A stretch of 64,000 bases of DNA from Shimia sp. SK013. GTDB taxonomy: Bacteria > Pseudomonadota > Alphaproteobacteria > Rhodobacterales > Rhodobacteraceae. Location of the stretch: assembly GCF_001292625.1 (NCBI RefSeq), contig NZ_LAJH01000013.1, forward strand, positions 124,001-188,000, written 5' to 3'. The position numbers and the translations under genes are program-made. This document shows, piece by piece, positions 1 through 64,000 of the stretch. The notes under the pieces were generated by a model. The model had not been told where the DNA came from, ran no database searches, and saw nothing but the letters and a program-made list of their open reading frames with translations. Position 1 is the first letter of the stretch. Each line of letters begins with the position of its first letter.

Positions 1-645
1 CAGTTCTAACTGCGCGTGCGCTGCTTCGACTTCGGGGGCATCCGCAAACTCGGCAGGTGCGCCGTTCAGCACGGCTTCGGCCTGATCCAAAGCGCCCATG
101 GCGATGTTGGCCCGCGCCAAGCCCGCAAAGGCCGCGACATTGTCGGTGTCTTGTTCCAGAATCGCAGCAAAGGTCTCACCTGCGTCCTCGGCTTGGCCCT
201 CGACCAGCATCTCTTCGGCTGCCGCCAATGCATCATCAAGCCCACCGTCGGGCATCTGCCCGCCACCGGCTTCAACCACTTTGGTGACAAACGCTTCAAT
301 CTCGCTGGGCGGCAATGCGCCCTGAAAACCGTCAATCGGCTGACCCTGATAAAACGCATAAACAGTCGGGATCGACTGAACCTGCATTTGGCCAGCAATG
401 CCCTGATTTTCGTCGACGTTGATCTTGGCCATCTTCACCGCGCCGCCAGCCGCCGTGACCGCTGCCTCAAGGGCTGGCCCCAACGTTTTGCACGGCCCGC
501 ACCATGGCGCCCAGAAATCCACGATCACTGGCACAGTCATCGAGACATCCACGACATCCGCCATGAAGGTTGCCTCGGAAACGTCTTTGATCAAATCGCT
601 GTCGGCCGGCGCTGCTGCACCGTTGCCTTGTCCAAGTTCAAGCAT
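1..645 (-). CDS. Thioredoxin-domain protein with TPR-like tail (YbbN/CnoX type), partial
   Basis: The reading frame starts with ATG at 645 and runs off the window start without a stop, so the C-terminus is missing (215 codons seen). Residues about 20-125 form a thioredoxin fold with the redox motif WCGPC (Cys49 and Cys52) preceded by VDFWAP and followed by a SIPT cis-proline segment. The remainder, rich in Ala, Glu and Leu, looks like tetratricopeptide helices. Thioredoxin plus TPR is the architecture of the YbbN/CnoX family, a cytosolic holdase and redox co-chaperone of the GroEL and DnaK systems. Most relatives are about 300 residues, so roughly a third may lie outside the window. It reads in the same direction as xthA, 53 bp from it. 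A plain thioredoxin is less likely given the long tail. Confidence 0.85.
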   Translation of the reverse strand, partial: MLELGQGNGAAAPADSDLIKDVSEATFMADVVDVSMTVPVIVDFWAPWCGPCKTLGPALEAAVTAAGGAVKMAKINVDENQGIAGQMQVQSIPTVYAFYQGQPIDGFQGALPPSEIEAFVTKVVEAGGGQMPDGGLDDALAAAEEMLVEGQAEDAGETFAAILEQDTDNVAAFAGLARANIAMGALDQAEAVLNGAPAEFADAPEVEAAHAQLEL

Positions 646-698
646 TGGAGTCGTCCTTTATATGCGTTGGTCCCTATATGAGGTCCCGCGTCGGAAAG

Positions 699-1487
699 TC
701 AAAGGTCAAAGGTCGCAAACACTGGCGCATGGTCACTGGGTTTTTCCCAGCCCCGCGCATCGCGCAAAACCCGGCTTGAATGCCCCGCATTGGAGATATC
801 ACCAGTCGCCCATACATGATCCAGCCGCCGCCCCTTGTCGGCTGCATCCCAATCCCGGGCGCGATAGCTCCACCAGCTATAAAGCTGTCCTTCAGGGACA
901 TCCTGTCGCGTGATATCAACCCATCCGCCCGCGTCCTGTGTCTCGGCCAGTGCTTCGACTTCAACCGGTGTATGGCTGACGATCTTCAGCAGCTTCTTGT
1001 GGTCCCACACATCGTCTTCGCGCGGCGCGATGTTCAAATCCCCGACAAGCACCGCCTTCTGCATCTTCTCACGGTGAAAATAGTCGCGCATATCGCTGAG
1101 ATAATCGAGCTTCTGGCCAAATTTCTCGTTCTTCTCGCGGTCCGGCACATCGCCGCCCGCTGGCACATAAAAATTGTGGACCGTCACACCGTTTTCCAGC
1201 TTGCCGGCGATATGACGCGCGTGGCCGAGGTCTGCAAAATCTTCCGCGCCGGCTTCAACCATCGGGAATTTCGACAGGATCGCGACACCGTTATAGCCCT
1301 TCTGCCCGCGCGCAACCATGTGCGTGTAGCCAAGCGCGGCAAATCCTTCGGTCGGGATCTTATCAACCGGGCTTTTGCACTCCTGCAAACACAACACATC
1401 CGGCGCTTCTTCTTGCAGCAGTTTAAGCACAATTGGCTCGCGCAAACGCACCGAATTGATGTTCCAGGTGGCAAGACTAAAGGACAT
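699..1487 (-). CDS. xthA: Exodeoxyribonuclease III
   Basis: This 262-residue protein covers the whole endonuclease/exonuclease/phosphatase fold and has the usual length for ExoIII. Visible catalytic elements are Asn10 (ATWNIN), Glu36 (LQECK), Asp150 and Asn152 (VGDLNIAP), the RRLDHVW segment near 221 and the terminal Asp252-His253 (SDHAP). The enzyme cleaves DNA at abasic sites and removes 3' blocking groups during base excision repair in the cytoplasm. It precedes the thioredoxin/TPR gene on the same strand and is separated from the upstream response-regulator gene by a strong terminator, so it probably has its own promoter between about 1488 and 1580. The family call is firm. Confidence 0.95.
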   Translation of the reverse strand: MSFSLATWNINSVRLREPIVLKLLQEEAPDVLCLQECKSPVDKIPTEGFAALGYTHMVARGQKGYNGVAILSKFPMVEAGAEDFADLGHARHIAGKLENGVTVHNFYVPAGGDVPDREKNEKFGQKLDYLSDMRDYFHREKMQKAVLVGDLNIAPREDDVWDHKKLLKIVSHTPVEVEALAETQDAGGWVDITRQDVPEGQLYSWWSYRARDWDAADKGRRLDHVWATGDISNAGHSSRVLRDARGWEKPSDHAPVFATFDL

Positions 1488-1580
1488 GAAAACTCTCCGC
1501 GCTGATACTGTTCGCGCACCCTACCCTTGCCCCTGACGCGATGCCAATGCCATTTCCTGCGCATTGGTGCACCGCCGCCC

Positions 1581-1610
1581 AAAAAAAAGACCCGAGCCGA
1601 GGCCCGGGTC
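1581..1610 (-). terminator. Rho-independent terminator (minus strand)
   Basis: Arms 1589-1598 and 1601-1610 form a ten-base GC-rich stem with one mismatch. On the minus strand the stem is followed by eight T residues (A-run at 1581-1588). It lies downstream of the response-regulator gene and upstream of xthA, so it should end the former's transcript. Confidence 0.85.
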
Positions 1611-1624
1611 AGTCCAACAGGGAG

Positions 1625-1664
1625 GTCATGTCATAACCCGGACATGGCGGGGTTCTCTCATGAC
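1625..1664. other. Nested inverted repeat in response-regulator to xthA gap
   Basis: Outer arms GTCATG (1625-1630) and CATGAC (1659-1664) enclose inner arms AACCC (1635-1639) and GGGTT (1650-1654). The structure sits between the response-regulator stop codon and the terminator at 1581-1610. It could be an RNA hairpin in the 3' untranslated region or an operator for xthA. No function can be assigned from sequence. Confidence 0.4.
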
Positions 1665-1745
1665 TCTGATATAGGAAGAATCTTACGGAATTCTTGCTTT
1701 ATCGGCGCCAAGGTTGTTCTTTTTTCTGTCACACTGGACACCTTT

Positions 1746-2432
1746 CTAGGCAACCAGCCGATATCCACCACTCTCCGTCACCAAAAGCCGCGCGTTGCTG
1801 GGATCGGGCTCGATCTTCTGGCGCAGGCGATAGATGTGTGTTTCAAGCGTGTGCGTTGTAACGCCAGCATTGTAGCCCCACACCTCATGTAGCAGCACAT
1901 CCCGCGCCACCACGCCGTCCGTGGACCGATACAGATACTTGAGGATGTTGGTCTCTTTCTCGGTCAGGCGGATTTTGCGCTCATCTTCAGTGATCAGCAT
2001 CTTCATCGCTGGCTTGAACGTATATGGACCAAGTACAAATACCGCGTCCTCAGATTGCTCATGCTGGCGCAGCTGCGCCCGAATGCGGGCCAACAGCACT
2101 GGGAATTTGAACGGTTTGGTCACGTAATCGTTGGCACCGCTATCAAGGCCCAAAATCGTGTCCGCGTCGCTGTCATGCCCCGTCAGCATCAGGATCGGGC
2201 TCTTGACCCCCTGCTTGCGCATCAGGCGACACAATTCGCGCCCGTCTGTGTCCGGCAGGCCCACATCAAGAATGATGATGTCATACAGGCCTTCTTTGAC
2301 GCGACTCATCGCCTCGACGCCATTTCCGGCCTCAAAGACATCAAAATCTTCGGTCATCACAAGCTGCTCTGACAGAGCCTCGCGCAGATCTTCATCATCA
2401 TCCACAAGCAGGATTTTCTTAAGCTGGGCCAT
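1746..2432 (-). CDS. OmpR/PhoB-type response regulator, apparently orphan
   Basis: The 228-residue protein has a receiver domain at residues 5-118 with the acidic pair Asp11/Asp12, phospho-acceptor Asp56 (IILDVG), Thr84 and Lys106 (VTKPF). A winged-helix DNA-binding domain follows at about 130-228, ending in the typical GGYRLVA strand. These features predict a phosphorylation-controlled DNA-binding transcription factor. No histidine kinase gene is adjacent, so it is an orphan locally. The very conserved-looking receiver and the orphan status resemble the alphaproteobacterial envelope regulator CenR, but I cannot confirm that assignment. It is transcribed divergently from ribA and ends before the terminator at 1581-1610. 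Confidence 0.9.
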   Translation of the reverse strand: MAQLKKILLVDDDEDLREALSEQLVMTEDFDVFEAGNGVEAMSRVKEGLYDIIILDVGLPDTDGRELCRLMRKQGVKSPILMLTGHDSDADTILGLDSGANDYVTKPFKFPVLLARIRAQLRQHEQSEDAVFVLGPYTFKPAMKMLITEDERKIRLTEKETNILKYLYRSTDGVVARDVLLHEVWGYNAGVTTHTLETHIYRLRQKIEPDPSNARLLVTESGGYRLVA

Positions 2433-2604
2433 CCGTATCCTCCACGTTCAATCTGTATCACTTTGTTGTTCACGACATGTATACGAACGAAAGCCGCAAC
2501 AAGATTTGCTGCAATTGCCTCACGGCCTCGTGTTTCTGTGACGTCAAATGTTTCATCTTGCGACAAAGGCAGCTAAATGTGATGCGCTAAGCCGCGAGGA
2601 CCCC

Positions 2605-3696
2605 ATGAGTTTTTCTCCCGATATCGTCGAACGTCTGGCCCGCGCCAGAGCTGACCTGCGCATGGGTGTGCCTATTGTGCTGACCGGCAACGGCACGGCG
2701 ATTATCCTAATGGCTGTTGAAACGCTGGACCGCGCCCGCCTTGCGGATTTGCGGGCTTTGGGCGGCGCGCCCTTGTTGGTGATCACTGGCCGTCGGGCCG
2801 AAACGCTTAAGGCGCGAGCCTATGATGGCGACATTGCCCGCGTTCATCTGCCCAGTGATGCCGACCTGAACTGGCTACGCGGCATCGCTGATCCCGCCGA
2901 CGACCTCATGCGCCCGATGAAAGGCCCGCTGCAAACCGAACGTGAGGGGGATGCCGACTTGCACCGCGCCGCCGTCAAATTGGTGAAGTCGGCGCAACTT
3001 TTGCCCGCAGCTTTGTCTCTGCCTCTCCCAAACGCTGGCGCCTTTGCTCTGGAACACGGCCTCACCGTGATCCCAGCCGACCTCGCGGCGCCACATCTGA
3101 CGGCCACAAGCCCTTTGCACCCTGTCGTGCACGCCCGCTTGCCGATTTCTGCGGCTGACGCGGGTCGTCTGCACATCTTCCGGCCCGAAGACGGCGGCGA
3201 AGAACACTATGCCATCGAGGTCGGCCGGCCACCCCGCGACAAACCCGTGCTCGCGCGTTTGCACTCCGCCTGTTTCACCGGCGACGTGCTTGGATCTCTG
3301 AAATGCGATTGCGGCCCACAACTCAACGCCGCTTTGATGCAAATGGGGGCCGCTGGCGCAGGCGTGTTGCTTTATCTCAACCAAGAAGGTCGCGGCATTG
3401 GCCTCGCCAACAAAATGCGCGCCTACTCGCTGCAGGATCAGGGCTTTGATACCGTTGAGGCCAACCACCGCCTCGGTTTTGAGGATGACGAGCGCGATTT
3501 CCGCATTGGCGCCAAAATCCTCGCGGAAATGGGGTTTTCATCGGTGCGACTGCTCACCAACAATCCCCGCAAGATCGAGATGATGGAAAACGCGGGCGTC
3601 TCTGTCGCAGAACGCGTCGCGCTCAAGGTCGGCGAAAACGCCCACAACCGCGCCTACCTCGCCACCAAAGCCAACAAATCAGGCCACATGCTGTGA
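2605..3696 (+). CDS. ribA: GTP cyclohydrolase II with degenerate RibB-like N-terminal domain
   Basis: I chose ATG 2605 because a GAGGA ribosome-binding site lies just upstream; an in-frame extension to 2548 lacks one. The C-terminal half (about 180-363) is GTP cyclohydrolase II: zinc ligands Cys223, Cys234 and Cys236, the NQEGRGIGL active-site strand at 259-267, and the TNNPRK segment at 318-323. It opens GTP in the first step of riboflavin synthesis. Residues 1-175 have the length and general look of a DHBP synthase (RibB) domain but lack the acidic DDE and EGD signature at its active site, so this half is probably not catalytic. The next gene overlaps by 4 bp, implying co-translation. Confidence 0.9.
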   Translation: MSFSPDIVERLARARADLRMGVPIVLTGNGTAIILMAVETLDRARLADLRALGGAPLLVITGRRAETLKARAYDGDIARVHLPSDADLNWLRGIADPADDLMRPMKGPLQTEREGDADLHRAAVKLVKSAQLLPAALSLPLPNAGAFALEHGLTVIPADLAAPHLTATSPLHPVVHARLPISAADAGRLHIFRPEDGGEEHYAIEVGRPPRDKPVLARLHSACFTGDVLGSLKCDCGPQLNAALMQMGAAGAGVLLYLNQEGRGIGLANKMRAYSLQDQGFDTVEANHRLGFEDDERDFRIGAKILAEMGFSSVRLLTNNPRKIEMMENAGVSVAERVALKVGENAHNRAYLATKANKSGHML

Positions 3697-4187
3697 GTCC
3701 CTTCGACCTTGTGCTTACAAAGCGCGGGGTGCGCTACATGAGCCGCTATTTTCCCTGCACCATCGGCAAGGGTGGCCTGCAGTCAGACAAACGCGAAGGT
3801 GACGGCGCCACTCCGCGTGGCACCCATCGTATCACTGGTTTGCTCTATCGCGCCGACCGCCTCGCCTCACCCGCACCGTGGGCACACCCCATCGGCAAGG
3901 ACGACCTCTGGTCAGACGCGTCAGGCGACACCGCCTACAACCACCATGTCCGCGCACCCTACGCGCCAAGCCACGAACGCCTGCGCCGAGCTGATCCTTT
4001 GTATGACATGATTCTGCTCACCGATTGGAACTGGCCTGACGCGCAGCCGGGCAAAGGCTCGGCGATTTTCCTGCACAGCTGGCGACGTCGCGGGGCCCCA
4101 ACGGAGGGCTGCATCGCCTTTCGTCGGGATCACATGAAAATCATTGCGGCGCACGCCGGTCCCGGCACGCGCCTGATTGTGCGCTAA
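3693..4187 (+). CDS. L,D-transpeptidase (YkuD) family protein
   Basis: The GTG start at 3693 overlaps the ribA stop by four bases. The 164-residue protein carries the YkuD signature near its C-terminus: His128 (FLHSW), then Gly139-Cys140 (TEGCIAF), Cys140 being the nucleophile. Earlier blocks GDGATPRGTH and the YNHHV segment also fit the family. L,D-transpeptidases make 3-3 crosslinks in peptidoglycan or attach lipoproteins to it in the periplasm. I see no N-terminal signal peptide, so either the start is wrong, export is atypical, or the protein acts in the cytoplasm. Pairing with ribA looks like an arrangement of convenience. It converges on the next gene with a three-base gap. Confidence 0.85.
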   Translation: MSPFDLVLTKRGVRYMSRYFPCTIGKGGLQSDKREGDGATPRGTHRITGLLYRADRLASPAPWAHPIGKDDLWSDASGDTAYNHHVRAPYAPSHERLRRADPLYDMILLTDWNWPDAQPGKGSAIFLHSWRRRGAPTEGCIAFRRDHMKIIAAHAGPGTRLIVR

Positions 4188-4190
4188 GGC

Positions 4191-4583
4191 TCACTCAGGG
4201 TACTTGCGTGCCGCTTTGGCCTTTCCAACCACCTTGCCATCCGCCCGTGCTGTCGCGGTCCACTCATAGGTATGTGTGCCGCTCGGTGGACAAGGGCTTT
4301 TGTATTTGAACGTCCCCGCAGCCACGCGACCATCCTGCGATATCTTCAGCTTCTTGCTGCCACCATGGTTATAGTTCGGCACGTCCAGATCCTTGATCTT
4401 GAACTGCACGGTGGTTGTCCCTGCTGGCAGACCTGTCACGACAAACTCAGGATTACCAACGGTGTTTGGGCGCCCGGTGGTACAGGACTTAATGCCTCCC
4501 CAATTGGCAAAAGAGATCTTGAATTCGGCGGCTGCGGGGACTGCCCACAGCGCCACAAAAATTGCTCCGATAAAAAGACGCAT
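4191..4583 (-). CDS. Small secreted protein, divergent PEBP (YbhB/YbcL)-like, copy 1
   Basis: The start chosen is ATG 4583, which opens directly on a signal peptide of about 21 residues ending VPAAAE; the longer frame to 4694 adds sequence without export features. The mature part contains a GLPAGTTT turn, a KDLDVPNYNHGG stretch and a SPCPPSGTHTYEW strand, which recall phosphatidylethanolamine-binding/YbhB proteins in order and spacing. It is shorter than a normal PEBP (about 110 mature residues) and its ligand pocket is incomplete. Two cysteines could form a disulfide in the periplasm. The next upstream gene on this strand is a clear paralogue, so this is a tandem duplication. Function unknown. 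Confidence 0.7.
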   Translation of the reverse strand: MRLFIGAIFVALWAVPAAAEFKISFANWGGIKSCTTGRPNTVGNPEFVVTGLPAGTTTVQFKIKDLDVPNYNHGGSKKLKISQDGRVAAGTFKYKSPCPPSGTHTYEWTATARADGKVVGKAKAARKYPE

Positions 4584-4724
4584 TCCTAAAAACTCCACTA
4601 GAGACGATACACTCAGAGTATGACCGCTTTTTTTGTATACCAATGACAATTTCGGCGAGAGCTCAATTCCCTCCAAGGCGCCACCACCTCGCAAAACCTT
4701 GCGCGAGAAACATCCTGCGCCCTC

Positions 4725-5120
4725 TTACTCCGGATACTTGCGCCTTGCCTTCGCGTTGCCGCTGATCCGGTTTCCCGCCCGCGCCGTGGCCTTCCACTCA
4801 TAGGTATTTGCGCCATTCACCGGACATGGACCCCGATAGTTAAACGTGCCTGCAGGGATGCGTCCGTCAGCCGGAACCGGCAATCGTTTGCTCGCCCCGC
4901 GATTGGCAGCCGGCACGTTCAGGTTCTTGAAATAGAACTGCACCGTCGTCGTTCCAGCCGGAATATCCGTCAAATAGAACTCGGGATTGGGAACCGACTT
5001 CGGATTACCGTTGTTGCAAAACGGGATATCCCCCCAACCGTCAAACCGCAGGGAAAACTCTGCGGACGCCATTCCAGCGCTTACACAAAGGGACAAAACA
5101 GCAAAAAGAAAACGCATCAT
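4725..5120 (-). CDS. Small secreted protein, divergent PEBP-like, copy 2
   Basis: This 131-residue protein has a Sec signal peptide (residues 1-20, ending AGMASA) and shares with its neighbour the blocks NPEF, IPAGTTTVQF, GTFNYRGPCP, NTYEWKATARA and the identical terminus ARRKYPE. The start has an AGGAG four bases upstream; a second ATG follows immediately and could also serve. The same conserved cysteines are present. Because both copies keep their signal peptide and core motifs, both are probably functional. It is separated from copy 1 by about 140 bp and transcribed in the same direction, perhaps as one unit. Ligand and role are unknown. Confidence 0.7.
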   Translation of the reverse strand: MMRFLFAVLSLCVSAGMASAEFSLRFDGWGDIPFCNNGNPKSVPNPEFYLTDIPAGTTTVQFYFKNLNVPAANRGASKRLPVPADGRIPAGTFNYRGPCPVNGANTYEWKATARAGNRISGNAKARRKYPE

Positions 5121-5191
5121 AAAACTCCTGAAACAATGGGGCCGTGTCTAAGTGTTGCATAGACCCCGCCACTGCTCAAAGAGGCGCTTCA

Positions 5192-5848
5192 TCACGTTTG
5201 CGTCGGACGCTCTCCAAAGATCGCTGACCCCACACGCACATGCGTCGCGCCCAGCGCCACAGCCCGCTCAAAATCGCCGCTCATGCCCATGCTGAGCCCG
5301 TCTAGCCCGTTGCGTGCCGCCATCTTGGCGAGCAGGGCAAAATGCAGCGAGGCTTCCTCGTCTACCGGTGGGATGCACATCAGGCCCACAATCGGCAACT
5401 CCAACGCGCGGCACTCCGCGACAAATCCATCCAAATCTTGTGGCAGCACACCCGCCTTCTGCGGCTCTTCACCTGTATTCACCTGAACAAAAAGATCGGG
5501 ACACGTACCCATTTCCTGCGCCAATCGTGCCAGCGTCTTGGCCAACTTTGGACGGTCCAGCGAATGGATCACATCAAACAACTCGATCGCTTGGCGGGCT
5601 TTGTTGGACTGCAGCGGCCCCAACAAATGCACCGAAACGCCCTCGTAAGTCTCTTTGAAGCTAGGCCACTTGCTTGCCGCTTCCTGCACCTGGTTCTCAC
5701 CAAACACCCGATGCCCGTCTGCAAGCACCTCCGCCACCCGCGCGTCGGGCTGTCGCTTGCTGACGGCGATCAACTGCGTCGCGCCCACCGCGCGGTCCGC
5801 ATCTGCTTCAGCCTTGTGAATAAGTGCGGTGATTTCGGCAAGCGACAT
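5192..5848 (-). CDS. yggS: YggS/PLPBP family pyridoxal-phosphate homeostasis protein
   Basis: ATG 5848 is preceded by GAGGAG at good spacing; a longer frame to 5893 has no such site. The 218-residue protein matches the alanine-racemase N-terminal TIM-barrel family in one domain: Lys31 in AVSK is the residue that binds pyridoxal phosphate, followed by FGENQVQE, HLLGPLQSNK, VNTGEEPQKAG, LMCIPP, LSMGMSGDFE and VRVGSAIFG, all in family order. Members bind PLP without known catalysis and buffer vitamin B6 and amino-acid pools in the cytoplasm. The Cys in LMCIPP replaces the more usual Thr. It stands alone between the PEBP-like pair and the porins. Confidence 0.93.
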   Translation of the reverse strand: MSLAEITALIHKAEADADRAVGATQLIAVSKRQPDARVAEVLADGHRVFGENQVQEAASKWPSFKETYEGVSVHLLGPLQSNKARQAIELFDVIHSLDRPKLAKTLARLAQEMGTCPDLFVQVNTGEEPQKAGVLPQDLDGFVAECRALELPIVGLMCIPPVDEEASLHFALLAKMAARNGLDGLSMGMSGDFERAVALGATHVRVGSAIFGERPTQT

Positions 5849-5945
5849 AATGGGCTCCTCAGACAGGGTGTGACGTGTATCTGCGCCCCGCAAACAACAC
5901 CATTGCCGCCCAAAAGAAAAGCCTCTGCACCCGCTCTTTCAATGC

Positions 5946-5970
5946 AAAAAGGCAGAGCCGAAGCCCTGCC
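5946..5970 (-). terminator. Porin 1 terminator with UUCG loop
   Basis: On the minus strand an eight-base stem (one G-U pair) closes a TTCG tetraloop within 5951-5970 and is followed by five T residues (5946-5950). It lies 30 bp after the stop of the first porin gene. Confidence 0.85.
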
Positions 5971-5999
5971 TTTCGCTATGTGTTTTGATCAAGAACCGA

Positions 6000-6881
6000 T
6001 CAGAATTGGAAACGCACACCAAGGTCGGCAAGCGTGGCGCCCAGCTCGTTGCCGTGCACAGCTCCCGCAAGAACCGCGCCGCCCAGAGAGTGTGTGAAGC
6101 CCAGCCCCCAAAGAGTGTCAGTGCCGCTTTCGTCATCCGCCACAAAGGCCGTGATGTCGGTGCCGGACCCAACCTGAACAGTGCCGTGCAGGCGCCATTT
6201 GTCGGTGCCGTCGTTGTCACCGTAACCAGCGCCAACGCTAAAGTTGCCAAATTCGGCGCCACCGATCAGCAGCAGTTTTTCGTCAATCGCGAGAGGACCG
6301 TCCTGATAAGCACCAGACACAAACCAGTTGCTGCCTTCATAAGCCAGAACCAGAGCGGTCAACTCAGTCGAGGAACCGTAGCTCAGGTGGCCCATAAAGC
6401 CGCTGTTGGAATAGATGACTTCAGCACCGTTTGAACCACCACCAGCAGAGCTGAAGGCGTCATAGTTGCCGCCGGTGCGGTTTGTGACCGCAACCGCTGT
6501 CGGGTCATTAAAGGCCGTCAGGCCAATTTCGCCGTCATACAGGCCGGGCATTTCTTCGATCGCACCCTCGATGTTGCCTGTTGCGAATTCAAAATTGCCA
6601 ACGCGCAGACCAACACGTGGTGCCGAAACACCGGAAGGTGACGTGGCACTAATACCTTCGTTTTCGCCACGAACGCGAACGCGTGCAAAGAACTCAATGC
6701 CCGTGTCGGCTTGAACCGACCCATCGATGTTCAGTGTGAAACGGTTGTGGAGCTTAACCTCATTCGCTGCGGAGTCGTCATAAACGACACCAAAACGGGC
6801 CGAGCCGCCAAAGTTGATCTCTGCTGCCGCAACGCCTGCGGACAGAACCAGAGCTGTCGATGTAAGGAGGAGATGTTTCAT
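6000..6881 (-). CDS. Outer-membrane porin (Rhodobacter type), paralogue 1
   Basis: A 293-residue protein with a Sec signal peptide (residues 1-20, ending GVAAA) and a mature chain starting EINFGGSARFG. It alternates short amphipathic strands and ends VRFQF, the C-terminal aromatic signature recognised by the BAM complex for outer-membrane barrels. Shared porin blocks are RFTLNIDGS, GIEFFARVR, GVSAPRVG, MPGLYDGEIGLT, AEVIYSN and the terminal LWGLGF. It should form a general diffusion channel for small solutes. It is the last of three tandem paralogues; each has its own promoter region and terminator, so they may be expressed separately. Confidence 0.93.
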   Translation of the reverse strand: MKHLLLTSTALVLSAGVAAAEINFGGSARFGVVYDDSAANEVKLHNRFTLNIDGSVQADTGIEFFARVRVRGENEGISATSPSGVSAPRVGLRVGNFEFATGNIEGAIEEMPGLYDGEIGLTAFNDPTAVAVTNRTGGNYDAFSSAGGGSNGAEVIYSNSGFMGHLSYGSSTELTALVLAYEGSNWFVSGAYQDGPLAIDEKLLLIGGAEFGNFSVGAGYGDNDGTDKWRLHGTVQVGSGTDITAFVADDESGTDTLWGLGFTHSLGGAVLAGAVHGNELGATLADLGVRFQF

Positions 6882-6977
6882 GGGGAATCCAATAATCTGG
6901 GGAGTTCAAAGGAGTTCTTTTGATGAAGACATACTCTCAAAATACGTGCCCTGAGACAACGACCCAAATGCTGCAGG

Positions 6978-6997
6978 TGCAAAGATGTTGTGCAAAG
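6978..6997. promoter_or_regulatory. Direct repeat TGCAAAG upstream of porin 1
   Basis: TGCAAAG occurs at 6978-6984 and again at 6991-6997, a 13-bp period, about 100 bp upstream of the porin 1 start. A related inverted motif lies upstream of porin 2. This may be a regulator site, but seven bases twice is weak evidence. Confidence 0.3.
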
Positions 6998-7002
6998 GCC
7001 AC

Positions 7003-7030
7003 AAAAAAGGGGCAGGCCAAGGCCTACCCC
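7003..7030 (-). terminator. Porin 2 terminator
   Basis: Arms 7009-7018 and 7021-7030 form a ten-base stem (one G-U pair in the minus-strand RNA) with a two-base gap, followed on the minus strand by six T residues. It begins about 20 bp after the porin 2 stop codon. Confidence 0.85.
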
Positions 7031-7051
7031 AATCTCGAAATGTTGCGTTGA

Positions 7052-7942
7052 TCAGAAGGAGAAACGCACACCCAAATCGGCTTGGTTTTCGCCGTCTTCG
7101 TCGCCGACAACACCGCCAACGAGCTCTGCACCACCGAGGTCATGCACAAAGCCCAGACCCCACATGGTTTTGCTGGATGCGATGTCTTCATCAGCAACAA
7201 AGGCTGTCACGGCTGTACCGGAACCGACACGAGCGGTGCCGCTCAGACGCCATTTGTCGACGCCGTCGTTGTCGCCGTAGCCGACGCCGATGTCATAGTT
7301 GTTGGCGATTGTGACGCCAGCGGTCAGCAACGTTTTGTCTTCGCCAACCATGCCGCCGTCTTGGTAACCGGCTGCAACGAACCATGTGTCGGCGGTGTAA
7401 GCCACGTTCACAGCGGTGCGTTCGCTGGTCGCGCTGTGGGACATGTGACCCGAGAACGCGCCGTTGGAGTACAGCACTTCTGCACCGTTAGCACCACCAC
7501 CAGTGGAGGAGAACGAATCCCAGTCGTAATCGTTGGCGGAGGTAAGAGCCACAGCGTTAAGGTCGCCCAATGCGGTCAGACCCACTTCGCCGTCGTACAG
7601 GCCGGGCATTTCTTCGATCGCACCAAGGATGTTGCCCACTGCAACTTCCACACCATTGTAGCGCATCCCCACGCGCGGAGCAGATACGCCACTGTCGTGG
7701 GAGCCGCTTGTGTCGTTGGTTTCGCTCTGGATACGGATACGCGCGAAGAACTCGAGACCGGAATCGGTTTCGGTGGTCGCGTCGATGTTCAACCGGAAAC
7801 GGGTGTGAACGTTAAAATCGTCAGTTGCGGCAGTGGAGTCGTAGAGACCACCAAAGCGAGCTTCGCCGGAGAAGGTGATGTCCGCCGCGGCAACGCCAGC
7901 CGACAGTGCAAGCGCCGTAGAGGCGAGGAGTAGGTTTTTCAT
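7052..7942 (-). CDS. Outer-membrane porin (Rhodobacter type), paralogue 2
   Basis: ATG 7942 follows a GGAAG ribosome-binding site and opens on the signal peptide (ends GVAAA); the longer frame to 8014 only adds non-signal sequence. The 296-residue protein ends VRFSF and has the same blocks as its neighbours: RFRLNID, GLEFFARIR, GVSAPRVG, MPGLYDGEVGLT, AEVLYSN and MWGLGF. Loop regions differ, for example the constriction-loop area around residues 130-160, so permeability may differ between paralogues. Located in the outer membrane. It is preceded by about 330 bp of non-coding DNA, which probably contains its promoter and regulatory sites. Confidence 0.93.
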   Translation of the reverse strand: MKNLLLASTALALSAGVAAADITFSGEARFGGLYDSTAATDDFNVHTRFRLNIDATTETDSGLEFFARIRIQSETNDTSGSHDSGVSAPRVGMRYNGVEVAVGNILGAIEEMPGLYDGEVGLTALGDLNAVALTSANDYDWDSFSSTGGGANGAEVLYSNGAFSGHMSHSATSERTAVNVAYTADTWFVAAGYQDGGMVGEDKTLLTAGVTIANNYDIGVGYGDNDGVDKWRLSGTARVGSGTAVTAFVADEDIASSKTMWGLGFVHDLGGAELVGGVVGDEDGENQADLGVRFSF

Positions 7943-8272
7943 AACACTTCCTAATAGATTTGGTGTCACGCACTCGCCGGGGTATTCCGACTGCGTGTGC
8001 CGCTCTATTTGCAACGATTTAGGGGGCCTTCAATCGCCTTCTCGTGCAGGAAGGGTCGCCTACGATCTGATCGGCGGAAAGTGGATCAGACAGTCGGCAG
8101 GACTTCGCCACAATTTGCCAAAACCTGCGGCAAATGTCCGATATCCCACATTTTTGTCCTTAATTCCAATGAACCTGAGATCTCCGACTCAGATCGAAAA
8201 GTGACCCGCCTCTCCCGTCGTCCGCACTCTTTGCCTGCGCACTCGGGGTTTCCGACTCACCCACCGGACAAA
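7943..8272. other. Porin 2 upstream region, no gene seen
   Basis: No credible coding region was found here. The stretch lies between the porin 2 start and the porin 3 terminator and presumably holds the porin 2 promoter. The only feature I can single out is the inverted repeat at 8113-8135. Confidence 0.5.
8113..8135. promoter_or_regulatory. Inverted repeat ATTTGCC-N9-GGCAAAT, candidate operator
   Basis: Perfect seven-base arms at 8113-8119 and 8129-8135 are centred about 180 bp upstream of the porin 2 start codon. The GCAAA core recalls the direct repeat upstream of porin 1. The cognate regulator is unknown. Confidence 0.4.
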
Positions 8273-8302
8273 AGAAAAGGGGCAGAACCGAAGTTCCGCC
8301 CC
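8273..8302 (-). terminator. Porin 3 terminator with UUCG loop
   Basis: On the minus strand a ten-base stem with one G-U pair closes a TTCG loop within 8279-8302 and is followed by a T-rich tract interrupted by one C. It starts 30 bp after the porin 3 stop codon and has the same design as the porin 1 terminator. Confidence 0.88.
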
Positions 8303-8331
8303 TCTCTATATAAGGTGTTTGTCGTTCTGAA

Positions 8332-9240
8332 TTAGAACGAGAAACGAACACCCAGGTCACCAACGGTCTCGCCGTCAGCTTGACCAGCTACGCCACCGGC
8401 CAGAACAGCGCCGCCCAGCGAGTGGGTGAAGCCCAGACCCCAAAGGGTATCTGCGCCAGCCCAGTCTTCGTCTGCGATATAAGCAGAAACAGTGGTGCCG
8501 GAACCGAAGGAGTAGGAACCGTTGATGCGGAATTTCTTCACGTCGAACAATTCGTTGTCAGCGTAAGCAGCGCCAACACCGAAGTCACCGAAGGAACCGC
8601 CAACAGTCACAACAGTCATGTCGTTGCCAGTCTGGGACTGGTGAGCCGCAGCAACAGTCCAGTCGCCGAAGTTGTAGGACAGGTTGATCGCTGTACGATC
8701 GCTACCTTGACCAGACCAAGACAAGTGACCGCCGAAACCAGCGTTAGAGTAGATCACTTCAACACCGTTAGCACCACCACCTGCGGAGGAGAACGAGTCC
8801 CAGTTCCAGTAGCCAAGACCTGTGTCTGGATCACCGTAGTTGGTTACCAGGTTGCCCCAGCCAAGACCGGTCAGGCCGATTGCGCCGTCATACATGCCAG
8901 GTGCACTTTCCAGCGCGCCCAAGATGTTGCCGGTTGCAACTGTGAAGCCAGCTACGGACATACCAACGCGTGGAGCCGAAACGCCGGAAGCGCCTGTACC
9001 GCCAGTACCGGTGTTGCCGCCACGAATACGTACACGTGCGAAGAACTCGATGCCGGAGTCTGTTTCAACAGAACCATCGATGTTCAGAGTGAAACGGTTG
9101 TGGATGGCCAGTTCGTCAGTTGCGCCTGCGTCGCCGTCATAGATGACACCAAAACGTGCGGAACCGCCAAAGTTGATTTCTGCTGCAGCCATGCCCGCTG
9201 TTGCGATCAGCGCGGTGGTTGCGAAGAGAACGTTTTTCAT
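8332..9240 (-). CDS. Outer-membrane porin (Rhodobacter type), paralogue 3
   Basis: A 302-residue porin with signal peptide 1-20 (ends GMAAA), mature start EINFGGSARFG, and terminal VRFSF. It shares RFTLNIDGS, GIEFFARVRIRG, GVSAPRVG, MYDGAIGLTG, VEVIYSN and LWGLGFTHSLGGAVLAG with paralogue 1; paralogues 1 and 3 look closest to each other. An AGGGA ribosome-binding site lies upstream of ATG 9240. It is the first gene of the porin array in transcription order and faces the divergent lipoprotein gene across about 290 bp that should contain both promoters. It forms an outer-membrane trimeric channel by family analogy. Confidence 0.93.
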   Translation of the reverse strand: MKNVLFATTALIATAGMAAAEINFGGSARFGVIYDGDAGATDELAIHNRFTLNIDGSVETDSGIEFFARVRIRGGNTGTGGTGASGVSAPRVGMSVAGFTVATGNILGALESAPGMYDGAIGLTGLGWGNLVTNYGDPDTGLGYWNWDSFSSAGGGANGVEVIYSNAGFGGHLSWSGQGSDRTAINLSYNFGDWTVAAAHQSQTGNDMTVVTVGGSFGDFGVGAAYADNELFDVKKFRINGSYSFGSGTTVSAYIADEDWAGADTLWGLGFTHSLGGAVLAGGVAGQADGETVGDLGVRFSF

Positions 9241-9531
9241 AGTTTTTCCCTCGGTTTTTCAATTCATGCGCCCAATCCGGAGAATCCCAGAGTGGGTATG
9301 GCGACACGTTTCGCTTTTTTGGGGGGCGCTTTGCAAGAAAACCGAAGTCCCGTTTCGCATTGCACACAGAAATGGTGCAGACATGTCACACTCAATTTTC
9401 GGGCCTCTCTGACAGGCTCCGCCGCAACAATGCGTATCCAACTGACCTATTGCCAGCCAAGCGACTATTAATCTTGCCCAATGCGGCAGGCTTGGCTAGG
9501 ACAGTAACAGATTGTTTCTAAGGGCTGGATC

Positions 9532-10047
9532 ATGGACCTACTTCGCCGCACGACAATGATTTTTCTGTTGGGCGCGCTTGCTGCGACAAGCGCCTGTGGA
9601 AACCGGAACAAAGGTGCCTCCAATACCACGCACCGAGAACTGGAACGCCGCGACGACGTCGGCAACCCGATTGACGGCCTTTATGCCGACGAAAACGCAT
9701 CATCGGAGTCCATCTGGAATCTCTTTGGTCCGGACGACAGCGACCTGACGCTGAGCGTGAATAAATACCTCTGGGCCGCCTCCATCGAAGTCCTGAACTT
9801 CCTGCCCATCCAAACCGTGGATCCGTTTTCCGGCGTGATCTCAACCGGCTACGGCACACCGCCCGGCGGTGGGCGCAGCTATCGCGCGACCGTTTATATC
9901 CGCGACGCCGCTTTGGATGCCCGCTCTCTGAATGTTGCATTGCAAACCCGCGGTGGACGCGCTGTTTCCGAGGGCACCGCCCGCGCCGTCGAGGACGCTA
10001 TCCTGACACGCGCACGCCAGATCCGGATCTCCGACAGCAAATTCTAA
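9532..10047 (+). CDS. DUF3576 family lipoprotein
   Basis: A 171-residue protein with a lipoprotein signal: Arg5-Arg6, a hydrophobic core, and lipobox LAATSAC with Cys22 as the probable lipidation site. The mature part (LFGPDDSDLTLSVNKYLWAAS, abbreviated here by its landmarks LFGPDD, VNKYLW, LDFLP-like and YGTPPGG) matches DUF3576, a family of small envelope lipoproteins in alphaproteobacteria. Most likely anchored in the outer membrane facing the periplasm. A hairpin terminator at 10086-10105 separates it from the convergent glycosyltransferase. Molecular role is not known; transcriptional independence from neighbours suggests a monocistronic gene. Confidence 0.85.
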   Translation: MDLLRRTTMIFLLGALAATSACGNRNKGASNTTHRELERRDDVGNPIDGLYADENASSESIWNLFGPDDSDLTLSVNKYLWAASIEVLNFLPIQTVDPFSGVISTGYGTPPGGGRSYRATVYIRDAALDARSLNVALQTRGGRAVSEGTARAVEDAILTRARQIRISDSKF

Positions 10048-10080
10048 CAGCAGACACTGCCGCGACATCCATCGGACCAA

Positions 10081-10110
10081 AAAAGGCCGCCACATAGGGC
10101 GGCCTTTTTG
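10081..10110. terminator. Bidirectional terminator between convergent genes
   Basis: Stem arms GGCCGCC (10086-10092) and GGCGGCC (10099-10105) are flanked by an A-run on the left and five T residues on the right. It can therefore end both the DUF3576 transcript and the opposing glycosyltransferase transcript. Confidence 0.9.
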
Positions 10111-10128
10111 CTGTCTGCACCGGCGTCG

Positions 10129-11388
10129 TCAGGCCGTCACCTTCCCCGGAGTCATTGCGTAAAGCTGATCGATCCATTGCACTTGTTTCGGCAAGCACTG
10201 GCTTTCAAGGTCATACCCCGCCACCGCAAACGCCCGCGCCGCCGCCCCCAATCGGGCGCGCAAGTCCGGGTCTTCCAGTACTTTACACACCTCGGCCACC
10301 ATCTGGTCGCCGTCAAAAAACGGAAACAAGCGCCCGGTGTCGCCATGGCTGATCACCTCGCGCAAAGGCGCAGTGTCACTCGCCACAATTGGTGCCCCGA
10401 TGGCCATCGCCTCGATCAACGACCAACTCAGCACAAAGGGATACGTCAGATAGACATGCGCCCGAGTGATCTGCAGCATCGCCAAAAAGCGATCATAAGG
10501 CACCTTGCCCAAAAAATGCACCCGCTCCCAATCCGGCGTCGGTATGCGGCCGCGCACTTCGTCGATGTATTTCTGTTTCCACGTCTGTCCTTTGGGTGGC
10601 GCAGCGCCATAACTGACCTCATCGCCCCCCACGATCAGAACCTGCGCATCGGGCCGCTCTTTCAAAAGCTTCGGCAGCGCCCGCATGAACACGTGATAGC
10701 CGCGATACGGCTCAAGGTTGCGATTCACGAATGTGATCACCTCATCTTTGCGCGTCAGAACCTGCCCGTCCTCCAAGGCAAACGCCGCCTCAGGATCAGG
10801 TTTCACTACATTGGTGTCGATCCCGTCATGAATGACCGAAATGATTTTGCGCCACTCCTCGGGATAAGTGCCGGCCTGAAACTCTGTCGGACTAATCCCC
10901 AAATCCGCCACGCCGCGATGCATTTTGTTGTTCAAGTTCTTCAAACGCAGGCGGATCGCCTCACTTTCCGGCTCCACCCTCGGAAATTCCGGATCAAACC
11001 CCACATCCGTATCTTCGCCGCCATAATAAAGCTCGCAATACAGCCCGATGCGCGCGGTTGGCCACAGATCCCGCAAGAACATCGGCTCTCCCCACCCGGG
11101 ATGGGCCACAATAACATCCGGTGTGAATCCTTCATCCCGCAACCGCCGCGCCGCCACAAAACAGCTCTCTGCCCGCAGCATCTTGGTCTCAAAATCCACC
11201 AGCCACGGATGCAGACCTTTGGACGGTTTGCGTTTGATCTCATAAGGCAGCAGCCGCACACCTTTCCACTCGCCGGGATTCTTCACCCGCAGGGTCAGCG
11301 ACACCACCTCATGCCCGCGCTCCACAAGCGCCGGTGCCAGATGTTTGAACTGCCCCGGAAAGTTCTGATGGATAAAGAGGATTTTCAT
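10129..11388 (-). CDS. Glycosyltransferase family 4 protein
   Basis: ATG 11388 opens the canonical first strand MKILFIHQNFPGQF; the frame extends to 11532 without family features. The 419-residue protein has a GT-B layout: an N-terminal Rossmann domain (about 1-190, with HPGWGEPMFL), then the donor-binding domain with TFVNRNLEPYRGYHVFMRA near 225-245, VLIVGGD, VHFLGKVPY and the E-x7-E type segment SLIEAMAIGAPIVASD near 345-360. It likely transfers a sugar from an NDP-sugar at the cytoplasmic face of the inner membrane for lipopolysaccharide or exopolysaccharide. It is isolated from other polysaccharide genes here, so the product cannot be named. Confidence 0.88.
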   Translation of the reverse strand: MKILFIHQNFPGQFKHLAPALVERGHEVVSLTLRVKNPGEWKGVRLLPYEIKRKPSKGLHPWLVDFETKMLRAESCFVAARRLRDEGFTPDVIVAHPGWGEPMFLRDLWPTARIGLYCELYYGGEDTDVGFDPEFPRVEPESEAIRLRLKNLNNKMHRGVADLGISPTEFQAGTYPEEWRKIISVIHDGIDTNVVKPDPEAAFALEDGQVLTRKDEVITFVNRNLEPYRGYHVFMRALPKLLKERPDAQVLIVGGDEVSYGAAPPKGQTWKQKYIDEVRGRIPTPDWERVHFLGKVPYDRFLAMLQITRAHVYLTYPFVLSWSLIEAMAIGAPIVASDTAPLREVISHGDTGRLFPFFDGDQMVAEVCKVLEDPDLRARLGAAARAFAVAGYDLESQCLPKQVQWIDQLYAMTPGKVTA

Positions 11389-11568
11389 GCTGCTCGCCTG
11401 CGAAATTGCGCCAATTGAAGCTGTATATCGCAGATTCTCGCACCCGTAAGCCCGCAACGCGCGCATTTTCACGGCTCGGCACTGGACCGCGACGCCAAGC
11501 CCGCCTATCACCTTGCCCGAACTGCGCCGCAAATTGCGGACGAGACTCTATATATACAGGTGTCACCC

Positions 11569-14229
11569 ATGTCGCGCTACACACCCGCCGAAATCGAAGC
11601 CAACTGGCAAGCCGCTTGGGCCAAGAACGAGACCTTCAAGGCCGTTCGCGATGAAACCAAGCCGAAATACTACGTGCTAGAGATGTTCCCTTATCCGTCG
11701 GGCAAACTGCACATGGGTCACGTGCGCAACTACACGATGGGCGACGTGATCGCGCGCCACAAAATGGCGACGGGTCACAACGTGTTGCACCCGATGGGCT
11801 TTGACGCTTTTGGTATGCCTGCCGAAAACGCCGCGATGGCGTCGGGCGGTCACCCCAAGGATTGGACCTATTCCAACATCGACACGATGGTCGAGCAGAT
11901 GAAGCCGCTAGGCCTGTCGCTCGATTGGTCGCGCATGTTCGCCACCTGTGACGTGGATTACTACGGCCAGCAGCAATCGCTGTTCCTCGATTTCCTCGAC
12001 AAAGGACTGGTCTACCGCAAAAACGCCGTGGTGAACTGGGATCCGGTCGACATGACCGTTCTGGCCAACGAACAGGTCGAAGGCGGCCGCGGCTGGCGCT
12101 CTGGTGCTTTGGTGGAACGCCGTGAACTCACACAATGGTTCTTCAAAATCTCCGAGCATTCCGACGAGCTGCTGACCGCGCTTGAAGGTCTGGACAACTG
12201 GCCCGCCAAAGTGCGCCTGATGCAGGAAAACTGGATCGGCAAATCGCGCGGTCTGGAATTTGGCTTTGAACGCACCGATGCGGGCGACCCGATCACTGTC
12301 TATACAACACGCCCCGACACGCTTATGGGCGCGTCTTTTGTGGGCATCTCGCCGGATCACCCGATCTCCAAAGAACTGGAAGCCGACAATCCAGAACTGG
12401 CCGCCTTCCTTGCCGAATGCCGCAAAGGCGGCACAACCGAGGAAGCCATCGAGACCGCGCCGAAACTCGGCTATGACACCGGCATCCGCGTGAAACACCC
12501 GCTGAACCCTGATTGGGAACTGCCGGTCTGGATCGCCAACTTCATCCTGATGGACTACGGCACCGGCGCGATCTTCGCCTGCCCCGCGCATGACCAACGC
12601 GACTTTGAGTTCGCCACCAAATACACCCTGCCGATTGCTCCTGCATTCGTTGCTCTTCCCGACGATCATGCAAAGGAACAAAAGCAAGATGCACCATCGG
12701 ACCTGACCATTGGGTTTATGACTTCATTTGACGTTACTGGCACTGTCTTCGACGAAAACAGTAAGTCAGTGCTGACTGAAGCTTTCGTGCCCGGCAAAGA
12801 AGAAAAGGTGAAATGGGTCAACCACTTCGCCGGTCTGGACGAGGCCACCGGCCAAGAGGCCATCGACGTCACCATCGACTTCGCCGAAAAGGCCGGTTGG
12901 GGCAAAGGCGTCACCAACTTCCGTCTGCGCGACTGGGGCCTGTCCCGTCAGCGTTACTGGGGCTGCCCAATTCCAGTTGTGCATTGTGACAGCTGTGGCG
13001 TGGTGCCGGAAAAGAAAGAAAACCTGCCGATCGAACTGCCTTATGACGAAGGCGGCAAACCGATCGACTTCTCCGTGCCCGGCAACCCGCTGGACCGCCA
13101 CCCCACATGGCGCGACTGCGCCTGCCCGAACTGTGGCGCGCCCGCGAAACGCGAAACCGACACGATGGACACCTTTGTGGACAGCTCGTGGTACTTCGCC
13201 CGCTTCACCGCACCCAAGGCCGACACGCCCACCGTGGCGGAAGACGCCGCTTACTGGATGAACGTCGACCAATACATCGGCGGCATCGAGCACGCGATCT
13301 TGCACCTGCTCTATTCACGCTTCTTTGCGCGCGCGATGCACATCTGCGGCCACCTGCCGGAATCCGCCAAGGAACCGTTTGATGCGCTCTTCACCCAAGG
13401 CATGGTGACCCACGCGATCTACAAGCGCGAAAACCAAAGCGGCCGCCCGACTTACTTCTATCCTGAGCAGGTCGACATCAAAGACGGCAAGGCCTTCCTG
13501 AAAGAAGACGGTTCCGAAGTCGACATTGTGCCCTCGGCCAAAATGTCGAAGTCGAAAAACAACGTCGTGGACCCTGTCGACATCATCACCGCCTTTGGCG
13601 CCGACACCGCGCGTTGGTTTGTGCTGTCCGACAGCCCGCCCGAGCGCGACGTCGAATGGACAGCCTCTGGCGCCGAGGCCTCTTTCAAGCACCTCTCGCG
13701 CGTGCACCGCATCGCCTGCGACATCGCCGAGATGCCCGCAGGCACGGCGCAAGGCGACCAAGAGCTGCTGCGCGAAACTCACAAGGCGATCCGCGATGTG
13801 ACCCTTGGTGTGGAAAGCTTCGGCTTCAACGCCTCTATCGCGAAACTTTACGGCTTCACCAACACGCTGGCGAAATCCAAGGCCGGTGGCGATGCCAAAC
13901 GCACCGCTGCACGCGCACTGGCGCAACTGATGGCGCCTATGACGCCCCACCTTTCCGAGGACATCTGGCAGATGCTCGGCGGCGAAGGCCTTGTGGTCAA
14001 CGCACCGTGGCCCGTCGCGGACGAGGCGATGCTGGTCGAAGCCGAAGTCACCCTACCGATCCAGATCAACGGCAAACGCCGTGGCGAAATCACCGTTGCC
14101 AAGGATCTGCCGAAAGAAGAGGTTGAAAAACTGGCGCTGGCCCACGAAGCTGTCTCCAGCCGGCTGGAAGGGGCCCAGCCTAAGAAACTCATCGTTGTCC
14201 CCGGCCGGATTGTGAATGTCGTCATCTAA
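11569..14229 (+). CDS. leuS: Leucyl-tRNA synthetase
   Basis: The 886-residue enzyme has the class I signature HMGH (in [11 protein letters not shown], about residues 44-54), the CP1 editing domain (about 220-420), a zinc-type segment with CDSCG and CPNCG, the KMSKS loop (AKMSKSKNN, about 658-666) and a C-terminal tRNA-binding domain. It charges tRNA-Leu in the cytoplasm. ATG 11569 is preferred; a GTG nine bases upstream is in frame. A stretch of about 40 codons (12661-12780) within the editing-domain region is only about 45 percent GC against about 64 percent in flanking sequence. The downstream lptE and holA genes probably share its transcript. Confidence 0.96.
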
Positions 14230-14235
14230 ATCGTT

Positions 14236-14321
14236 TCCCGTTATGAACAAAATACAGCATCGGTTTTCTGCGTTTGCGCCAAAGGCGAAAGGCAGCGAAA
14301 AACGATCCCTTTCTAACGGGA
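14236..14321 (+). promoter_or_regulatory. Structured leuS-lptE spacer that can pair over the lptE ribosome-binding site
   Basis: TCCCGTTA (14236-14243) is exactly complementary to TAACGGGA (14314-14321), and the latter contains the GGGA that precedes the lptE ATG at 14327. Between them a second hairpin with core CGCC-AAA-GGCG (14277-14287) and imperfect longer arms can form. If it folds, the RNA would hide the lptE start. Whether this is regulatory is inference. Confidence 0.45.
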
Positions 14322-14326
14322 CAACG

Positions 14327-14821
14327 ATGAACCGACGCGGCTTTCTTCTGCTCACCGCAGCCGCCGCCCCCACGTTGGCGGGCTGCGGCTTTGAACCTGT
14401 CTATGGTACCCAAGGCGCCGCATCCGGCCTTCTGGATCGGATCGCCATGGATGAACCCAACGACAACAACAGCTACCTTCTGGTGCGCGAACTCGAAGAC
14501 CGGCTTGGCCGCACCTCTGGCGGCGAAACTTTTGGCCTGTCGTACTCTGTCGCCACCGAAAGCAAGGCAGTGGGCAAAACAGTCGCTCAGGTCACATCAC
14601 GCTTTGATATCTTGGGCGAAGTCACCTACGCGCTGCGTGATCTCGACACCAAAGAGGTGCTGACCACCAACACGATCAACAGCTTTGTGGGCTATTCTGC
14701 GAGCGGCTCCACCGTGTCCGAGGTCGCAGCCGAGGCCGATGCCTACGAGCGTCTGATGGTGGTCTTGGCGGACCGCATCGTTGCCGAACTGCAAGCCTAC
14801 GCGACCACCAACGCCCTATGA
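14327..14821 (+). CDS. lptE: LPS assembly lipoprotein LptE
   Basis: I place the start at ATG 14327 because it begins a lipoprotein signal (MNRRGFLLLTAAAA, lipobox LAGC with Cys20). The mature part starts GFEPVYG, a hallmark of LptE, followed by a short alpha/beta domain of about 140 residues. LptE plugs the LptD barrel in the outer membrane and helps insert lipopolysaccharide. It lies between leuS and holA, the same order seen in many proteobacteria (leuS-lptE-holA), which supports the call. The holA start overlaps its stop by four bases (ATGA). The spacer upstream may fold over its ribosome-binding site. Confidence 0.9.
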   Translation: MNRRGFLLLTAAAAPTLAGCGFEPVYGTQGAASGLLDRIAMDEPNDNNSYLLVRELEDRLGRTSGGETFGLSYSVATESKAVGKTVAQVTSRFDILGEVTYALRDLDTKEVLTTNTINSFVGYSASGSTVSEVAAEADAYERLMVVLADRIVAELQAYATTNAL

Positions 14822-15843
14822 AGCTCCCCAGCCGCGACGCAAACCGCTACTTTGGCAAACCCGATCCAGACCGCACCGGCGTTCTGATCTATGGGCCAGA
14901 CGCCATGCGCGTGGCGCTAAAACGGCAGGAATTGATCGCCGCCCTGATTGGCCCGCAAGGCGAAGAAGAAATGCGCCTGACCCGCATCCCCGGCGCGGAT
15001 CTGCGCAAAGACAAGGCCAAGCTGCACGACGCCGTCAAGGAAATCAGCTTCTTCCCCGGCCCCCGCGTGGCCTTTGTCGAAGACGCAAACGACACCGCTG
15101 CACCGGCAATCCTTGCAGCGCTAGAGGATTGGTCGCACGGCGATGCGCAAATCGTCGTGACCGCCGGTCAACTCAAGGCCAGCTCAAAAATCCGCAAAGC
15201 CTTCGAAAACCACGCCCGTACTTATGCCGTGGGCATCTACAACGACCCGCCCAGCCGCGAGGAAATTGAGTCCGACCTAACCTCTGCCGGTCTGAAAAAC
15301 ATTGAGCCAGAGGCCAAGACGGACCTCTTCAATCTGTCGCGTGAACTCGATCCCGGAGATTTTCGCCAAACCGTCGAAAAACTCGCACTCTATAAACTCA
15401 ACGACGACCTGCCGGTCACCAGCGATGACGTCGCCGCCTGCGCGCCCGTTTCCACCGAGGCCGCGCTTGACGACATTCTCAACATCGTCGCCGAAGGCCG
15501 CGCCGAGGAACTCGGTCCGATCCTGCGCAAGCTTCAGGCTCAGGGCACCAACCCCGTGGCGCTTCTGATTGCCGCCACCCGCCACTTCCGCGCGCTTTAT
15601 ACCGCCGCCTCTGATCCCGGCGGCGCCTCTGCCGGTATCGCCCGTATGCGCCCGCCAATCTTTGGCCCCCGCCGGGACCGCATGCTGCGTCAGGCCTCCG
15701 GCTGGGGCGCACCGAAACTTGAACAGGCGCTCACCGGCTTGACGGATACGGACCTGAAACTGCGCTCTGCCGGCCAACACGCCCCCGACATGGCGCTTGT
15801 GGAACGGTTGTTTTTGCGCATGGCCATGCTGGCCCGTCGCTAG
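14818..15843 (+). CDS. holA: DNA polymerase III delta subunit
   Basis: The 341-residue protein fits the clamp-loader delta subunit: an N-terminal AAA-like domain with VLIYGPDAMRVA where the Walker A region would be (no functional P-loop, as expected for delta), FFPGPRVAFVEDA, a helical lid domain and a C-terminal collar domain beginning near residue 215 (DILNIVAEGR). Delta opens the beta sliding clamp during replication. The ATG overlaps the lptE stop, so the two are translationally coupled. The length is usual for alphaproteobacterial HolA. The gene ends about 100 bp before the GST gene. Confidence 0.9.
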   Translation: MKLPSRDANRYFGKPDPDRTGVLIYGPDAMRVALKRQELIAALIGPQGEEEMRLTRIPGADLRKDKAKLHDAVKEISFFPGPRVAFVEDANDTAAPAILAALEDWSHGDAQIVVTAGQLKASSKIRKAFENHARTYAVGIYNDPPSREEIESDLTSAGLKNIEPEAKTDLFNLSRELDPGDFRQTVEKLALYKLNDDLPVTSDDVAACAPVSTEAALDDILNIVAEGRAEELGPILRKLQAQGTNPVALLIAATRHFRALYTAASDPGGASAGIARMRPPIFGPRRDRMLRQASGWGAPKLEQALTGLTDTDLKLRSAGQHAPDMALVERLFLRMAMLARR

Positions 15844-15945
15844 CGCTCAAGACACCCAACCCCAAGACCGAACGTCACCGATCGCAACCAACGCTTGTGC
15901 AACCCTCTCGCCCTTGGCACTCTGCCGCCAACAGGGAGGATCACT

Positions 15946-16539
15946 ATGTATGACGTCATCGGAAGTTCCACCAGCCGCGCCTTTCGCGTGATGTGGATGC
16001 TTGAGGAACTCGGCCAGCCTTACACCTACATCCCAGAGCAGCCGCAAAGCGACATGGTCCGCGAACTCAACCCCTCCGGCAAAATTCCCGTTCTGCGTGA
16101 CGGTGAGGCAGTGATCACCGACAGCACTGCGATCCTCACCTATCTCGCGGACAAACACGGCGCGTTGACCTATCCCGCAGGCACGCTGGAGCGCGCTCAT
16201 CAGGACAGTCTCACGCTGATGATCCTGGACGAGATCGAAAGCCCGCTCTGGACCGCCAGCCGCCACAGCTTCATCCTTCCAAAAGACAAGCGCGTGCCCG
16301 AGGTCAAAGACAGCCTGAAATGGGAATACAGCCGCAACATGAAAACCGTCATGTCCCGCAGACGCGGCGCCTACATGATGGGCGACATGTTCACCCTGCC
16401 CGACATCATCCTCACCCAATGTGCCACGTGGGCCAAAGTCGCGGGCTTCCCGACCGACAATGAGGATCTGCTTGCTTATATTCAGGACACCCGTGCACGT
16501 CCGGCGTTTCGAACCTTGCTTGAGAAAATCAAAAAGTAA
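15946..16539 (+). CDS. Glutathione S-transferase family protein
   Basis: ATG 15946 has an excellent AGGGAGGA site five bases upstream. The 197-residue protein has an N-terminal thioredoxin-like domain (residues 1-75) with STSRAFRVMWMLEELG at the active-site helix and the glutathione-binding DSTAILTYLAD motif near 60-70, followed by an all-helical C-terminal domain. The first-helix serines are possible catalytic residues as in other bacterial GSTs. It is cytosolic and could conjugate or reduce electrophiles; the substrate cannot be inferred. It is short for the family (200-220 is common), but both domains seem complete. The gene converges on the flavoprotein gene with 17 bp between them. Confidence 0.9.
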   Translation: MYDVIGSSTSRAFRVMWMLEELGQPYTYIPEQPQSDMVRELNPSGKIPVLRDGEAVITDSTAILTYLADKHGALTYPAGTLERAHQDSLTLMILDEIESPLWTASRHSFILPKDKRVPEVKDSLKWEYSRNMKTVMSRRRGAYMMGDMFTLPDIILTQCATWAKVAGFPTDNEDLLAYIQDTRARPAFRTLLEKIKK

Positions 16540-16556
16540 TTCTGGGCGGGGCGGCT

Positions 16557-17720
16557 TTATGCGGCTGGCGGTCTGGACAGGTATTTCACCGCCCCGTCGC
16601 CCGCCCAGCGCCCCGTCGCCAAACAGGCCGTCAGCAGATAGCCGCCCGTCGGCGCCTCCCAGTCCAGCATTTCACCGGCGGCAAAAACGCCGGGACGGGC
16701 CGTCATCATCAGGCTCGCATCCAACGCATCAAATCGCAGACCGCCTGCTGTGCTGATTGCCTCGTCCATCGGACGCGGCCCTAAATGCGTGACATGCAAT
16801 GCCTTGATAACCGACGCCAAATCCTGTGGCAAAGGCCGCGCAAACTCCATCAACAACGCAAGCTTCTCTGGCGGCAGCTTCAGCGCCTTGCGTAAAAAGT
16901 TCGTCAGGCTGGCCTTACCGCGCGGTTTTGCCAACTTTGCCCGCACCGCGTCCAACGACATGTCGGGCAGCAGGTCCAGCGTCAACGCCTGCCCTTCCCG
17001 CATCATACGCGACACGGCATAGATCCCACCGCCTTCGAGACCCCTCGCCGAGATCACAAACTCTGCGCGCACGCGGTTTGCGCCCACCTGCAGCTCTACG
17101 TTTTTTACGGGCGTGCCAAAATGCTTGGCCATATGCGGCGACCATTCGACTTCAAATCCCATATTGGCCGGTTGAAACGGCGCGACCGGCGCATCAATCC
17201 ATTCCGCCCACGCCCCGTCTGACCCCAATCGTGCCCAGCTGGCGCCGCCACAAGCCAACACGCAGACCTTGGGCATAATCTCCTGCACGCCCTCGGGCGT
17301 CTCAAAACGATAGGCGCCCCCAATCCAGCGCCATCGCGTCCGAACCTCTACACCCTGCGCATCCAGTCGCCCAAGCCACGCCCGCAACAGCGGCGACGCC
17401 TTCATCGCTTTGGGAAACACCCGCCCGGACGAGCCGGTGAACATCTCCTGTCCCAGCCCTTCGGCCCAAGCGATGGCTTGCGTCGGCCCAAAGGCCTCCA
17501 ACATGGGCCGCAACACTGGTGCGGCCTCTTCATATGCATTTAGGAAAGCCTCAAACGGCGCATCTTTGGTCAGGTTCAAGCCCGACTTGCCCGCCATCAG
17601 AAACTTGCGTCCCACAGACGGCTTGGCCTCGGCCACCACCACGGAATGTCCCGCAGCAGACAGCACATCTGCCGCCATCAACCCCGCAGGGCCTGCCCCT
17701 ATCACCAATACGTCGGTCAC
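16557..17720 (-). CDS. TIGR03862 / BaiN-like FAD-dependent flavoprotein
   Basis: This 387-residue protein starts with the FAD-binding dinucleotide fold VLVIGAGPAGLMAA (residues 4-17), has GRKFLMAGKSGLNLT near 37-51, an internal variable domain, and the second FAD segment GVFAAGEMLDWEAPTGGYLL near the C-terminus (about 345-365). The order matches the HI0933/BaiN family and more specifically the proteobacterial TIGR03862 group, whose reaction is not established. It is cytosolic. The start codon overlaps the stop of the upstream mechanosensitive channel gene by 4 bp, so the two are one operon, although no functional tie is obvious. Confidence 0.88.
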   Translation of the reverse strand: MTDVLVIGAGPAGLMAADVLSAAGHSVVVAEAKPSVGRKFLMAGKSGLNLTKDAPFEAFLNAYEEAAPVLRPMLEAFGPTQAIAWAEGLGQEMFTGSSGRVFPKAMKASPLLRAWLGRLDAQGVEVRTRWRWIGGAYRFETPEGVQEIMPKVCVLACGGASWARLGSDGAWAEWIDAPVAPFQPANMGFEVEWSPHMAKHFGTPVKNVELQVGANRVRAEFVISARGLEGGGIYAVSRMMREGQALTLDLLPDMSLDAVRAKLAKPRGKASLTNFLRKALKLPPEKLALLMEFARPLPQDLASVIKALHVTHLGPRPMDEAISTAGGLRFDALDASLMMTARPGVFAAGEMLDWEAPTGGYLLTACLATGRWAGDGAVKYLSRPPAA

Positions 17721-19030
17721 GACGTGGGCAAAGGCGTTTTGAGTTCCACAACCCGATGCGGATAAGGGATCTGGATGCCTTCGTCCTTGAGCGCATTCCA
17801 GATTAGAAACAGCACATCGGACAGGAATTTGTTCTTACCGTCATCAATGCCTTCGACCCAGAACTCCACCGAGAAATCCACACCGCTGTCGCCAAACCCT
17901 CGCAATTCGCAATCCGGCGGAAAGGGTTTGTCCAGCACACCGGGATGTTTGGCCACAGCCGCCTCGATGATCGCAGGCACACGGTTGATGTCGGTGTCAT
18001 AGCTGACCGAAAAGTCCGCTTCATAGCGATTGGCAGACCCGCTGTCGGAATAGTTCACCACCCGTGTGGTGATGAAGTCTTCGTTTGGCACCACGATCCA
18101 GCGCCCGTCGTAGGTTTCCAGAATGGTCGCCCGCGCAGTCATTTTGATGATCGTGCCCGCCTCGCCCCCGTCCAGTTCAACATAATCGCCGACCGTGGCT
18201 TGCCCTTCGAGCAGAAGGATCACACCCGAGATAAAGTTGGACGCAATTTTTTGCAGACCAAAGCCAAGGCCAACGCCAATCACACCGGTCAGAACCGCCA
18301 GCGACGTCAGCGATATGCCCATGATGTTCATCACCAACAGGAAGGCGACGCCAAAGATCGCGATCTCTATGGTTTTGGCCGCCAGCTCGCGCATGGCGGG
18401 GCGCATCTCATCCTGACTTTTGATAAACTGGCTGGACTGATCGTTGGACCACCGCCCCAGCCAGAAAATCGCGCCTGCCACCAGAACAAACCGTATGGCA
18501 AACAACACCGAGAACGACAGATTGCCCAGCGGCACCACTGTCGTGTCCAGATAGGCCATGACCTCATCCAGAATGCCCAGCGCATACAGACCGGCAATCG
18601 GCACAAGGATATACCGCCCCAGAACGTTCATCACCGGATCTTTGATGATTTCCTTCACCAGTATGCGAACCGCGAGGAACAGGAACACTCGTTTGCCAAA
18701 GGCAATCACCGCGCCTGAACCAAACATCGCACGGGTGGCGGTCTCTCCAACACCAATGAACGCATAGGCCAGAAGCGGCAAAAGAAGCGGCAGAAACATC
18801 GCCACAAACCGGCGCGCTCGCGCGAGATAAGTCTCCGCGTCCGCCGCCGGCGTCAGCATTCTGCTGAGCAAAGGACGCAGCTTCTTGGCCACAAACAGAG
18901 CCGCAACATAAGCCACCACCAACAGCGCGAATTGCGACCACGCGGCGGGCGACAACAGCCAGCCCTGCGCAATGTCCCAAAGCGCCGCAAGTTTCTGCAA
19001 CGTCTTGTCGACGATCACTGAACTTTCCAT
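17717..19030 (-). CDS. MscS-family mechanosensitive ion channel
   Basis: The 437-residue protein has about five to six hydrophobic segments in its N-terminal two thirds (around 30-50, 70-95, 105-130, 135-160, 165-195, 220-245), then the pore helix and MscS beta domain: VGLGFGLQKIASNFISG near 260-276, the VGDYVELDG strand near 290-298, and the WIVVPNEDFITTRVVNYS stretch around 320-340. The C-terminal alpha/beta vestibule follows. Such channels gate on membrane tension and release solutes on osmotic downshift, apt for a marine cell. It is longer than E. coli MscS (286 residues), having extra N-terminal helices. It overlaps the flavoprotein gene. Confidence 0.92.
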   Translation of the reverse strand: MESSVIVDKTLQKLAALWDIAQGWLLSPAAWSQFALLVVAYVAALFVAKKLRPLLSRMLTPAADAETYLARARRFVAMFLPLLLPLLAYAFIGVGETATRAMFGSGAVIAFGKRVFLFLAVRILVKEIIKDPVMNVLGRYILVPIAGLYALGILDEVMAYLDTTVVPLGNLSFSVLFAIRFVLVAGAIFWLGRWSNDQSSQFIKSQDEMRPAMRELAAKTIEIAIFGVAFLLVMNIMGISLTSLAVLTGVIGVGLGFGLQKIASNFISGVILLLEGQATVGDYVELDGGEAGTIIKMTARATILETYDGRWIVVPNEDFITTRVVNYSDSGSANRYEADFSVSYDTDINRVPAIIEAAVAKHPGVLDKPFPPDCELRGFGDSGVDFSVEFWVEGIDDGKNKFLSDVLFLIWNALKDEGIQIPYPHRVVELKTPLPTS

Positions 19031-19210
19031 GAGTGTCCCTCTAGCCTACCCTGACAGCCCTCTTGCCCGCTTGGCGGCTGCAACTCAATGGGGAACACCG
19101 GGGAAAGTATGACGCGTGACCTCACCGAAGCAGAGATCGTCCTGCTTTTCATAACCCGACAGTGCCCGACTTTTGCTGCCAGAACCATTCGTCCAACGGC
19201 ATCCTCCCGT

Positions 19211-19279
19211 CCCTTCGGGTTGGGCGTGGCCGGGCTGCGCCCGGTACAAATGGGGCTATGCCCCTCGCGGCTATGCCGC
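19211..19279. repeat. Array of four tight hairpins with 3-nt loops
   Basis: In order: CCC-TTC-GGG (19211-19219), CCGGGC-TGC-GCCCGG (19230-19244), GGGGC-TAT-GCCCC (19252-19264) and GCGGC-TAT-GCCGC (19267-19279). All arms are perfect and all loops are three bases. The last two share a CTATGCC core, as if one came from the other. It may act as a terminator or transcript stabiliser for the upstream crotonase gene, or be part of a REP-like element. Confidence 0.6.
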
Positions 19280-19352
19280 TCACCCCAAGGTATTTCGGGA
19301 ACAAAAAAGCCGAGAGTGCGCGCGTTGCGGTCACATTTGATCACAGCAAAAC

Positions 19353-19403
19353 TGGCGAAATTGGCACCGACGCAATACCGACGTCGTACAGACGCATTGC
19401 CGA
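19353..19403 (+). repeat. Dispersed intergenic repeat, copy 1
   Basis: The core 19361-19403 matches the reverse complement of 51031-51073 at 36 of 43 positions by hand alignment, and weaker similarity extends a few bases further left. Internally it contains a near-repeat (GACGCAATACCGA and GACGCATTGCCGA, 22 bp apart). Both copies are intergenic and on opposite strands relative to each other. Confidence 0.7.
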
Positions 19404-19460
19404 ATACTGATTCGCTGTGACTTTGCCATTGGTTAACCGTGCTCTGAAAACGTCGTCAGC

Positions 19461-20078
19461 CTACTGCCCGTCGCACAGTGCCTTGATACCCGCCGCGATC
19501 TCGGGTTTGGCCGCAAGGGTGTGTTCCGCAATAGCGCGGGCCTCAGCAAGCAACTGATCGCGGTCTACCAGCCGGTCTACCAGTCCAAACGAGAGCGCGT
19601 CGCTCGCCGTGACTTTCTGACCACCCATCAGGATCAGCTTTGCCCGCGCCGGACCAATCAGCGCTGCCATACGGGCCGGATCCGACGGCTGTGGCAGGAA
19701 CCCAAGCTTCATCACTGGATAGAAAAACTTTGCCTCAGGCACCGACAAACGGATGTCACACGCCAGCGCCATGCCCATCGCACCCCCAGCAAGTGTGCCG
19801 TTAAGCGCCGCGATCGTCAGTCCCGGCAAGCTTGCAATGGCACCTGACAGCCGCTCCCAGACCTCGCTGATGGCGAGGCCCGCCCGGGCCTCCTCCAAAT
19901 CGGCGCCGGCCGAAAAAATCTTGCCTGTTCCAGTGATTACCAACACACGGGCCGCTTGTGCACTCTCGGCAATTTCTGCCAATTCAGTCAGCATCGCAAG
20001 GGTCAGCGAGTTCGCCTTATCGGGGCGGTTGATGGTCACCACCCACAGCCCCGAAGGCTCCTTGATCAGATCGATCAT
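19461..20078 (-). CDS. Crotonase (enoyl-CoA hydratase/isomerase) fold protein lacking catalytic glutamates
   Basis: The 205-residue protein has crotonase landmarks: the INRPDKANSLT start, FSAGADLEEA near 57-66 forming the CoA-binding oxyanion hole, and LAGGAMGMALACDIRL near 96-111. Where hydratases carry Glu in the GGGCEL-type helix it has Gly/Met, and where the second Glu of the FGQPE-type motif should be it reads FFYPVM. Without both glutamates it should not hydrate enoyl-CoA; isomerase, hydrolase or decarboxylase activity remains possible. It is about 50 residues shorter than usual at the C-terminus. Its start overlaps the SDR stop by 4 bp, so the two act in one pathway, presumably on acyl-CoA or a related substrate. 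Confidence 0.85.
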   Translation of the reverse strand: MIDLIKEPSGLWVVTINRPDKANSLTLAMLTELAEIAESAQAARVLVITGTGKIFSAGADLEEARAGLAISEVWERLSGAIASLPGLTIAALNGTLAGGAMGMALACDIRLSVPEAKFFYPVMKLGFLPQPSDPARMAALIGPARAKLILMGGQKVTASDALSFGLVDRLVDRDQLLAEARAIAEHTLAAKPEIAAGIKALCDGQ

Positions 20079-20827
20079 ATGAGGCCAACCTTGCGGCGAA
20101 TGTCTTCATCGCGCAGGGAAATCTCGTCGCCCAACCAGCCATCGGCCTCAGCTGAACACATCCAAAGCAAGCACTTTGCCGGCCATTCCGGTGGCACGTG
20201 GTCTGTCCACTCCAGTTTGCTAACCGGATTAATGCCGCTTGCTTTGATCTCACGCTGCATTTGCGTGGCCACCGTGCCGGGGCTCAGGCCAATCGCACGG
20301 ATGCCTTTATCGCCTGCTTCCTTGTGCACACACTGGGTCAACATGTTGACCGCCGCCTTGGAGGCACAATAGTGGCTCCAGGCCTCAACCGGTCCATGTG
20401 CCGCGCCCGAGCTGATAGTCAAAATCGAGCCGCCGCCAGCCTTTTCCATCAATGGCATTACAGCCCGCAAACCGTGGTAAACGCCTTTGAGATTGATGTC
20501 GATCACCTGCCCCCATTCGGCTGGATCTGATTGATCCAAATGGGAAATTGGCTCCACCACACCTGCGTTGTTGATCAGGATATCCAAGCTACCAAACTTG
20601 GCCACAGCCGCAGCAACAGCGGCCTCGACTTGCGCATAATCAGCCACATCGCAGGTAACCGCCATCGCCTGAGCGCCGATGTCGGCCGCAATCGCCTCGA
20701 TCGCGTCGCCCCCGCGCGCGGTCAACACAACATTGGCGCCCGCCGCAGCAAACACCCGCGCTGCACTCTCGCCAATGCCGCGACTCGCGCCTGTGATCAT
20801 CACTGTTTTTCCGGATACATCAGACAT
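20075..20827 (-). CDS. Short-chain dehydrogenase/reductase
   Basis: ATG 20827 is preceded by AGGAGA and begins MSDVSGKTVMITGAS; a longer frame to 20935 adds no domain. The 250-residue protein is a classical SDR: TGASRGIG cofactor motif at about 12-19, NNAG near 88-91, and catalytic Ser with Tyr-x-x-x-Lys (YCASK) near 155-159. Downstream residues suggest NAD(P)(H) use, but cofactor preference cannot be decided by eye. It is a cytosolic oxidoreductase. It is co-transcribed with the crotonase-like gene (4-bp overlap), which fits a small catabolic or modification module. The divergent neighbour is the DUF2125 gene. Confidence 0.92.
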   Translation of the reverse strand: MSDVSGKTVMITGASRGIGESAARVFAAAGANVVLTARGGDAIEAIAADIGAQAMAVTCDVADYAQVEAAVAAAVAKFGSLDILINNAGVVEPISHLDQSDPAEWGQVIDINLKGVYHGLRAVMPLMEKAGGGSILTISSGAAHGPVEAWSHYCASKAAVNMLTQCVHKEAGDKGIRAIGLSPGTVATQMQREIKASGINPVSKLEWTDHVPPEWPAKCLLWMCSAEADGWLGDEISLRDEDIRRKVGLI

Positions 20828-20956
20828 ATCGTTCTCCTGCATTCTGTTGCGTCCAAGTGCTACTGTGCCAGCAAGCGATCGTCCAGCCTTTCGCCTTGAC
20901 GATCGCCCGCGTTCAGCAGACCTTTGGAAGGTCATATTTATCGAGGATCATTCACC

Positions 20957-22459
20957 ATGCGTATTTTTCCAGGCCATCGAATGCTTGCCAGCACTGCAGG
21001 ACTGGCGCTATTGTGCGGGCCAGCGCTGGCCGATGTTACGGCTCAGGACGTCTGGACCAATTGGCAAGCTTACATGAAAGAAGCCGGCTATGATCTGACC
21101 GCGTCAGAAGAAGCCGGAAGCGGCGTTCTGGTGGTCAAGGACGTCGAGATGCGCATGGCGATGCCCGAAGACGATGGCCAAACCTCCCTGACTATGCGGG
21201 AATTGTCGTTTGTGGAAAACGGTGACGGAACCGTCTCCGTCTCGGTGTCCAACAATCTACCGATCAGCTTTGCCTTTGATGATGGTGACGAAGATGTGGC
21301 CGCCACGCTTGTGATGTCTCACCAGGGGTTGACAACTGTGGCCTCCGGATCACCCGAAGAGATTGTTTACACCTACGGCGCGGTCAATATTGCCCTGACA
21401 TTGCAGGACTTGATGGTTGATGGCATGCAAGTCGACGATCTCGATGGCGAGGTCGCGGTGGCCAATTTGGCAGGCACCCAACACGTCTCAATTGGCGAGA
21501 ACTTCTTCAGCAAGGATGCGATAACCGCAGAGAAGCTGAGCATTATGGTCAAAGGCATCGATCCCGACTCCGGTGGCAATATTGACCTCACAATGGCCTT
21601 GGTTGGTCTTCAAGGACGATCCGAAGGCACCCTGCCTTTTGGCAGCTTCGCAGGAAGTCCCTCCGCGATGTTTGGTGAAGACCTAAGCCTGTTGTCCAGC
21701 TACACCATGCAAAGTGCTGCTTTGGCCGCTGCTTTTGAGGACGAAGACGGCCCCGGTCAGATCAATCTCACGACTGGTGCAGGCGCAAGCGATATCGAAA
21801 TGAACGACGAGCTGATGTCTTATAGCGGCGAGATTGCCGATATAGAGACAACTGTCATGGCGCCGGATGTGCCACTGCCAATCGATGTGTCCTTTGGCGA
21901 GTTGGGATACGATCTCAATGTGCCGCTCAAGGCGTCCGAAGAGGCGCAGGACTTTGGCCTAAGCCTTAAATTCAACGATATCAGCCTGTCCGACTTCTTG
22001 TGGAACATGTTTGATCCGGGTGCGGTGTTGCCGCGTGATGCGGCATCATTGTTGGTTGACTTGTCTGGCCGCGCCACCTTGTTTGAGGACCTTGTCTCAC
22101 TGGACGAAGACATATCGGACATTCCCGGTGAAGTGAACGCGGTGTCCATCGATGCCCTTATGCTAAGCGCTGCAGGCGCCGACATCTCCGGTACAGGAAG
22201 CTTTACCTTTGACAATTCCGACATGGTTTCCTTTGACGGTTTCCCGCGGCCCGAGGGGGCCGTTGATCTAAAAATCAACGGTATCAACGGATTGTTGGAC
22301 AGCCTGGTCACAATGGGCCTTTTGCCTGCGGAACAAGCCATGCCGGTGCGTATGATGTTGGGCATGTTTACTGTGCCACAGGGCGAAGACCAACTGACCT
22401 CGCGCATTGAAGTGAACGATCAAGGTCACGTTCTGGCCAACGGCCAGCGGCTAAAATAA
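20957..22459 (+). CDS. DUF2125 family exported protein
   Basis: Start ATG 20957 follows a CGAGGA site; the in-frame TTG-type extension to 20924 seems unused. The 500-residue protein has a Sec signal peptide (cleavage near residue 25, PALA-DV) and a long, acidic, beta-rich mature part with repeated amphipathic strands, such as the MRMAMPEDD and GTGSFTFDNSD segments. It matches the alphaproteobacterial DUF2125 family in length and style; that family has some resemblance to AsmA-like envelope proteins, but no function is known. Likely periplasmic or envelope-associated. A hairpin at 22492-22512 may end the transcript before pmbA. Confidence 0.8.
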   Translation: MRIFPGHRMLASTAGLALLCGPALADVTAQDVWTNWQAYMKEAGYDLTASEEAGSGVLVVKDVEMRMAMPEDDGQTSLTMRELSFVENGDGTVSVSVSNNLPISFAFDDGDEDVAATLVMSHQGLTTVASGSPEEIVYTYGAVNIALTLQDLMVDGMQVDDLDGEVAVANLAGTQHVSIGENFFSKDAITAEKLSIMVKGIDPDSGGNIDLTMALVGLQGRSEGTLPFGSFAGSPSAMFGEDLSLLSSYTMQSAALAAAFEDEDGPGQINLTTGAGASDIEMNDELMSYSGEIADIETTVMAPDVPLPIDVSFGELGYDLNVPLKASEEAQDFGLSLKFNDISLSDFLWNMFDPGAVLPRDAASLLVDLSGRATLFEDLVSLDEDISDIPGEVNAVSIDALMLSAAGADISGTGSFTFDNSDMVSFDGFPRPEGAVDLKINGINGLLDSLVTMGLLPAEQAMPVRMMLGMFTVPQGEDQLTSRIEVNDQGHVLANGQRLK

Positions 22460-22491
22460 GTTCACCAACTGGCAAACGCAAAACCCTATGA

Positions 22492-22518
22492 GAGGCTGCA
22501 TTTTGCAGTCTCCATTTT
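22492..22518 (+). terminator. Hairpin terminator after the DUF2125 gene
   Basis: Arms GAGGCTGCA (22492-22500) and TGCAGTCTC (22504-22512) pair over nine positions with one G-U, around a TTT loop; a short T-rich tail follows. It is weaker than the other terminators in the window. Confidence 0.55.
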
Positions 22519-22581
22519 GGTGGCGACTTGCGCTGTAAGCCCGCGCGGTCTAACTCAGTTCAAACACCCAGTGAGGACACG

Positions 22582-23928
22582 ATGGCAGACACCCCCAAAG
22601 CCCTGACCCAACAGCTTTTGGACGCAGCCCGCGCCGCAGGCGCCGATGCCAGCGACGCCATCGTTGTGTCTGGCACGTCTCTTTCCATCGAAGTGCGCGC
22701 CGGCGCGCTGGAGCAAGCAGAACGCTCCGAAGGTCTGGATCTGGGTCTGCGGGTTCTGGTCGGGAAACGGCAAGCCAACGTATCGATTTCCGACGCCCGC
22801 CCTGACGCCATCCGTGAGATGGCGGAACGTGCGGTGGCCATGGCAAAAGAGGCACCCGAGGACCCCTATGTCGGCCTCGCGGACGCCGATCAGCTTGCCA
22901 CAAACTGTGACTCTGATGCGTTGCAACTTGCAGACCCCTCTGCGGAACCGGATCCCGCCGCGCTTCAACAAGACGCCCTCGCAAGCGAAGCCGCTGCGTT
23001 GGCTGTGGACGGAGTCACACAGGTTCAATCTGCAACCGCAGGCTATTCCGCCAACGATGTCTGGCTGGCGGCCAGCAACGGATTTTCCGGCGGCTATCGC
23101 CGCACAAGCCGTGGCACCTATTGCACGGCCATCACCGGCACGGGCGACGCGATGGAACGTGACTATGATGGCGACAGTCGAGTGTTTCAAACCGACCTGC
23201 GCACGGCCGCCGAAATAGGCCAATCCGCCGGTCAACGGGCCGTCGATCGCCTGAACGCTCGTCAGCCGCAAACCGGTACATTTCCGGTTCTGTTTGATGA
23301 GCGCATCTCGAGCTCTCTGCTTGGCCACCTTCTGGCCGCCGCAAACGGCGCCACTGTGGCGCGCGGCTCCGGGTGGTTGCGCGAGAAACTTGGCGAACAG
23401 GTTTTGCCTGCGACTATATCGGTGATCGAAGAACCCCATCGGCCGCGCGTCACCGGCTCTCGCGTTTTTGACGCCGAGGGCCTACCCACACGTCGTCGCG
23501 CCATCTTCGAGAACGGCGTGCTGACAGGTTGGACGCTGGATCTCGCCAATGCCCGCAAGCTTGGCATGACATCCACTGGCAACGCTGCGCGTGGCGTGTC
23601 CGGCCCGCCCTCACCTTCCAACTTTAACGTGTCAATGTCCCAAGGCGACAAGACCCGCGCCGAGTTGTTGAAAGACATGGGCACAGGCCTTTTGGTCACC
23701 TCGATGATCGGCTCTACCATCAACCCAAATACCGGCGACTACTCTCGTGGTGCGTCCGGTTTCTGGGTCGAGAACGGCGAAATCACTTTTGCGGTCAACG
23801 AATGCACCATCGCCGGAAATCTCCACGAGATGATGCGCTCTCTGATCCCTGCAAACGATGCACGTTTGCATCTGTCGCGGCCTGTCCCTTCATTGTTGAT
23901 CGAAGGACTCACCCTTGCCGGCGCGTGA
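22582..23928 (+). CDS. pmbA: Metalloprotease subunit PmbA/TldE
   Basis: ATG 22582 follows GTGAGGA at five bases; a frame to 22528 lacks a site. The 448-residue protein matches PmbA (TldE) of the TldD/PmbA family: N-terminal domain with the EVRAGALEQAERSE strand, central LFDERISSSLLGHLL, and C-terminal blocks DLANARKLGMTSTGNAARG (seen around 325-345), PSNFNVSMSQGD and SRGASGFWVENGEI. With TldD it forms a zinc protease that degrades or matures small unfolded peptides, as in microcin B17 processing in E. coli. In this family TldD carries the metal-binding HExxxH, and PmbA is the partner subunit. The following gene overlaps it by 14 bp. Confidence 0.93.
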   Translation: MADTPKALTQQLLDAARAAGADASDAIVVSGTSLSIEVRAGALEQAERSEGLDLGLRVLVGKRQANVSISDARPDAIREMAERAVAMAKEAPEDPYVGLADADQLATNCDSDALQLADPSAEPDPAALQQDALASEAAALAVDGVTQVQSATAGYSANDVWLAASNGFSGGYRRTSRGTYCTAITGTGDAMERDYDGDSRVFQTDLRTAAEIGQSAGQRAVDRLNARQPQTGTFPVLFDERISSSLLGHLLAAANGATVARGSGWLREKLGEQVLPATISVIEEPHRPRVTGSRVFDAEGLPTRRRAIFENGVLTGWTLDLANARKLGMTSTGNAARGVSGPPSPSNFNVSMSQGDKTRAELLKDMGTGLLVTSMIGSTINPNTGDYSRGASGFWVENGEITFAVNECTIAGNLHEMMRSLIPANDARLHLSRPVPSLLIEGLTLAGA

Positions 23929-24703
23929 TCTTCAACTCCTACTAGATGCCGCACAAGAGGCCGGTCGTATCGCCATGCGCTTCACTGGACCCAAAGCCGA
24001 AACCTGGCACAAACCAGACGGCGCTGGCCCGGTAACCGAGGCCGACCTCGCTGTGAACAATATGCTGGAAGCCACGCTGCGTGGCGAGCGCCCCGACTAT
24101 GGCTGGCTCAGCGAAGAAAGCAGCGACGGACCAGAACGCCAAGACGCCGAGCGGGCTTTTATCATCGATCCTATCGACGGTACCCGCAGCTTTATTGATG
24201 GCTCCAGTACATGGGCGCATTCGCTTGCGATTGCTGAACACGGCCAGGTCACTGCCGCCGTTGTTTATCTGCCGATGCGCGACAAAATCTATGCAGCCGC
24301 ACTTGGCAGCGGCGCGACAATGAACGGTGTGCCGATCACTGCCACGGATCAAGAAAAAATGACCGATGCAAGCGTGTTGGCTGCTCGGCCCGTCATGCAT
24401 TCAGACTTTTGGCGCGACAAGGCACCGGCTTTCAACCTCGGCTACCGTCCGTCGCTGGCTTACAGGCTGGCGCTGGTGGCGCAGGGGCGATTTGACGCCA
24501 TGCTGACGTTGCGCCCGACATGGGAGTGGGACATTGCGGCCGGCGACTTGATCCTGCGCGAGGCCGGTGCAGCTGTGTCTGACCGGATGGCGCAACCACT
24601 TGTGTTCAATAAACCCGACCCGCGGTTGAACGGTGTGGTCGCCGGAGGCGCTCCGTTGCACCGTCGGATATGCGATGCACTTGCTCCCGTTGATCCTCTG
24701 TAG
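23915..24703 (+). CDS. Inositol-monophosphatase family protein, CysQ-like
   Basis: The likely start is TTG 23915, overlapping the pmbA stop by 14 bp; the next in-frame ATG would delete the first helix. The 262-residue protein carries the lithium-sensitive phosphatase motifs: Glu in WLSEES near 63-68, DPIDGTRSF at 84-92 binding metals, and the second metal motif WEWDIAAGDLIL near 205-216. This family includes inositol monophosphatase and 3'(2'),5'-bisphosphate nucleotidase (CysQ), which clears PAP left by sulfate activation and by sulfotransferases. The choice between them is uncertain. The presence of a sulfotransferase elsewhere in the window makes PAP hydrolysis attractive but does not show it. 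Confidence 0.88.
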   Translation: MPARDLQLLLDAAQEAGRIAMRFTGPKAETWHKPDGAGPVTEADLAVNNMLEATLRGERPDYGWLSEESSDGPERQDAERAFIIDPIDGTRSFIDGSSTWAHSLAIAEHGQVTAAVVYLPMRDKIYAAALGSGATMNGVPITATDQEKMTDASVLAARPVMHSDFWRDKAPAFNLGYRPSLAYRLALVAQGRFDAMLTLRPTWEWDIAAGDLILREAGAAVSDRMAQPLVFNKPDPRLNGVVAGGAPLHRRICDALAPVDPL

Positions 24704-24805
24704 CTTAGAGACCAGATTGTGGGGCACAAAACAGGTCTGCCCTTGAGGCCCGCAGCTAACACGATTAGTTTGCCCAAGAACCCAGCTTCTCAAAGGAGAT
24801 CCACG

Positions 24806-25048
24806 ATGGCGCAACGCTTGCACCTTGTTTTTGGTGGTGAACTAATCGATCCGACCAAAACAGCTTTCAAAGATGTGGACGACATCCACGTAGTTGGCAT
24901 TTTCCCTGACTACCAATCGGCTTATGACGCATGGAAAGCTGAAGCACAGCGCACCGTGGACAACGCCCATATGCGGTACTTCATCGCCCACTTGCATCGC
25001 TTGCGCAACGAAGCCACCGAAGCTTCCTCCACCGAAGAACTCGGTTAA
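24806..25048 (+). CDS. DUF4170 family small protein
   Basis: ATG 24806 has an AAAGGAGAT site six bases upstream, so the longer frame is not used. The 80-residue protein (landmarks FGGELIDP, HVVGIFPDY, YDAWKAEAQ, YFIAHLHRL) matches DUF4170, a short cytosolic alpha/beta protein of alphaproteobacteria of unknown function. It sits nine bases ahead of the WaaA-like gene and is thus part of the DUF4170-WaaA-like-lpxK unit. That arrangement suggests a role tied to lipid A or Kdo, but nothing in the sequence shows a mechanism. Confidence 0.85.
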   Translation: MAQRLHLVFGGELIDPTKTAFKDVDDIHVVGIFPDYQSAYDAWKAEAQRTVDNAHMRYFIAHLHRLRNEATEASSTEELG

Positions 25049-25056
25049 AGCCGACG

Positions 25057-26277
25057 ATGCCGCGCTCACTCGGGCTGACAGCATATCTTGCATTTGCCCG
25101 CCGCCAGCCGCGCAGGTTCAAACCGAGTACAACTGAACGTCCCAAAGGGGAGCTTATCTGGCTTCACTGCTCAGATCCGGCTCGTGTCCGCAGCCTTGCT
25201 CAACTGGGTTTGCGGTTGGCCCATTTGCGGGATGACACACAAAAAGTCCTAATCACTACGGCAGGCGATGCTTTGCCAGCGCATAGCCTGCCGGCAGGTG
25301 CAATCTGGCAAAAGTGCCCCGGCGAGAACCCGGAAGACATCCGGGATTTTCTTGAATACTGGCAGCCGGAATTGTTAATTTGGCTTGGTAAATGGCTTCG
25401 ACCGGCCCTCATTGTTGCAAGCTCTGAACGCATGCCCGCGATGCTTTTGGAACCCGGATCTCCGATGCTTGAAAACAAACGCTGGCGGGTCGGCCCCGAA
25501 CCAATCCGGGCCACACTCGCGCGTTTCTCTATCATTCTTGCAAACACGCCGGCGGGCGAGTCCCGCCTCCGATCAATGTTGCCGGAGAACGTACAGGTGC
25601 GAGCCAGCGGAGAACTGACCGAAGAGGCCCCAGCTTTGAGTTGCGTAGTCAGCGATCTCGAAGATCTGCGCGAAACTTTGGCCGGAAGGCCTGTTTGGTT
25701 GGCGGCTCGGGTGCAACCCGAAGAGATGCCTGCGGTCTTGACCGCTTACAGAGCCGCGTTGCGTCTTTCACATCGCCTGCTTCTGGTGGTGGTGCCTGAC
25801 TCTCCGACGCAAGTCGCGGCAATTGACCGCCAGATCACCGACCAAGAATGGCGCGTGGCTTATTGGGATGATGGTGTATTCCCGCAACGGGATACACAGG
25901 TTGTGCTCGCGGAATCGGCGCATGAACTGGGGCTTTGGTACCGCATTGCACCTGTTAGTTTTGTGGGATCATCACTGGTTTCCGGTCACGGCGGTCGCGA
26001 TCCCTTGGAACCCGCCGCGCTCGGTTCTGCGGTGCTTTATGGGCCCTCGGTGCGCAACCATCTGGACAGTTACACACGCCTTGCCAATGCGGGCGCAGCG
26101 CGCATTGTGCGGGACGCCGACAGCCTTGCCACGGCCCTTATTCAACTAGCCGCGCCTGATCAACTGGCGACTATGGCACATGCGGGCTGGCAGGAAATTT
26201 CTCAAACTGCAGAGGTCACCGATACCATCGTCGCCCACGCCCAGAGATTATTAGACGAACAGGAGGCCGCGCCTTGA
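25057..26277 (+). CDS. WaaA (Kdo transferase)-like protein with degenerate catalytic motifs
   Basis: The C-terminal half is clearly WaaA-like: PVSFVGSSLVSGHGGRDPLEPAALG (seen around 308-332) and VLYGPSVRNH match the donor-binding motif of Kdo transferases. The N-terminal half is not canonical. The segment LIWLHCSDPARV (33-44) aligns with the strand that normally ends in SxGE, whose Glu is the catalytic base; here no Glu is present. The usual ETELWPN block is replaced by LIWLGKWLRP (around 107-116). It is also shorter at the start, with no N-terminal membrane anchor. Sitting directly before lpxK it still points to lipid A/Kdo work, but activity as a Kdo transferase is doubtful. Confidence 0.8.
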   Translation: MPRSLGLTAYLAFARRQPRRFKPSTTERPKGELIWLHCSDPARVRSLAQLGLRLAHLRDDTQKVLITTAGDALPAHSLPAGAIWQKCPGENPEDIRDFLEYWQPELLIWLGKWLRPALIVASSERMPAMLLEPGSPMLENKRWRVGPEPIRATLARFSIILANTPAGESRLRSMLPENVQVRASGELTEEAPALSCVVSDLEDLRETLAGRPVWLAARVQPEEMPAVLTAYRAALRLSHRLLLVVVPDSPTQVAAIDRQITDQEWRVAYWDDGVFPQRDTQVVLAESAHELGLWYRIAPVSFVGSSLVSGHGGRDPLEPAALGSAVLYGPSVRNHLDSYTRLANAGAARIVRDADSLATALIQLAAPDQLATMAHAGWQEISQTAEVTDTIVAHAQRLLDEQEAAP

Positions 26278-27278
26278 AACCCCCTATCTTCTGGAGCAAT
26301 CCGCCGAGCGCGCCGGGCTGGCAGTCTACGTTGCTGGCCCCTCTTGGAAAGCTATATGCTGCGACCACCAGCCGTCGTCTCGCCCAGGTATCAAATGCCT
26401 ATCGCGCGCCGGTTCCGGTGATCTGTATCGGCAACATCAATGCCGGTGGCACCGGCAAAACTCCGACAACCATCGCGCTTGTTCAACACCTCCAATCCAA
26501 GGGCTTTTCTCCGCATGTTGTTTCGCGTGGGTATGGCGGAAGCTTGGAGGGACCAGTCGAAGTTCACGAGCGCACTCATCGCGCGGACCATACCGGCGAT
26601 GAACCTCTGTTGCTTGCCGCTTTTGCACCCACATGGGTGGCCAAAAACCGCGCCGCGGGCGTCAAAGCGGCGGCGGAAGGCGGAGCTAAGATTATCTTGC
26701 TCGACGATGGTTTTCAGAACCCGTCTGTTGTCAAAGATGCCTCCATCGTGGTCGTGGATGCCCAGCGCGGCTTTGGCAACGGACACTGCATTCCCGCAGG
26801 ACCGTTGCGCGAAACGGTAACGGCCGGCCTTGCACGCGCAGATGTTCTATTGTCGATCGGAAGCGCAGCTGCACAAGAAGCATTTTCAGACACATGGGGT
26901 CACGCCATCTCGCGGCCCCATGTGCGCGGCGCCCTAAATCCGCTGCCAACAGGTATGGACTGGACCCAAACACCGTTTCTTGCGTTTGCGGGGATTGGCC
27001 ATCCTGAAAAGTTCTTTGCCACCTTGCGCGGGCTTGGTGCGACGCTTTTGCACTGCGAGGCAATGGCCGATCACCAGCCATTTTCGCGTCAGCTTTTGAC
27101 GCGCCTCTCGATGGACGCCAAGCGTTTGGGCGCGCAACTCGTGACGACAGAAAAGGACGCGGTGCGCCTGCCACAAGACATGCGTCACGACGTTCTGACA
27201 TTGCCCGTCAGACTTGAATTGGAAGACTGGTCAGAAATAGACGCGCTACTGGAGCGCGTTGTTCCCGGGCAAAGCTAA
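26274..27278 (+). CDS. lpxK: Tetraacyldisaccharide 4'-kinase
   Basis: The TTG start at 26274 overlaps the WaaA-like stop by four bases and has AGGAGG nearby. The 334-residue kinase has the family P-loop GNINAGGTGKTPTT (53-66), the VSRGYGG motif near 84-90, DEPLLLA near 105-111 and DDGFQNP near 138-144. LpxK phosphorylates the 4' position of the lipid A precursor at the inner membrane. An N-terminal hydrophobic hairpin around 16-30 could provide membrane contact. It converges on the DsbA-like gene with 20 bp between the stops and no obvious terminator. Confidence 0.95.
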   Translation: MKPPIFWSNPPSAPGWQSTLLAPLGKLYAATTSRRLAQVSNAYRAPVPVICIGNINAGGTGKTPTTIALVQHLQSKGFSPHVVSRGYGGSLEGPVEVHERTHRADHTGDEPLLLAAFAPTWVAKNRAAGVKAAAEGGAKIILLDDGFQNPSVVKDASIVVVDAQRGFGNGHCIPAGPLRETVTAGLARADVLLSIGSAAAQEAFSDTWGHAISRPHVRGALNPLPTGMDWTQTPFLAFAGIGHPEKFFATLRGLGATLLHCEAMADHQPFSRQLLTRLSMDAKRLGAQLVTTEKDAVRLPQDMRHDVLTLPVRLELEDWSEIDALLERVVPGQS

Positions 27279-27298
27279 CCCCACCCGGGACTTATAGC

Positions 27299-27967
27299 TT
27301 ACTCAGCCAGTTTCTCTTCGATAAGTTCCTTCAAAGCGGCATAGCTCATGTTGGAATACTTTTCGCCATCGATAATCAGTGTCGGCGTCGCGTTAACGTC
27401 GTCAGCAGCGGCGTTTTCCTGATACCAACCGACAAGCGCTTTTGCCTTATCTTCGTCTTGCAGACACGCTTGCAGGGTATCGTCATCCAAACCCGCCAGA
27501 CGGCCGGTTTTACGCAGAGCACCAGCGATAGCCGTTGGATCACCAGCGCGGGACCATTCCGCCTGAGTGCTCATTAGAATATCCGCAATGCCAAAAAACT
27601 TTTCCTGACCACCGCAACGGGCAACCATGCTGGCCCACAGGCCAAATCGGTCAAAATAAACATCACGGAAGATGAATTTTACTTTGCCGGTATCCACAAA
27701 TTCCGCTTTCAGCGGCTTCAGAACTTGGCTGTGAAAAGACGCACAATGTGGGCAAGTGAAGGACGCATATTCGATAATCGTGACTTTTGCGTCTTCGGCG
27801 CCCATCACCATTTCAACCACGCCAGAGGTGTCTACATCAGCACCGTCTGAGGACACCGGTTCAATCTGGGTGACCCCAGCAACCGGCCCCTGTTGGGTAT
27901 TTAACCAGTAAGCGCCGCCTGCCACCGCAAGCACCACAACCGCGACAAGCGGGAGGATACGTTTCAT
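27299..27967 (-). CDS. DsbA-family thiol-disulfide oxidoreductase
   Basis: The 222-residue protein has an N-terminal membrane anchor or signal (residues 4-22, hydrophobic), then a thioredoxin fold with inserted helices. The active site CPHC (Cys72, Cys75 in SFTCPHCASF) and cis-proline (NATPTL, about 193-198) are both present; His in the dipeptide is typical of DsbA-like oxidants. It resembles the cluster of periplasmic proteins often annotated as DsbA family with a Thioredoxin_4 domain, and could introduce or isomerise disulfides in exported proteins. Another Cys pair (about 118 and 165) could make a structural disulfide. The start abuts the dciA stop, so they are one operon. Confidence 0.9.
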   Translation of the reverse strand: MKRILPLVAVVVLAVAGGAYWLNTQQGPVAGVTQIEPVSSDGADVDTSGVVEMVMGAEDAKVTIIEYASFTCPHCASFHSQVLKPLKAEFVDTGKVKFIFRDVYFDRFGLWASMVARCGGQEKFFGIADILMSTQAEWSRAGDPTAIAGALRKTGRLAGLDDDTLQACLQDEDKAKALVGWYQENAAADDVNATPTLIIDGEKYSNMSYAALKELIEEKLAE

Positions 27968-28483
27968 CTAGAAACCTTTCTTAGTATGTTTGTTTTTATC
28001 GAGTACATTTTCTGCGAGCCGCGCAAGCGCCTGTCGCAAATCCGGGTCACCAACAGGGGACGCGACATGCGCCGCCTCCTTGACCACCTCAGGGTCTTTG
28101 GGTGCGTCTGTCTTTTTCTTGGCTGGCGCAAACTGGGCCTGCCCTTCGGCGAAGCCCGTGGCCGCTGTTTGGGTGATACGCAGGTGGGCAATCGCGTTAT
28201 AGCCATAGGCAGCATTCACGCGGTTGCGCAGTTTTTCTTTTTGCATCTCCAACATCGGCGCCTGCGCGCCTGTGGTCAGAACGGTCAATGTCGCGCCAAA
28301 CCCCTGACGCCCGTATTTGACATCTACCGGGCGACAGATACCCGCCATGTCTTCACCAACAATTTCCGTCCAATGCGTCAGCACCCGCGTCACGGCAAAA
28401 CCACGACTTTCCCCCGCGCTGCGGATGCGGTCCCGCAGCAACGTTGACGTGCGTTTGAAGCCTTTGGTTGTGGCGCGTCGCAT
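27968..28483 (-). CDS. dciA: DciA (DUF721) replicative helicase-loading protein
   Basis: The 171-residue protein has the DUF721 core in residues 10-110: GFAVTRVLTHWTEIVGEDMA, a basic stretch with DVKYGRQGFGATLTVLTT, and QMQKEKLRNRVNAAYGYNAI. This KH-like core is DciA, which helps load DnaB in bacteria that lack DnaC or DnaI. Residues about 115-171 are a low-complexity, charged tail with Lys/Asp-rich linkers, as in other DciA proteins. It is a cytosolic DNA-associated protein. It is divergent from mutY and its stop directly touches the start codon of the DsbA-like gene. Confidence 0.85.
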   Translation of the reverse strand: MRRATTKGFKRTSTLLRDRIRSAGESRGFAVTRVLTHWTEIVGEDMAGICRPVDVKYGRQGFGATLTVLTTGAQAPMLEMQKEKLRNRVNAAYGYNAIAHLRITQTAATGFAEGQAQFAPAKKKTDAPKDPEVVKEAAHVASPVGDPDLRQALARLAENVLDKNKHTKKGF

Positions 28484-28570
28484 GGTCGGCCTTGCATCCT
28501 TGGATCGCTGGCTATTTTAGTAGCCCCGCGCACATGCGCCAGCGAAACCGTTCCTAAAGGGGGATAAAAC

Positions 28571-29623
28571 TTGCGTGACCAGCAAGACAGCACCGATTTG
28601 CTTGAGTGGTACGATCGTAATGCCCGCGCAATGCCTTGGCGCGTTAGCCCCGCTGATCGAGCGGGCGGCATCTCACCCGATCCCTATCGGGTTTGGCTGT
28701 CAGAAATCATGCTACAGCAAACCACGGTGGCCGCTGTCAAAGACTATTTTGAACGGTTCACCGCTCGCTGGCCCACCGTTCAGGATCTGGCGGATGCGGC
28801 AGACGAGGACGTTATGGCGGAATGGGCGGGCCTTGGGTACTACGCCCGTGCCCGAAACCTCTTGAAATGCGCTCGCGTGATTGCCAATGAGATGCAAGGC
28901 CAGTTCCCGGCAGATTACGATGACCTGCTGACCCTGCCCGGCGTCGGTCCATATACTGCAGGTGCGGTGTCAGCGATTGCCTTTGACCGACCTGCCACTG
29001 TGGTCGACGGCAACGTCGAACGCGTGATGGCGAGAATGTTTGATGTCCACACACCTTTGCCCGCCGCAAAACCCGAGTTGACCAAACATGCGGCCGCGCT
29101 GACTCCGGCCAAGCGTCCGGGCGACTATGCGCAGGCCGTAATGGACCTCGGCGCCACGATTTGCACACCGCGCAATCCAGCTTGCGGTATTTGCCCATGG
29201 CGCGCACCGTGCAAGGCGCGTGACCTCGGCACTGCAACCGAGCTTCCCAAGAAAACACCGAAAAAACCCAAACCAATTCGGTACGGCGTGGTGTACATCG
29301 CCAAACGCATCGACGGGGCCTTCTTACTGGAGAGGCGCCCTGAGAGTGGCCTTCTTGGCGGTATGCTTGGCTGGCCCGGATCGGAATGGGTTGAACAGGC
29401 CGCCCCCGCCCACAAGGCCCCCATTCGCGCCGAGTGGAAAACCCTCAACGGCGAGGCCCGCCATACCTTCACACATTTTCACTTACGCCTGACGGTTAAG
29501 ACCGCGCTTGTGCCAATGGACCGACAACCTCAGGGCGGTTTTTTCGTGGAAAGCGAAACATTTACGCCCAATGATCTGCCCACAGCGATGCGCAAAGCCT
29601 TTGCCCTTGTACCGGACAGCTAG
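28571..29623 (+). CDS. mutY: A/G-specific adenine glycosylase
   Basis: The 350-residue protein uses an apparent TTG start at 28571 with an AAAGGGGGA site upstream. It contains the HhH-GPD glycosylase fold with Glu45 (SEIMLQQT) and Asp146 (VVDGNVERV), the helix-hairpin-helix LPGVGPYTAGA (122-132), and a four-cysteine iron-sulfur motif CTPRNPACGICPWRAPC. A MutT-like C-terminal domain follows (about 240-350). MutY removes adenine opposite 8-oxoguanine. The residues and length are as expected for an active enzyme. It is divergent from dciA and precedes alkB by about 60 bp. Confidence 0.95.
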   Translation: MRDQQDSTDLLEWYDRNARAMPWRVSPADRAGGISPDPYRVWLSEIMLQQTTVAAVKDYFERFTARWPTVQDLADAADEDVMAEWAGLGYYARARNLLKCARVIANEMQGQFPADYDDLLTLPGVGPYTAGAVSAIAFDRPATVVDGNVERVMARMFDVHTPLPAAKPELTKHAAALTPAKRPGDYAQAVMDLGATICTPRNPACGICPWRAPCKARDLGTATELPKKTPKKPKPIRYGVVYIAKRIDGAFLLERRPESGLLGGMLGWPGSEWVEQAAPAHKAPIRAEWKTLNGEARHTFTHFHLRLTVKTALVPMDRQPQGGFFVESETFTPNDLPTAMRKAFALVPDS

Positions 29624-29683
29624 ACCCGTTGCAGCACGCCTAATATCGGCTCATACTTCCACCCAAATTTGATGGAGACGCTC

Positions 29684-30817
29684 ATGATCCCTGCACAGAA
29701 AGTCGCCAAAGTGACCAGCGCTTTGCCGTTCTGGATATCGCTTTTGTTGATCCCGCTGATCTGGATCTCGGCCAATTTGGGTGGTTGGTGGGTCCTGTTG
29801 GTGCCGGTCATAACTTGGTATCTCTTTGCCGGCCTTGATGCGATTGCAGGTCTGAATCTAGAAAATGCGGATCTTGAGACCACCGACGACCAGCTGCATT
29901 TCTACAGTTTGGTCACCAAAATCTGGCCATTTGCGCAGTTTTTCACTCTTTTCGGTCTAATTTGGTTCGTCACCCACACCGACCACTTGTCCGTAGGGGC
30001 GACGGTTGGTTTGATGTTCGGTATGGGGGTGATTTCTGGCACAATCGGCATCAACTACAGCCATGAGTTGATGCATCAAAAGAACAACACTGAACGCTGG
30101 ATGGGTGACGTCTTGCTTGCGATGGTGCTGTATTCCCACTTCCGCTCCGAACACCTGCTGGTGCATCACCGCTACGTTGGAACACCGCGTGACCCGGTGA
30201 CTGCGCGCTATAACGAAGGCTTTCACCGTTTCTTTCCGCGCGTGCTTATCAATTGCTTCAAAAGCGCCTTTCGTGCCGAAAAGGAGATGCTGGCCCGCAA
30301 GGATTTGCCATGGACCGATCTCTCCAATCCCTTCGTTCGCTATTGGGCGCTGCAAACCGCGATGCTGCTTCTGGCTCTGATCATTGGCGGATGGGTCGGT
30401 GTTCTGTTGTTCATTTGGCAAGCTTACATCGCCATCTGGCAGCTGGAACTCGTGAACTATGTCGAGCACTATGGCTTGACCCGCAAACATCTTGGTGAAG
30501 GCAAATACGAACACGTTAAGCCACATCATAGCTGGAACGCCGCGCACAAGGTATCCAACTGGCTGTTGATCAATTTGCAACGTCACTCGGACCACCATTA
30601 CAAACCTGACCGCCGCTTTCCTCTGTTGCAAAACTATACGGACGCAGAGGCGCCCCAGCTGCCCTTTGGTTATCCGGTCATGACCATCGCGGCGATGATC
30701 CCGCCACTGTGGAAAGTTGTGATGAACCCGCGCGTTCGCAAATGGCGCGGTATGTACTATCCGGAAATCACCGATTGGCATGCCTACAACAAGGCCAAAA
30801 ACCCAATGCCGCGGTAA
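29684..30817 (+). CDS. alkB: Alkane 1-monooxygenase
   Basis: ATG 29684 has GGAG six bases upstream; in-frame starts at 29669 and 29672 are also possible. The 377-residue protein is an integral membrane di-iron hydroxylase with about six transmembrane helices and the AlkB histidine boxes: HELMHQ (around 133-138), SEHLLVHHRYVGT (about 160-172), LQRHSDHHYKP (about 305-315), plus the alkane-specific signature NYVEHYGL near 266-273. It hydroxylates n-alkanes at the terminal carbon using electrons from rubredoxin. No rubredoxin gene is adjacent, so redox partners must lie elsewhere. The gene ends 8 bp before the convergent cyclase gene. Confidence 0.95.
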   Translation: MIPAQKVAKVTSALPFWISLLLIPLIWISANLGGWWVLLVPVITWYLFAGLDAIAGLNLENADLETTDDQLHFYSLVTKIWPFAQFFTLFGLIWFVTHTDHLSVGATVGLMFGMGVISGTIGINYSHELMHQKNNTERWMGDVLLAMVLYSHFRSEHLLVHHRYVGTPRDPVTARYNEGFHRFFPRVLINCFKSAFRAEKEMLARKDLPWTDLSNPFVRYWALQTAMLLLALIIGGWVGVLLFIWQAYIAIWQLELVNYVEHYGLTRKHLGEGKYEHVKPHHSWNAAHKVSNWLLINLQRHSDHHYKPDRRFPLLQNYTDAEAPQLPFGYPVMTIAAMIPPLWKVVMNPRVRKWRGMYYPEITDWHAYNKAKNPMPR

Positions 30818-30825
30818 TTCTCAAA

Positions 30826-32232
30826 TTAAACCTTATGATCCAGCGGCCGTTCAAATGCCCAGACTGTCAATTTTTCAGCCACACCGCGAATGTCCTGATT
30901 GGTGAACTTCTGCAAGCCGTCCAGACATTCATCACCGCCTTCCGCCAAAACCTCGGCCCGCATGCCATCGCTGATCACCAGACGCGCATTTAAACCCCGG
31001 GTCATACTTTCCAACCGGGAGGCCACATTTACAGTGTTGCCTACAACGGCAAATTCAAGCCGGTTCGCGCCGATGTCAGCCAAAACCGCCGGACCATAGT
31101 GCGCGCCAAACCCAACCCGCAACGGCGGCTGCCCTTTGGCGATCCGTTTGGTGTTCCAATCATCTACGTCCGCCATCATTTGACGCACGCATTTCATGGC
31201 ATTCTGGGCGTCATGATCCGAAGGACTGGGCGTGCCAAACGTCGCCATCAGCCCATCACCAAGGTACTTGTCCAACGTTCCTTCGTGGGAAAACACCGCG
31301 CGCTCCATAAGACCATGAAAATCCCTTAGGGTGTCGATAACCTCCTCCGGTTTGCGCGTTGCGGCGAACTCGGTGAAACTGACGATATCCACAAACAACA
31401 CTGCGATGTCGTGGCTTCGGATTTGTTTGAGAGGTTCGTCATTCTGGCTTAGTTCTTCGACCACATTCGGTGAGAAATAGCGCGACAGGTTGGTTCGTTC
31501 CCGCTCAAGCGATGCATTTGACCGCATCAGCGCGTTGAACCGCCGCACGCCAAGACCCAACACAATTGCGACCAATACAAAAATCACGATTTCCTGAATG
31601 CGTTCCTGAACGTTGAAGCGGTTAGGATCCACTTGCTCCGCCAGCCCCGGAAAGTCGAGCAGCGCGCCGCTGACTGCTTCACTGATGCCCGGAATTGGCT
31701 CGGTGAACCAAATTGAAATCCCCAAGGCCGCCGCCCACATAACGCCAGTCCACGTGCCAATCGCAATCACAGTCCGCCAAGAGTACGCCAGCGTGCCAGC
31801 AGCCAAAATCAGGAAAAAGTATTGGAAATTTCCGAACTGAAATTGCATTGCCTGCGGCCAGTCCGCGTGGGCAATCGGATTAGGGCCAATCATGCCCACA
31901 ACCATCAGAGATAGGTCAACAAAGATCAGAAACAGCTCCGTCCGCGATTTTCCGACGCGGCCCACTCTGCGGATCAACCATCCGTTGATACACAACAGTA
32001 GTAGGATAAACTCGTAGTAAAAGACGTCGGGCCAAGGCGCTACAAAAAGCAAAAAAACGCCAACCACAGCCATCGCGACCCAACGCGCGACAACGGCAAG
32101 CTCCAAACCCTCGCGCTTGTGTTTCTCAAGCACGGCCTCGGTATAGCTGTCGTCTCGAAATCCGTCCTCGTCAAACCGATCAAGCACAACAGCTTTCTCG
32201 TTGCGCGCGTCCGTCGCGGTGTTCTGGGCCAT
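30826..32232 (-). CDS. Membrane-bound class III adenylate/guanylate cyclase
   Basis: The 468-residue protein has about six hydrophobic helices in residues 45-235, then a short coiled linker (MRSNASLERERTNLSRYF region) and a class III cyclase domain at about 272-440. Metal aspartates are Asp282 (VLFVDIVSF) and Asp326 (DKYLGD); Lys322 fits an ATP-selecting position. The later LEFAVVGNTVNVASRLE strand supplies the Asn and Arg of the active site. All catalytic positions look intact, so it probably makes cAMP at the inner membrane in response to an unknown signal. It reads toward alkB, and no dedicated partner is adjacent. Confidence 0.9.
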   Translation of the reverse strand: MAQNTATDARNEKAVVLDRFDEDGFRDDSYTEAVLEKHKREGLELAVVARWVAMAVVGVFLLFVAPWPDVFYYEFILLLLCINGWLIRRVGRVGKSRTELFLIFVDLSLMVVGMIGPNPIAHADWPQAMQFQFGNFQYFFLILAAGTLAYSWRTVIAIGTWTGVMWAAALGISIWFTEPIPGISEAVSGALLDFPGLAEQVDPNRFNVQERIQEIVIFVLVAIVLGLGVRRFNALMRSNASLERERTNLSRYFSPNVVEELSQNDEPLKQIRSHDIAVLFVDIVSFTEFAATRKPEEVIDTLRDFHGLMERAVFSHEGTLDKYLGDGLMATFGTPSPSDHDAQNAMKCVRQMMADVDDWNTKRIAKGQPPLRVGFGAHYGPAVLADIGANRLEFAVVGNTVNVASRLESMTRGLNARLVISDGMRAEVLAEGGDECLDGLQKFTNQDIRGVAEKLTVWAFERPLDHKV

Positions 32233-32302
32233 TTTGTCTGGTTCTCCCTGCTCCGCTGCACAAAATAGGTGCGACTTAGGTCTATCACACCCCCCAAACG
32301 AG

Positions 32303-32330
32303 AAAAAACCCCGCCGTTAGAACGGCGGGG
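32303..32330 (-). terminator. ccrM terminator
   Basis: Arms 32309-32318 and 32321-32330 form a perfect ten-base GC-rich stem; the minus strand continues with six T residues (A-run 32303-32308). It begins about 70 bp after the ccrM stop and insulates the cyclase gene downstream. Confidence 0.92.
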
Positions 32331-32399
32331 CAAGTCATGGTGCCTGCCCGACCGTTCTGGACGGCGGCACCGGCGGTATCACTTGAGTGATCTGTATTC

Positions 32400-33608
<1,209 letters not shown>

Positions 33609-33621
33609 AACGACTTAGTTT

Positions 33622-34239
33622 TTACCCTTGATACAAGATATTGTGTACCGGCTTGAACGAACGTCTATGATGTGGGGTTACACCAAGGTTTTGCAGTGCC
33701 GCTTTGTGGCTTTTTGATGGATATCCGGCGTTTGTGTCCCATCCATAGCCTGGAAACTGTTGCGCCAAATCCATCATGATGTCGTCGCGTGCGATTTTTG
33801 CCACAATAGATGCCGCTGCAATCGAGACTGATTTGCCATCTCCTTTGACCACCGCCTTTGACGTCAACGTCAAGCCGCGCGGGATCATATTGCCGTCGAT
33901 CAGCAAATAATCCGGTGCAGGATCAAGTGCCGCCACAGCGCGTTCCATCGCCAGATGGCTGGCGCGCAGGATATTGATCTCGTCAATTTCCTCGACCGTT
34001 GCATGCGCGACCGACACTTGTGCGGTTGCCCAAATGTCTTGCGCAATCACCTCACGTTTCTTGGCGGAAAGCTTTTTGGAATCATTCAAACCGGCAGGTA
34101 TGCGCGCAGGATCGAGAATGACGGCAGCCGCAGTAACCGGGCCAGCCAGAGGGCCGCGACCTACTTCGTCAACCCCGGCGACACGCGTGGCCCCACTTGA
34201 AAGCGCCAGCTCTTCGAGAGAAAAATCAGGATAATCCAT
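33622..34239 (-). CDS. rnhB: Ribonuclease HII
   Basis: ATG 34239 starts MDYPDFSLEE; an upstream GTG at 34290 would overlap a terminator-like hairpin and is rejected. The 205-residue protein carries the RNase HII signature GVDEVGRGPLAGPV near 22-35, with Asp and Glu of DEVGRG as metal ligands, the DSKKLS segment near 52-57, LIDGN near 110-114 and a late AKIARDD acidic residue. It cuts RNA in RNA-DNA hybrids and removes single misincorporated ribonucleotides. Length is standard. It lies upstream of ccrM on the same strand; the 106-bp gap contains the GANTC cluster, so ccrM likely has its own promoter. Confidence 0.94.
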   Translation of the reverse strand: MDYPDFSLEELALSSGATRVAGVDEVGRGPLAGPVTAAAVILDPARIPAGLNDSKKLSAKKREVIAQDIWATAQVSVAHATVEEIDEINILRASHLAMERAVAALDPAPDYLLIDGNMIPRGLTLTSKAVVKGDGKSVSIAAASIVAKIARDDIMMDLAQQFPGYGWDTNAGYPSKSHKAALQNLGVTPHHRRSFKPVHNILYQG

Positions 34240-34281
34240 GACGCCTGAGAACCATTTTGCAGCGCCCAGATCAACAACAAA

Positions 34282-34304
34282 CCGGGGCACATTTCTGTGC
34301 CCCG
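34282..34304 (-). terminator. Terminator-like hairpin upstream of rnhB
   Basis: Arms CCGGGGCAC and GTGCCCCGG (nine bases each) flank a six-base loop. On the minus strand the stem is followed by a T-rich stretch (TTTGTTGTTG). It should end the transcript of the small exported protein gene at 34345-34800. Confidence 0.7.
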
Positions 34305-34344
34305 GCCTCGGATACCGGTCTATGCCGGCTTTCTGCCCGATGGT

Positions 34345-34800
34345 TCAGCGCCAGCTGACGTCAAACCCTTTGCTATTAAGGCATTGGGTTTTGTACCCCG
34401 TCACCTTGCGCCCATATTGATTGATCGCCTTGAAATGACATTCTTGAGGCAACCGTTGCGTACGGGCGCGGGCTTGCACCAAACATCCCGACCCATAGGC
34501 TTGCAGCTTGCGTCCCCCGCGAAGGGTAAAGGTCCTAGAACACCGGCGCGGCAGAATGTGACGCCCCGGGCGACGATCCGGCAGAATGTCCCGGGGCTGC
34601 GGATCCCGAGGCCGCGTAACGACAACGGGCTCGGGATCATTGCCGCGGGAGACAGCGCTGCCAATGATGACCAAAGCGGTGGCGCCAAACAGAATCTTGG
34701 CAAGATCATCGTCGCTTAGCGCACGAGCGGGCATTGCAGATATGCCTGTTACTGTCATGGCAAGGCCGAGAATGGAGGCGATAAACTGTTTTGAGGTCAT
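34345..34800 (-). CDS. Exported cysteine-containing protein, unknown function
   Basis: ATG 34800 follows AGGAAAG and opens a signal peptide (residues 1-27, ending MPARA-LS), so the extra ten residues upstream are not needed. The 151-residue protein then has a hydrophobic stretch (LAKILFGATALVIIGSAVS, about 32-50), an Arg/Pro-rich linker, and a C-terminal part with four cysteines (landmarks RRCSRTF, GSGCLVQ, PQECHF, KTQCLN). It may be a periplasmic or inner-membrane-anchored small protein stabilised by disulfides. I do not recognise a named family. It is divergent from the small secreted protein at 34976 across a region with two matching palindromes, implying shared control. Confidence 0.65.
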   Translation of the reverse strand: MTSKQFIASILGLAMTVTGISAMPARALSDDDLAKILFGATALVIIGSAVSRGNDPEPVVVTRPRDPQPRDILPDRRPGRHILPRRCSRTFTLRGGRKLQAYGSGCLVQARARTQRLPQECHFKAINQYGRKVTGYKTQCLNSKGFDVSWR

Positions 34801-34904
34801 GGCGTTTCTTTCCTGTTGGAGTCTGCTCAATAGAGTGACGCTTTGAACGTCGGTGATGCGCCAACGTGACCCAACTCTGGAAAACCGCTCAATATCAGGT
34901 GTTT

Positions 34905-34949
34905 GTTATGCGATAACCGCGACAATCCGAGCACTGGTTATTGAATAAC
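34905..34949. promoter_or_regulatory. Paired palindromes GTTAT-N3-ATAAC, candidate operator
   Basis: GTTATGCGATAAC (34905-34917) and GTTATTGAATAAC (34937-34949) share identical five-base arms and three-base centres, and are spaced 32 bp centre to centre, about three helical turns. They sit between divergent genes starting at 34800 and 34976. The pattern suggests a dimeric regulator bound twice on one DNA face. It resembles Zur-type boxes loosely, but the centres differ. Confidence 0.6.
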
Positions 34950-34975
34950 AGGCCGTTTGGGCGCAGGGTTTGACC

Positions 34976-35278
34976 ATGTTGACACAGCTTTCACAATCCC
35001 TTCGCAAGCTAGCGATCCCTGTCGCACTTGCACTGGCATCTCCCGCTGGGGCTGCCGACTGTTACGCCGACTACAAAGCTAAGAAGGACAACCCTTTGCG
35101 GCTGCACTACGGTGTGATCGCGTTGCGGTCTGGCTGTGATAAGCCATCGGCACGGACAGAAGTCGCAAACCGCATCGCCAAGGACGACTGGACTTTGCTA
35201 GACGTCCTCTCGGTGTTTGACGAAACCGAACTTTCTGGAAAGGAAGCCAGTGCAGGGCAATTCTACCTCTTCTACTGA
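34976..35278 (+). CDS. Small secreted protein, unknown function
   Basis: ATG 34976 has AGGG upstream; an in-frame TTG two codons earlier is less likely. The 100-residue protein has a clear Sec signal peptide (about 1-28, ending SPAGAA-DC) and a short mature part with two cysteines (ADCYADY, RSGCDK) that could pair. I do not recognise a family. It overlaps the next gene by 29 bp if that gene starts at GTG 35250, which suggests translational coupling with the membrane-anchored winged-helix protein. Likely periplasmic; its placement makes it a candidate sensor or effector of that operon, which is inference. Confidence 0.65.
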   Translation: MLTQLSQSLRKLAIPVALALASPAGAADCYADYKAKKDNPLRLHYGVIALRSGCDKPSARTEVANRIAKDDWTLLDVLSVFDETELSGKEASAGQFYLFY

Positions 35279-35954
35279 CTTACGCCGCAACGGTGGGCGC
35301 ATGGTTAGCTTTGGCATAGGTGCGATCGTTGCGATCCTTCTGGCGGGCACGATTGTTTTGGTCGTTGCGCTTCCGGACGCCAACGCCTTCAATGCACGGG
35401 TAGAGCAGTTGTTTTTGGAAAACGACACGCTGACGGGCCAGGCCGAAATCAAACTCTTGGAAATTCTCGCCCAGTCCGGCACGGCCTTTGCCGATACACT
35501 GGCCAGTTACCGCATGGTGATCCTTGTGCTCTTGGTCTTTGCAACAGCGATGATGATTGCCGCACTGGTCTTTCTTGTGGCGCTGGTGATGATGAATCGT
35601 CGTATGGCGCAAATCGAACGCGCAGGCATTCAGGTGAATTCCTTGATCGTCAGCCGGGACGAAAAGACCGTCTACCTCAACAACATGGGCTTTAAGCTCA
35701 CCGATGCAGCGATGGAGACGCTTTCGGTTCTGGCCGAGGCGCGGTTGGACGATGATGTGATTTCCGGCATCGAGATCGAGGCTGTGATCTCTGGAAAATC
35801 GACGGCGGATTGTGATGAGGCGGCGGGTGCTACCCGGATCAAAAGGCTACGCGACAGTCTCGGCAATCAAATGGTGAGCGAGCTTCTGGTTAAAAACATT
35901 GCGCGCAAAGGCTATATGTTGGCCATCGACAAGGACGTGATACGTGTCTTGTGA
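35250..35954 (+). CDS. Membrane-anchored protein with C-terminal winged-helix-like domain
   Basis: I prefer GTG 35250 because AAGGAAG precedes it; ATG 35301 is the alternative and would trim 17 residues. The 234-residue protein has two transmembrane helices (about 20-42 and 84-112) separated by a roughly 40-residue loop with the VEQLFLEND segment, probably periplasmic. The C-terminal 100 residues end with IKRLRDSLG and NIARKGYMLAI, which resemble the recognition helix and closing strand of OmpR/PhoB-type winged-helix domains (as in ToxR/CadC). The domain order is inverted relative to ToxR, because here the DNA-binding part follows the membrane helices. It could be a one-component membrane regulator. 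It precedes a cyclase gene by 105 bp. Confidence 0.6.
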   Translation: MQGNSTSSTDLRRNGGRMVSFGIGAIVAILLAGTIVLVVALPDANAFNARVEQLFLENDTLTGQAEIKLLEILAQSGTAFADTLASYRMVILVLLVFATAMMIAALVFLVALVMMNRRMAQIERAGIQVNSLIVSRDEKTVYLNNMGFKLTDAAMETLSVLAEARLDDDVISGIEIEAVISGKSTADCDEAAGATRIKRLRDSLGNQMVSELLVKNIARKGYMLAIDKDVIRVL

Positions 35955-35971
35955 TCTAAAGGCTTGCCGCA

Positions 35972-35991
35972 GTGTCACGGAAATCTGACAC
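35972..35991. promoter_or_regulatory. Inverted repeat GTGTCA-N8-TGACAC
   Basis: Perfect six-base arms at 35972-35977 and 35986-35991 lie in the 105-bp gap upstream of the DUF427-cyclase gene. It could be an operator for that gene or a hairpin closing the upstream transcript; there is no T-run. Confidence 0.4.
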
Positions 35992-36059
35992 AGCAGCAAC
36001 CTTGGATTTTGCCGCGATCGCCCACACATAACTTCTAGCAGGATACGGAGGGCAGCCCC

Positions 36060-37634
36060 ATGGAAGGGTCTCGATTTAACAGTGCGGCGGGTTATGGCAT
36101 CGACATCGAACCCGTGAAAGGTCGCGTGCGGATCTTGCGCGATGGGATCGTATTGGCGGACAGCACCCGCGCCAAGGTGATGTATGAAACCCGCCTGACG
36201 CCACAAGTCTATGTTCCACTGGAAGACGTCACCGTTGATTTGTCTGATCAAACGGATCTGAAAACCTTTTGCCCCTTCAAAGGCACAGCACGATACCGCA
36301 ACATGGTTCTGGACACAGAAACCATTACGAACGGTGTCTGGTCCTATGACGACGCGCTGCCCGAAAGCCGTGACATCAATGGCTTTATCGGCTTTCTGTC
36401 CTCAAGCTATACAGAGGTTGACCTCGGCGAAGCGCAATTCGACGCCGGGGTTGCAGGCAACATCTCCGGTCCGCTGGTCGATTGGCTTATGCGCGGCGCG
36501 GCCTTTGAGCCCACCCCCGAGGATTTCATCCGCGCCTTGGGCGAAAAGATGATCGAAAGTGGCATCGCACTTTATCGAATGTCCGCGATGATCTGGTCAC
36601 TTCACCCAATGATCGCCGGCAAAAACTATATCTGGACACGCGATGCCGACGAAATACGCACGCTCGCACCGTCTTATGAGTTGTTCGAGCATCGCAGCTT
36701 CATCAATTCGCCGCTTCACCATGTGTCCAATGGACTAGGTGGTGTGCGTCAAATGCTGGACGTGCCCGACGACAAGATGCAGTTCCCAATCATGAAAGAC
36801 CTCAAGGATGAGGGGGCTACGGATTACGTTGCCATGCCACTGTTTTTCTCCAACGGGCAGGTCAACGTGCTTACCTTGACCAGCGACCATCCCGATGGCT
36901 TCACCACTGCCAACCTTGGCCTTATCTTCGAAGTTTCCAGCGTCATCAGTCGTTTCTTTGAGGTTTTCACCCAGAAAGAAAACGCCCAATCCCTTTTGGA
37001 AACATACGTTGGTCGGCGGTCCGGAGCGCGGGTTCTCGGCGGTGAAATTCGGCGCGGCGACGGGGATGAAATCGATGCTGCCATCATGTTCTGCGATTTG
37101 CGCGGCTCAACTAGCCTTGAAGAGAAACTGGGGCGCGCGACTTACATCGAGCTATTGAACGGTTTCTTTGACACGGTGTCTGCGGTTGTCCACGACACAG
37201 ATGGAGAGGTGCTAAAGTTCATCGGAGACGCCGTTTTGGCCGTATTCCCCGACCATGAAAAAGGCACCGAAGGCAGCATCAACGCAATTGAAGCCTGCAA
37301 GGGCATTGTTGCCCAATTAGACGCGTTGTCCCAAGAGGGATCGCAGCGCATAGAGTGTTCCATTGGTGTCAGCCATGGCAGCGTAACCTACGGCAATGTC
37401 GGCTCTCTGGAACGTTTGGATTTTACCGTGATCGGACAACCTGCAAATGTTGCGGCACGCTTAGGTGATTACGGCAAAAAAGTCGGCCACCGCATTGTCG
37501 TGTCTCAGGATTTGGCAGACCAATGCGACGACTGTATCCCACTTGGCCCCGTCTCTTTGCACAATGTATCCGAACCCGTAGAAAGCTTCGCCGTCAACGC
37601 CGGCGTGGCGAAACCTGCGGAGCCTGCGGCCTAA
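36060..37634 (+). CDS. DUF427 domain fused to class III nucleotide cyclase
   Basis: This 524-residue protein joins two domains seldom seen together. Residues about 18-112 are a DUF427 domain: VRILRDGIVLADS, VYVPLEDV, FCPFKGTARY and NGVWSYDDALPE follow that family's order. Residues about 150-310 look like a GAF-type sensory region, and 338-490 form a class III cyclase with metal aspartates Asp346 and Asp390, Lys387 (LKFIGD), Asp454 (DFTVIG) and Asn463/Arg467. All catalytic positions seem present. No transmembrane helix is visible, so it should be cytosolic. It likely makes cAMP under control of a ligand read by the N-terminal part. It follows the membrane winged-helix gene on the same strand. 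Confidence 0.85.
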   Translation: MEGSRFNSAAGYGIDIEPVKGRVRILRDGIVLADSTRAKVMYETRLTPQVYVPLEDVTVDLSDQTDLKTFCPFKGTARYRNMVLDTETITNGVWSYDDALPESRDINGFIGFLSSSYTEVDLGEAQFDAGVAGNISGPLVDWLMRGAAFEPTPEDFIRALGEKMIESGIALYRMSAMIWSLHPMIAGKNYIWTRDADEIRTLAPSYELFEHRSFINSPLHHVSNGLGGVRQMLDVPDDKMQFPIMKDLKDEGATDYVAMPLFFSNGQVNVLTLTSDHPDGFTTANLGLIFEVSSVISRFFEVFTQKENAQSLLETYVGRRSGARVLGGEIRRGDGDEIDAAIMFCDLRGSTSLEEKLGRATYIELLNGFFDTVSAVVHDTDGEVLKFIGDAVLAVFPDHEKGTEGSINAIEACKGIVAQLDALSQEGSQRIECSIGVSHGSVTYGNVGSLERLDFTVIGQPANVAARLGDYGKKVGHRIVVSQDLADQCDDCIPLGPVSLHNVSEPVESFAVNAGVAKPAEPAA

Positions 37635-37695
37635 CCGCTTGAACCCTCTGAGATGTTCGCGCTAGCATCACAAACAGATCAGCGGGAAAACAAAA

Positions 37696-38712
37696 ATGAC
37701 TCAAAACAACCGTTCTTTGACCCTTCGCGATGTCTCAGAGGCCTCCGGCGTTTCAGAAATGACCGTAAGCCGAGTGCTACGCAATCGCGGCGACGTCTCT
37801 GCCACTACGCGTGAAAAGGTTCTGTCCGCTGCCAAGGAACTTGGATATGTGCCGAACAAAATTGCGGGCGCGCTTGCCAGCCAGCGAGTCAATCTTGTGG
37901 CGGTCATCATCCCGTCGCTGTCAAACATGGTTTTCCCCGAGGTGCTGGCGGGTGTTAGTCAGGTTCTGGAAGACACCGAATTGCAACCCGTTGTCGGCGT
38001 GACTGACTACCTGCCTGAAAAAGAAGAAAAAGTTCTTTATGAGATGCTGTCTTGGCGCCCGTCCGGCGTGATTATCGCCGGTTTGGAACATACCGAAGCA
38101 GCGCGCGCCATGATGAACGCCAGTGGAATTCCGGTTGTGGAGATTATGGACGCCGACGGAGAGGCCGTGGATGCGATGGTCGGGATTTCCCATCGCCGCG
38201 CAGGGCGTGTGATGGCGGCCTCCATCCTTGAGGCCGGATACAAAAAGATTGCTTTCCTTGGCACCAAAATGCCACTGGACCACCGCGCACGAAAGCGGTT
38301 CGAAGGATTTACCGAAACGCTCGCAAAGTCCGGCATCGAAGTCGCGGAACGTGAGTTCTATTCCGGTGGGTCAGCGCTCGCCAAAGGGCGCGAGATGACC
38401 CAAGCAGTGCTAGAGCGGTCTCCGGACATCGATTTCATCTACTATTCCAACGACATGATCGGTGCAGGTGGTTTGCTCTATCTCATGGAAAAAGGCATCG
38501 ACGTTCCTGGGCAAATTGGCCTCGCTGGTTTCAATGGTGTTGAGCTGTTGCAAGGACTGCCGCGTCGATTGGCCACCATGGACGCCTGCCGCCGGGAAAT
38601 TGGCGTGAAAGCTGCAGAAATAATTGCTGCCAGCGTCAATGATAATGTCACCGAAAAGTCGGTGACGCTGACCCCCAAAATCAGCTTTGGTGACACGCTG
38701 CTTAGGAAGTAA
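37696..38712 (+). CDS. LacI/GalR-family transcriptional regulator
   Basis: The 338-residue repressor has the LacI helix-turn-helix at residues 9-35 (LRDVSEASGVSEMTVSRVL), hinge helix near 50-60 (NKIAGALAS), and the periplasmic-binding-like effector domain from 65 (VNLVAVIIPSLSN) to the C-terminus, with GISHRRAG and IYYSNDMIGAGG segments typical of the gluconate-type (GntR) branch. It should repress genes for sugar or sugar-acid use until an inducer binds. No sugar transport operon is adjacent, so targets are distant or autoregulatory. It is co-oriented with the cyclase gene but separated by about 60 bp, and converges on the glycan cluster with no gap. Confidence 0.9.
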   Translation: MTQNNRSLTLRDVSEASGVSEMTVSRVLRNRGDVSATTREKVLSAAKELGYVPNKIAGALASQRVNLVAVIIPSLSNMVFPEVLAGVSQVLEDTELQPVVGVTDYLPEKEEKVLYEMLSWRPSGVIIAGLEHTEAARAMMNASGIPVVEIMDADGEAVDAMVGISHRRAGRVMAASILEAGYKKIAFLGTKMPLDHRARKRFEGFTETLAKSGIEVAEREFYSGGSALAKGREMTQAVLERSPDIDFIYYSNDMIGAGGLLYLMEKGIDVPGQIGLAGFNGVELLQGLPRRLATMDACRREIGVKAAEIIAASVNDNVTEKSVTLTPKISFGDTLLRK

Positions 38713-39621
38713 TCAGGACTTAAACTTGGCTATGCGTGCGTCCGCAGCGCGCAACGCTTTGCGGAAAACCGGCGCGCCACGCCGGGCCAAAACAGCGGTG
38801 CAATACCGCTTGATCAGCTTAGGGCGATCGGACTTTTCCAGCGCTGCCAGCATCTCTTTCTGATATCGCGCAACTTCGCGACGCCGCCGCAAAAGCGTGT
38901 AAAACTCAGTTTGTGTCATGGTGCCCGCTACGCACCCTTCGATGACCGGTTTGAGAACCCCCATCAAAAGCCACAACGATGCAATCCGGTGTCCCATAAA
39001 GCGGCAGCGGTACTTGGTGACATTTTCTCCGCGATAAAGCGCAGCATGCATGGCATCCAGTGGCGCGCGCGGGTCATAAAACACATGCACTGCCTCGGCC
39101 GTCGCGGCCATCTCTGGACCATAGGCATACCGACTGTGAAAATCGCGCTTCCACGCCTTGCGATATCGCGTTTCCCAGCTTGCGATCTCGCGATCCAGCG
39201 TGGCCTGTGGAGAAATACAGATCACCGTCGCACCCGGCGCGGCGCTTGAAAACACCGACGCGGCATAAGCCCCCATCGAAGCGCCGTAAAAGATCACTTT
39301 TTCAAAGCCTTCAAAGAACCCGTCGTCGCGCAGCCGATCAAAGAAATCATGCACTGAATCGTCGCGATACCATGTCCAGTCGTGCGCCATCAGGCCCAGC
39401 ATCGACCAACCGCGTGACGTGACAAAATCATAGCCCCATGGCATCCGATCATCGCCCCGCTCATAAACGTGATCCAGATTTTCAAACGTCACGATTAGCG
39501 TTTTTCCACGCTCAACAAACAGCGCAGTATGCTCATCGCCAAGAGCCTCATAGAACCCTTCGGCCGCTCCGACTTTCTCAAGGTTGCCGCGCCATTCAAG
39601 TTGTGTTGGCTCTTTGGTCAC
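38713..39621 (-). CDS. Alpha/beta-hydrolase-like protein in glycan cluster
   Basis: The GTG start at 39621 overlaps the sulfotransferase stop (TAGTG), so the gene is coupled to it. The 302-residue protein has a nucleophile elbow GASMG (around 113-117, in VIFYGASMGAYAAS), preceded by a strand pattern of the alpha/beta-hydrolase fold (TLIVTFENLDH near 41-51). A later VHVFYDPRAPLDAMHA segment could supply the acid, and RFMGHRIAS the histidine. The C-terminal third is helical and basic. The predicted role is hydrolysis or acyl transfer on a glycan or lipid substrate made by the cluster, but the substrate is unknown. Confidence 0.7.
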   Translation of the reverse strand: MTKEPTQLEWRGNLEKVGAAEGFYEALGDEHTALFVERGKTLIVTFENLDHVYERGDDRMPWGYDFVTSRGWSMLGLMAHDWTWYRDDSVHDFFDRLRDDGFFEGFEKVIFYGASMGAYAASVFSSAAPGATVICISPQATLDREIASWETRYRKAWKRDFHSRYAYGPEMAATAEAVHVFYDPRAPLDAMHAALYRGENVTKYRCRFMGHRIASLWLLMGVLKPVIEGCVAGTMTQTEFYTLLRRRREVARYQKEMLAALEKSDRPKLIKRYCTAVLARRGAPVFRKALRAADARIAKFKS

Positions 39622-40382
39622 TATGCAGCCCGCGCGAGCCGGTGGCGCACGTCCTCATACATATCGAAATCCTCGCCAAAAGCGGTTTCGATGTTACGCC
39701 GATCTGTCGGAGTCATCGCCTCGATCATCTCAGCACTGGCCGACTTGTGGCCCAGCGAGCGACGTGTGTCCTGAACGACAGGCTGACCGACGTCAAACAA
39801 CGTTTTAACAACGAGACCCAGCGCCCCGTTCAGATCAGCCATATCGCCTACAAAATCGTAATTGATGAAGTCGTAAGACACTTCTTTTCGCTGGCTGCGC
39901 CAATGTCGGTCAATGTCGCGTGCGGCTTCGTCATGGGCCATGATGTCTAGAAACTGTGACAGCGTGATTTCGTCATCAACCGGTCGATTCAGATGACGCA
40001 TCAACTTGGCCTTCTGTTTCTCACCTTTGACAATTTTGTCTGAAAACGACGACACCGTCCGCGCAACCGGTTCTCGCACGACAGTGAATTTAAAGACCTG
40101 CCGATCCGCCAATGCCTCCATCACGTGCGCCATGGTCAGCCCTCGTGGACCGGTCAACAAAAGCGACTTGGGTGGAGTGTGCACGCTTGTCATGTCGATG
40201 GTTTCGCCACCGTCGCCGCGCAACTTGATCAGATTGTCCATCAACGTGGCCAAAACCGTCGTACAGGCGGCCTTGTGGTTTTTCATATAAAGGAACGGCT
40301 TTCCGAACACCGGAACGTTCACCAATTGCAAAAAATGCTTGGTATGTAGGTAGTTGTCCAGAATGCGAGGGTGGTGATCCAT
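39621..40382 (-). CDS. Sulfotransferase (PAPS-dependent, Golgi type 2-like)
   Basis: I place the start at ATG 40382, with AGAGGA upstream; GTG 40385 is also possible. The 253-residue protein carries the two PAPS-binding signatures: the 5'-phosphosulfate loop YMKNHKAACTTV (32-43) and the 3'-phosphate site VVREPVARTVSSF (near 96-108), resembling carbohydrate sulfotransferases of the HNK-1/chondroitin group. It would move sulfate from PAPS to a sugar hydroxyl. No signal peptide is seen, so sulfation should occur in the cytoplasm before export. It lies between the GT32-like gene (3-bp gap) and the hydrolase gene, implying a sulfated surface or secreted glycan. Confidence 0.85.
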   Translation of the reverse strand: MDHHPRILDNYLHTKHFLQLVNVPVFGKPFLYMKNHKAACTTVLATLMDNLIKLRGDGGETIDMTSVHTPPKSLLLTGPRGLTMAHVMEALADRQVFKFTVVREPVARTVSSFSDKIVKGEKQKAKLMRHLNRPVDDEITLSQFLDIMAHDEAARDIDRHWRSQRKEVSYDFINYDFVGDMADLNGALGLVVKTLFDVGQPVVQDTRRSLGHKSASAEMIEAMTPTDRRNIETAFGEDFDMYEDVRHRLARAA

Positions 40383-40385
40383 CAC

Positions 40386-41447
40386 TTAATCCTCTTGAAA
40401 CAGACTTGGCGCTGCTTGGATCAACTTCGCGCGACAGTCCTTGATAAACTGCTTATCCACGAGGAAATCGCGTGAAATTTTTTCCACGGAGGCCTCACCC
40501 TTGAGAGATTCAATTGCGATTTTGGCGCGGAATTCCGGATCATTTACCGGCGCCTGCTGCGTGACCTTCTTGGCGGGGATCGGCGCGGTATCGGGATCGA
40601 TGCCATGCTTTTTCATCACTTCGTCCATGAACGAGCCACGACGCGGGCGATTGTTCTCTGCTTCCTGCAAACGCGGCTTCATGCGGCGCGCCCAAAAATG
40701 CACCGCCTTGGTGTCTTCATTCAGCCAGTCTTTTTCGATATCGAACTTGCTCTGGAACATCTTGTTCCTGTCTTTGAACGATACGGGATAGAAGGCCTCA
40801 ACAGGTTCAGCATATTTGATCTCACCGCTCTGCTGCAGGAACCACGTCACCGCCGCCGGTCCGGTAAAGCCCCAGTTCTGCGCGGTCATATGCACCGGCT
40901 TACCCGCGTCTTTCTCGGCCTGAAGTTCCTTTTGCTGCCACGGCTTCAACCACGGACCAATCGCATACTCATCTTCAAAGAACTCAAGCATGTCCTTAAG
41001 TGCGCGTGAGGTCTTGGGCAGACCCAACACGGCGTTGCACACCAAACCCTCTTTCTCCCAGCCGAAAACGGTCTTGCGCGTAAACTTGAACGGCCGATAA
41101 CAATAAATATCGGCATCCACCCAGATCTTATCGGTCTTGGCCAACATGTTGAGCCGCCATAAATCGGCGTGGATCGCGGGGCTTCCTGTGCGCACATGAC
41201 GGTGCATCGGTTCGCCCGGAAAAATCTCGGCCGCATCCGCCGCGTGCACGCCCTCGGGAATGTTGGGAATTTCCTCGTAGCTATAGAGCGTCGTGTGATG
41301 CCCCATATCCGCGAAGGATTTTAGACATAGCTGTTCTAACCACGACAGACGCCCACCGATCCACAACGATGCAATTTCAGGAAGCCCGGCCATCTCGCCC
41401 ACCTTTTGTTCTTTATTTGAGAACAGTTTAGCCCACCCCGTGAGCAT
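40386..41447 (-). CDS. GT32-like glycosyltransferase with C-terminal IS3-OrfA-like helix-turn-helix
   Basis: GGAGAC lies just before ATG 41447. Residues about 22-260 form a glycosyltransferase of the DXD type: IASLWIGGRLSWLEQL, then HADLWRLNML and the metal motif Asp111-Ala-Asp113 (WVDADIYCYRPF), as in GT32/capsule enzymes. Residues 302-353 are unlike any glycosyltransferase tail: DPEFRAKIAIESLKGE, then VDKQFIKDCRAKLIQAA and SLF fit, position by position, the N-terminal helix-turn-helix of IS3-family OrfA (recalled pattern: PEFKAKVALEALxGE, VHPNQIxxWKKQLLExA). It may mediate oligomerisation or nucleic-acid contact. It is in the middle of a five-gene operon. Confidence 0.8.
   Translation of the reverse strand: MLTGWAKLFSNKEQKVGEMAGLPEIASLWIGGRLSWLEQLCLKSFADMGHHTTLYSYEEIPNIPEGVHAADAAEIFPGEPMHRHVRTGSPAIHADLWRLNMLAKTDKIWVDADIYCYRPFKFTRKTVFGWEKEGLVCNAVLGLPKTSRALKDMLEFFEDEYAIGPWLKPWQQKELQAEKDAGKPVHMTAQNWGFTGPAAVTWFLQQSGEIKYAEPVEAFYPVSFKDRNKMFQSKFDIEKDWLNEDTKAVHFWARRMKPRLQEAENNRPRRGSFMDEVMKKHGIDPDTAPIPAKKVTQQAPVNDPEFRAKIAIESLKGEASVEKISRDFLVDKQFIKDCRAKLIQAAPSLFQED
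40389..40544 (-). other. Transposase OrfA-like helix-turn-helix domain within the glycosyltransferase
   Basis: Domain annotation for residues 302-353 of the preceding gene. It is in frame with no stop, and no terminal repeats or second transposase frame (OrfB with a DDE core) are nearby, so this is a captured or convergent domain and not an insertion sequence. Confidence 0.6.
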
Positions 41448-41477
41448 TGTCTCCGAATTTCAAACCGTGACACATGC

Positions 41478-43736
41478 TTAGTGTGCCGTCTCCTGCTTCT
41501 CCACCGTAAAGAAGAAATCTTCCGGTAAATCATCACGTTCCACGACCCAGTCAGGGATCACTTCCGGCCCTGCAAGGAACACATTAGCCCCAAAATACGG
41601 ATGCATCTGGGCGAGGCGTTCCTGACGGGCACTCGTCAAGTCTTCATAGAACTGCGCATAGTTTGAGGTTTGTTTAAGAGCGTCAATTTTTGCCCTATGC
41701 CGGTCAACGGAAAAGGCATGTGCCTCGGCAATTTCCGGATCAGCCAACAAATGATCCATCTCCGCTTGCATTGCGGGAATCATACGCTGGATCGACGTGT
41801 CCTCATCCACGTTGTTGTTCATCCGGAACCAATAGGCCATGCCTTGATCCCGATCGACGTGGTTCACACGTCCGCGATCACGTTTCACCAAGAAGCTTTC
41901 GGCTGAGCGCACGGCATAATGGTTGAGCTGCACGAGGTCATAGCCAATCGTCGAGGTGGTGGACCGCCAGGCATTGCGGTACATATCGCGCGGCAGCGGC
42001 TCACCGGACCCGTTCACCCAATTGATGTGCGACCAAAGCTGAGGGTTCAGCCCCTTGGGCCGGTGCACACCCAACTTCTTGAACAGGCCAATGTTGCGAT
42101 ACAGCGTCTTGAACCCCCAGGCCTGATGTGGCTTGCGAGTCTGCTCAAGCGCGCAGCGCGTAAACTGCGCCACCAACGGCTCATCGGCAAATTCATGCAC
42201 GTCGGAATTGCCAAAAAGCCGCCATGTGCAGGAAATCAGGTTCGCGTCAGGCACCGTCTCAAACAGCGCCTTGAGCGTGCCATCGCCCGTTTTGACGTTG
42301 ATGAATTCATCCACGTCCATGGAAATCACCCAATCAGCATCTTTTATGATCGGTTCTTTTTCGCCAGCTTGCAGAGCCGCATGCTGCGGTTTGAGTCCGG
42401 TGCCCTTGAACGGGTTGTCACGGTGCTGCACCACGCCCTTCTCCTGCAACAAATCCAAAAACGTGTCTGTGCCGTCGTTGCAGTCGTTGGTGTAAACAAT
42501 GAACCGTTTCACCCCAATCGCACGGTGATATGCCAGCCATTCTAAAATGAACGGCCCTTCGTTTTTCATGCAGGTGATGATTGCGACTTCGTTGTTTTGG
42601 AGATTGACCTCTGGTGTATCGAGTTCGGGCATCCGCAGCGCTTTGTGGTCAAACAGCTTCCGCGACATCTTCCGAAGCTCATCATCTTCAATCAGCGATG
42701 TCTTGGGTACAATTTTCGAAACAGTGTCTGCTGGATGGCGCAATCCCATAAAGCGGAAAAACTTGACCCACTCGTCTTTCGCAGGGCGGGTGCCGACGAC
42801 GCGGATCAATCGCCAAACGACGTCAGGCTTGGCCTTGGCCGGTGCAACACACCAGCGTCGCCGGGCTTGGGTCGCATCAAACTGAACACAGATATGATCG
42901 CCAAAGCTGACCTCATCGTCATTGCGAACGCGCCAAGGGTAGCAGTGCATTCCCACAAGGTTGATCGACCCGGTTGACGACTTTTCTGCCTTGTCAAAAA
43001 CAGTTTTGCCTTTGACGCCTTCGCCTTTGTCCTGACTTAGCACATCGGAAATATCCAAAAGCGCCACAGCCCTCGCCTTGGCGAGAAACCAATACCGCAT
43101 CATTTCAAAGAGCTGCAGTTCTCCGAGAGGCGAAGTCCACGGCTCCGGCTCGGGGACGTCCATCCGGTCTTTGCCTGGCGCATCGGGCGCATTAAACGGG
43201 TGTTGCTCCGGTGGCAGGTCAATTTGCCCAAGCGGCACATCAGCCCGCAAGACCACGACAGTCTTCAGACCGCTTATTTTGGAAATCCCAGCCTCTACCG
43301 CCTCAAGATATGCCTCATCTTCTCCTGGCACAGCCCGGTCGATGATCAGCGCGGCCTGCAAATTCTGGCTCTTGGCGTGAATTTGCAGCCACGTCAGGGT
43401 GCTCTCAGCGCTTTCGCCATTTCGGACGGCCAGAAAGCAGTTCAGCCCCTCAAACAACGCCAGCTCAGGCACCATTGTCGGCAGCTCATAGCGATGCTCG
43501 TCCACCGCCAGCGTGGGAACCGCATCAATTTTCTCCAAATGCGCAATCGCGCCATTGCCAACGCTACGCATCACCGCAAGTTTGCTTCCGCCCACTTGGG
43601 AAAACCGTTCGGTCTCAACCCCGGTCTTGAAGAAAGCCATCGCCTGATCTTCCGCCGTCCGCAAACAGCCAAGCAAAATCGCCCCTCCGGCCTCAAAATG
43701 GGAAATCTGGCGTCGGAAAAACGCGGGTTTGCTCAT
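41478..43736 (-). CDS. Large bi-domain GT2-type glycosyltransferase
   Basis: ATG 43736 starts MSKPAFFRRQ; the frame runs further upstream to 43895 but overlaps the neighbouring gene's end. The 752-residue protein has an active GT2-like domain (Glyco_tranf_2_4 style) at about 384-650: IITCMKNEGPFILEWLAYH, DDG-equivalent NDCNDGTD, and the metal motif DVDEF (about 474-478). The first half (about 100-300) shows a parallel pattern (FLAVRNGES...TLTWLQIHAK, later ALLDISDVL) lacking acidic metal residues, so it looks like a degenerate duplicate domain. The C-terminal domain is paralogous to the next gene. It likely acts at the cytoplasmic membrane face on a surface glycan. Confidence 0.85.
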   Translation of the reverse strand: MSKPAFFRRQISHFEAGGAILLGCLRTAEDQAMAFFKTGVETERFSQVGGSKLAVMRSVGNGAIAHLEKIDAVPTLAVDEHRYELPTMVPELALFEGLNCFLAVRNGESAESTLTWLQIHAKSQNLQAALIIDRAVPGEDEAYLEAVEAGISKISGLKTVVVLRADVPLGQIDLPPEQHPFNAPDAPGKDRMDVPEPEPWTSPLGELQLFEMMRYWFLAKARAVALLDISDVLSQDKGEGVKGKTVFDKAEKSSTGSINLVGMHCYPWRVRNDDEVSFGDHICVQFDATQARRRWCVAPAKAKPDVVWRLIRVVGTRPAKDEWVKFFRFMGLRHPADTVSKIVPKTSLIEDDELRKMSRKLFDHKALRMPELDTPEVNLQNNEVAIITCMKNEGPFILEWLAYHRAIGVKRFIVYTNDCNDGTDTFLDLLQEKGVVQHRDNPFKGTGLKPQHAALQAGEKEPIIKDADWVISMDVDEFINVKTGDGTLKALFETVPDANLISCTWRLFGNSDVHEFADEPLVAQFTRCALEQTRKPHQAWGFKTLYRNIGLFKKLGVHRPKGLNPQLWSHINWVNGSGEPLPRDMYRNAWRSTTSTIGYDLVQLNHYAVRSAESFLVKRDRGRVNHVDRDQGMAYWFRMNNNVDEDTSIQRMIPAMQAEMDHLLADPEIAEAHAFSVDRHRAKIDALKQTSNYAQFYEDLTSARQERLAQMHPYFGANVFLAGPEVIPDWVVERDDLPEDFFFTVEKQETAH

Positions 43737-43767
43737 ACTCTCGACCTGCTCAGCCCCTATAAGAGCC

Positions 43768-44868
43768 TTATGAATTATCTTTGTTAGCGTCTTGATACCA
43801 TTGAACCAGCATTTTCTGCAATTGCGGCGATGGCACTCGGCTACTGCCAGCACATAGAATCTGAGACATAAGTTCTTGCGAGTCTGGCTGCGCAATCAAC
43901 GCTTCAAACCGCGCCCGATGCCATGACAACGCTTGAACATGTAACTTCTCGACGTTTGGCGTAAGCATCAATTCTGCCAATGCGGCCTCTGTCCCAGAAC
44001 GCATCCGCGCAATGCGGGTGTCCTCGACCGTGTTGAAATTACGCTCAACCCAATAGGCGAGGTCGACCTTTTTTGTGGCGCGATTGGGTAACCCTCGATC
44101 CCGCTTGATCACAAAGGCCGCCGCCGAGCGCACAGCGTAGTGATTTAGCTCCACCAAATCCCGCGCCACGCCCAATTGCCACAATGACAACCGATGCGGA
44201 TGATCCGCCAAAAACGGGTGCATCAGTGCGCCAGAGCCGTTGTAGAATTTCGGCGCGTTCGCCTTGTCGCGTGGCTTTTGCTTGGGGCGGTGCACGCCAA
44301 ACTGATTAAACGGGCCTTTGGCTCGAAACAGGGTTTTGAACAAGCTGGCGGCAATGGGATACTGCGCCTCTGGCGGAATGGCGCGGGTGAATTGTTCCGT
44401 CACCGAACGCGCATCAATCCCGGCCACCTCATTGTGACCAAACAGGCGCCACGGCAGGACTATCGCGTCCGCATTGGGCATTGCGGCAATCAGATCCGGA
44501 ATCGTGTGGCCGTCCGCGTGAATATTGATGAACTCATCCACATCGCTGACCAACACCCAGTCCGCTTTTTTGCGCAACGGATGTTTCCACGCGGCCCGCA
44601 ATGCCTGCCACTGGATCGACTTGCCTGGTTCGGGCGCGTGCGGTTTATGTGTGACCACACCCGCCGCATCCAACGCCTGCAACATATCGTGTGTGCCATC
44701 GTCGCAATCGTTGGAATATATTAGAAAATCCGTGACACCCGCCGCTTTGTGATGCGCGATCCATTCCAGCAGGTAAGGTCCTTCATTGCGAACCGATGTA
44801 ACGCTGAGAATGCGCAAATGCCCTACCCCATGAGGTGTTTTCCATGTCCTAACACAGAGCAACCGCAT
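43768..44868 (-). CDS. GT2-type glycosyltransferase (Glyco_tranf_2_4)
   Basis: The 366-residue protein begins at ATG 44868 with AAGGG upstream; a TTG at 44817 directly before RILSVTSVRNEGP is an alternative. It has the family start SVRNEGPYLLEWIAHHKAAGV, the donor-site acidic run NDCDDGTHD and the metal motif SDVDEFINI, then LPWRLFGHNE and LFRAKGPFNQFGVHRPK, all shared with the C-terminal half of the following gene. It is a single-domain version of that protein, so the pair arose by duplication. It is the first gene of the glycan operon; a perfect 16-bp palindrome lies about 50 bp upstream. Confidence 0.88.
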   Translation of the reverse strand: MRLLCVRTWKTPHGVGHLRILSVTSVRNEGPYLLEWIAHHKAAGVTDFLIYSNDCDDGTHDMLQALDAAGVVTHKPHAPEPGKSIQWQALRAAWKHPLRKKADWVLVSDVDEFINIHADGHTIPDLIAAMPNADAIVLPWRLFGHNEVAGIDARSVTEQFTRAIPPEAQYPIAASLFKTLFRAKGPFNQFGVHRPKQKPRDKANAPKFYNGSGALMHPFLADHPHRLSLWQLGVARDLVELNHYAVRSAAAFVIKRDRGLPNRATKKVDLAYWVERNFNTVEDTRIARMRSGTEAALAELMLTPNVEKLHVQALSWHRARFEALIAQPDSQELMSQILCAGSSRVPSPQLQKMLVQWYQDANKDNS

Positions 44869-45542
44869 GCGTCACCCTTGCATACGGGACCAATGCCGCG
44901 TCCTAGTCCGTGGCCAAAGTGTCGAATATTCGACAAGACGGGTCGCTATCGGACCAGATCACCATGCACACGTTCGCCCTACACTTGGTTATGGTTCGAC
45001 CAAGAGAATGCAATATCCGCCTCGGTTCGGCACTCCGGTTCCGGGCGCATGTGCGGGTACCGCCGTTTGGCTGCATTGCGCCAGGAAAAGACGCCAAACC
45101 AATGCCGCAAACCGCTGGTGATAAGTTCAAAAATGAAGAAATTGCTAATGCGCTCTTGACGAATCCACTTAACCACACGGAAACTTTACATATTGCGACG
45201 TCCGGTTGGACCGTGAATGGTTATAGTATGAAGGAGGACCGGACGCAGCCAGGGGTGTCCATCGCAAGTCATGCGCTAGCATGCCGGTGCGGACAACTGA
45301 CCCCGCGGGAGGAAAAAATCATCTGTGTGGCACCTGACCATCCAGACGCGCCGGAAACGTTCTGGCCAGATATCTCCTACCGAATGCTCCAAAAAACAAC
45401 CGTGTCCTTTGAACACAAACAGTAGACTTCAAACGATGCGACCACAGGAACAACAAACCGGCGGGTGACCACTGCCCACCACAACAAATTGCAGCAACGA
45501 CTGCGCTTCGGGGGCACCCGGAAATCAACAGAGAGGAAGCCA
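44869..45542. other. 674-bp divergent intergenic region, no gene accepted
   Basis: An open frame of 171 codons on the plus strand (44910-45425) exists but has no ribosome-binding site, atypical composition and no family features, so it is not called. The region must contain promoters for the glycan operon and the divergent substrate-binding protein. The one clear element is the palindrome at 44920-44935. Confidence 0.5.
44920..44935. promoter_or_regulatory. Perfect 16-bp palindrome TGTCGAAT-ATTCGACA
   Basis: The two halves are exact reverse complements with no spacer. It is centred 59 bp upstream of the first glycan-cluster start codon, a typical operator position. Regulator unknown; a TetR/MarR-type dimer is one possibility. 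No matching regulator gene is adjacent. Confidence 0.55.
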
Positions 45543-47204
45543 ATGACCTTTAAGACACGTACCGGCAAGCCGATGCCTAAAGTGATCGTCGACCAAGCCC
45601 ACAAAGTGGGTGAGGACGAAGTAAATCGCCGCGAATTCCTCGCGCTTGCAAGCGCCTTCGGCGCGACCGCAGCTACCGCCTATGGCATGCTCGGCATGGC
45701 CGCACCCGCATATGCGGATGGCCACGCCAAAGCCGGCGGAACAGTGCGCATCCAGATGGAAGTGCGCGCGCTTAAAGATCCGCGCACCTATGACTGGTCG
45801 CAGATCGCCAACTTCTCACGTGGTTGGCTGGAGTACCTCGTGGACTATGGCCGCGACGGCACCTTTGGCCCCGGTCTTCTGGAAAGCTGGGAAATCAGCG
45901 AGGATGCCAAGACCTACACCCTGAACGTCCGCAAGGGCGCTAAGTGGAACAACGGCGATGACTTCACTGCAGACGACGTGGCGCGCAACATCGCCGGTTG
46001 GTGTGAAAAAGAAGTCGAAGGCAACTCGATGGCGGGCCGTTTTGCGACGCTGATCGACGAAGCCACCGGTAAGGCGGTTGATGGCAGCATCGAAGTTGTC
46101 GACTCCCACACTGTCAAACTGAACCTGCCCAAGCCCGACATCTCGTTGATCCCTGGCATGGCGGACTATCCGGCTGCTATCGTGCACGGCTCACACAACC
46201 CGGACGACATGCTGTCCAACCCGGTCGGCACAGGCCCTTACCTGCCTGACGGTCTGGAAGTCGGCGTAAAGGCCGCACTTGTGCGCAACGAAAACCACAT
46301 ATGGTGGGGTGCTGATAACGGCGCTTGGATGGATCGTATCGAATACATCGATTACGGCACTGATCCGGCGGCATGGGTTGCCGCGGCTGAATCCGAAGAA
46401 GTCGACATGCTTTATTCGGTAGACGGAGAGTTCATCGATCTCGTGTCCTCGCTTGATGGCTGGGTTGAAAACGAAATCGTGACCGCTGCGACCATTGTGA
46501 TCCGCCCGAACCAGTTGGCCGAAGTAGACGGCAAGATGCCTTATGCTGACGTCAGAGTCCGCAAGGCAATTGCCATGGCTGTCGACAACAACGTTCTGCT
46601 GGAATTGGGTTATGACGGACGCGGTCAGGTTGCAGAAAACCACCACGTTGGTCCGATGCACCCAGAGTATGCGGAAATGCCTGCGATGAAGCACGATCCC
46701 GCGGGCGCCAAGGCGCTTCTGGACGAGGCTGGCATGGGCGATTTCGAGATGGAAATCCTCTCGATCGACGATGCATGGCGCAAGAACACCACCGACGCTG
46801 TGGCCGCACAGCTGCGCGACGCTGGGTTCAACATCAAGCGTACTATCCTGCCAGGCTCCACCTTCTGGAACGACTGGGCGAAGTACCCGTTCAGCTCGAC
46901 CAACTGGAACCACCGTCCATTGGGCGTGCAGATTTGGGCACTTGCCTATCGCTCCGGCGAAGCATGGAACGAGTTCGGCTACTCCAACCCGGACTTCGAC
47001 GCCAACCTCGAAGAAGCGCTGGCAACAGCCGACATCGAGAAGCGTCGCGAGCTGATGGCCAAAGGTCAGGCGATGCTTCAGGATGATGCCGTGACGATCC
47101 AGCCTTATTGGCGGTCGCTCTACAACCACACGGTTGATGGCCTTGAAGGTGGTGCACACCACATCTCCTTCGAGATCCACCCGGCCAAGCTGCACTGGAC
47201 CTAA
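45543..47204 (+). CDS. Tat-exported peptide/nickel-type ABC substrate-binding protein (orphan)
   Basis: ATG 45543 follows AGAGGAAG; a longer frame to 45465 is not needed. The 553-residue protein has a twin-arginine signal after an N-terminal extension (NRREFLALASAFGATA, about 28-43, cleavage after YADG or nearby). The mature part is a class-C (DppA/OppA type) binding protein: GGTVRIQME, WEISEDAKTYTLNVRKGAKW, ADDVARN and the PVGTGPY motif near 225-231. It should capture a peptide or similar solute in the periplasm. No permease or ATPase gene is adjacent, which is unusual for this class. A terminator follows directly, so the DUF2165 gene is probably separate. Confidence 0.9.
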   Translation: MTFKTRTGKPMPKVIVDQAHKVGEDEVNRREFLALASAFGATAATAYGMLGMAAPAYADGHAKAGGTVRIQMEVRALKDPRTYDWSQIANFSRGWLEYLVDYGRDGTFGPGLLESWEISEDAKTYTLNVRKGAKWNNGDDFTADDVARNIAGWCEKEVEGNSMAGRFATLIDEATGKAVDGSIEVVDSHTVKLNLPKPDISLIPGMADYPAAIVHGSHNPDDMLSNPVGTGPYLPDGLEVGVKAALVRNENHIWWGADNGAWMDRIEYIDYGTDPAAWVAAAESEEVDMLYSVDGEFIDLVSSLDGWVENEIVTAATIVIRPNQLAEVDGKMPYADVRVRKAIAMAVDNNVLLELGYDGRGQVAENHHVGPMHPEYAEMPAMKHDPAGAKALLDEAGMGDFEMEILSIDDAWRKNTTDAVAAQLRDAGFNIKRTILPGSTFWNDWAKYPFSSTNWNHRPLGVQIWALAYRSGEAWNEFGYSNPDFDANLEEALATADIEKRRELMAKGQAMLQDDAVTIQPYWRSLYNHTVDGLEGGAHHISFEIHPAKLHWT

Positions 47205-47224
47205 TCAAGCCGCAGCGATTTTCA

Positions 47225-47250
47225 CGGGCCGCCCTTGGGCGGCCCGTTTT
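47225..47250 (+). terminator. Terminator after the substrate-binding protein
   Basis: Perfect ten-base arms CGGGCCGCCC (47225-47234) and GGGCGGCCCG (47237-47246) with a two-base loop are followed by four T residues. It ends the solute-binding-protein transcript before the DUF2165 gene. Confidence 0.9.
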
Positions 47251-47267
47251 CATGTAAGGATCTTTTG

Positions 47268-47750
47268 ATGGATATGCTGCTGACGGCGCAGACCGTTTCC
47301 CTTTTGTTGCCAACGCTTTGGCTCACAACCGGCGTTCGCGACAATATCCTTCATCCGTCCGTGAATGAGGTCTTTACCGCGCAGGTTCTAACCATGGAGC
47401 GGATGAAAGAAGACTATCCCGACGAATATGCCCGTGTGGCGCATCGCGCGATCAAAAGCCGTGCTTGGCAGACCCGATTTTTTCGCTTGATCGTCGCCGC
47501 TGAAGTGATGACCGTTGCGGTGATGTGGGTCGGAGTCGTGTTGTTGGCGCTGGCCGCGACTGGATACGCATTTCCTTCAATGGCCCGAGACGTGGCTTTA
47601 ATCGGGGCCCTGATGTTCACTGGCGTTTGGTCGATGTTCACCATCGTTGGCAACCATTTCAGCTATTGGTTTTGCCATGAGGGCGCCCAGACCACGCATT
47701 TTCAGCTATTGCTCTGGGGGCTGGGAAACATGATTTTGCTGAACCTTTAG
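47268..47750 (+). CDS. DUF2165-like small integral membrane protein
   Basis: ATG 47268 has TAAGGA upstream; the frame extends back to 47235 through the terminator stem, which is rejected. The 160-residue protein has four hydrophobic helices (about 4-22, 70-98, 105-128, 142-160) and the family features NEVFTAQVLTMERM after helix one, HRAIKSRAW, and EVMTVAVMWVGV in helix two. DUF2165 proteins sit in the inner membrane; their function is unknown. It stands alone between a terminator and a long hairpin shared with the convergent znuA gene. Confidence 0.78.
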   Translation: MDMLLTAQTVSLLLPTLWLTTGVRDNILHPSVNEVFTAQVLTMERMKEDYPDEYARVAHRAIKSRAWQTRFFRLIVAAEVMTVAVMWVGVVLLALAATGYAFPSMARDVALIGALMFTGVWSMFTIVGNHFSYWFCHEGAQTTHFQLLLWGLGNMILLNL

Positions 47751-47763
47751 AGGTTCAGCAAAA
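47734..47763. terminator. Perfect 12-bp hairpin between convergent genes
   Basis: TTTTGCTGAACC (47734-47745) and GGTTCAGCAAAA (47752-47763) are exact complements around TTTAGA and include the DUF2165 stop codon. The U-tract and A-tract are inside the stem, so it should act in either direction only as a weak or Rho-independent-like stop, but the symmetry and location suit a shared terminator. Confidence 0.6.
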
Positions 47764-47768
47764 CGCCG

Positions 47769-48887
47769 TTAGTGGTCGTCGTGCTTCAGGCAACTAAAAA
47801 AGTCATCAGACATCTGGCCAATGACAAGATTGTAGAGATCCGCTCCGACGTCTTGGTTGGCACCCAGCGGATCCAGTTCCGCAGTTTGAATGTCGAGACC
47901 TTCCGCCACCGATGCAACCAGCGAATCAGGGAATTGAGGTTCGCTAAAGATGCACTCAACCTTGTTCTCTTGCAGCGTATTGCGCGCTTCACGCAGACGT
48001 GCCGCACTTGCCGATGACCCATCACCAACACGAATAGCACCAGACGCGATCAGCCCGAACCGGGTTTCAAAGTACTGGTATGCATCATGGAACACCACAA
48101 AGTCAGCATCAGACACAGAGATTAGCTTCGCTGCGATCTCCTCTTCCAAGGCATCCAGTTCAGCTTGGGCTGCTGCCGCGTTCTTGGCATAGGTAGCGGC
48201 GTTTGCAGGATCAACCTCGGAAAGCTCGTCAGCGATCAGTGATAACCACACCCGCGCATTGTGCGGGTCAAGCCAAGCGTGGACGTCAGTTCCATCGTGG
48301 TCGTGGCCTTCGTGATCTTCATGCGCATGATCGTCGTGGTCTTCGTGCTTGGCCTCGTCTTCATGGCCATGGTCATCGTGCTCGGCGTGACCATCGTTTT
48401 CATGGTCATCATGGCCGTGTTCGGCATGATCGTCATCTGCGTGGTCATCATGATCCTCGTGATCGTCATGATCACTATGCTCGTCGTGATCATCATGGCC
48501 GTGTTCATGATCCTCTTCCGAGGTTATCTTGAAATCCTCCGAGGTCCGGTAATTGTGTCGCACAGTGTCAGCGGAATTGAGCAACTCCACGACATGCGCT
48601 TCATCAGCCAGAGACTCAAGCACGCCCTCGAGTTGAGGCGTCAATTCATGACCGATCCAAAACACCAGATTTGCGTTCTGCAGCGCACGGGCTTCCGACG
48701 GGCGCAAGGCGTAGCCATGCGGAGAGGCCGTCGGCTGCATCAAAAGATCAGGCATCCCAACACCTTCCATGACCTGCGCGACAAGGCTATGAACGGGTGC
48801 AATATCGGCGACAACACGTGGAGTTTCTGCTTGAACAGTCAAGGTGGCACCAAGAAAGGCCACAAAGCTGACGGGGAGGAGTTTCAT
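47769..48887 (-). CDS. znuA: Zinc ABC transporter substrate-binding protein with long His/Asp-rich loop
   Basis: ATG 48887 begins a signal peptide (1-20, ends TVQA); a frame to 48920 reads into the promoter. The 372-residue protein is a cluster A-I binding protein: N-lobe with VVADIAPVHSLVAQVMEGVG, a zinc-binding His in SPHGYAL, then a roughly 72-residue loop (about 126-197) made almost only of His, Asp and Glu, then VHAWLDPHNA and the C-lobe VVFHDAYQYFETRFG. The two His near HGY and HAWLDP plus a His/Asp of the C-lobe would bind zinc; the loop is probably a zinc-collecting arm, longer than in most ZnuA. It is divergent from zur-znuC-znuB. Confidence 0.94.
   Translation of the reverse strand: MKLLPVSFVAFLGATLTVQAETPRVVADIAPVHSLVAQVMEGVGMPDLLMQPTASPHGYALRPSEARALQNANLVFWIGHELTPQLEGVLESLADEAHVVELLNSADTVRHNYRTSEDFKITSEEDHEHGHDDHDEHSDHDDHEDHDDHADDDHAEHGHDDHENDGHAEHDDHGHEDEAKHEDHDDHAHEDHEGHDHDGTDVHAWLDPHNARVWLSLIADELSEVDPANAATYAKNAAAAQAELDALEEEIAAKLISVSDADFVVFHDAYQYFETRFGLIASGAIRVGDGSSASAARLREARNTLQENKVECIFSEPQFPDSLVASVAEGLDIQTAELDPLGANQDVGADLYNLVIGQMSDDFFSCLKHDDH
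48297..48512 (-). repeat. His/Asp/Glu-rich coding low-complexity tract in znuA
   Basis: DNA encoding residues 126-197 is built of GAC, GAT, CAC, CAT and GAA codons with irregular spacing, so it looks repetitive in dot-plot style. It is translated in frame and is not an intergenic tandem repeat or CRISPR. Replication slippage could vary its length between strains. Confidence 0.7.
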
Positions 48888-48935
48888 GAGGGTACCTTTG
48901 ATATAAACTAACGCGACCACTGGCCCTAAACAAAA

Positions 48936-48950
48936 TGTTATACTATATCA
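48936..48950. promoter_or_regulatory. Candidate Zur operator
   Basis: TGTTATA-C-TATATCA is a 15-bp palindrome broken only at symmetric position three and the centre. It is 24 bp upstream of zur and 49 bp upstream of znuA, so one site can govern both directions. Alphaproteobacterial Zur boxes are of GTTATA-N-TATAAC type; the resemblance is close but from memory. Confidence 0.7.
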
Positions 48951-48974
48951 AGTGCAATTCGTAAGGAGATCACG

Positions 48975-49451
48975 ATGGACAGCATCGGCTTTGAACATCA
49001 CGATCATTCGGCCTGCATGGGCGGAGGTATGAAAACGGCCGAGGACGTTTGCACCGCCAAGGGGCTACGGCTCACCAAAGGGCGACGGCGAGTGTTGGAA
49101 ATCCTGTTGCAGGAACATCGCGCGATGGGGGCTTATGACATTCTTGCGCTAATGAGCGACGAGGGCTTTGCCGCGCAGCCGCCGGTGGTGTATCGCGCAC
49201 TGGAATTTCTAGTGACGAACGGCTTTGTGCATAAACTGGAAAAGCTAAACGCCTACATAGCCTGCGCCCATCCTGGTGACGAGCATGCGCCAGTGTTCCT
49301 GATCTGTCGCGGCTGCGAAACCGTCGCTGAAACCTCGGTGTCGCTGAACGCGAGCCTTGGAGCGGCGGCCAAGTCGATGGGCTTTGAAATCGAGACAACC
49401 GTGGTTGAGGCGGAGGGCCTGTGTCCTTCCTGTCAGAGGGCCGCGACATGA
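48975..49451 (+). CDS. zur: Fur-family zinc uptake regulator
   Basis: The 158-residue protein begins with a His-containing leader (FEHHDHSACM) and has a Fur winged-helix (about 25-90, GLRLTKGRRRVLEILL and PPVVYRALEFLVTNGFVHKL), then a dimerisation domain with structural zinc motifs CRGC (about 111-114) and CPSC (about 152-155). AHPGDEHAP supplies regulatory histidines. In zinc excess it would repress znuA and the operon it belongs to, likely by binding the palindrome at 48936-48950. Its context, divergent from znuA and overlapping znuC, makes the Zur assignment firm over Fur. It overlaps znuC by 4 bp. Confidence 0.92.
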   Translation: MDSIGFEHHDHSACMGGGMKTAEDVCTAKGLRLTKGRRRVLEILLQEHRAMGAYDILALMSDEGFAAQPPVVYRALEFLVTNGFVHKLEKLNAYIACAHPGDEHAPVFLICRGCETVAETSVSLNASLGAAAKSMGFEIETTVVEAEGLCPSCQRAAT

Positions 49452-50215
49452 GGCTGGTCACCATCAAGGATATGTCGGTGACGCTTGGCGCGCACGTTGC
49501 GCTTTCGCACGTCGATCTGACCATCGACAAAGGCGAGATCGTCACAATTGTCGGGCCAAACGGATCCGGAAAATCCACCTTGTTGCGCAGTGTCATAGGT
49601 GCAATCACCCCTGACAGCGGCACTGTTCTGCGCGCAGCAGGATTGAAAATTGGATATGTTCCTCAGAGCCTTGCGATTGATCCGACCCTGCCATTGAGTG
49701 CAGGCCGCTTTCTGTCCCTGCCCAACCGGCGACCCGCCGAAGCCGTGGCGAAAGCGCTGAGGCAGGCCGGAGTCGAGGACATCGCAGATCGCCCAATGGC
49801 CGGCCTTTCGGGCGGACAATTCCAGCGCGTTTTATTGGCGCGGGCATTGATGGATTCACCCGATCTGCTCATTCTGGATGAGCCCACGACAGGCCTCGAC
49901 CAACCCGGTTCAGCCGATTTTTACACCCAGATCGAAGAGGTTCGCCGCACCACCGGAGCGGCCGTTCTGATGGTCAGCCACGAGCTGCATGTTGTGATGA
50001 GCGCGAGTGACCGAGTGGTGTGTCTAAATGGTCATGTGTGCTGTCATGGCACGCCCGAAATCGTGGCCTCGGCCCCGGAGTATCGCGCGTTATTTGGCAC
50101 CGGAACCCACGGTGCTCTGGCACTCTATCGACACGAGCACGACCACCATCATCACGAAGACGAGGCCTGTGACCACGACCATCCTCACACGCACGATCAT
50201 CTGGGAAATCACTGA
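49448..50215 (+). CDS. znuC: Zinc ABC transporter ATP-binding protein with His-rich tail
   Basis: ATG 49448 overlaps the zur stop (ATGA). The 255-residue ATPase has Walker A GPNGSGKST (37-45), Q-loop PQS, the signature LSGGQ (about 124-128), Walker B LLILDEP (about 144-150) and H-loop SHE. It drives zinc import with ZnuB at the cytoplasmic face of the inner membrane. The final 27 residues (EHDHHHHEDE then HDHPHTHDH) form a His-rich tail beyond the ABC domain, which may bind zinc and report cytosolic levels. A one-base gap follows before znuB. Confidence 0.94.
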   Translation: MRLVTIKDMSVTLGAHVALSHVDLTIDKGEIVTIVGPNGSGKSTLLRSVIGAITPDSGTVLRAAGLKIGYVPQSLAIDPTLPLSAGRFLSLPNRRPAEAVAKALRQAGVEDIADRPMAGLSGGQFQRVLLARALMDSPDLLILDEPTTGLDQPGSADFYTQIEEVRRTTGAAVLMVSHELHVVMSASDRVVCLNGHVCCHGTPEIVASAPEYRALFGTGTHGALALYRHEHDHHHHEDEACDHDHPHTHDHLGNH

Positions 50216-50216
50216 T

Positions 50217-51011
50217 ATGTTTGATGATTTTCTGGTTCGCGCGGCTCTGGCCGGGATCGGCGTGGCACTTGCAGCGGCGCCTTTGGGGTGTTTTGTGGTT
50301 TGGCGACGCATGGCATATTTCGGGGATGCGACAGCGCATGCTGCCATTTTGGGCGTCGCGTTCTCGCTGGCCTTTGGAATGTCTGTCTTTATCGGCGCAC
50401 TAGCGGTGGCATTGGCGATGGCTGTTACGGTCACAACGCTTGCAGGTCGGGGCTATGCGATGGACACGCTGCTGGGAGTGTTGGCGCACAGCGCATTGGC
50501 CTTTGGCCTTGTGGCTGTGTCGCTTCAACAGGGCGTGCGGCTTGACCCGATGTCTTACCTGTTTGGCGATATTCTGGCGGTGTCCAAATCCGACTTGGCG
50601 GTGATATGGGGTGGCGCGATTGCTGTTATTTCCTTGATGATCTGGCGTTGGCAGGGGCTTTTGACGTCCACGCTGAACCCCGATCTTGCTTATGCCAGCG
50701 GTATCAATCCCAAACGGGAACAACTGGTGTTGACCTTGGGTTTGGCGGTAGTCGTCGCCGTGGCAATCAAGGTTGTTGGCGCGTTGTTAATTGGCGCTTT
50801 GATAGTCATTCCCGCTGCCGCGACGCGGGCTGTAACCCGCTCACCCGAGGCCATGGCAGCCAGTGCTGCGGCGGTTGGAGTGGCTTCGGCCAGCGGTGGA
50901 TTGTGGGCATCGTATTATTGGGACACGCCAGCGGGTCCGTCGATTGTCTGCGTGGCCGCGCTCTTTTTTGCGCTTACCAACTTGGCAGCGCGGCTTGGGT
51001 TAACGGCCTGA
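50217..51011 (+). CDS. znuB: Zinc ABC transporter permease
   Basis: ATG 50217 is one base after the znuC stop; longer frames overlap znuC and are rejected. The 264-residue protein is a hydrophobic ABC-3 type permease with about eight helices. FVVWRRMAYFGDATAHAAILG (seen around 27-47) is the coupling segment common to ZnuB/TroC proteins, and ALLIGALIVIPAAATRA near 190-206 is the second family landmark. It forms the inner-membrane channel with ZnuC and takes zinc from ZnuA. It is the last gene of the zur operon; a dispersed repeat copy follows in the 3' gap. Confidence 0.94.
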   Translation: MFDDFLVRAALAGIGVALAAAPLGCFVVWRRMAYFGDATAHAAILGVAFSLAFGMSVFIGALAVALAMAVTVTTLAGRGYAMDTLLGVLAHSALAFGLVAVSLQQGVRLDPMSYLFGDILAVSKSDLAVIWGGAIAVISLMIWRWQGLLTSTLNPDLAYASGINPKREQLVLTLGLAVVVAVAIKVVGALLIGALIVIPAAATRAVTRSPEAMAASAAAVGVASASGGLWASYYWDTPAGPSIVCVAALFFALTNLAARLGLTA

Positions 51012-51030
51012 AAGAACGTCGTTTTGCTGG

Positions 51031-51073
51031 TCGGCATCGCGTCAGTATGGCGTCGGTATTGCGTAGGTGCCGA
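51031..51073 (-). repeat. Dispersed intergenic repeat, copy 2
   Basis: Reverse-complement match to 19361-19403 (36 of 43 positions by hand), with similarity trailing on for several bases. It lies between the convergent znuB and serine-hydrolase genes, 20 bp after the znuB stop. Two intergenic copies 32 kb apart suggest a family of elements in this genome. Confidence 0.7.
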
Positions 51074-51110
51074 TTCCGCGAGATCTACGTTTAGCGCAAC
51101 GCGCGGTGCC

Positions 51111-52355
51111 TCAGTTGGTAAGCGCCCCGTGTACCAGTGCCTTGAGCTGTGGTCGGGTGGGATAGGAGCTTGAAGGCGACAGCTGGGTGAAGAAGACCAC
51201 CGAAAGGTCCTCGACCGGATCGACCCAGAAAAATGTCGAGGCCATTCCGCCCCAGCTGAAGTCGCCGACGCTTCCGGGCACGCGGGCGCGGCCCGCATCC
51301 AACACAACGGCGCCGCCGAGACCAAAGCCCATGCCCTCCATCGGTTGTTCGGCAAAACTTTCCGGACCCATCGAGGCGATGTCGCCCCGCAAATGATTGG
51401 ACATCATGAAGTTGGTGGTGCGCGGCGACAAAAGTCGCGCGTCGCCCAGTGCGCCGCCCCTGCGCAGCATTTCCGCAAAGCGCAGGTAATCATCCATCGT
51501 GCCAACTAGCCCGCCACCGCCGGAAAACGTGGAAGCGTTCAGAAACGGTGACTCGTCCGGCCGATCCACAAGCCGCAGGGTTTCAGCGCCCATTTCGGCG
51601 TCGTTGAGCCCCATGGCGTTGCCCGCCAGTGGCGTATAGAGCGCGGCAAAGCGGTCAGATTGAGACGGTTGCACGGAAAAGCCGGTTTCGGTCATACCCA
51701 AGGGGCCAAAAATCTCGTCTTGAAAAAAGACGTCCAGCGGTTTGCCCGACACCGCCTCGATGACACGGCCCAAGACATCAATGCCAACCGAATATTCCCA
51801 GCGCGCGCCGGGATTGAACGCCAATGGCAGGGCCGCCAGTCGGCGCACCTCATCGGCCAAAGCGCCTTGGTTGGGTTTGAAAAGAACGTCCTGTTCATCC
51901 ATTTCGGCGGCCAGAACGCCGGGGTTAAACGGATAGCTCAGGCCGGAGGTGTGGGTGGCAAGTTGGTGCAATGTTGGTGTGGCGCAGGGTTCTGTCTGAT
52001 CAATGGATGTCGCGCCTTTGATCAGTGCGCGGCAGTCCGCGAACTCCGGCACAAATTCAGATACGGGCGCGTCCAGATGAAACAGCCCTTTTTCGGCCAG
52101 CATCATCAGGGCCACGGTCGTCACCGGTTTGGTCATGGAATAGATCCGCGCGACGGTGTCTCGATCAAAGGTGGTGGCGTTTTCGACGCTGCGCAGTCCG
52201 GCGACGTGATCAAACACCACATCCCCGCCGCGTGCGATCAACAGCCCGTTGCCCGCATGTTTGCGATCCGTCACCAGAGACTGCATCCAATCGCGGATCA
52301 CCTCCAAGCGTTTGGAGTCAAATCCGCGATCCCGAGGGTCTGCTGTGCCTATCAT
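51111..52355 (-). CDS. Serine hydrolase of the beta-lactamase/esterase (class C-like) family
   Basis: The 414-residue protein has the SxxK motif SMTK (around 73-76, in IYSMTKPVTTVALM), a Tyr-containing second motif YSVGID near 189-194 where penicillin-binding enzymes have YxN, and late GLGG/WGG motifs of the family. It therefore resembles the esterase EstB/serine beta-lactamase-like group (Pfam Beta-lactamase). No signal peptide is seen, so it is probably cytosolic and more likely an esterase than a resistance enzyme. The substrate is unknown. It is divergent from the secreted giant protein gene that follows. Confidence 0.9.
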   Translation of the reverse strand: MIGTADPRDRGFDSKRLEVIRDWMQSLVTDRKHAGNGLLIARGGDVVFDHVAGLRSVENATTFDRDTVARIYSMTKPVTTVALMMLAEKGLFHLDAPVSEFVPEFADCRALIKGATSIDQTEPCATPTLHQLATHTSGLSYPFNPGVLAAEMDEQDVLFKPNQGALADEVRRLAALPLAFNPGARWEYSVGIDVLGRVIEAVSGKPLDVFFQDEIFGPLGMTETGFSVQPSQSDRFAALYTPLAGNAMGLNDAEMGAETLRLVDRPDESPFLNASTFSGGGGLVGTMDDYLRFAEMLRRGGALGDARLLSPRTTNFMMSNHLRGDIASMGPESFAEQPMEGMGFGLGGAVVLDAGRARVPGSVGDFSWGGMASTFFWVDPVEDLSVVFFTQLSPSSSYPTRPQLKALVHGALTN

Positions 52356-52530
52356 GCGCTGCGCCTCCCGCTGCGGTAAATCTTGCGATTAGAGTGGCGG
52401 CAGCGTGGCCAATCGACAAGGCGGTAAGAATACGTAGGTCGCGACGTCGCATGAAATGGTGTGCCCTCTTCCATGCCGGACCGGAATCGCCGCATACTTG
52501 CGTAACCCTTGGTTTTCGAAGGAATGAACG

Positions 52531-55470
52531 ATGCGCGTCTTTGCGGTTATGGCCTTGTGCCTGTTCACCGGTCTCGGCTTTGGTGCATCGGCACAGGAGC
52601 GGGACGGGCTGAATCTTTATTTCTTTGGCAACAGCCTTGTGCACCACCTGAGTGACACCGACGAAACCGCGGTGCCACATTGGTTGGCGCGGCTCGCGGA
52701 GGCGGATGGCAAGACAATCGCGGTGGATGGCCAGTGGGGGTTTCTGCGCGATTTCGCCAAGGACGAAACGCCGTTGGCAAATTGGCGGTTTGACAAGGTC
52801 AACCGCGCGTGGACGCGGCAGTATCGCAATTTCGCAGACGTGGATTGGGACGTGATGATGATCAACCCCGCCAATTTCATCCAATACCAAGGCGCGGACA
52901 AAGCCTTTGACGGGGACAACCCCGACAAGGCCTCGCCGGTCTCAGCCACGTTGGCGGTGATCGACCAAAGGGCGGACGTCGCGCCGGACCGTTTCGTGAT
53001 TTACCAAGGCTGGGCGGACATGTCGGGATATGGCAGCTTCCCCCCCTCGGCGCGCAAATTCCGCCGCTATTTGCAGTTCAACGCGGGGGACTATGACACC
53101 TGGTATCAAGACTATGTGGCGCAGCTGCGCGACGCGCGCCCTGATCTTCGCATCGATATGATCCCTGTGGCGCGGGTGATTTCGGAGTTGGTGGATGGCG
53201 GCGTGTTGTTCGATATGACGCCCAAGGATTTGTACACTGACGACGCGCCGCACGGCACACCGACGTTGTATCTGTTGGCCGGTGCGATCACCTATGTCGG
53301 GCTGTTTGAGGCGGAGTTGCCGCTTGCGATCGATTTGCCCGAGACGGTCCACGCGGATGTGCGCACCTATTGGGAGGCTGTGCGCGAGGAAATTCACCGG
53401 CTGGTTTTGGAGCCGATCAGGATGGCAGCCGTTGAAACGCCATCGCGCGAGACTGAGGCTGGCCAGTCGTTCAAAACGCCTGCGACACTGCTTGTGGACG
53501 GCGGCGCGGCGGGAATGGGCCTTGCTGATCCGGCACTGGCGATGGGGTTGGCGGCAATTTCGGATTGGGGCACGCAGCTGCCGTTCATTGATCTGATGAG
53601 AACCGCGCGGCCTTGGGTCGGGCATTTGCCGGGCCAATGGGGTGGCGTGTCGACAGAGGAGATGGAGGACTTTGGCCTCATGGACGAGGCGGGCTGGGTC
53701 TGGGGCATTCCCGAAAACATCGCCTCGGTCGAGGCGCTCATGCTGACGGATCAGCCGCCCGAAGCCACCGGTTTGTCAGGGAGGTTCCGCGTGTCATGGC
53801 AGGGCGCCGGGTCCGTTGAGATGACGGGCCGTGCGCGTGTAACAAGCCGCGAGGATCATGAGATCTGGTTTGAATATACACCTGGCGAGGGCCATGTCGG
53901 GGTGCGCATTCGTGACACCGATCCGACCCGCACGGGCGATTATGTGCACAGCGTTTCTGTGGTGGCCGAGAAACATATCCCGCTGTTTGAGGCGGGTGCG
54001 GTGTTCAATCCGGAGTGGCTGCGCATTGTGGGTGATTTGCGGCTGGTGCGGTTCATGGATTGGATGCAGACCAACGCATCCACACAAGCCACGTGGGACG
54101 GTCGCCCGCTGATGAGCGATTTTACTTACGGCTGGCGCGGGGTTCCAGCAGAGGTGATGGTGCAACTGGCCAACGAAATCGGCGCGGATGCGTGGTTTAA
54201 CATGCCGCATCTGGCGGATGACGCCTATATGCGCAGCTTTGCAGAGCTGGTTCGTGACCACCTGAACCCTGATTTGGTGGCGTATGTGGAGTATTCCAAC
54301 GAACTTTGGAACTGGGGATTTCAGCAAGCGCAATGGGCTTTGAAGGCGAGCGAGGCGCGCTGGGGACAGGTTGAAAACGGCCATATGCAGATCGCTGGCG
54401 CGCGCGCAGGCGCCATGGGGCGGATCTGGGGTGAGGTGTTTGGCGCCCAAGCCGAAACGCGATTGATGCGGGTGGCGGCGACGCACACCGCCTGGCCGGG
54501 ACTGGAAAAAGGATTGCTGGAGGCGCCATTGGCGCAAAAGGACGGCGCACCGCCACCAGTGGCGAGCTTTGACGCCTATGCGGTGACCGGATATTTTGGC
54601 GTCGGTTTGGGTCTGGACGGCGGCGCAGACGCGGTTTTGGGCTGGCTTGAAGACAGCCGAGCTACCGCCGAACGGATCGGTTCTGAGGAAGGATTGCAGC
54701 GCGCGGCGTTGGCGGCATTTGTCGACACCCAGCAATACAAAGGGATGCATGCCAAAACCGCAGAAGCCTTGCGCAAAGGGTCGCTCAGAGAATTGATCAA
54801 CAAGATGCTGCCGTATCAGGCTGACGTGGCGCGCGACAACGGCCTCGCGCTGGTGATGTATGAGGGCGGCAGCCATGTGGCGGGTGTGGGGAATTGGGCC
54901 AACAACGACGCGCTCACACGCTATTTTGCGGCGTTTTCGACCAGCGATGATTTGGGCGAGATCTATGATCAGTTGCTGGCTGAGTGGCGCACGCTTGGCG
55001 GGCGCAGTTTCAACGCGTTCAACGATGTTGGCAAATCCAGCAAGTGGGGCAGCTGGGGGCATCTGCGCCATCTGTGGGACGAAACACCGCGCCATACCGC
55101 ACTGACCGCATATAACGAAAAGGGGCCGCATTGGTCCGAGGCCCGCGCAGAGGACGCTTTTCTGCACGGCGGGGTGTTTGAGGGCGACGACGGGGCAAAC
55201 CGGATTGCCGGAACTGTCAAGATCGACAGCCTGCTCGGCGGTGGCGGCGATGACGTGCTGATCGCGGACGGAGCGGCGGATCGGTTACATGGCGGCGCGG
55301 GCACGGATCGGGCGATCCTGCCGGGGGCACGGGCGGATTATGATTTTGTCCGCGACGGAGCGCAGGTACGGGCCACTGCGGAAGGCCAAACCTACCTTTT
55401 GACCAGCATCGAGGCCGTGGCTTTTGCCGCCTCTCCCGCTTTGGTCATACCGATGTCAGGGTTGCTCTGA
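52531..55470 (+). CDS. Large secreted protein: SGNH-like, glycosidase-like and RTX parts
   Basis: The 979-residue protein has a Sec signal peptide (1-21, ending ASA-QE). The start of the mature chain, LYFFGNSLVHH, resembles block I of SGNH hydrolases (GNS in place of GDS). The middle (about 450-860) includes AYVEYSNELWNWGF, where Asn590-Glu591 is like the Asn-Glu acid/base pair of clan-A glycosidases. The C-terminus (about 899-930) has GGGGDDVLIADGAADRL with GGAG, a calcium-binding RTX repeat typical of type I secretion, which conflicts with the Sec signal and makes the route uncertain. Probable role: modification or degradation of an extracellular polysaccharide made by the genes downstream. 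Confidence 0.72.
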   Translation: MRVFAVMALCLFTGLGFGASAQERDGLNLYFFGNSLVHHLSDTDETAVPHWLARLAEADGKTIAVDGQWGFLRDFAKDETPLANWRFDKVNRAWTRQYRNFADVDWDVMMINPANFIQYQGADKAFDGDNPDKASPVSATLAVIDQRADVAPDRFVIYQGWADMSGYGSFPPSARKFRRYLQFNAGDYDTWYQDYVAQLRDARPDLRIDMIPVARVISELVDGGVLFDMTPKDLYTDDAPHGTPTLYLLAGAITYVGLFEAELPLAIDLPETVHADVRTYWEAVREEIHRLVLEPIRMAAVETPSRETEAGQSFKTPATLLVDGGAAGMGLADPALAMGLAAISDWGTQLPFIDLMRTARPWVGHLPGQWGGVSTEEMEDFGLMDEAGWVWGIPENIASVEALMLTDQPPEATGLSGRFRVSWQGAGSVEMTGRARVTSREDHEIWFEYTPGEGHVGVRIRDTDPTRTGDYVHSVSVVAEKHIPLFEAGAVFNPEWLRIVGDLRLVRFMDWMQTNASTQATWDGRPLMSDFTYGWRGVPAEVMVQLANEIGADAWFNMPHLADDAYMRSFAELVRDHLNPDLVAYVEYSNELWNWGFQQAQWALKASEARWGQVENGHMQIAGARAGAMGRIWGEVFGAQAETRLMRVAATHTAWPGLEKGLLEAPLAQKDGAPPPVASFDAYAVTGYFGVGLGLDGGADAVLGWLEDSRATAERIGSEEGLQRAALAAFVDTQQYKGMHAKTAEALRKGSLRELINKMLPYQADVARDNGLALVMYEGGSHVAGVGNWANNDALTRYFAAFSTSDDLGEIYDQLLAEWRTLGGRSFNAFNDVGKSSKWGSWGHLRHLWDETPRHTALTAYNEKGPHWSEARAEDAFLHGGVFEGDDGANRIAGTVKIDSLLGGGGDDVLIADGAADRLHGGAGTDRAILPGARADYDFVRDGAQVRATAEGQTYLLTSIEAVAFAASPALVIPMSGLL

Positions 55471-55592
55471 ATGGGCAGCACGCCCAGGAAAACAATCGCT
55501 TTTTTGCGCGCCACTGGCAGGTGGGCGGGGTTGTCTGATAAGGTCGCCACAAAGCCCGCACGACAGGGCATCGGCAATGAGGCAATCCGCAG

Positions 55593-56417
55593 GTGTTGAG
55601 CATCATCATCCCCGCGCACAACGAGGCAGAGCGTATCGACGCTTGCCTGCAATCGGTGCTGTCTTCCAGCGGCCCGAAGCAGGCGCAGGTGATTGTTGTC
55701 GCCAATGGCTGTGACGACGAAACAGCACCTTTGGCGCAAATGTATCAAGGTGTGGCCGAAGACCGTGGCTGGCATCTGGACGTGCTGGACATGCCCGCCA
55801 TCGGAAAACCCGGCGCGCTCAATCAAGGCGACCACATTGCACATTTTCCGATGCGGACCTATCTGGACGCGGACGTTGTCGTGGATCGCGACCTGTTTGC
55901 CCAGATATGTGCCGTGCTGAACACCAAAGAGCCGCGATATGCCAGCGGTCAACTGCGGCTGGCACCGGCGAAATCCTGGGCGACCCGCGCCTATGCACGC
56001 ATCTATCAACGCGTGCCATTCATCACAGATGGCGTCCCCGGTGCCGGGCTATTTGCGGTGAATGGCGCCGGACGGCACTCTTGGGTGCTGTTCCCCAAGA
56101 TCATTGCCGACGACACCTATGTGCGCCTCAGTTTTCCTCCGGAGCAGCGAATCGCAGTGCCTGCCGGATATGATTGGCCGCTGGTCGAAGGTTTCCGCGC
56201 GTTGGTCAAAGTGCGGCGGCGGCAAAATGCGGGGGTGGCCGAGGTGGTCGAAAAATTCCCCTATCTTCTGGAAAATGATGACAAACACACGCTCAGCCTG
56301 TGGCAAAAGCTGCGCATGGGATTGCGCGACCCGTTGGGGATGCTGGTCTATGGCGCCGTCGCTGTGATCGTAAAACTGACACCGCAAAAAGACGGCAGTT
56401 GGGGCAGAGGCCGATGA
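55593..56417 (+). CDS. Glycosyltransferase family 2 protein
   Basis: The start is GTG 55593 (or TTG 55596), about 120 bp after the secreted-protein gene. The 274-residue protein has the GT-A landmarks: LSIIIPAHNEAERIDACLQS at the start, VIVVANGCDDET near 32-43, GKPGALNQG near 70-78 and the DXD motif DADVVVD near 91-97. It lacks a long C-terminal membrane region except a possible amphipathic or hydrophobic tail (LVYGAVAVIVKL). It likely adds a sugar to a lipid-linked intermediate at the inner membrane. Its stop overlaps the flippase start by 4 bp, so both belong to one polysaccharide unit. Confidence 0.9.
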   Translation: MLSIIIPAHNEAERIDACLQSVLSSSGPKQAQVIVVANGCDDETAPLAQMYQGVAEDRGWHLDVLDMPAIGKPGALNQGDHIAHFPMRTYLDADVVVDRDLFAQICAVLNTKEPRYASGQLRLAPAKSWATRAYARIYQRVPFITDGVPGAGLFAVNGAGRHSWVLFPKIIADDTYVRLSFPPEQRIAVPAGYDWPLVEGFRALVKVRRRQNAGVAEVVEKFPYLLENDDKHTLSLWQKLRMGLRDPLGMLVYGAVAVIVKLTPQKDGSWGRGR

Positions 56418-57781
56418 GCCGACTGGCACAGCTTTCCTCCGGCTCGTCGTTGGCTGCCCGTGCGTTTCGCTCCGGCGGATTGACGATCATCGGCTATGGC
56501 GGCTCTCAGGCTTTGCGGTTGGCATCCAACCTGATCCTGACGCGGCTGTTGTTCCCCGAAGCCTTTGGCGTGATGAGCCTCGTCTGGGTATTTCTGCAAG
56601 GGTTGTCCAACCTGAGTGACATGGGCGTGACGCAATCGATCCTGCAATCCAAACGCGGCGAGGAGCGCGCGTTTTTGGACACGGCCTGGACCATTCAGGT
56701 CATTCGCGGGCTTCTGTTGTTGGTGGTGACATGGGCCTTGGCGGCGCCTGCAGCGGCGTTTTATGACGCGCCTGAGTTGGCCGATATCCTGCCCGTGGTC
56801 GGCGTGACGCTGTTGATCATGGGACTGTTTCCAACCAAACGCGACAGCGCCAATCGCAACCTTGTGTTGGGCCGGATCACGACAATTGATCTGAGTGCGC
56901 AAGTGCTTGGATTGGTGGTAGGTGTAATGGTCGCGTGGGCCACTGGATCGGTTTGGGCGCTGGTGGCAAATGCGGTGACCACTGTCTTTATGCAATTGAT
57001 TTTGTATCAAATTTTTCTGCCGGGCGCATTGAACAAGCCGCGGTGGGAACGCCCCGCTGCGCGAGAATTGATCGGGTTTGGCAAATGGATATTCCTGTCC
57101 ACGGCGGCCGGTTTTTTGCTGTCTCAGGGCGACAAGATCGTGCTGGGCAAATTCCTAAGCCTTGGGGCATTGGGGGTTTATAATATTGGCTTCTTCCTCG
57201 CCTCCTTTCCGCTTTTGTTGGGCGGAATGGTGACGCGCCGGATCATGATCCCGATCTATCGCGAAAAGCCCCCGCAAGAGAGCGCGGCGAACCGCGCCAA
57301 CCTGCACAGGCTGCGCATGATGCTGAGCGCGGGGTTGTTTGCGTTGTTGACCGGGTTCGCAGTTCTTGGCGTCTGGCTGGTCGGTGTGCTTTATGATCCG
57401 CGCTATGCGCTGGCGGGCGGCGTTGTGGTGCTTTTGGCGGTGATGCAGATCCCGCAGATTATCGCATTGACCTATGACCATGCTGCTTTGGCCGCGGGCG
57501 ACAGTCGGGGGTTTTTTGTGCTGGCATCGACCCGCGCCGCGCTGATGATGGCAGGACTGATCCTCGGGGCGAGCGCCTATGGTCTGATCGGGGCATTGGT
57601 GGGTCAGGGTGTGGCAATGGTACTGGCTTATCCGGCGGTGATCTGGCTGGCGCGTCGGCACAACGCGTGGGATATGCGCCACGATGTGGTTTTCTGGTTC
57701 TCGGGACTCCTTTTGGCAGGAATCGCGCTTTGGTTGAACCAGGCAGCAGTTGCCAGTCTGTCCGCCCTCAATTTGCCCTAG
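56414..57781 (+). CDS. Wzx-like polysaccharide flippase (MATE/MOP superfamily)
   Basis: ATG 56414 lies within the GT2 stop codon overlap. The 455-residue protein is hydrophobic throughout, with about 12 to 14 predicted helices and the Wzx-like N-terminus RAFRSGGLTIIGYGGSQALRLASNLILTRLL (shown by landmarks GGLTII and SNLILTRLLFPE) then VTQSILQ. It should flip lipid-linked oligosaccharides across the inner membrane to the periplasm. Together with the GT2 gene it forms the core of a Wzx-type export module, though no Wzy polymerase is seen in the window. The PKS gene starts 114 bp downstream on the same strand. Confidence 0.9.
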   Translation: MSRLAQLSSGSSLAARAFRSGGLTIIGYGGSQALRLASNLILTRLLFPEAFGVMSLVWVFLQGLSNLSDMGVTQSILQSKRGEERAFLDTAWTIQVIRGLLLLVVTWALAAPAAAFYDAPELADILPVVGVTLLIMGLFPTKRDSANRNLVLGRITTIDLSAQVLGLVVGVMVAWATGSVWALVANAVTTVFMQLILYQIFLPGALNKPRWERPAARELIGFGKWIFLSTAAGFLLSQGDKIVLGKFLSLGALGVYNIGFFLASFPLLLGGMVTRRIMIPIYREKPPQESAANRANLHRLRMMLSAGLFALLTGFAVLGVWLVGVLYDPRYALAGGVVVLLAVMQIPQIIALTYDHAALAAGDSRGFFVLASTRAALMMAGLILGASAYGLIGALVGQGVAMVLAYPAVIWLARRHNAWDMRHDVVFWFSGLLLAGIALWLNQAAVASLSALNLP

Positions 57782-57895
57782 TTTCACCTTTCTGAGGCAC
57801 CCTTGGCGCAATAACTTTGGTATCAATCAATGAGTCTCGGTGCGTGATGGGCGTAACTTGAGGCCAAAATGGCATAGTTAGACGCAGGTTTTATT

Positions 57896-60800
57896 GTGAG
57901 CGACCACTCGGACTCGCCGGTTAGCGAGACGGATATTGCGATTGTGGGCATGGCGGCCCACCTGCCCGGCGCGACCGGCATTGAGCAGTATTGGCAAAAC
58001 CTGCGTGACGGTATCCGCTCGATTTCCCGACTGTCCGAAGACGATCTGCTGGCCAATGGTGAAAGCCGCGCACGGCTGAAGCATCGCAATTATGTGCCTG
58101 CTGCCGCCATGCTGGATGGCTTTGCCGAGTTTGACGCCGATTTCTTTGGTCTGTCGCCGAAAGAAGCCGCGATCATGGACCCGCAACATCGTCAATTCCT
58201 TGAGGTGAGCTGGGAGGCGTTGGAGAACGCCGGCCACATGCCCGAGAACTTTGGCGGGCCGATTGGGGTTTTTGCCGGCTGCGGCATGGGCAGTTATTTC
58301 TATTTCAACATCTGTTCCAACCGCGATCTGGTGGACAGCACCGGCATGTTCCTGCTGCGCCACACCGGCAATGACAAAGATTTCCTTGCCTCGCGGCTGA
58401 GCCATTTCCTTGACCTGAAGGGGCCGTCTCTGGGTCTGCAAACCGCTTGTTCCACATCGCTGGTTGCGGTGCATTACGCGGCGCAGTCGATCCTGAACGG
58501 TGAATGCGACATGGCCTTGGCGGGCGGCGTGACCATCGAGTTGCCGCACGGGCGGGGCTATGTGTTTGAGGACGGCGAGATCCTGTCACCTGACGGCGAA
58601 TGCCACGCGTTTGACCATCGTGCCCAAGGCACGGTGTTTGGCTCGGGCGCGGGCGTGGTTGTGTTGCGCCGACTTGAAGACGCAATTGCCGATGGCGACC
58701 ATATCTGGGCCGTCGTCAAAGGCTCGGCAGTGAACAACGACGGCAGTGACAAGGCCGGATATCTGGCTCCGTCTGTGGGCGGACAAGCTTCGGCTGTGGC
58801 CGACGCTATGGCGATTGCCGATGTCACCGCAAACACGGTCGATTACGTGGAATGCCACGGCACCGGCACCTATCTAGGCGACCCGATCGAAGTGACGGCC
58901 CTGACCGAAGCATTCCGTGAAACCACAGACGACACGGGGTTCTGCCGGATCGGATCGGTGAAAACCAACATCGGCCATCTGGACACAGCGGCGGGTGCAG
59001 CGAGCCTGATCAAGACCTCGCTGGCGCTGCATCACAAACAGATGCCACCGTCGCTGGGATTTGAGAAACCCAATCCGGCGATTGATTTTGACACCAGCCC
59101 GTTTGCGGTCAATGCCGCGCTGACCGATTGGACACCACGCAACGGCATCCGCCGGGCCGGGGTGAACAGCCTTGGGGTCGGCGGCACCAACGCGCATGTG
59201 ATCGTGGATGAGGCACCCGTGAGGTTGCCTAGTGCCGACAGCGACTGGCCGTTTCAATTGATCGCTGTTTCCGGCCGCTCCGCCAAAGCGCTGGACGCCA
59301 ACGCCGCCAATCTTGCGACGCATCTGAGGACCAATCCGGATCAGCCTTTGGCCGATGTGGCACACACATTGCTGAATGGCCGGCGAAAGTTCGAAAAACG
59401 GCGGGTTGTGGTGGCGGAGAGCCATCAAGAAGCTGCGGATTTGTTGGAATCCGGCAATCATCTGCGCGTTTTTAATCATTCTGCCGAGGCTGACGCGCCC
59501 GAAGTTGTCTTCATGTTCCCCGGTGGCGGCGCGCAATATGTCGGCATGGGGCGCGATCTGTTTGAGACCGAGCCGGTCTTTGCCCAATGGATGGACCACG
59601 GCTTTGACGTGCTGGCCGGCAAGGGTGGCGAGGCGCTGCGCGCGCTTTGGCTGGCCGAAGGAGACGCGGCGCAAGATGCCGAAGAGGCGTTGAAAAAACC
59701 GAGCTTGCAGCTGCCGCTGATTATGATGGTGGAATATGCGCTAGCCCAGCTGTGGATCAGTTGGGGCGTGACGCCTGCCGCTTTGGTTGGCCATTCGATG
59801 GGCGAGAACACCGCAGCCTGTCTGGCGGGCGTGATGTCGTTTGAGGAGTGCCTTGGGCTGGTGCAGCTGCGCGGCCAACTGTTTGATACCGTGCCCGCGG
59901 GCGGCATGTTGTCGGTGCCTTTGCCGCTGGGCGAAGTAACCGCACGCCTTGGCAAAGATTTGGACATTGCGTCAGTAAATGCGCCCGTTCTGACCGTGGT
60001 TTCCGGTCCAGATGCCGCGCTTGACGCGCTGGCAGCGGAACTGGCAGCCGAGGAAATCGACACCCAACGCGTGCCCATCAACATCGCCGCGCATTCGAGT
60101 ATGCTGGAACCCATTCTGGAGCGGTTCGGCGATTACCTGCGCGGGATCGATTTGCAGGCGCCCACGCTGCCGATCATTTCCAACCGCACCGGTGCGGCTT
60201 TGCTTGCGAGCGAAGCAACCGAACCCGACTATTGGGTCGCGCACCTGCGCAACACAGTGCTGTTTGCCGACGACATCACTACGCTGAGCCAGACTCAGAA
60301 CCGCGTCTACCTTGAAGTCGGTCCCGGTAAGGCGCTGGCCTCGCTGGTCAAAATGCATGGTCAGGTGAAAGCGGACAAGGTGGTGTCCTCGCTGCGCCAT
60401 CCCGAAGACAAAATCGCGGACGACGCCTATTTTCTGACGGTTCTGGGACGGCTATGGGCCTGCGGCGTTGCTGTGGATTTTGAACAATATTGGGGCGGCG
60501 TGCCGCGCCAGCGTGTGGTCCTGCCAAGCTATGCGTTTCAGCGCAGCCGCTATTTCATCGAGCCCGGAAAGGATCAGATTGACGCGCCGGATGATCTGTT
60601 GATGCGCCTTGATGACACTGCCGACTGGGCCTTTGCACCGGTTTGGCGACCGCGACTTGCGGAATGTGAAATCGATGTGGCCACTGAGCTTGCGGACGCG
60701 CCTAAACACCATTGGTTGATCTTCACCGATGCTGGCGGAACCGGCGCCGCCGTGGCAAGTCAGCTGCGCAATGCGGGCCATGATGTGGTGACCGTGCGCA

Positions 60801-63800
60801 CGGGTGATGCCTTTGCCGCTAACGGGCCGGATGGCTATGTGCTTGCGCCCGAGAGGGGCCGCGAAGGCTACGATGCGTTGATTGCCGATCTGATGGCCCG
60901 GGGCCGCGTGCCGGATCGCGTGGTGCATATGTGGCTGCTGACGGAAACCGAAAACCATCGACCCGGTTCCAGCTTTTTCCACCGCAATCAAGAGCAGGGG
61001 TTCATGAGCCTGTTGTTCCTTGCGCAAGCGATCACAGACGAGAACCTGCCACGCCCGCTGCATATCACCGCGATCAGTTCCGGAGCGCTGCAAGTGCGCG
61101 GCGAAGCCCTGCCCTATCCCGAGAAATCCACAGCACTTGGCGCCGTGCAAGTGATCCCGCGTGAGCTGCCGGGTGTGACCGCGGCGTTGATTGACGTGCA
61201 ACCGCCGGCACGCAAAGGCCACCTGACGCTTGCGATGCGCCTGATTGAGGACCTGATGGCCGAACCGCGCAGCCTGATTGCGGCTTGGCGCGGGGACAAA
61301 CGATTTGAGCGGAGCTATCGCAAGACAGAGCTTGGCGCCGAACATATGCCGGTTTGGAGAGAGGGTGGCACCTATCTGATCACCGGCGGATTTGGCGGAA
61401 TTGGCCTGACTTTGGCGGAACGCGCCATTCGCGAGGCCCGCGCCAACGTGGTGCTGATCTCTCGCAATGGGCTGCCGGAGCGGGGCACATGGGCCACCTA
61501 TCTGCGCGGCCACGCTCCGCAAGACCGTATTGCCCGCCGCATCCGCGCCGTTGAGCGTCTCGAGAGCCTTGGTGGTCAGGTGCTTTGCCTTGCGGCCGAC
61601 GTGTGCAATATCGACGAAATGGGCGACGCTGTCGCCACCGCGCGCGGGGCCCTTGGCCCCATTAACGGCGTGATCCACGCCGCAGGGGTGATCGACGACG
61701 CGCCGCTTTTGGCCAAAACGTCTGCGCAGATTGACGACGTGCTGGCGCCGAAATTGCACGGCACACAAGTGTTGGAACAACTCTTCCCCGATGGCGATCT
61801 CGACTGGCTGGTGTTGTTCAGCTCATCCTCCACCGCCACTGCACCCGTAGGGCAGATCGATTATGTTGCCGCCAACGCTTACCTGAACGCTTATGCGCAA
61901 TCGCGCCGCGGCGGCGCGACGCGTGTGCGCGCGATCAACTGGGGTATTTGGGCCGAAATCGGCATGGCAGCCGAAGCGGTCGCCGCGCGACAGGGTGACG
62001 TTGCCCCGACGCAAATGGAGCCGATCAGCGCACCGTTGTTGGACACGGCGGGGTTTGACGCCGCCGGACATCGCATTTTTGAAGCGCGTTATGACACGTC
62101 GCGTTGGGTGTTAGACGAACACCGCACCAAAGAAGGCGCGGCAATCCTGCCCGGCACCGGTTACATCGAGTTGGCGGCTGAGGCGCTGCGTGAACATGGC
62201 GAGGACGGCGGATTTGCGCTGCGTGATTTGCTGTTCCTGCGTCCGATCCGCGTTGACGAGGGCGAAACCCTCACCTTGCGGGCGCGTTTGGAACGCTCAG
62301 ATGAGGGGTATCGGTTCGAGGTGCAAAGCGCCTGCAAATTTGACGGCCGTGAAGCGTGGCAAACCCACGCCGAGGCTCGGTTGATCCCCGCCGTCGGGAA
62401 ACCGCCTGTTTTAGATACTGCCAGCGCTATGGCCCGCGTCGGTGAAGGAAGCAAGGCGGCAGGGTCCTCTGCGCTGTCGGCCCCGCAAGAAGCGCATTTG
62501 ACGTTCGGCCCGCGCTGGAAAGTCCTGCGCAAGATGGCCCTAGGCGATGGCGAAGGCTTGGCATCGCTGGCGCTTGATACGCAGTTTGTAGGCGACGGCT
62601 GCGTCTTGCCCCCTGGTTTGCTGGATATTGCGACCGGATGGGCGATGGATCTGATCCCCGGCTATGGGCAAGCACATCTCTGGGTGCCGGTCAGCTATGA
62701 CGTGCTGACGATGTATGCGCCGTTGCCGTCCGAAATCATAAGCCACGTCCGCCTTGCCTCCGGCACCAACGACGACGGTGTGGTCCGTTTTGATGTGACA
62801 CTCGCCGCACCGGACGGAGGGGTCTGCGTCGAAGTACAGGGCCTGTCGATCCGCCGGATTGAGGCCGCTGGCTTGGTCGCGCAACCGCCGCTGAGCGCGG
62901 CCGAAATCTCTTTTGCTTCGCAAGATCAGGTTATGCATCCTCTCTCAGCTGCAGAGGAACGTCTGATCCATAACTTGGGTCAGGGCATCCCGCCGACGCA
63001 GGGCGCTGCTATGTTTGAGGCCGCCTTGCTCGCGCCTCTGGCTCAGGTCGTTATTTCCTCGCTCGATCTGCCCGCGCTTATTGCGCAGGCAGAAGTGGGC
63101 ATGACCGACACTGCGGGCGATGGTCAGGCGTTTGAACGGCCTGAGCTGGACACTGATTTTGTCGCGCCATCAAATGACATCGAACGCACCTTGGCCGGTT
63201 TCTGGCAGGATTTGCTGGGCGTCGACAAGGTCGGCACGCGTGACAGTTTCTTTGACCTTGGCGGGCACAGCTTGATCGCGGTGCGTCTGTTTGCGATGGT
63301 CAAAAAGGCCTATCGCATCGAGTTCCCGATCTCGGTCTTGTTCGAAGCGCCCACGATCGAAACCTGTGCTGCGATGATTGCGGATCGCGTCGGTGGCGAC
63401 ACGGCGTCTGACGCCCGTCAGACCGGTGCGAACGAGGGCTCATCTGAGCCTGAGGTTGGGGCGCGCCCCGCCAGTAGGTTCACTCATCTGGTGCCCATGC
63501 ACAGTGGAGAAGGCGGGCCGCGACGCCCGTTCTTCCTTGTGGCGGGCATGTTTGGCAACGTGTTGAACTTGCGCCATCTCGCGCATTTAATTGGGGCTGA
63601 CCGGCCGTTTTATGGCCTTCAGGCGCGTGGTCTTTTGGGCGACGCCGCACCGCATGATGACTTGCAAGAAGCCGCGCGTGACTACATCGCCGAGATGCGG
63701 CAAGTGCAGCCGAACGGGCCGTATCTGCTGGGAGGGTTTTCCGGCGGCGGCATCACTGCCTACGAAATCCGACGCCAGCTTGAGGCTGACGGAGAAGAGG

Positions 63801-64000
63801 TCGCGCTTGTCGCCCTGCTTGACACACCGCTGCCGCGGCGCCGTGCGCTTTCGCGCGCTGACCGGATGAAAATCCAGATGCAGGAACTCAAGGCAAAAGG
63901 CCTCGCCTATCCGCTGATCTGGGCCAAAAACCGTATCGCTTGGGAGCTCTCCAAGCGTCGTGCGCCGGAAGAGACTGCACAGGACGCGCAAGGCCAACAG
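57896..64000 (+). CDS. Type I polyketide synthase KS-AT-KR-DH-ACP-TE, partial at 3' end
   Basis: The reading frame starts at GTG 57896 (only a weak CAGG upstream) and is open for all 2035 codons to the window end. Domains: ketosynthase about 10-440 with Cys185 (TACSTS), His321 (CHGTG) and His361 (NIGHLD); acyltransferase about 530-830 with Ser634 (GHSMGE); ketoreductase about 1155-1340 with GGFGGIG and Tyr1323; a dehydratase-like hot-dog domain from about 1385 with His1409 (one residue more than the usual HxxxGxxxxP spacing); carrier protein with Ser1792 (LGGHSL); thioesterase with Ser1949 (GFSGGG), cut by the window end. KR before DH is not the common modular order. Product unknown. Confidence 0.93.
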   Translation, partial: MSDHSDSPVSETDIAIVGMAAHLPGATGIEQYWQNLRDGIRSISRLSEDDLLANGESRARLKHRNYVPAAAMLDGFAEFDADFFGLSPKEAAIMDPQHRQFLEVSWEALENAGHMPENFGGPIGVFAGCGMGSYFYFNICSNRDLVDSTGMFLLRHTGNDKDFLASRLSHFLDLKGPSLGLQTACSTSLVAVHYAAQSILNGECDMALAGGVTIELPHGRGYVFEDGEILSPDGECHAFDHRAQGTVFGSGAGVVVLRRLEDAIADGDHIWAVVKGSAVNNDGSDKAGYLAPSVGGQASAVADAMAIADVTANTVDYVECHGTGTYLGDPIEVTALTEAFRETTDDTGFCRIGSVKTNIGHLDTAAGAASLIKTSLALHHKQMPPSLGFEKPNPAIDFDTSPFAVNAALTDWTPRNGIRRAGVNSLGVGGTNAHVIVDEAPVRLPSADSDWPFQLIAVSGRSAKALDANAANLATHLRTNPDQPLADVAHTLLNGRRKFEKRRVVVAESHQEAADLLESGNHLRVFNHSAEADAPEVVFMFPGGGAQYVGMGRDLFETEPVFAQWMDHGFDVLAGKGGEALRALWLAEGDAAQDAEEALKKPSLQLPLIMMVEYALAQLWISWGVTPAALVGHSMGENTAACLAGVMSFEECLGLVQLRGQLFDTVPAGGMLSVPLPLGEVTARLGKDLDIASVNAPVLTVVSGPDAALDALAAELAAEEIDTQRVPINIAAHSSMLEPILERFGDYLRGIDLQAPTLPIISNRTGAALLASEATEPDYWVAHLRNTVLFADDITTLSQTQNRVYLEVGPGKALASLVKMHGQVKADKVVSSLRHPEDKIADDAYFLTVLGRLWACGVAVDFEQYWGGVPRQRVVLPSYAFQRSRYFIEPGKDQIDAPDDLLMRLDDTADWAFAPVWRPRLAECEIDVATELADAPKHHWLIFTDAGGTGAAVASQLRNAGHDVVTVRTGDAFAANGPDGYVLAPERGREGYDALIADLMARGRVPDRVVHMWLLTETENHRPGSSFFHRNQEQGFMSLLFLAQAITDENLPRPLHITAISSGALQVRGEALPYPEKSTALGAVQVIPRELPGVTAALIDVQPPARKGHLTLAMRLIEDLMAEPRSLIAAWRGDKRFERSYRKTELGAEHMPVWREGGTYLITGGFGGIGLTLAERAIREARANVVLISRNGLPERGTWATYLRGHAPQDRIARRIRAVERLESLGGQVLCLAADVCNIDEMGDAVATARGALGPINGVIHAAGVIDDAPLLAKTSAQIDDVLAPKLHGTQVLEQLFPDGDLDWLVLFSSSSTATAPVGQIDYVAANAYLNAYAQSRRGGATRVRAINWGIWAEIGMAAEAVAARQGDVAPTQMEPISAPLLDTAGFDAAGHRIFEARYDTSRWVLDEHRTKEGAAILPGTGYIELAAEALREHGEDGGFALRDLLFLRPIRVDEGETLTLRARLERSDEGYRFEVQSACKFDGREAWQTHAEARLIPAVGKPPVLDTASAMARVGEGSKAAGSSALSAPQEAHLTFGPRWKVLRKMALGDGEGLASLALDTQFVGDGCVLPPGLLDIATGWAMDLIPGYGQAHLWVPVSYDVLTMYAPLPSEIISHVRLASGTNDDGVVRFDVTLAAPDGGVCVEVQGLSIRRIEAAGLVAQPPLSAAEISFASQDQVMHPLSAAEERLIHNLGQGIPPTQGAAMFEAALLAPLAQVVISSLDLPALIAQAEVGMTDTAGDGQAFERPELDTDFVAPSNDIERTLAGFWQDLLGVDKVGTRDSFFDLGGHSLIAVRLFAMVKKAYRIEFPISVLFEAPTIETCAAMIADRVGGDTASDARQTGANEGSSEPEVGARPASRFTHLVPMHSGEGGPRRPFFLVAGMFGNVLNLRHLAHLIGADRPFYGLQARGLLGDAAPHDDLQEAARDYIAEMRQVQPNGPYLLGGFSGGGITAYEIRRQLEADGEEVALVALLDTPLPRRRALSRADRMKIQMQELKAKGLAYPLIWAKNRIAWELSKRRAPEETAQDAQGQQ

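Follow-up and report, generated by a model that had tools for sequence, protein, structure and literature searches.

A DUF427 domain ahead of a GAF-like domain and a class III nucleotide cyclase in Shimia sp. SK013 and other Alphaproteobacteria

A gene of Shimia sp. SK013 raises the question of what a DUF427 domain does when it is attached to a nucleotide cyclase. DUF427 domains are widespread, being found in 151 of the 385 genomes in a sample of the class, and the accessible text of the open-licence literature examined states no function for them. The value of the fusion is that it gives a handle on this function, and with an enzyme that has a simple readout the question of the DUF427 ligand becomes a matter of a cAMP assay.

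The open reading frame (36060–37634, forward strand; positions are those of the window, the whole stretch of 64,000 nucleotides that was analysed) encodes 524 amino acids, for which the ORF list, Pfam profiles and a predicted model give the domain order DUF427, GAF-like domain, helix and class III nucleotide cyclase. Its ATG is preceded by AGGATACGGAGGGCAGCCCC, in which a purine stretch resembling a ribosome site can be recognised by eye. The three domains and their order are evident from sequence and predicted structure, as are a full set of catalytic residues and the conservation of the DUF427 hallmarks. The protein is a sensor-coupled class III cyclase with DUF427 as an additional type of input module, and widens the range of architectures known among class III cyclases by one such module. 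The gene product is most likely a soluble adenylate cyclase with dual N-terminal control, and the best explanation of the whole, a soluble class III adenylate cyclase that is regulated via an outer DUF427 and an inner GAF-like module, is in our judgement somewhat more probable than all its competitors combined.

Three domains and their conserved residues

The DUF427 domain (PF04248) covers residues 23–113 (36126–36398, forward strand), with a Pfam E value of 4.3e-24 and a score of 84.6 bits, above the curated cut-off of 22.1. In a phmmer search against solved structures, residues 16–113 matched 3djm_A, a crystal chain described as 'Uncharacterized Protein DUF427' (E 1.1e-10). The earlier note had placed the domain at residues 18–112 (36111–36395 of the same frame), and both searches bear this out. 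Shared with PF04248 (NTP_transf_9, DUF427; solved example 3djm) are the profile, the motif T-x-C-P-x-K-G-x-A-x-Y and a WSY-type motif, whereas the family members used for comparison are single or tandem DUF427 proteins and the domain is here N-terminal to a GAF-like cyclase. The model of the full length of 524 residues (mean pLDDT 85.6, pTM 0.61) has visibly separate domains, the packing between which is not reliable in view of this pTM; residues 14–121 are mostly beta, and the fold-search lists for the full model were filled by the cyclase domain, with cyclase-type and sensor-cyclase matches, so that the lack of a DUF427 match among them carries no weight. The domain had also been described as usually a short standalone protein, which is not the only form: tandem double DUF427 occurs in 14 of the 33 DUF427 ORFs that lack a cyclase and in 6 of 9 further loci (e.g. 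L001, L009 and L209–L212), shares that are biased upwards since the loci were chosen by high score or long frame. In the DUF427 tree the two domains of the tandem proteins occupy different regions.

Across 32 aligned fusions, E43, Y51, T69, C71, K74, G75 and Y96 are invariant. In 48 unfused DUF427 domains drawn from the best-scoring loci, 3djm included, the same residue is present 45 times at position 43, 48 times each at 51, 71, 74 and 75, and 47 times at 96, while position 69 has T in 33 domains and S in the other 15. Judged against these 48 domains, the family-conserved residues E43, Y51, P53, C71, K74, G75 and Y96 are present in the fused domain. Since the hallmark residues are kept in fused and unfused DUF427 alike, the fused domain is not decayed, and their retention argues for a DUF427 that may have kept its native binding or catalytic role.

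The GAF-like domain (residues ~138–282, 36471–36905) and the long helix joining it to the cyclase (residues 283–317, 36906–37010, from the secondary structure of the model), both on the forward strand, were absent from the description in the earlier note. A separate model of the middle region (residues 126–336), built from 35 aligned middle regions, had a mean pLDDT of 89.3. Its best solved fold match was the GAF domain 3o5y_B (Z 14.3, rmsd 2.9, 143 aligned residues), with phytochrome PAS-GAF and LuxR-type domains also in the list within about 2 Z units, and the tandem GAF structure of a cyanobacterial adenylyl cyclase, 1ykd, was ranked third by Foldseek. In Pfam, residues 126–336 gave no confident match, GAF_2 reaching only 14 bits (E 0.06) against a cut-off of 28.6, and for this reason the domain is called GAF-like and not a Pfam GAF domain. 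GAF is a usual sensor fold. With 1ykd the protein has in common that a GAF domain would regulate a class III cyclase, but the outer module of 1ykd is a second GAF domain and here it is DUF427. Alphaproteobacterial proteins such as those at L051, L054, L090 and L092 have the same middle and cyclase domains without DUF427, and the unfused rows of the middle-region alignment share 23–37% identity.

The C-terminal catalytic domain (residues ~335–512, 37062–37595, forward strand) matched the Guanylate_cyc profile (PF00211) at residues 340–484 (E 1e-12; 48.5 bits, cut-off 21.9), and many class III cyclases matched the C-terminal third in the phmmer search of solved structures. The catalytic fold is that of the CyaB/CyaC/OaPAC type, with Z scores of 22.8 for 3r5g, 24.6 for 1wc1 and 25.4 for 8qfg; for CyaC (1wc1_C) the rmsd was 1.7 over 181 aligned residues. 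The sensors of solved entries of this type are BLUF, GAF or others, and none of the solved cyclases matched is described with a DUF427 domain. Alignments with 3r5g and 5x4t have in common with the fusion the two metal Asp, the Lys, the Thr/Asp, the Asn and the Arg positions, which are occupied here by D346, K386, D390, T456, N463 and R467. We take D346 and D390 to be the metal-binding aspartates, K386 and T456 the purine-site residues, with T456 presumably of the class IIIb type, and N463 and R467 the transition-state residues. An earlier claim that the catalytic residues are intact thus holds for D346, D390, N463 and R467, but the lysine had been misplaced at 387, which is a phenylalanine; it is K386.

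All six positions are the same as in the window in each of 80 named loci, the best 80 of the 483 relatives that were confirmed in named genomes. In the 32 aligned fusions D346 and D390 are present throughout, K386 in 27 (R in the other five), T456 and R467 in 31, and N463 in 30, the remainder being one I (L072) and one sequence (L081) that ends before T456, N463 and R467. The arginines occur in the distant fusions L078, L079, L028, L086 and L087. Such K386R and N463I replacements may alter substrate choice or activity and, with R in five and I in one of the 32, some members may lack adenylate cyclase activity. The L081 copy, in genome G135, has the remainder of its cyclase domain directly downstream in another frame, and therefore looks broken or mis-assembled.

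Recurrence and origin of the fusion

Of 198 genomes of the family, sampled at one per genus, 13 had a match that extends from DUF427 across the cyclase. In the class sample, DUF427 and the middle domain were covered together by at least 22 matches, from at least 20 of the 385 genomes and at least 12 family codes, and in a phylum sample of 398 genomes only three full-span rows, all of the window's family, were among the matches listed. Of the 13 genomes sampled within the genus, 12 had their DUF427 match in an open reading frame at least 524 aa long, the cyclase domain being checked in the frames of G000 and G004; the exception, G006, is the smallest genome. In all 80 named loci (best 80 of 483) the match covers both DUF427 and the GAF-like region, and the cyclase follows. 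Most of them are from Shimia, Ruegeria, Leisingera and Tateyamaria, genera of the Roseobacter group. The closest named relative is that of Shimia sp. Alg240-R146 (L098), with 92% identity in the best segment, residues 1–336. The fusion is also present in two plasmid records of Parasedimentitalea, where it is annotated as 'DUF427 domain-containing protein'. Fused homologues thus exist in family, class and named genomes, as the proposal of a fusion to a class III cyclase had implied.

It is hardly credible that two neighbouring genes were joined merely by faulty assembly or gene calling. One stop codon is listed within the matched stretch in 5 of the 13 full-span rows of the family, and the early end of L081 with its cyclase remainder in another frame could be read in the same way. 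However, the five rows each still have a single ORF of 513–636 aa with all three domains, the other eight are free of stops, and the recurrence across the family, the class, the named loci and the two annotated plasmid records excludes chance and assembly error.

Most of the relatives listed for the middle region in the family and class samples are without DUF427; in the family sample these are matches from about residue 139 onward, i.e. proteins consisting of a GAF-like and a cyclase domain. DUF427 therefore looks as if it had been added to a sensor-cyclase that already existed. We envisage that it came to lie ahead of a GAF-like cyclase, possibly in one event in an ancestor among the Alphaproteobacteria. 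On whether there was only one such event, the evidence points both ways. In a quick tree of the GAF-like and cyclase domains (50 rows, 31 of them fused, several unfused rows on long branches), all fused rows fall on one side of one branch. This branch has a support of only 13; a group that takes in L090, the nearest unfused row, together with all 31 fused ones has a support of 93. A tree of the DUF427 domains (80 rows, 113 columns) needs four changes of the fusion label, and the starred branches force at least three; a single change is seen in 0% of 200 bootstrap trees, and the short standalone domains of L005, L027 and L036, which are on a long branch, are placed among the fused rows. A tree constrained to keep the fused DUF427 rows in one clade is nevertheless not rejected by the AU test (p 0.427). 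The domain may have been joined once and later lost, split off or transferred, or there may have been several fusions.

Nine close sequences gave a median dN/dS of 0.13 for DUF427, 0.09 for the GAF-like domain and 0.12 for the cyclase, obtained from the 21, 25 and 26 of 36 pairs that had a finite dS; since dS is near saturation these values are rough. They suggest that all three domains are under purifying selection. Conservation is lowest in DUF427, with a mean identity to the window over the 80 loci of 0.60 as compared to 0.68 for the GAF-like domain and 0.64 for the cyclase. In the closest pair, the window and L098, dN is 0.087 for DUF427, about six times the value of the GAF-like domain (0.015), and 0.033 for the cyclase. 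The faster change of DUF427 than of its partner domains counts against the best explanation given above.

Possible roles of the DUF427 domain

Since the GAF-like domain separates DUF427 from the cyclase, and many relatives have a GAF-like cyclase but no DUF427, the latter is at most a second, outer input. In the sections of PMC4287342 that deal with the family, DUF427 is called a domain of unknown function and is assigned a beta-tent fold without zinc, and the beta-tent families studied there carry a ligand-binding cradle, which makes a ligand-binding role for DUF427 reasonable. Ligand sensing by the fused domain, as hinted at in the earlier note, appears plausible. The Pfam short name NTP_transf_9 hints at a nucleotidyltransferase role, and was set aside as the beta-tent assignment in the same part of PMC4287342 speaks against it. 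In the portions available of PMC5307852 and PMC3388012, DUF427 is named in tables, in the former with an automatic link from PF04248 to deoxyhypusine monooxygenase. Text matches in extracts of PMC6316151, PMC13304343 and PMC4615327 concern DUF4278 or DUF4279 and not DUF427. A paper describing a DUF427–cyclase fusion was not found in the open-licence literature, even though automatic annotation already labels such proteins by their DUF427 domain; the excerpt of PMC13313319 that discusses CyaB does so with a class IV reference and does not show it to be a fusion protein.

According to the best explanation, the enzyme would be active, would make cAMP and would probably work as a homodimer. Its outer DUF427 module would have the beta-tent fold of its family and its inner module a GAF-like fold. 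A small ligand may be bound by DUF427 in a conserved pocket and so tune the cyclase: a signal at the DUF427 or the GAF-like domain would pass via the helix of residues 283–317 to the dimeric catalytic domain and alter the cAMP output.

A different role, possible though doubtful, is that of an accessory catalytic or protein-binding domain which is co-localised with the cyclase but does not regulate it, the GAF-like domain alone being the sensor. Such a role would suit the many relatives in which the GAF-like and cyclase core occurs by itself, so that DUF427 is not needed for core function. The strongly conserved C71, K74 and E43 are compatible with an active site, and the linker of residues 123–136 is poorly conserved (mean identity 0.40). 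It is less easily reconciled with the conservation of the fused order across at least 12 family codes in the class. Furthermore, N-terminal modules of cyclases are usually regulatory.

That DUF427 is a small-molecule or redox sensor which directly gates cAMP synthesis, perhaps through the hairpin with the invariant Cys71 and Lys74, is a more specific proposal and in our view an unlikely one. If true, direct gating of cAMP would be the first function assigned to the DUF427 family and, to our knowledge, second-messenger signalling in bacteria would gain its first input module with a beta-tent fold. It is still more improbable that the domain is only a structural or dimerisation cap without a ligand. 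This would agree with the lack of a known DUF427 ligand and with the label of unknown function in that part of PMC4287342, but the fusions keep the same hallmark residues as unfused DUF427, which a mere cap need not do.

Genes around the fusion

Upstream of the fusion, and on its strand, are a 102-aa ORF (34970–35278) and a 245-aa ORF (35217–35954), the latter with two hydrophobic segments recognised by eye and a weak match to an OmpR-type winged helix (Trans_reg_C, E 0.0072, below cut-off). With its C-terminal winged helix the 245-aa protein is reminiscent of a membrane-anchored one-component regulator. Relatives of these two ORFs are each present in 74 of the 80 named loci (best 80 of 483). 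The 245-aa gene was considered as a fusion-specific partner and rejected, as it is a core neighbour that occurs in 157 of 198 family genomes, only 12 of which carry the fusion; one of the 13 fusion carriers, G471, gave no match to it. Downstream, on the reverse strand, genes for an alpha/beta-hydrolase-like protein (below cut-off), a sulfotransferase and a glycosyltransferase-like protein lie in a row at 38713–41447, and their relatives are beside the fusion in 9, 2 and 9 of the 80 named loci.

Outside the family, 19 loci were compared (a twentieth, L197, is inside the window's family), with flanks of at most 6 kb, some of them shortened by contig ends. None of the window's non-cyclase neighbours was found at these 19 loci, and the cyclase query hit the fusion and other cyclases. 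Cyclases and shadow ORFs excepted, neighbour families shared by at least three of the outside-family loci came from only three genomes with one family code. The standalone DUF427 gene of the window's genome has as neighbours genes for MTHFR, a thioesterase, a peptidase M24, an ABC transporter, an FtsX-like permease and a chloride channel. No common theme or clue to a ligand emerged from the neighbours of the fusion, of standalone DUF427 and of a single distant fusion.

Roughly 4 kb upstream of the fusion gene, the opposite strand carries a gene for another class III cyclase, of 468 aa (30826–32232; Guanylate_cyc, E 1.1e-21). The order of this cyclase, a DNA methylase, RNase HII and the fusion recurs in most of the named loci (the first three genes in 73, 74 and 74 of the best 80, respectively, with the position of the cyclase given for 42) and on plasmid pW43D. 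Other cyclases are encoded no more than about 6 kb from the fusion in the distant loci L178, L181, L182 and L186. The block is not chromosomal in every case: on the 110-kb plasmid pW43D of Parasedimentitalea marina (L219), the block at 703–7521 comprises a cyclase, a site-specific DNA methyltransferase, RNase HII, hypothetical proteins and the fusion.
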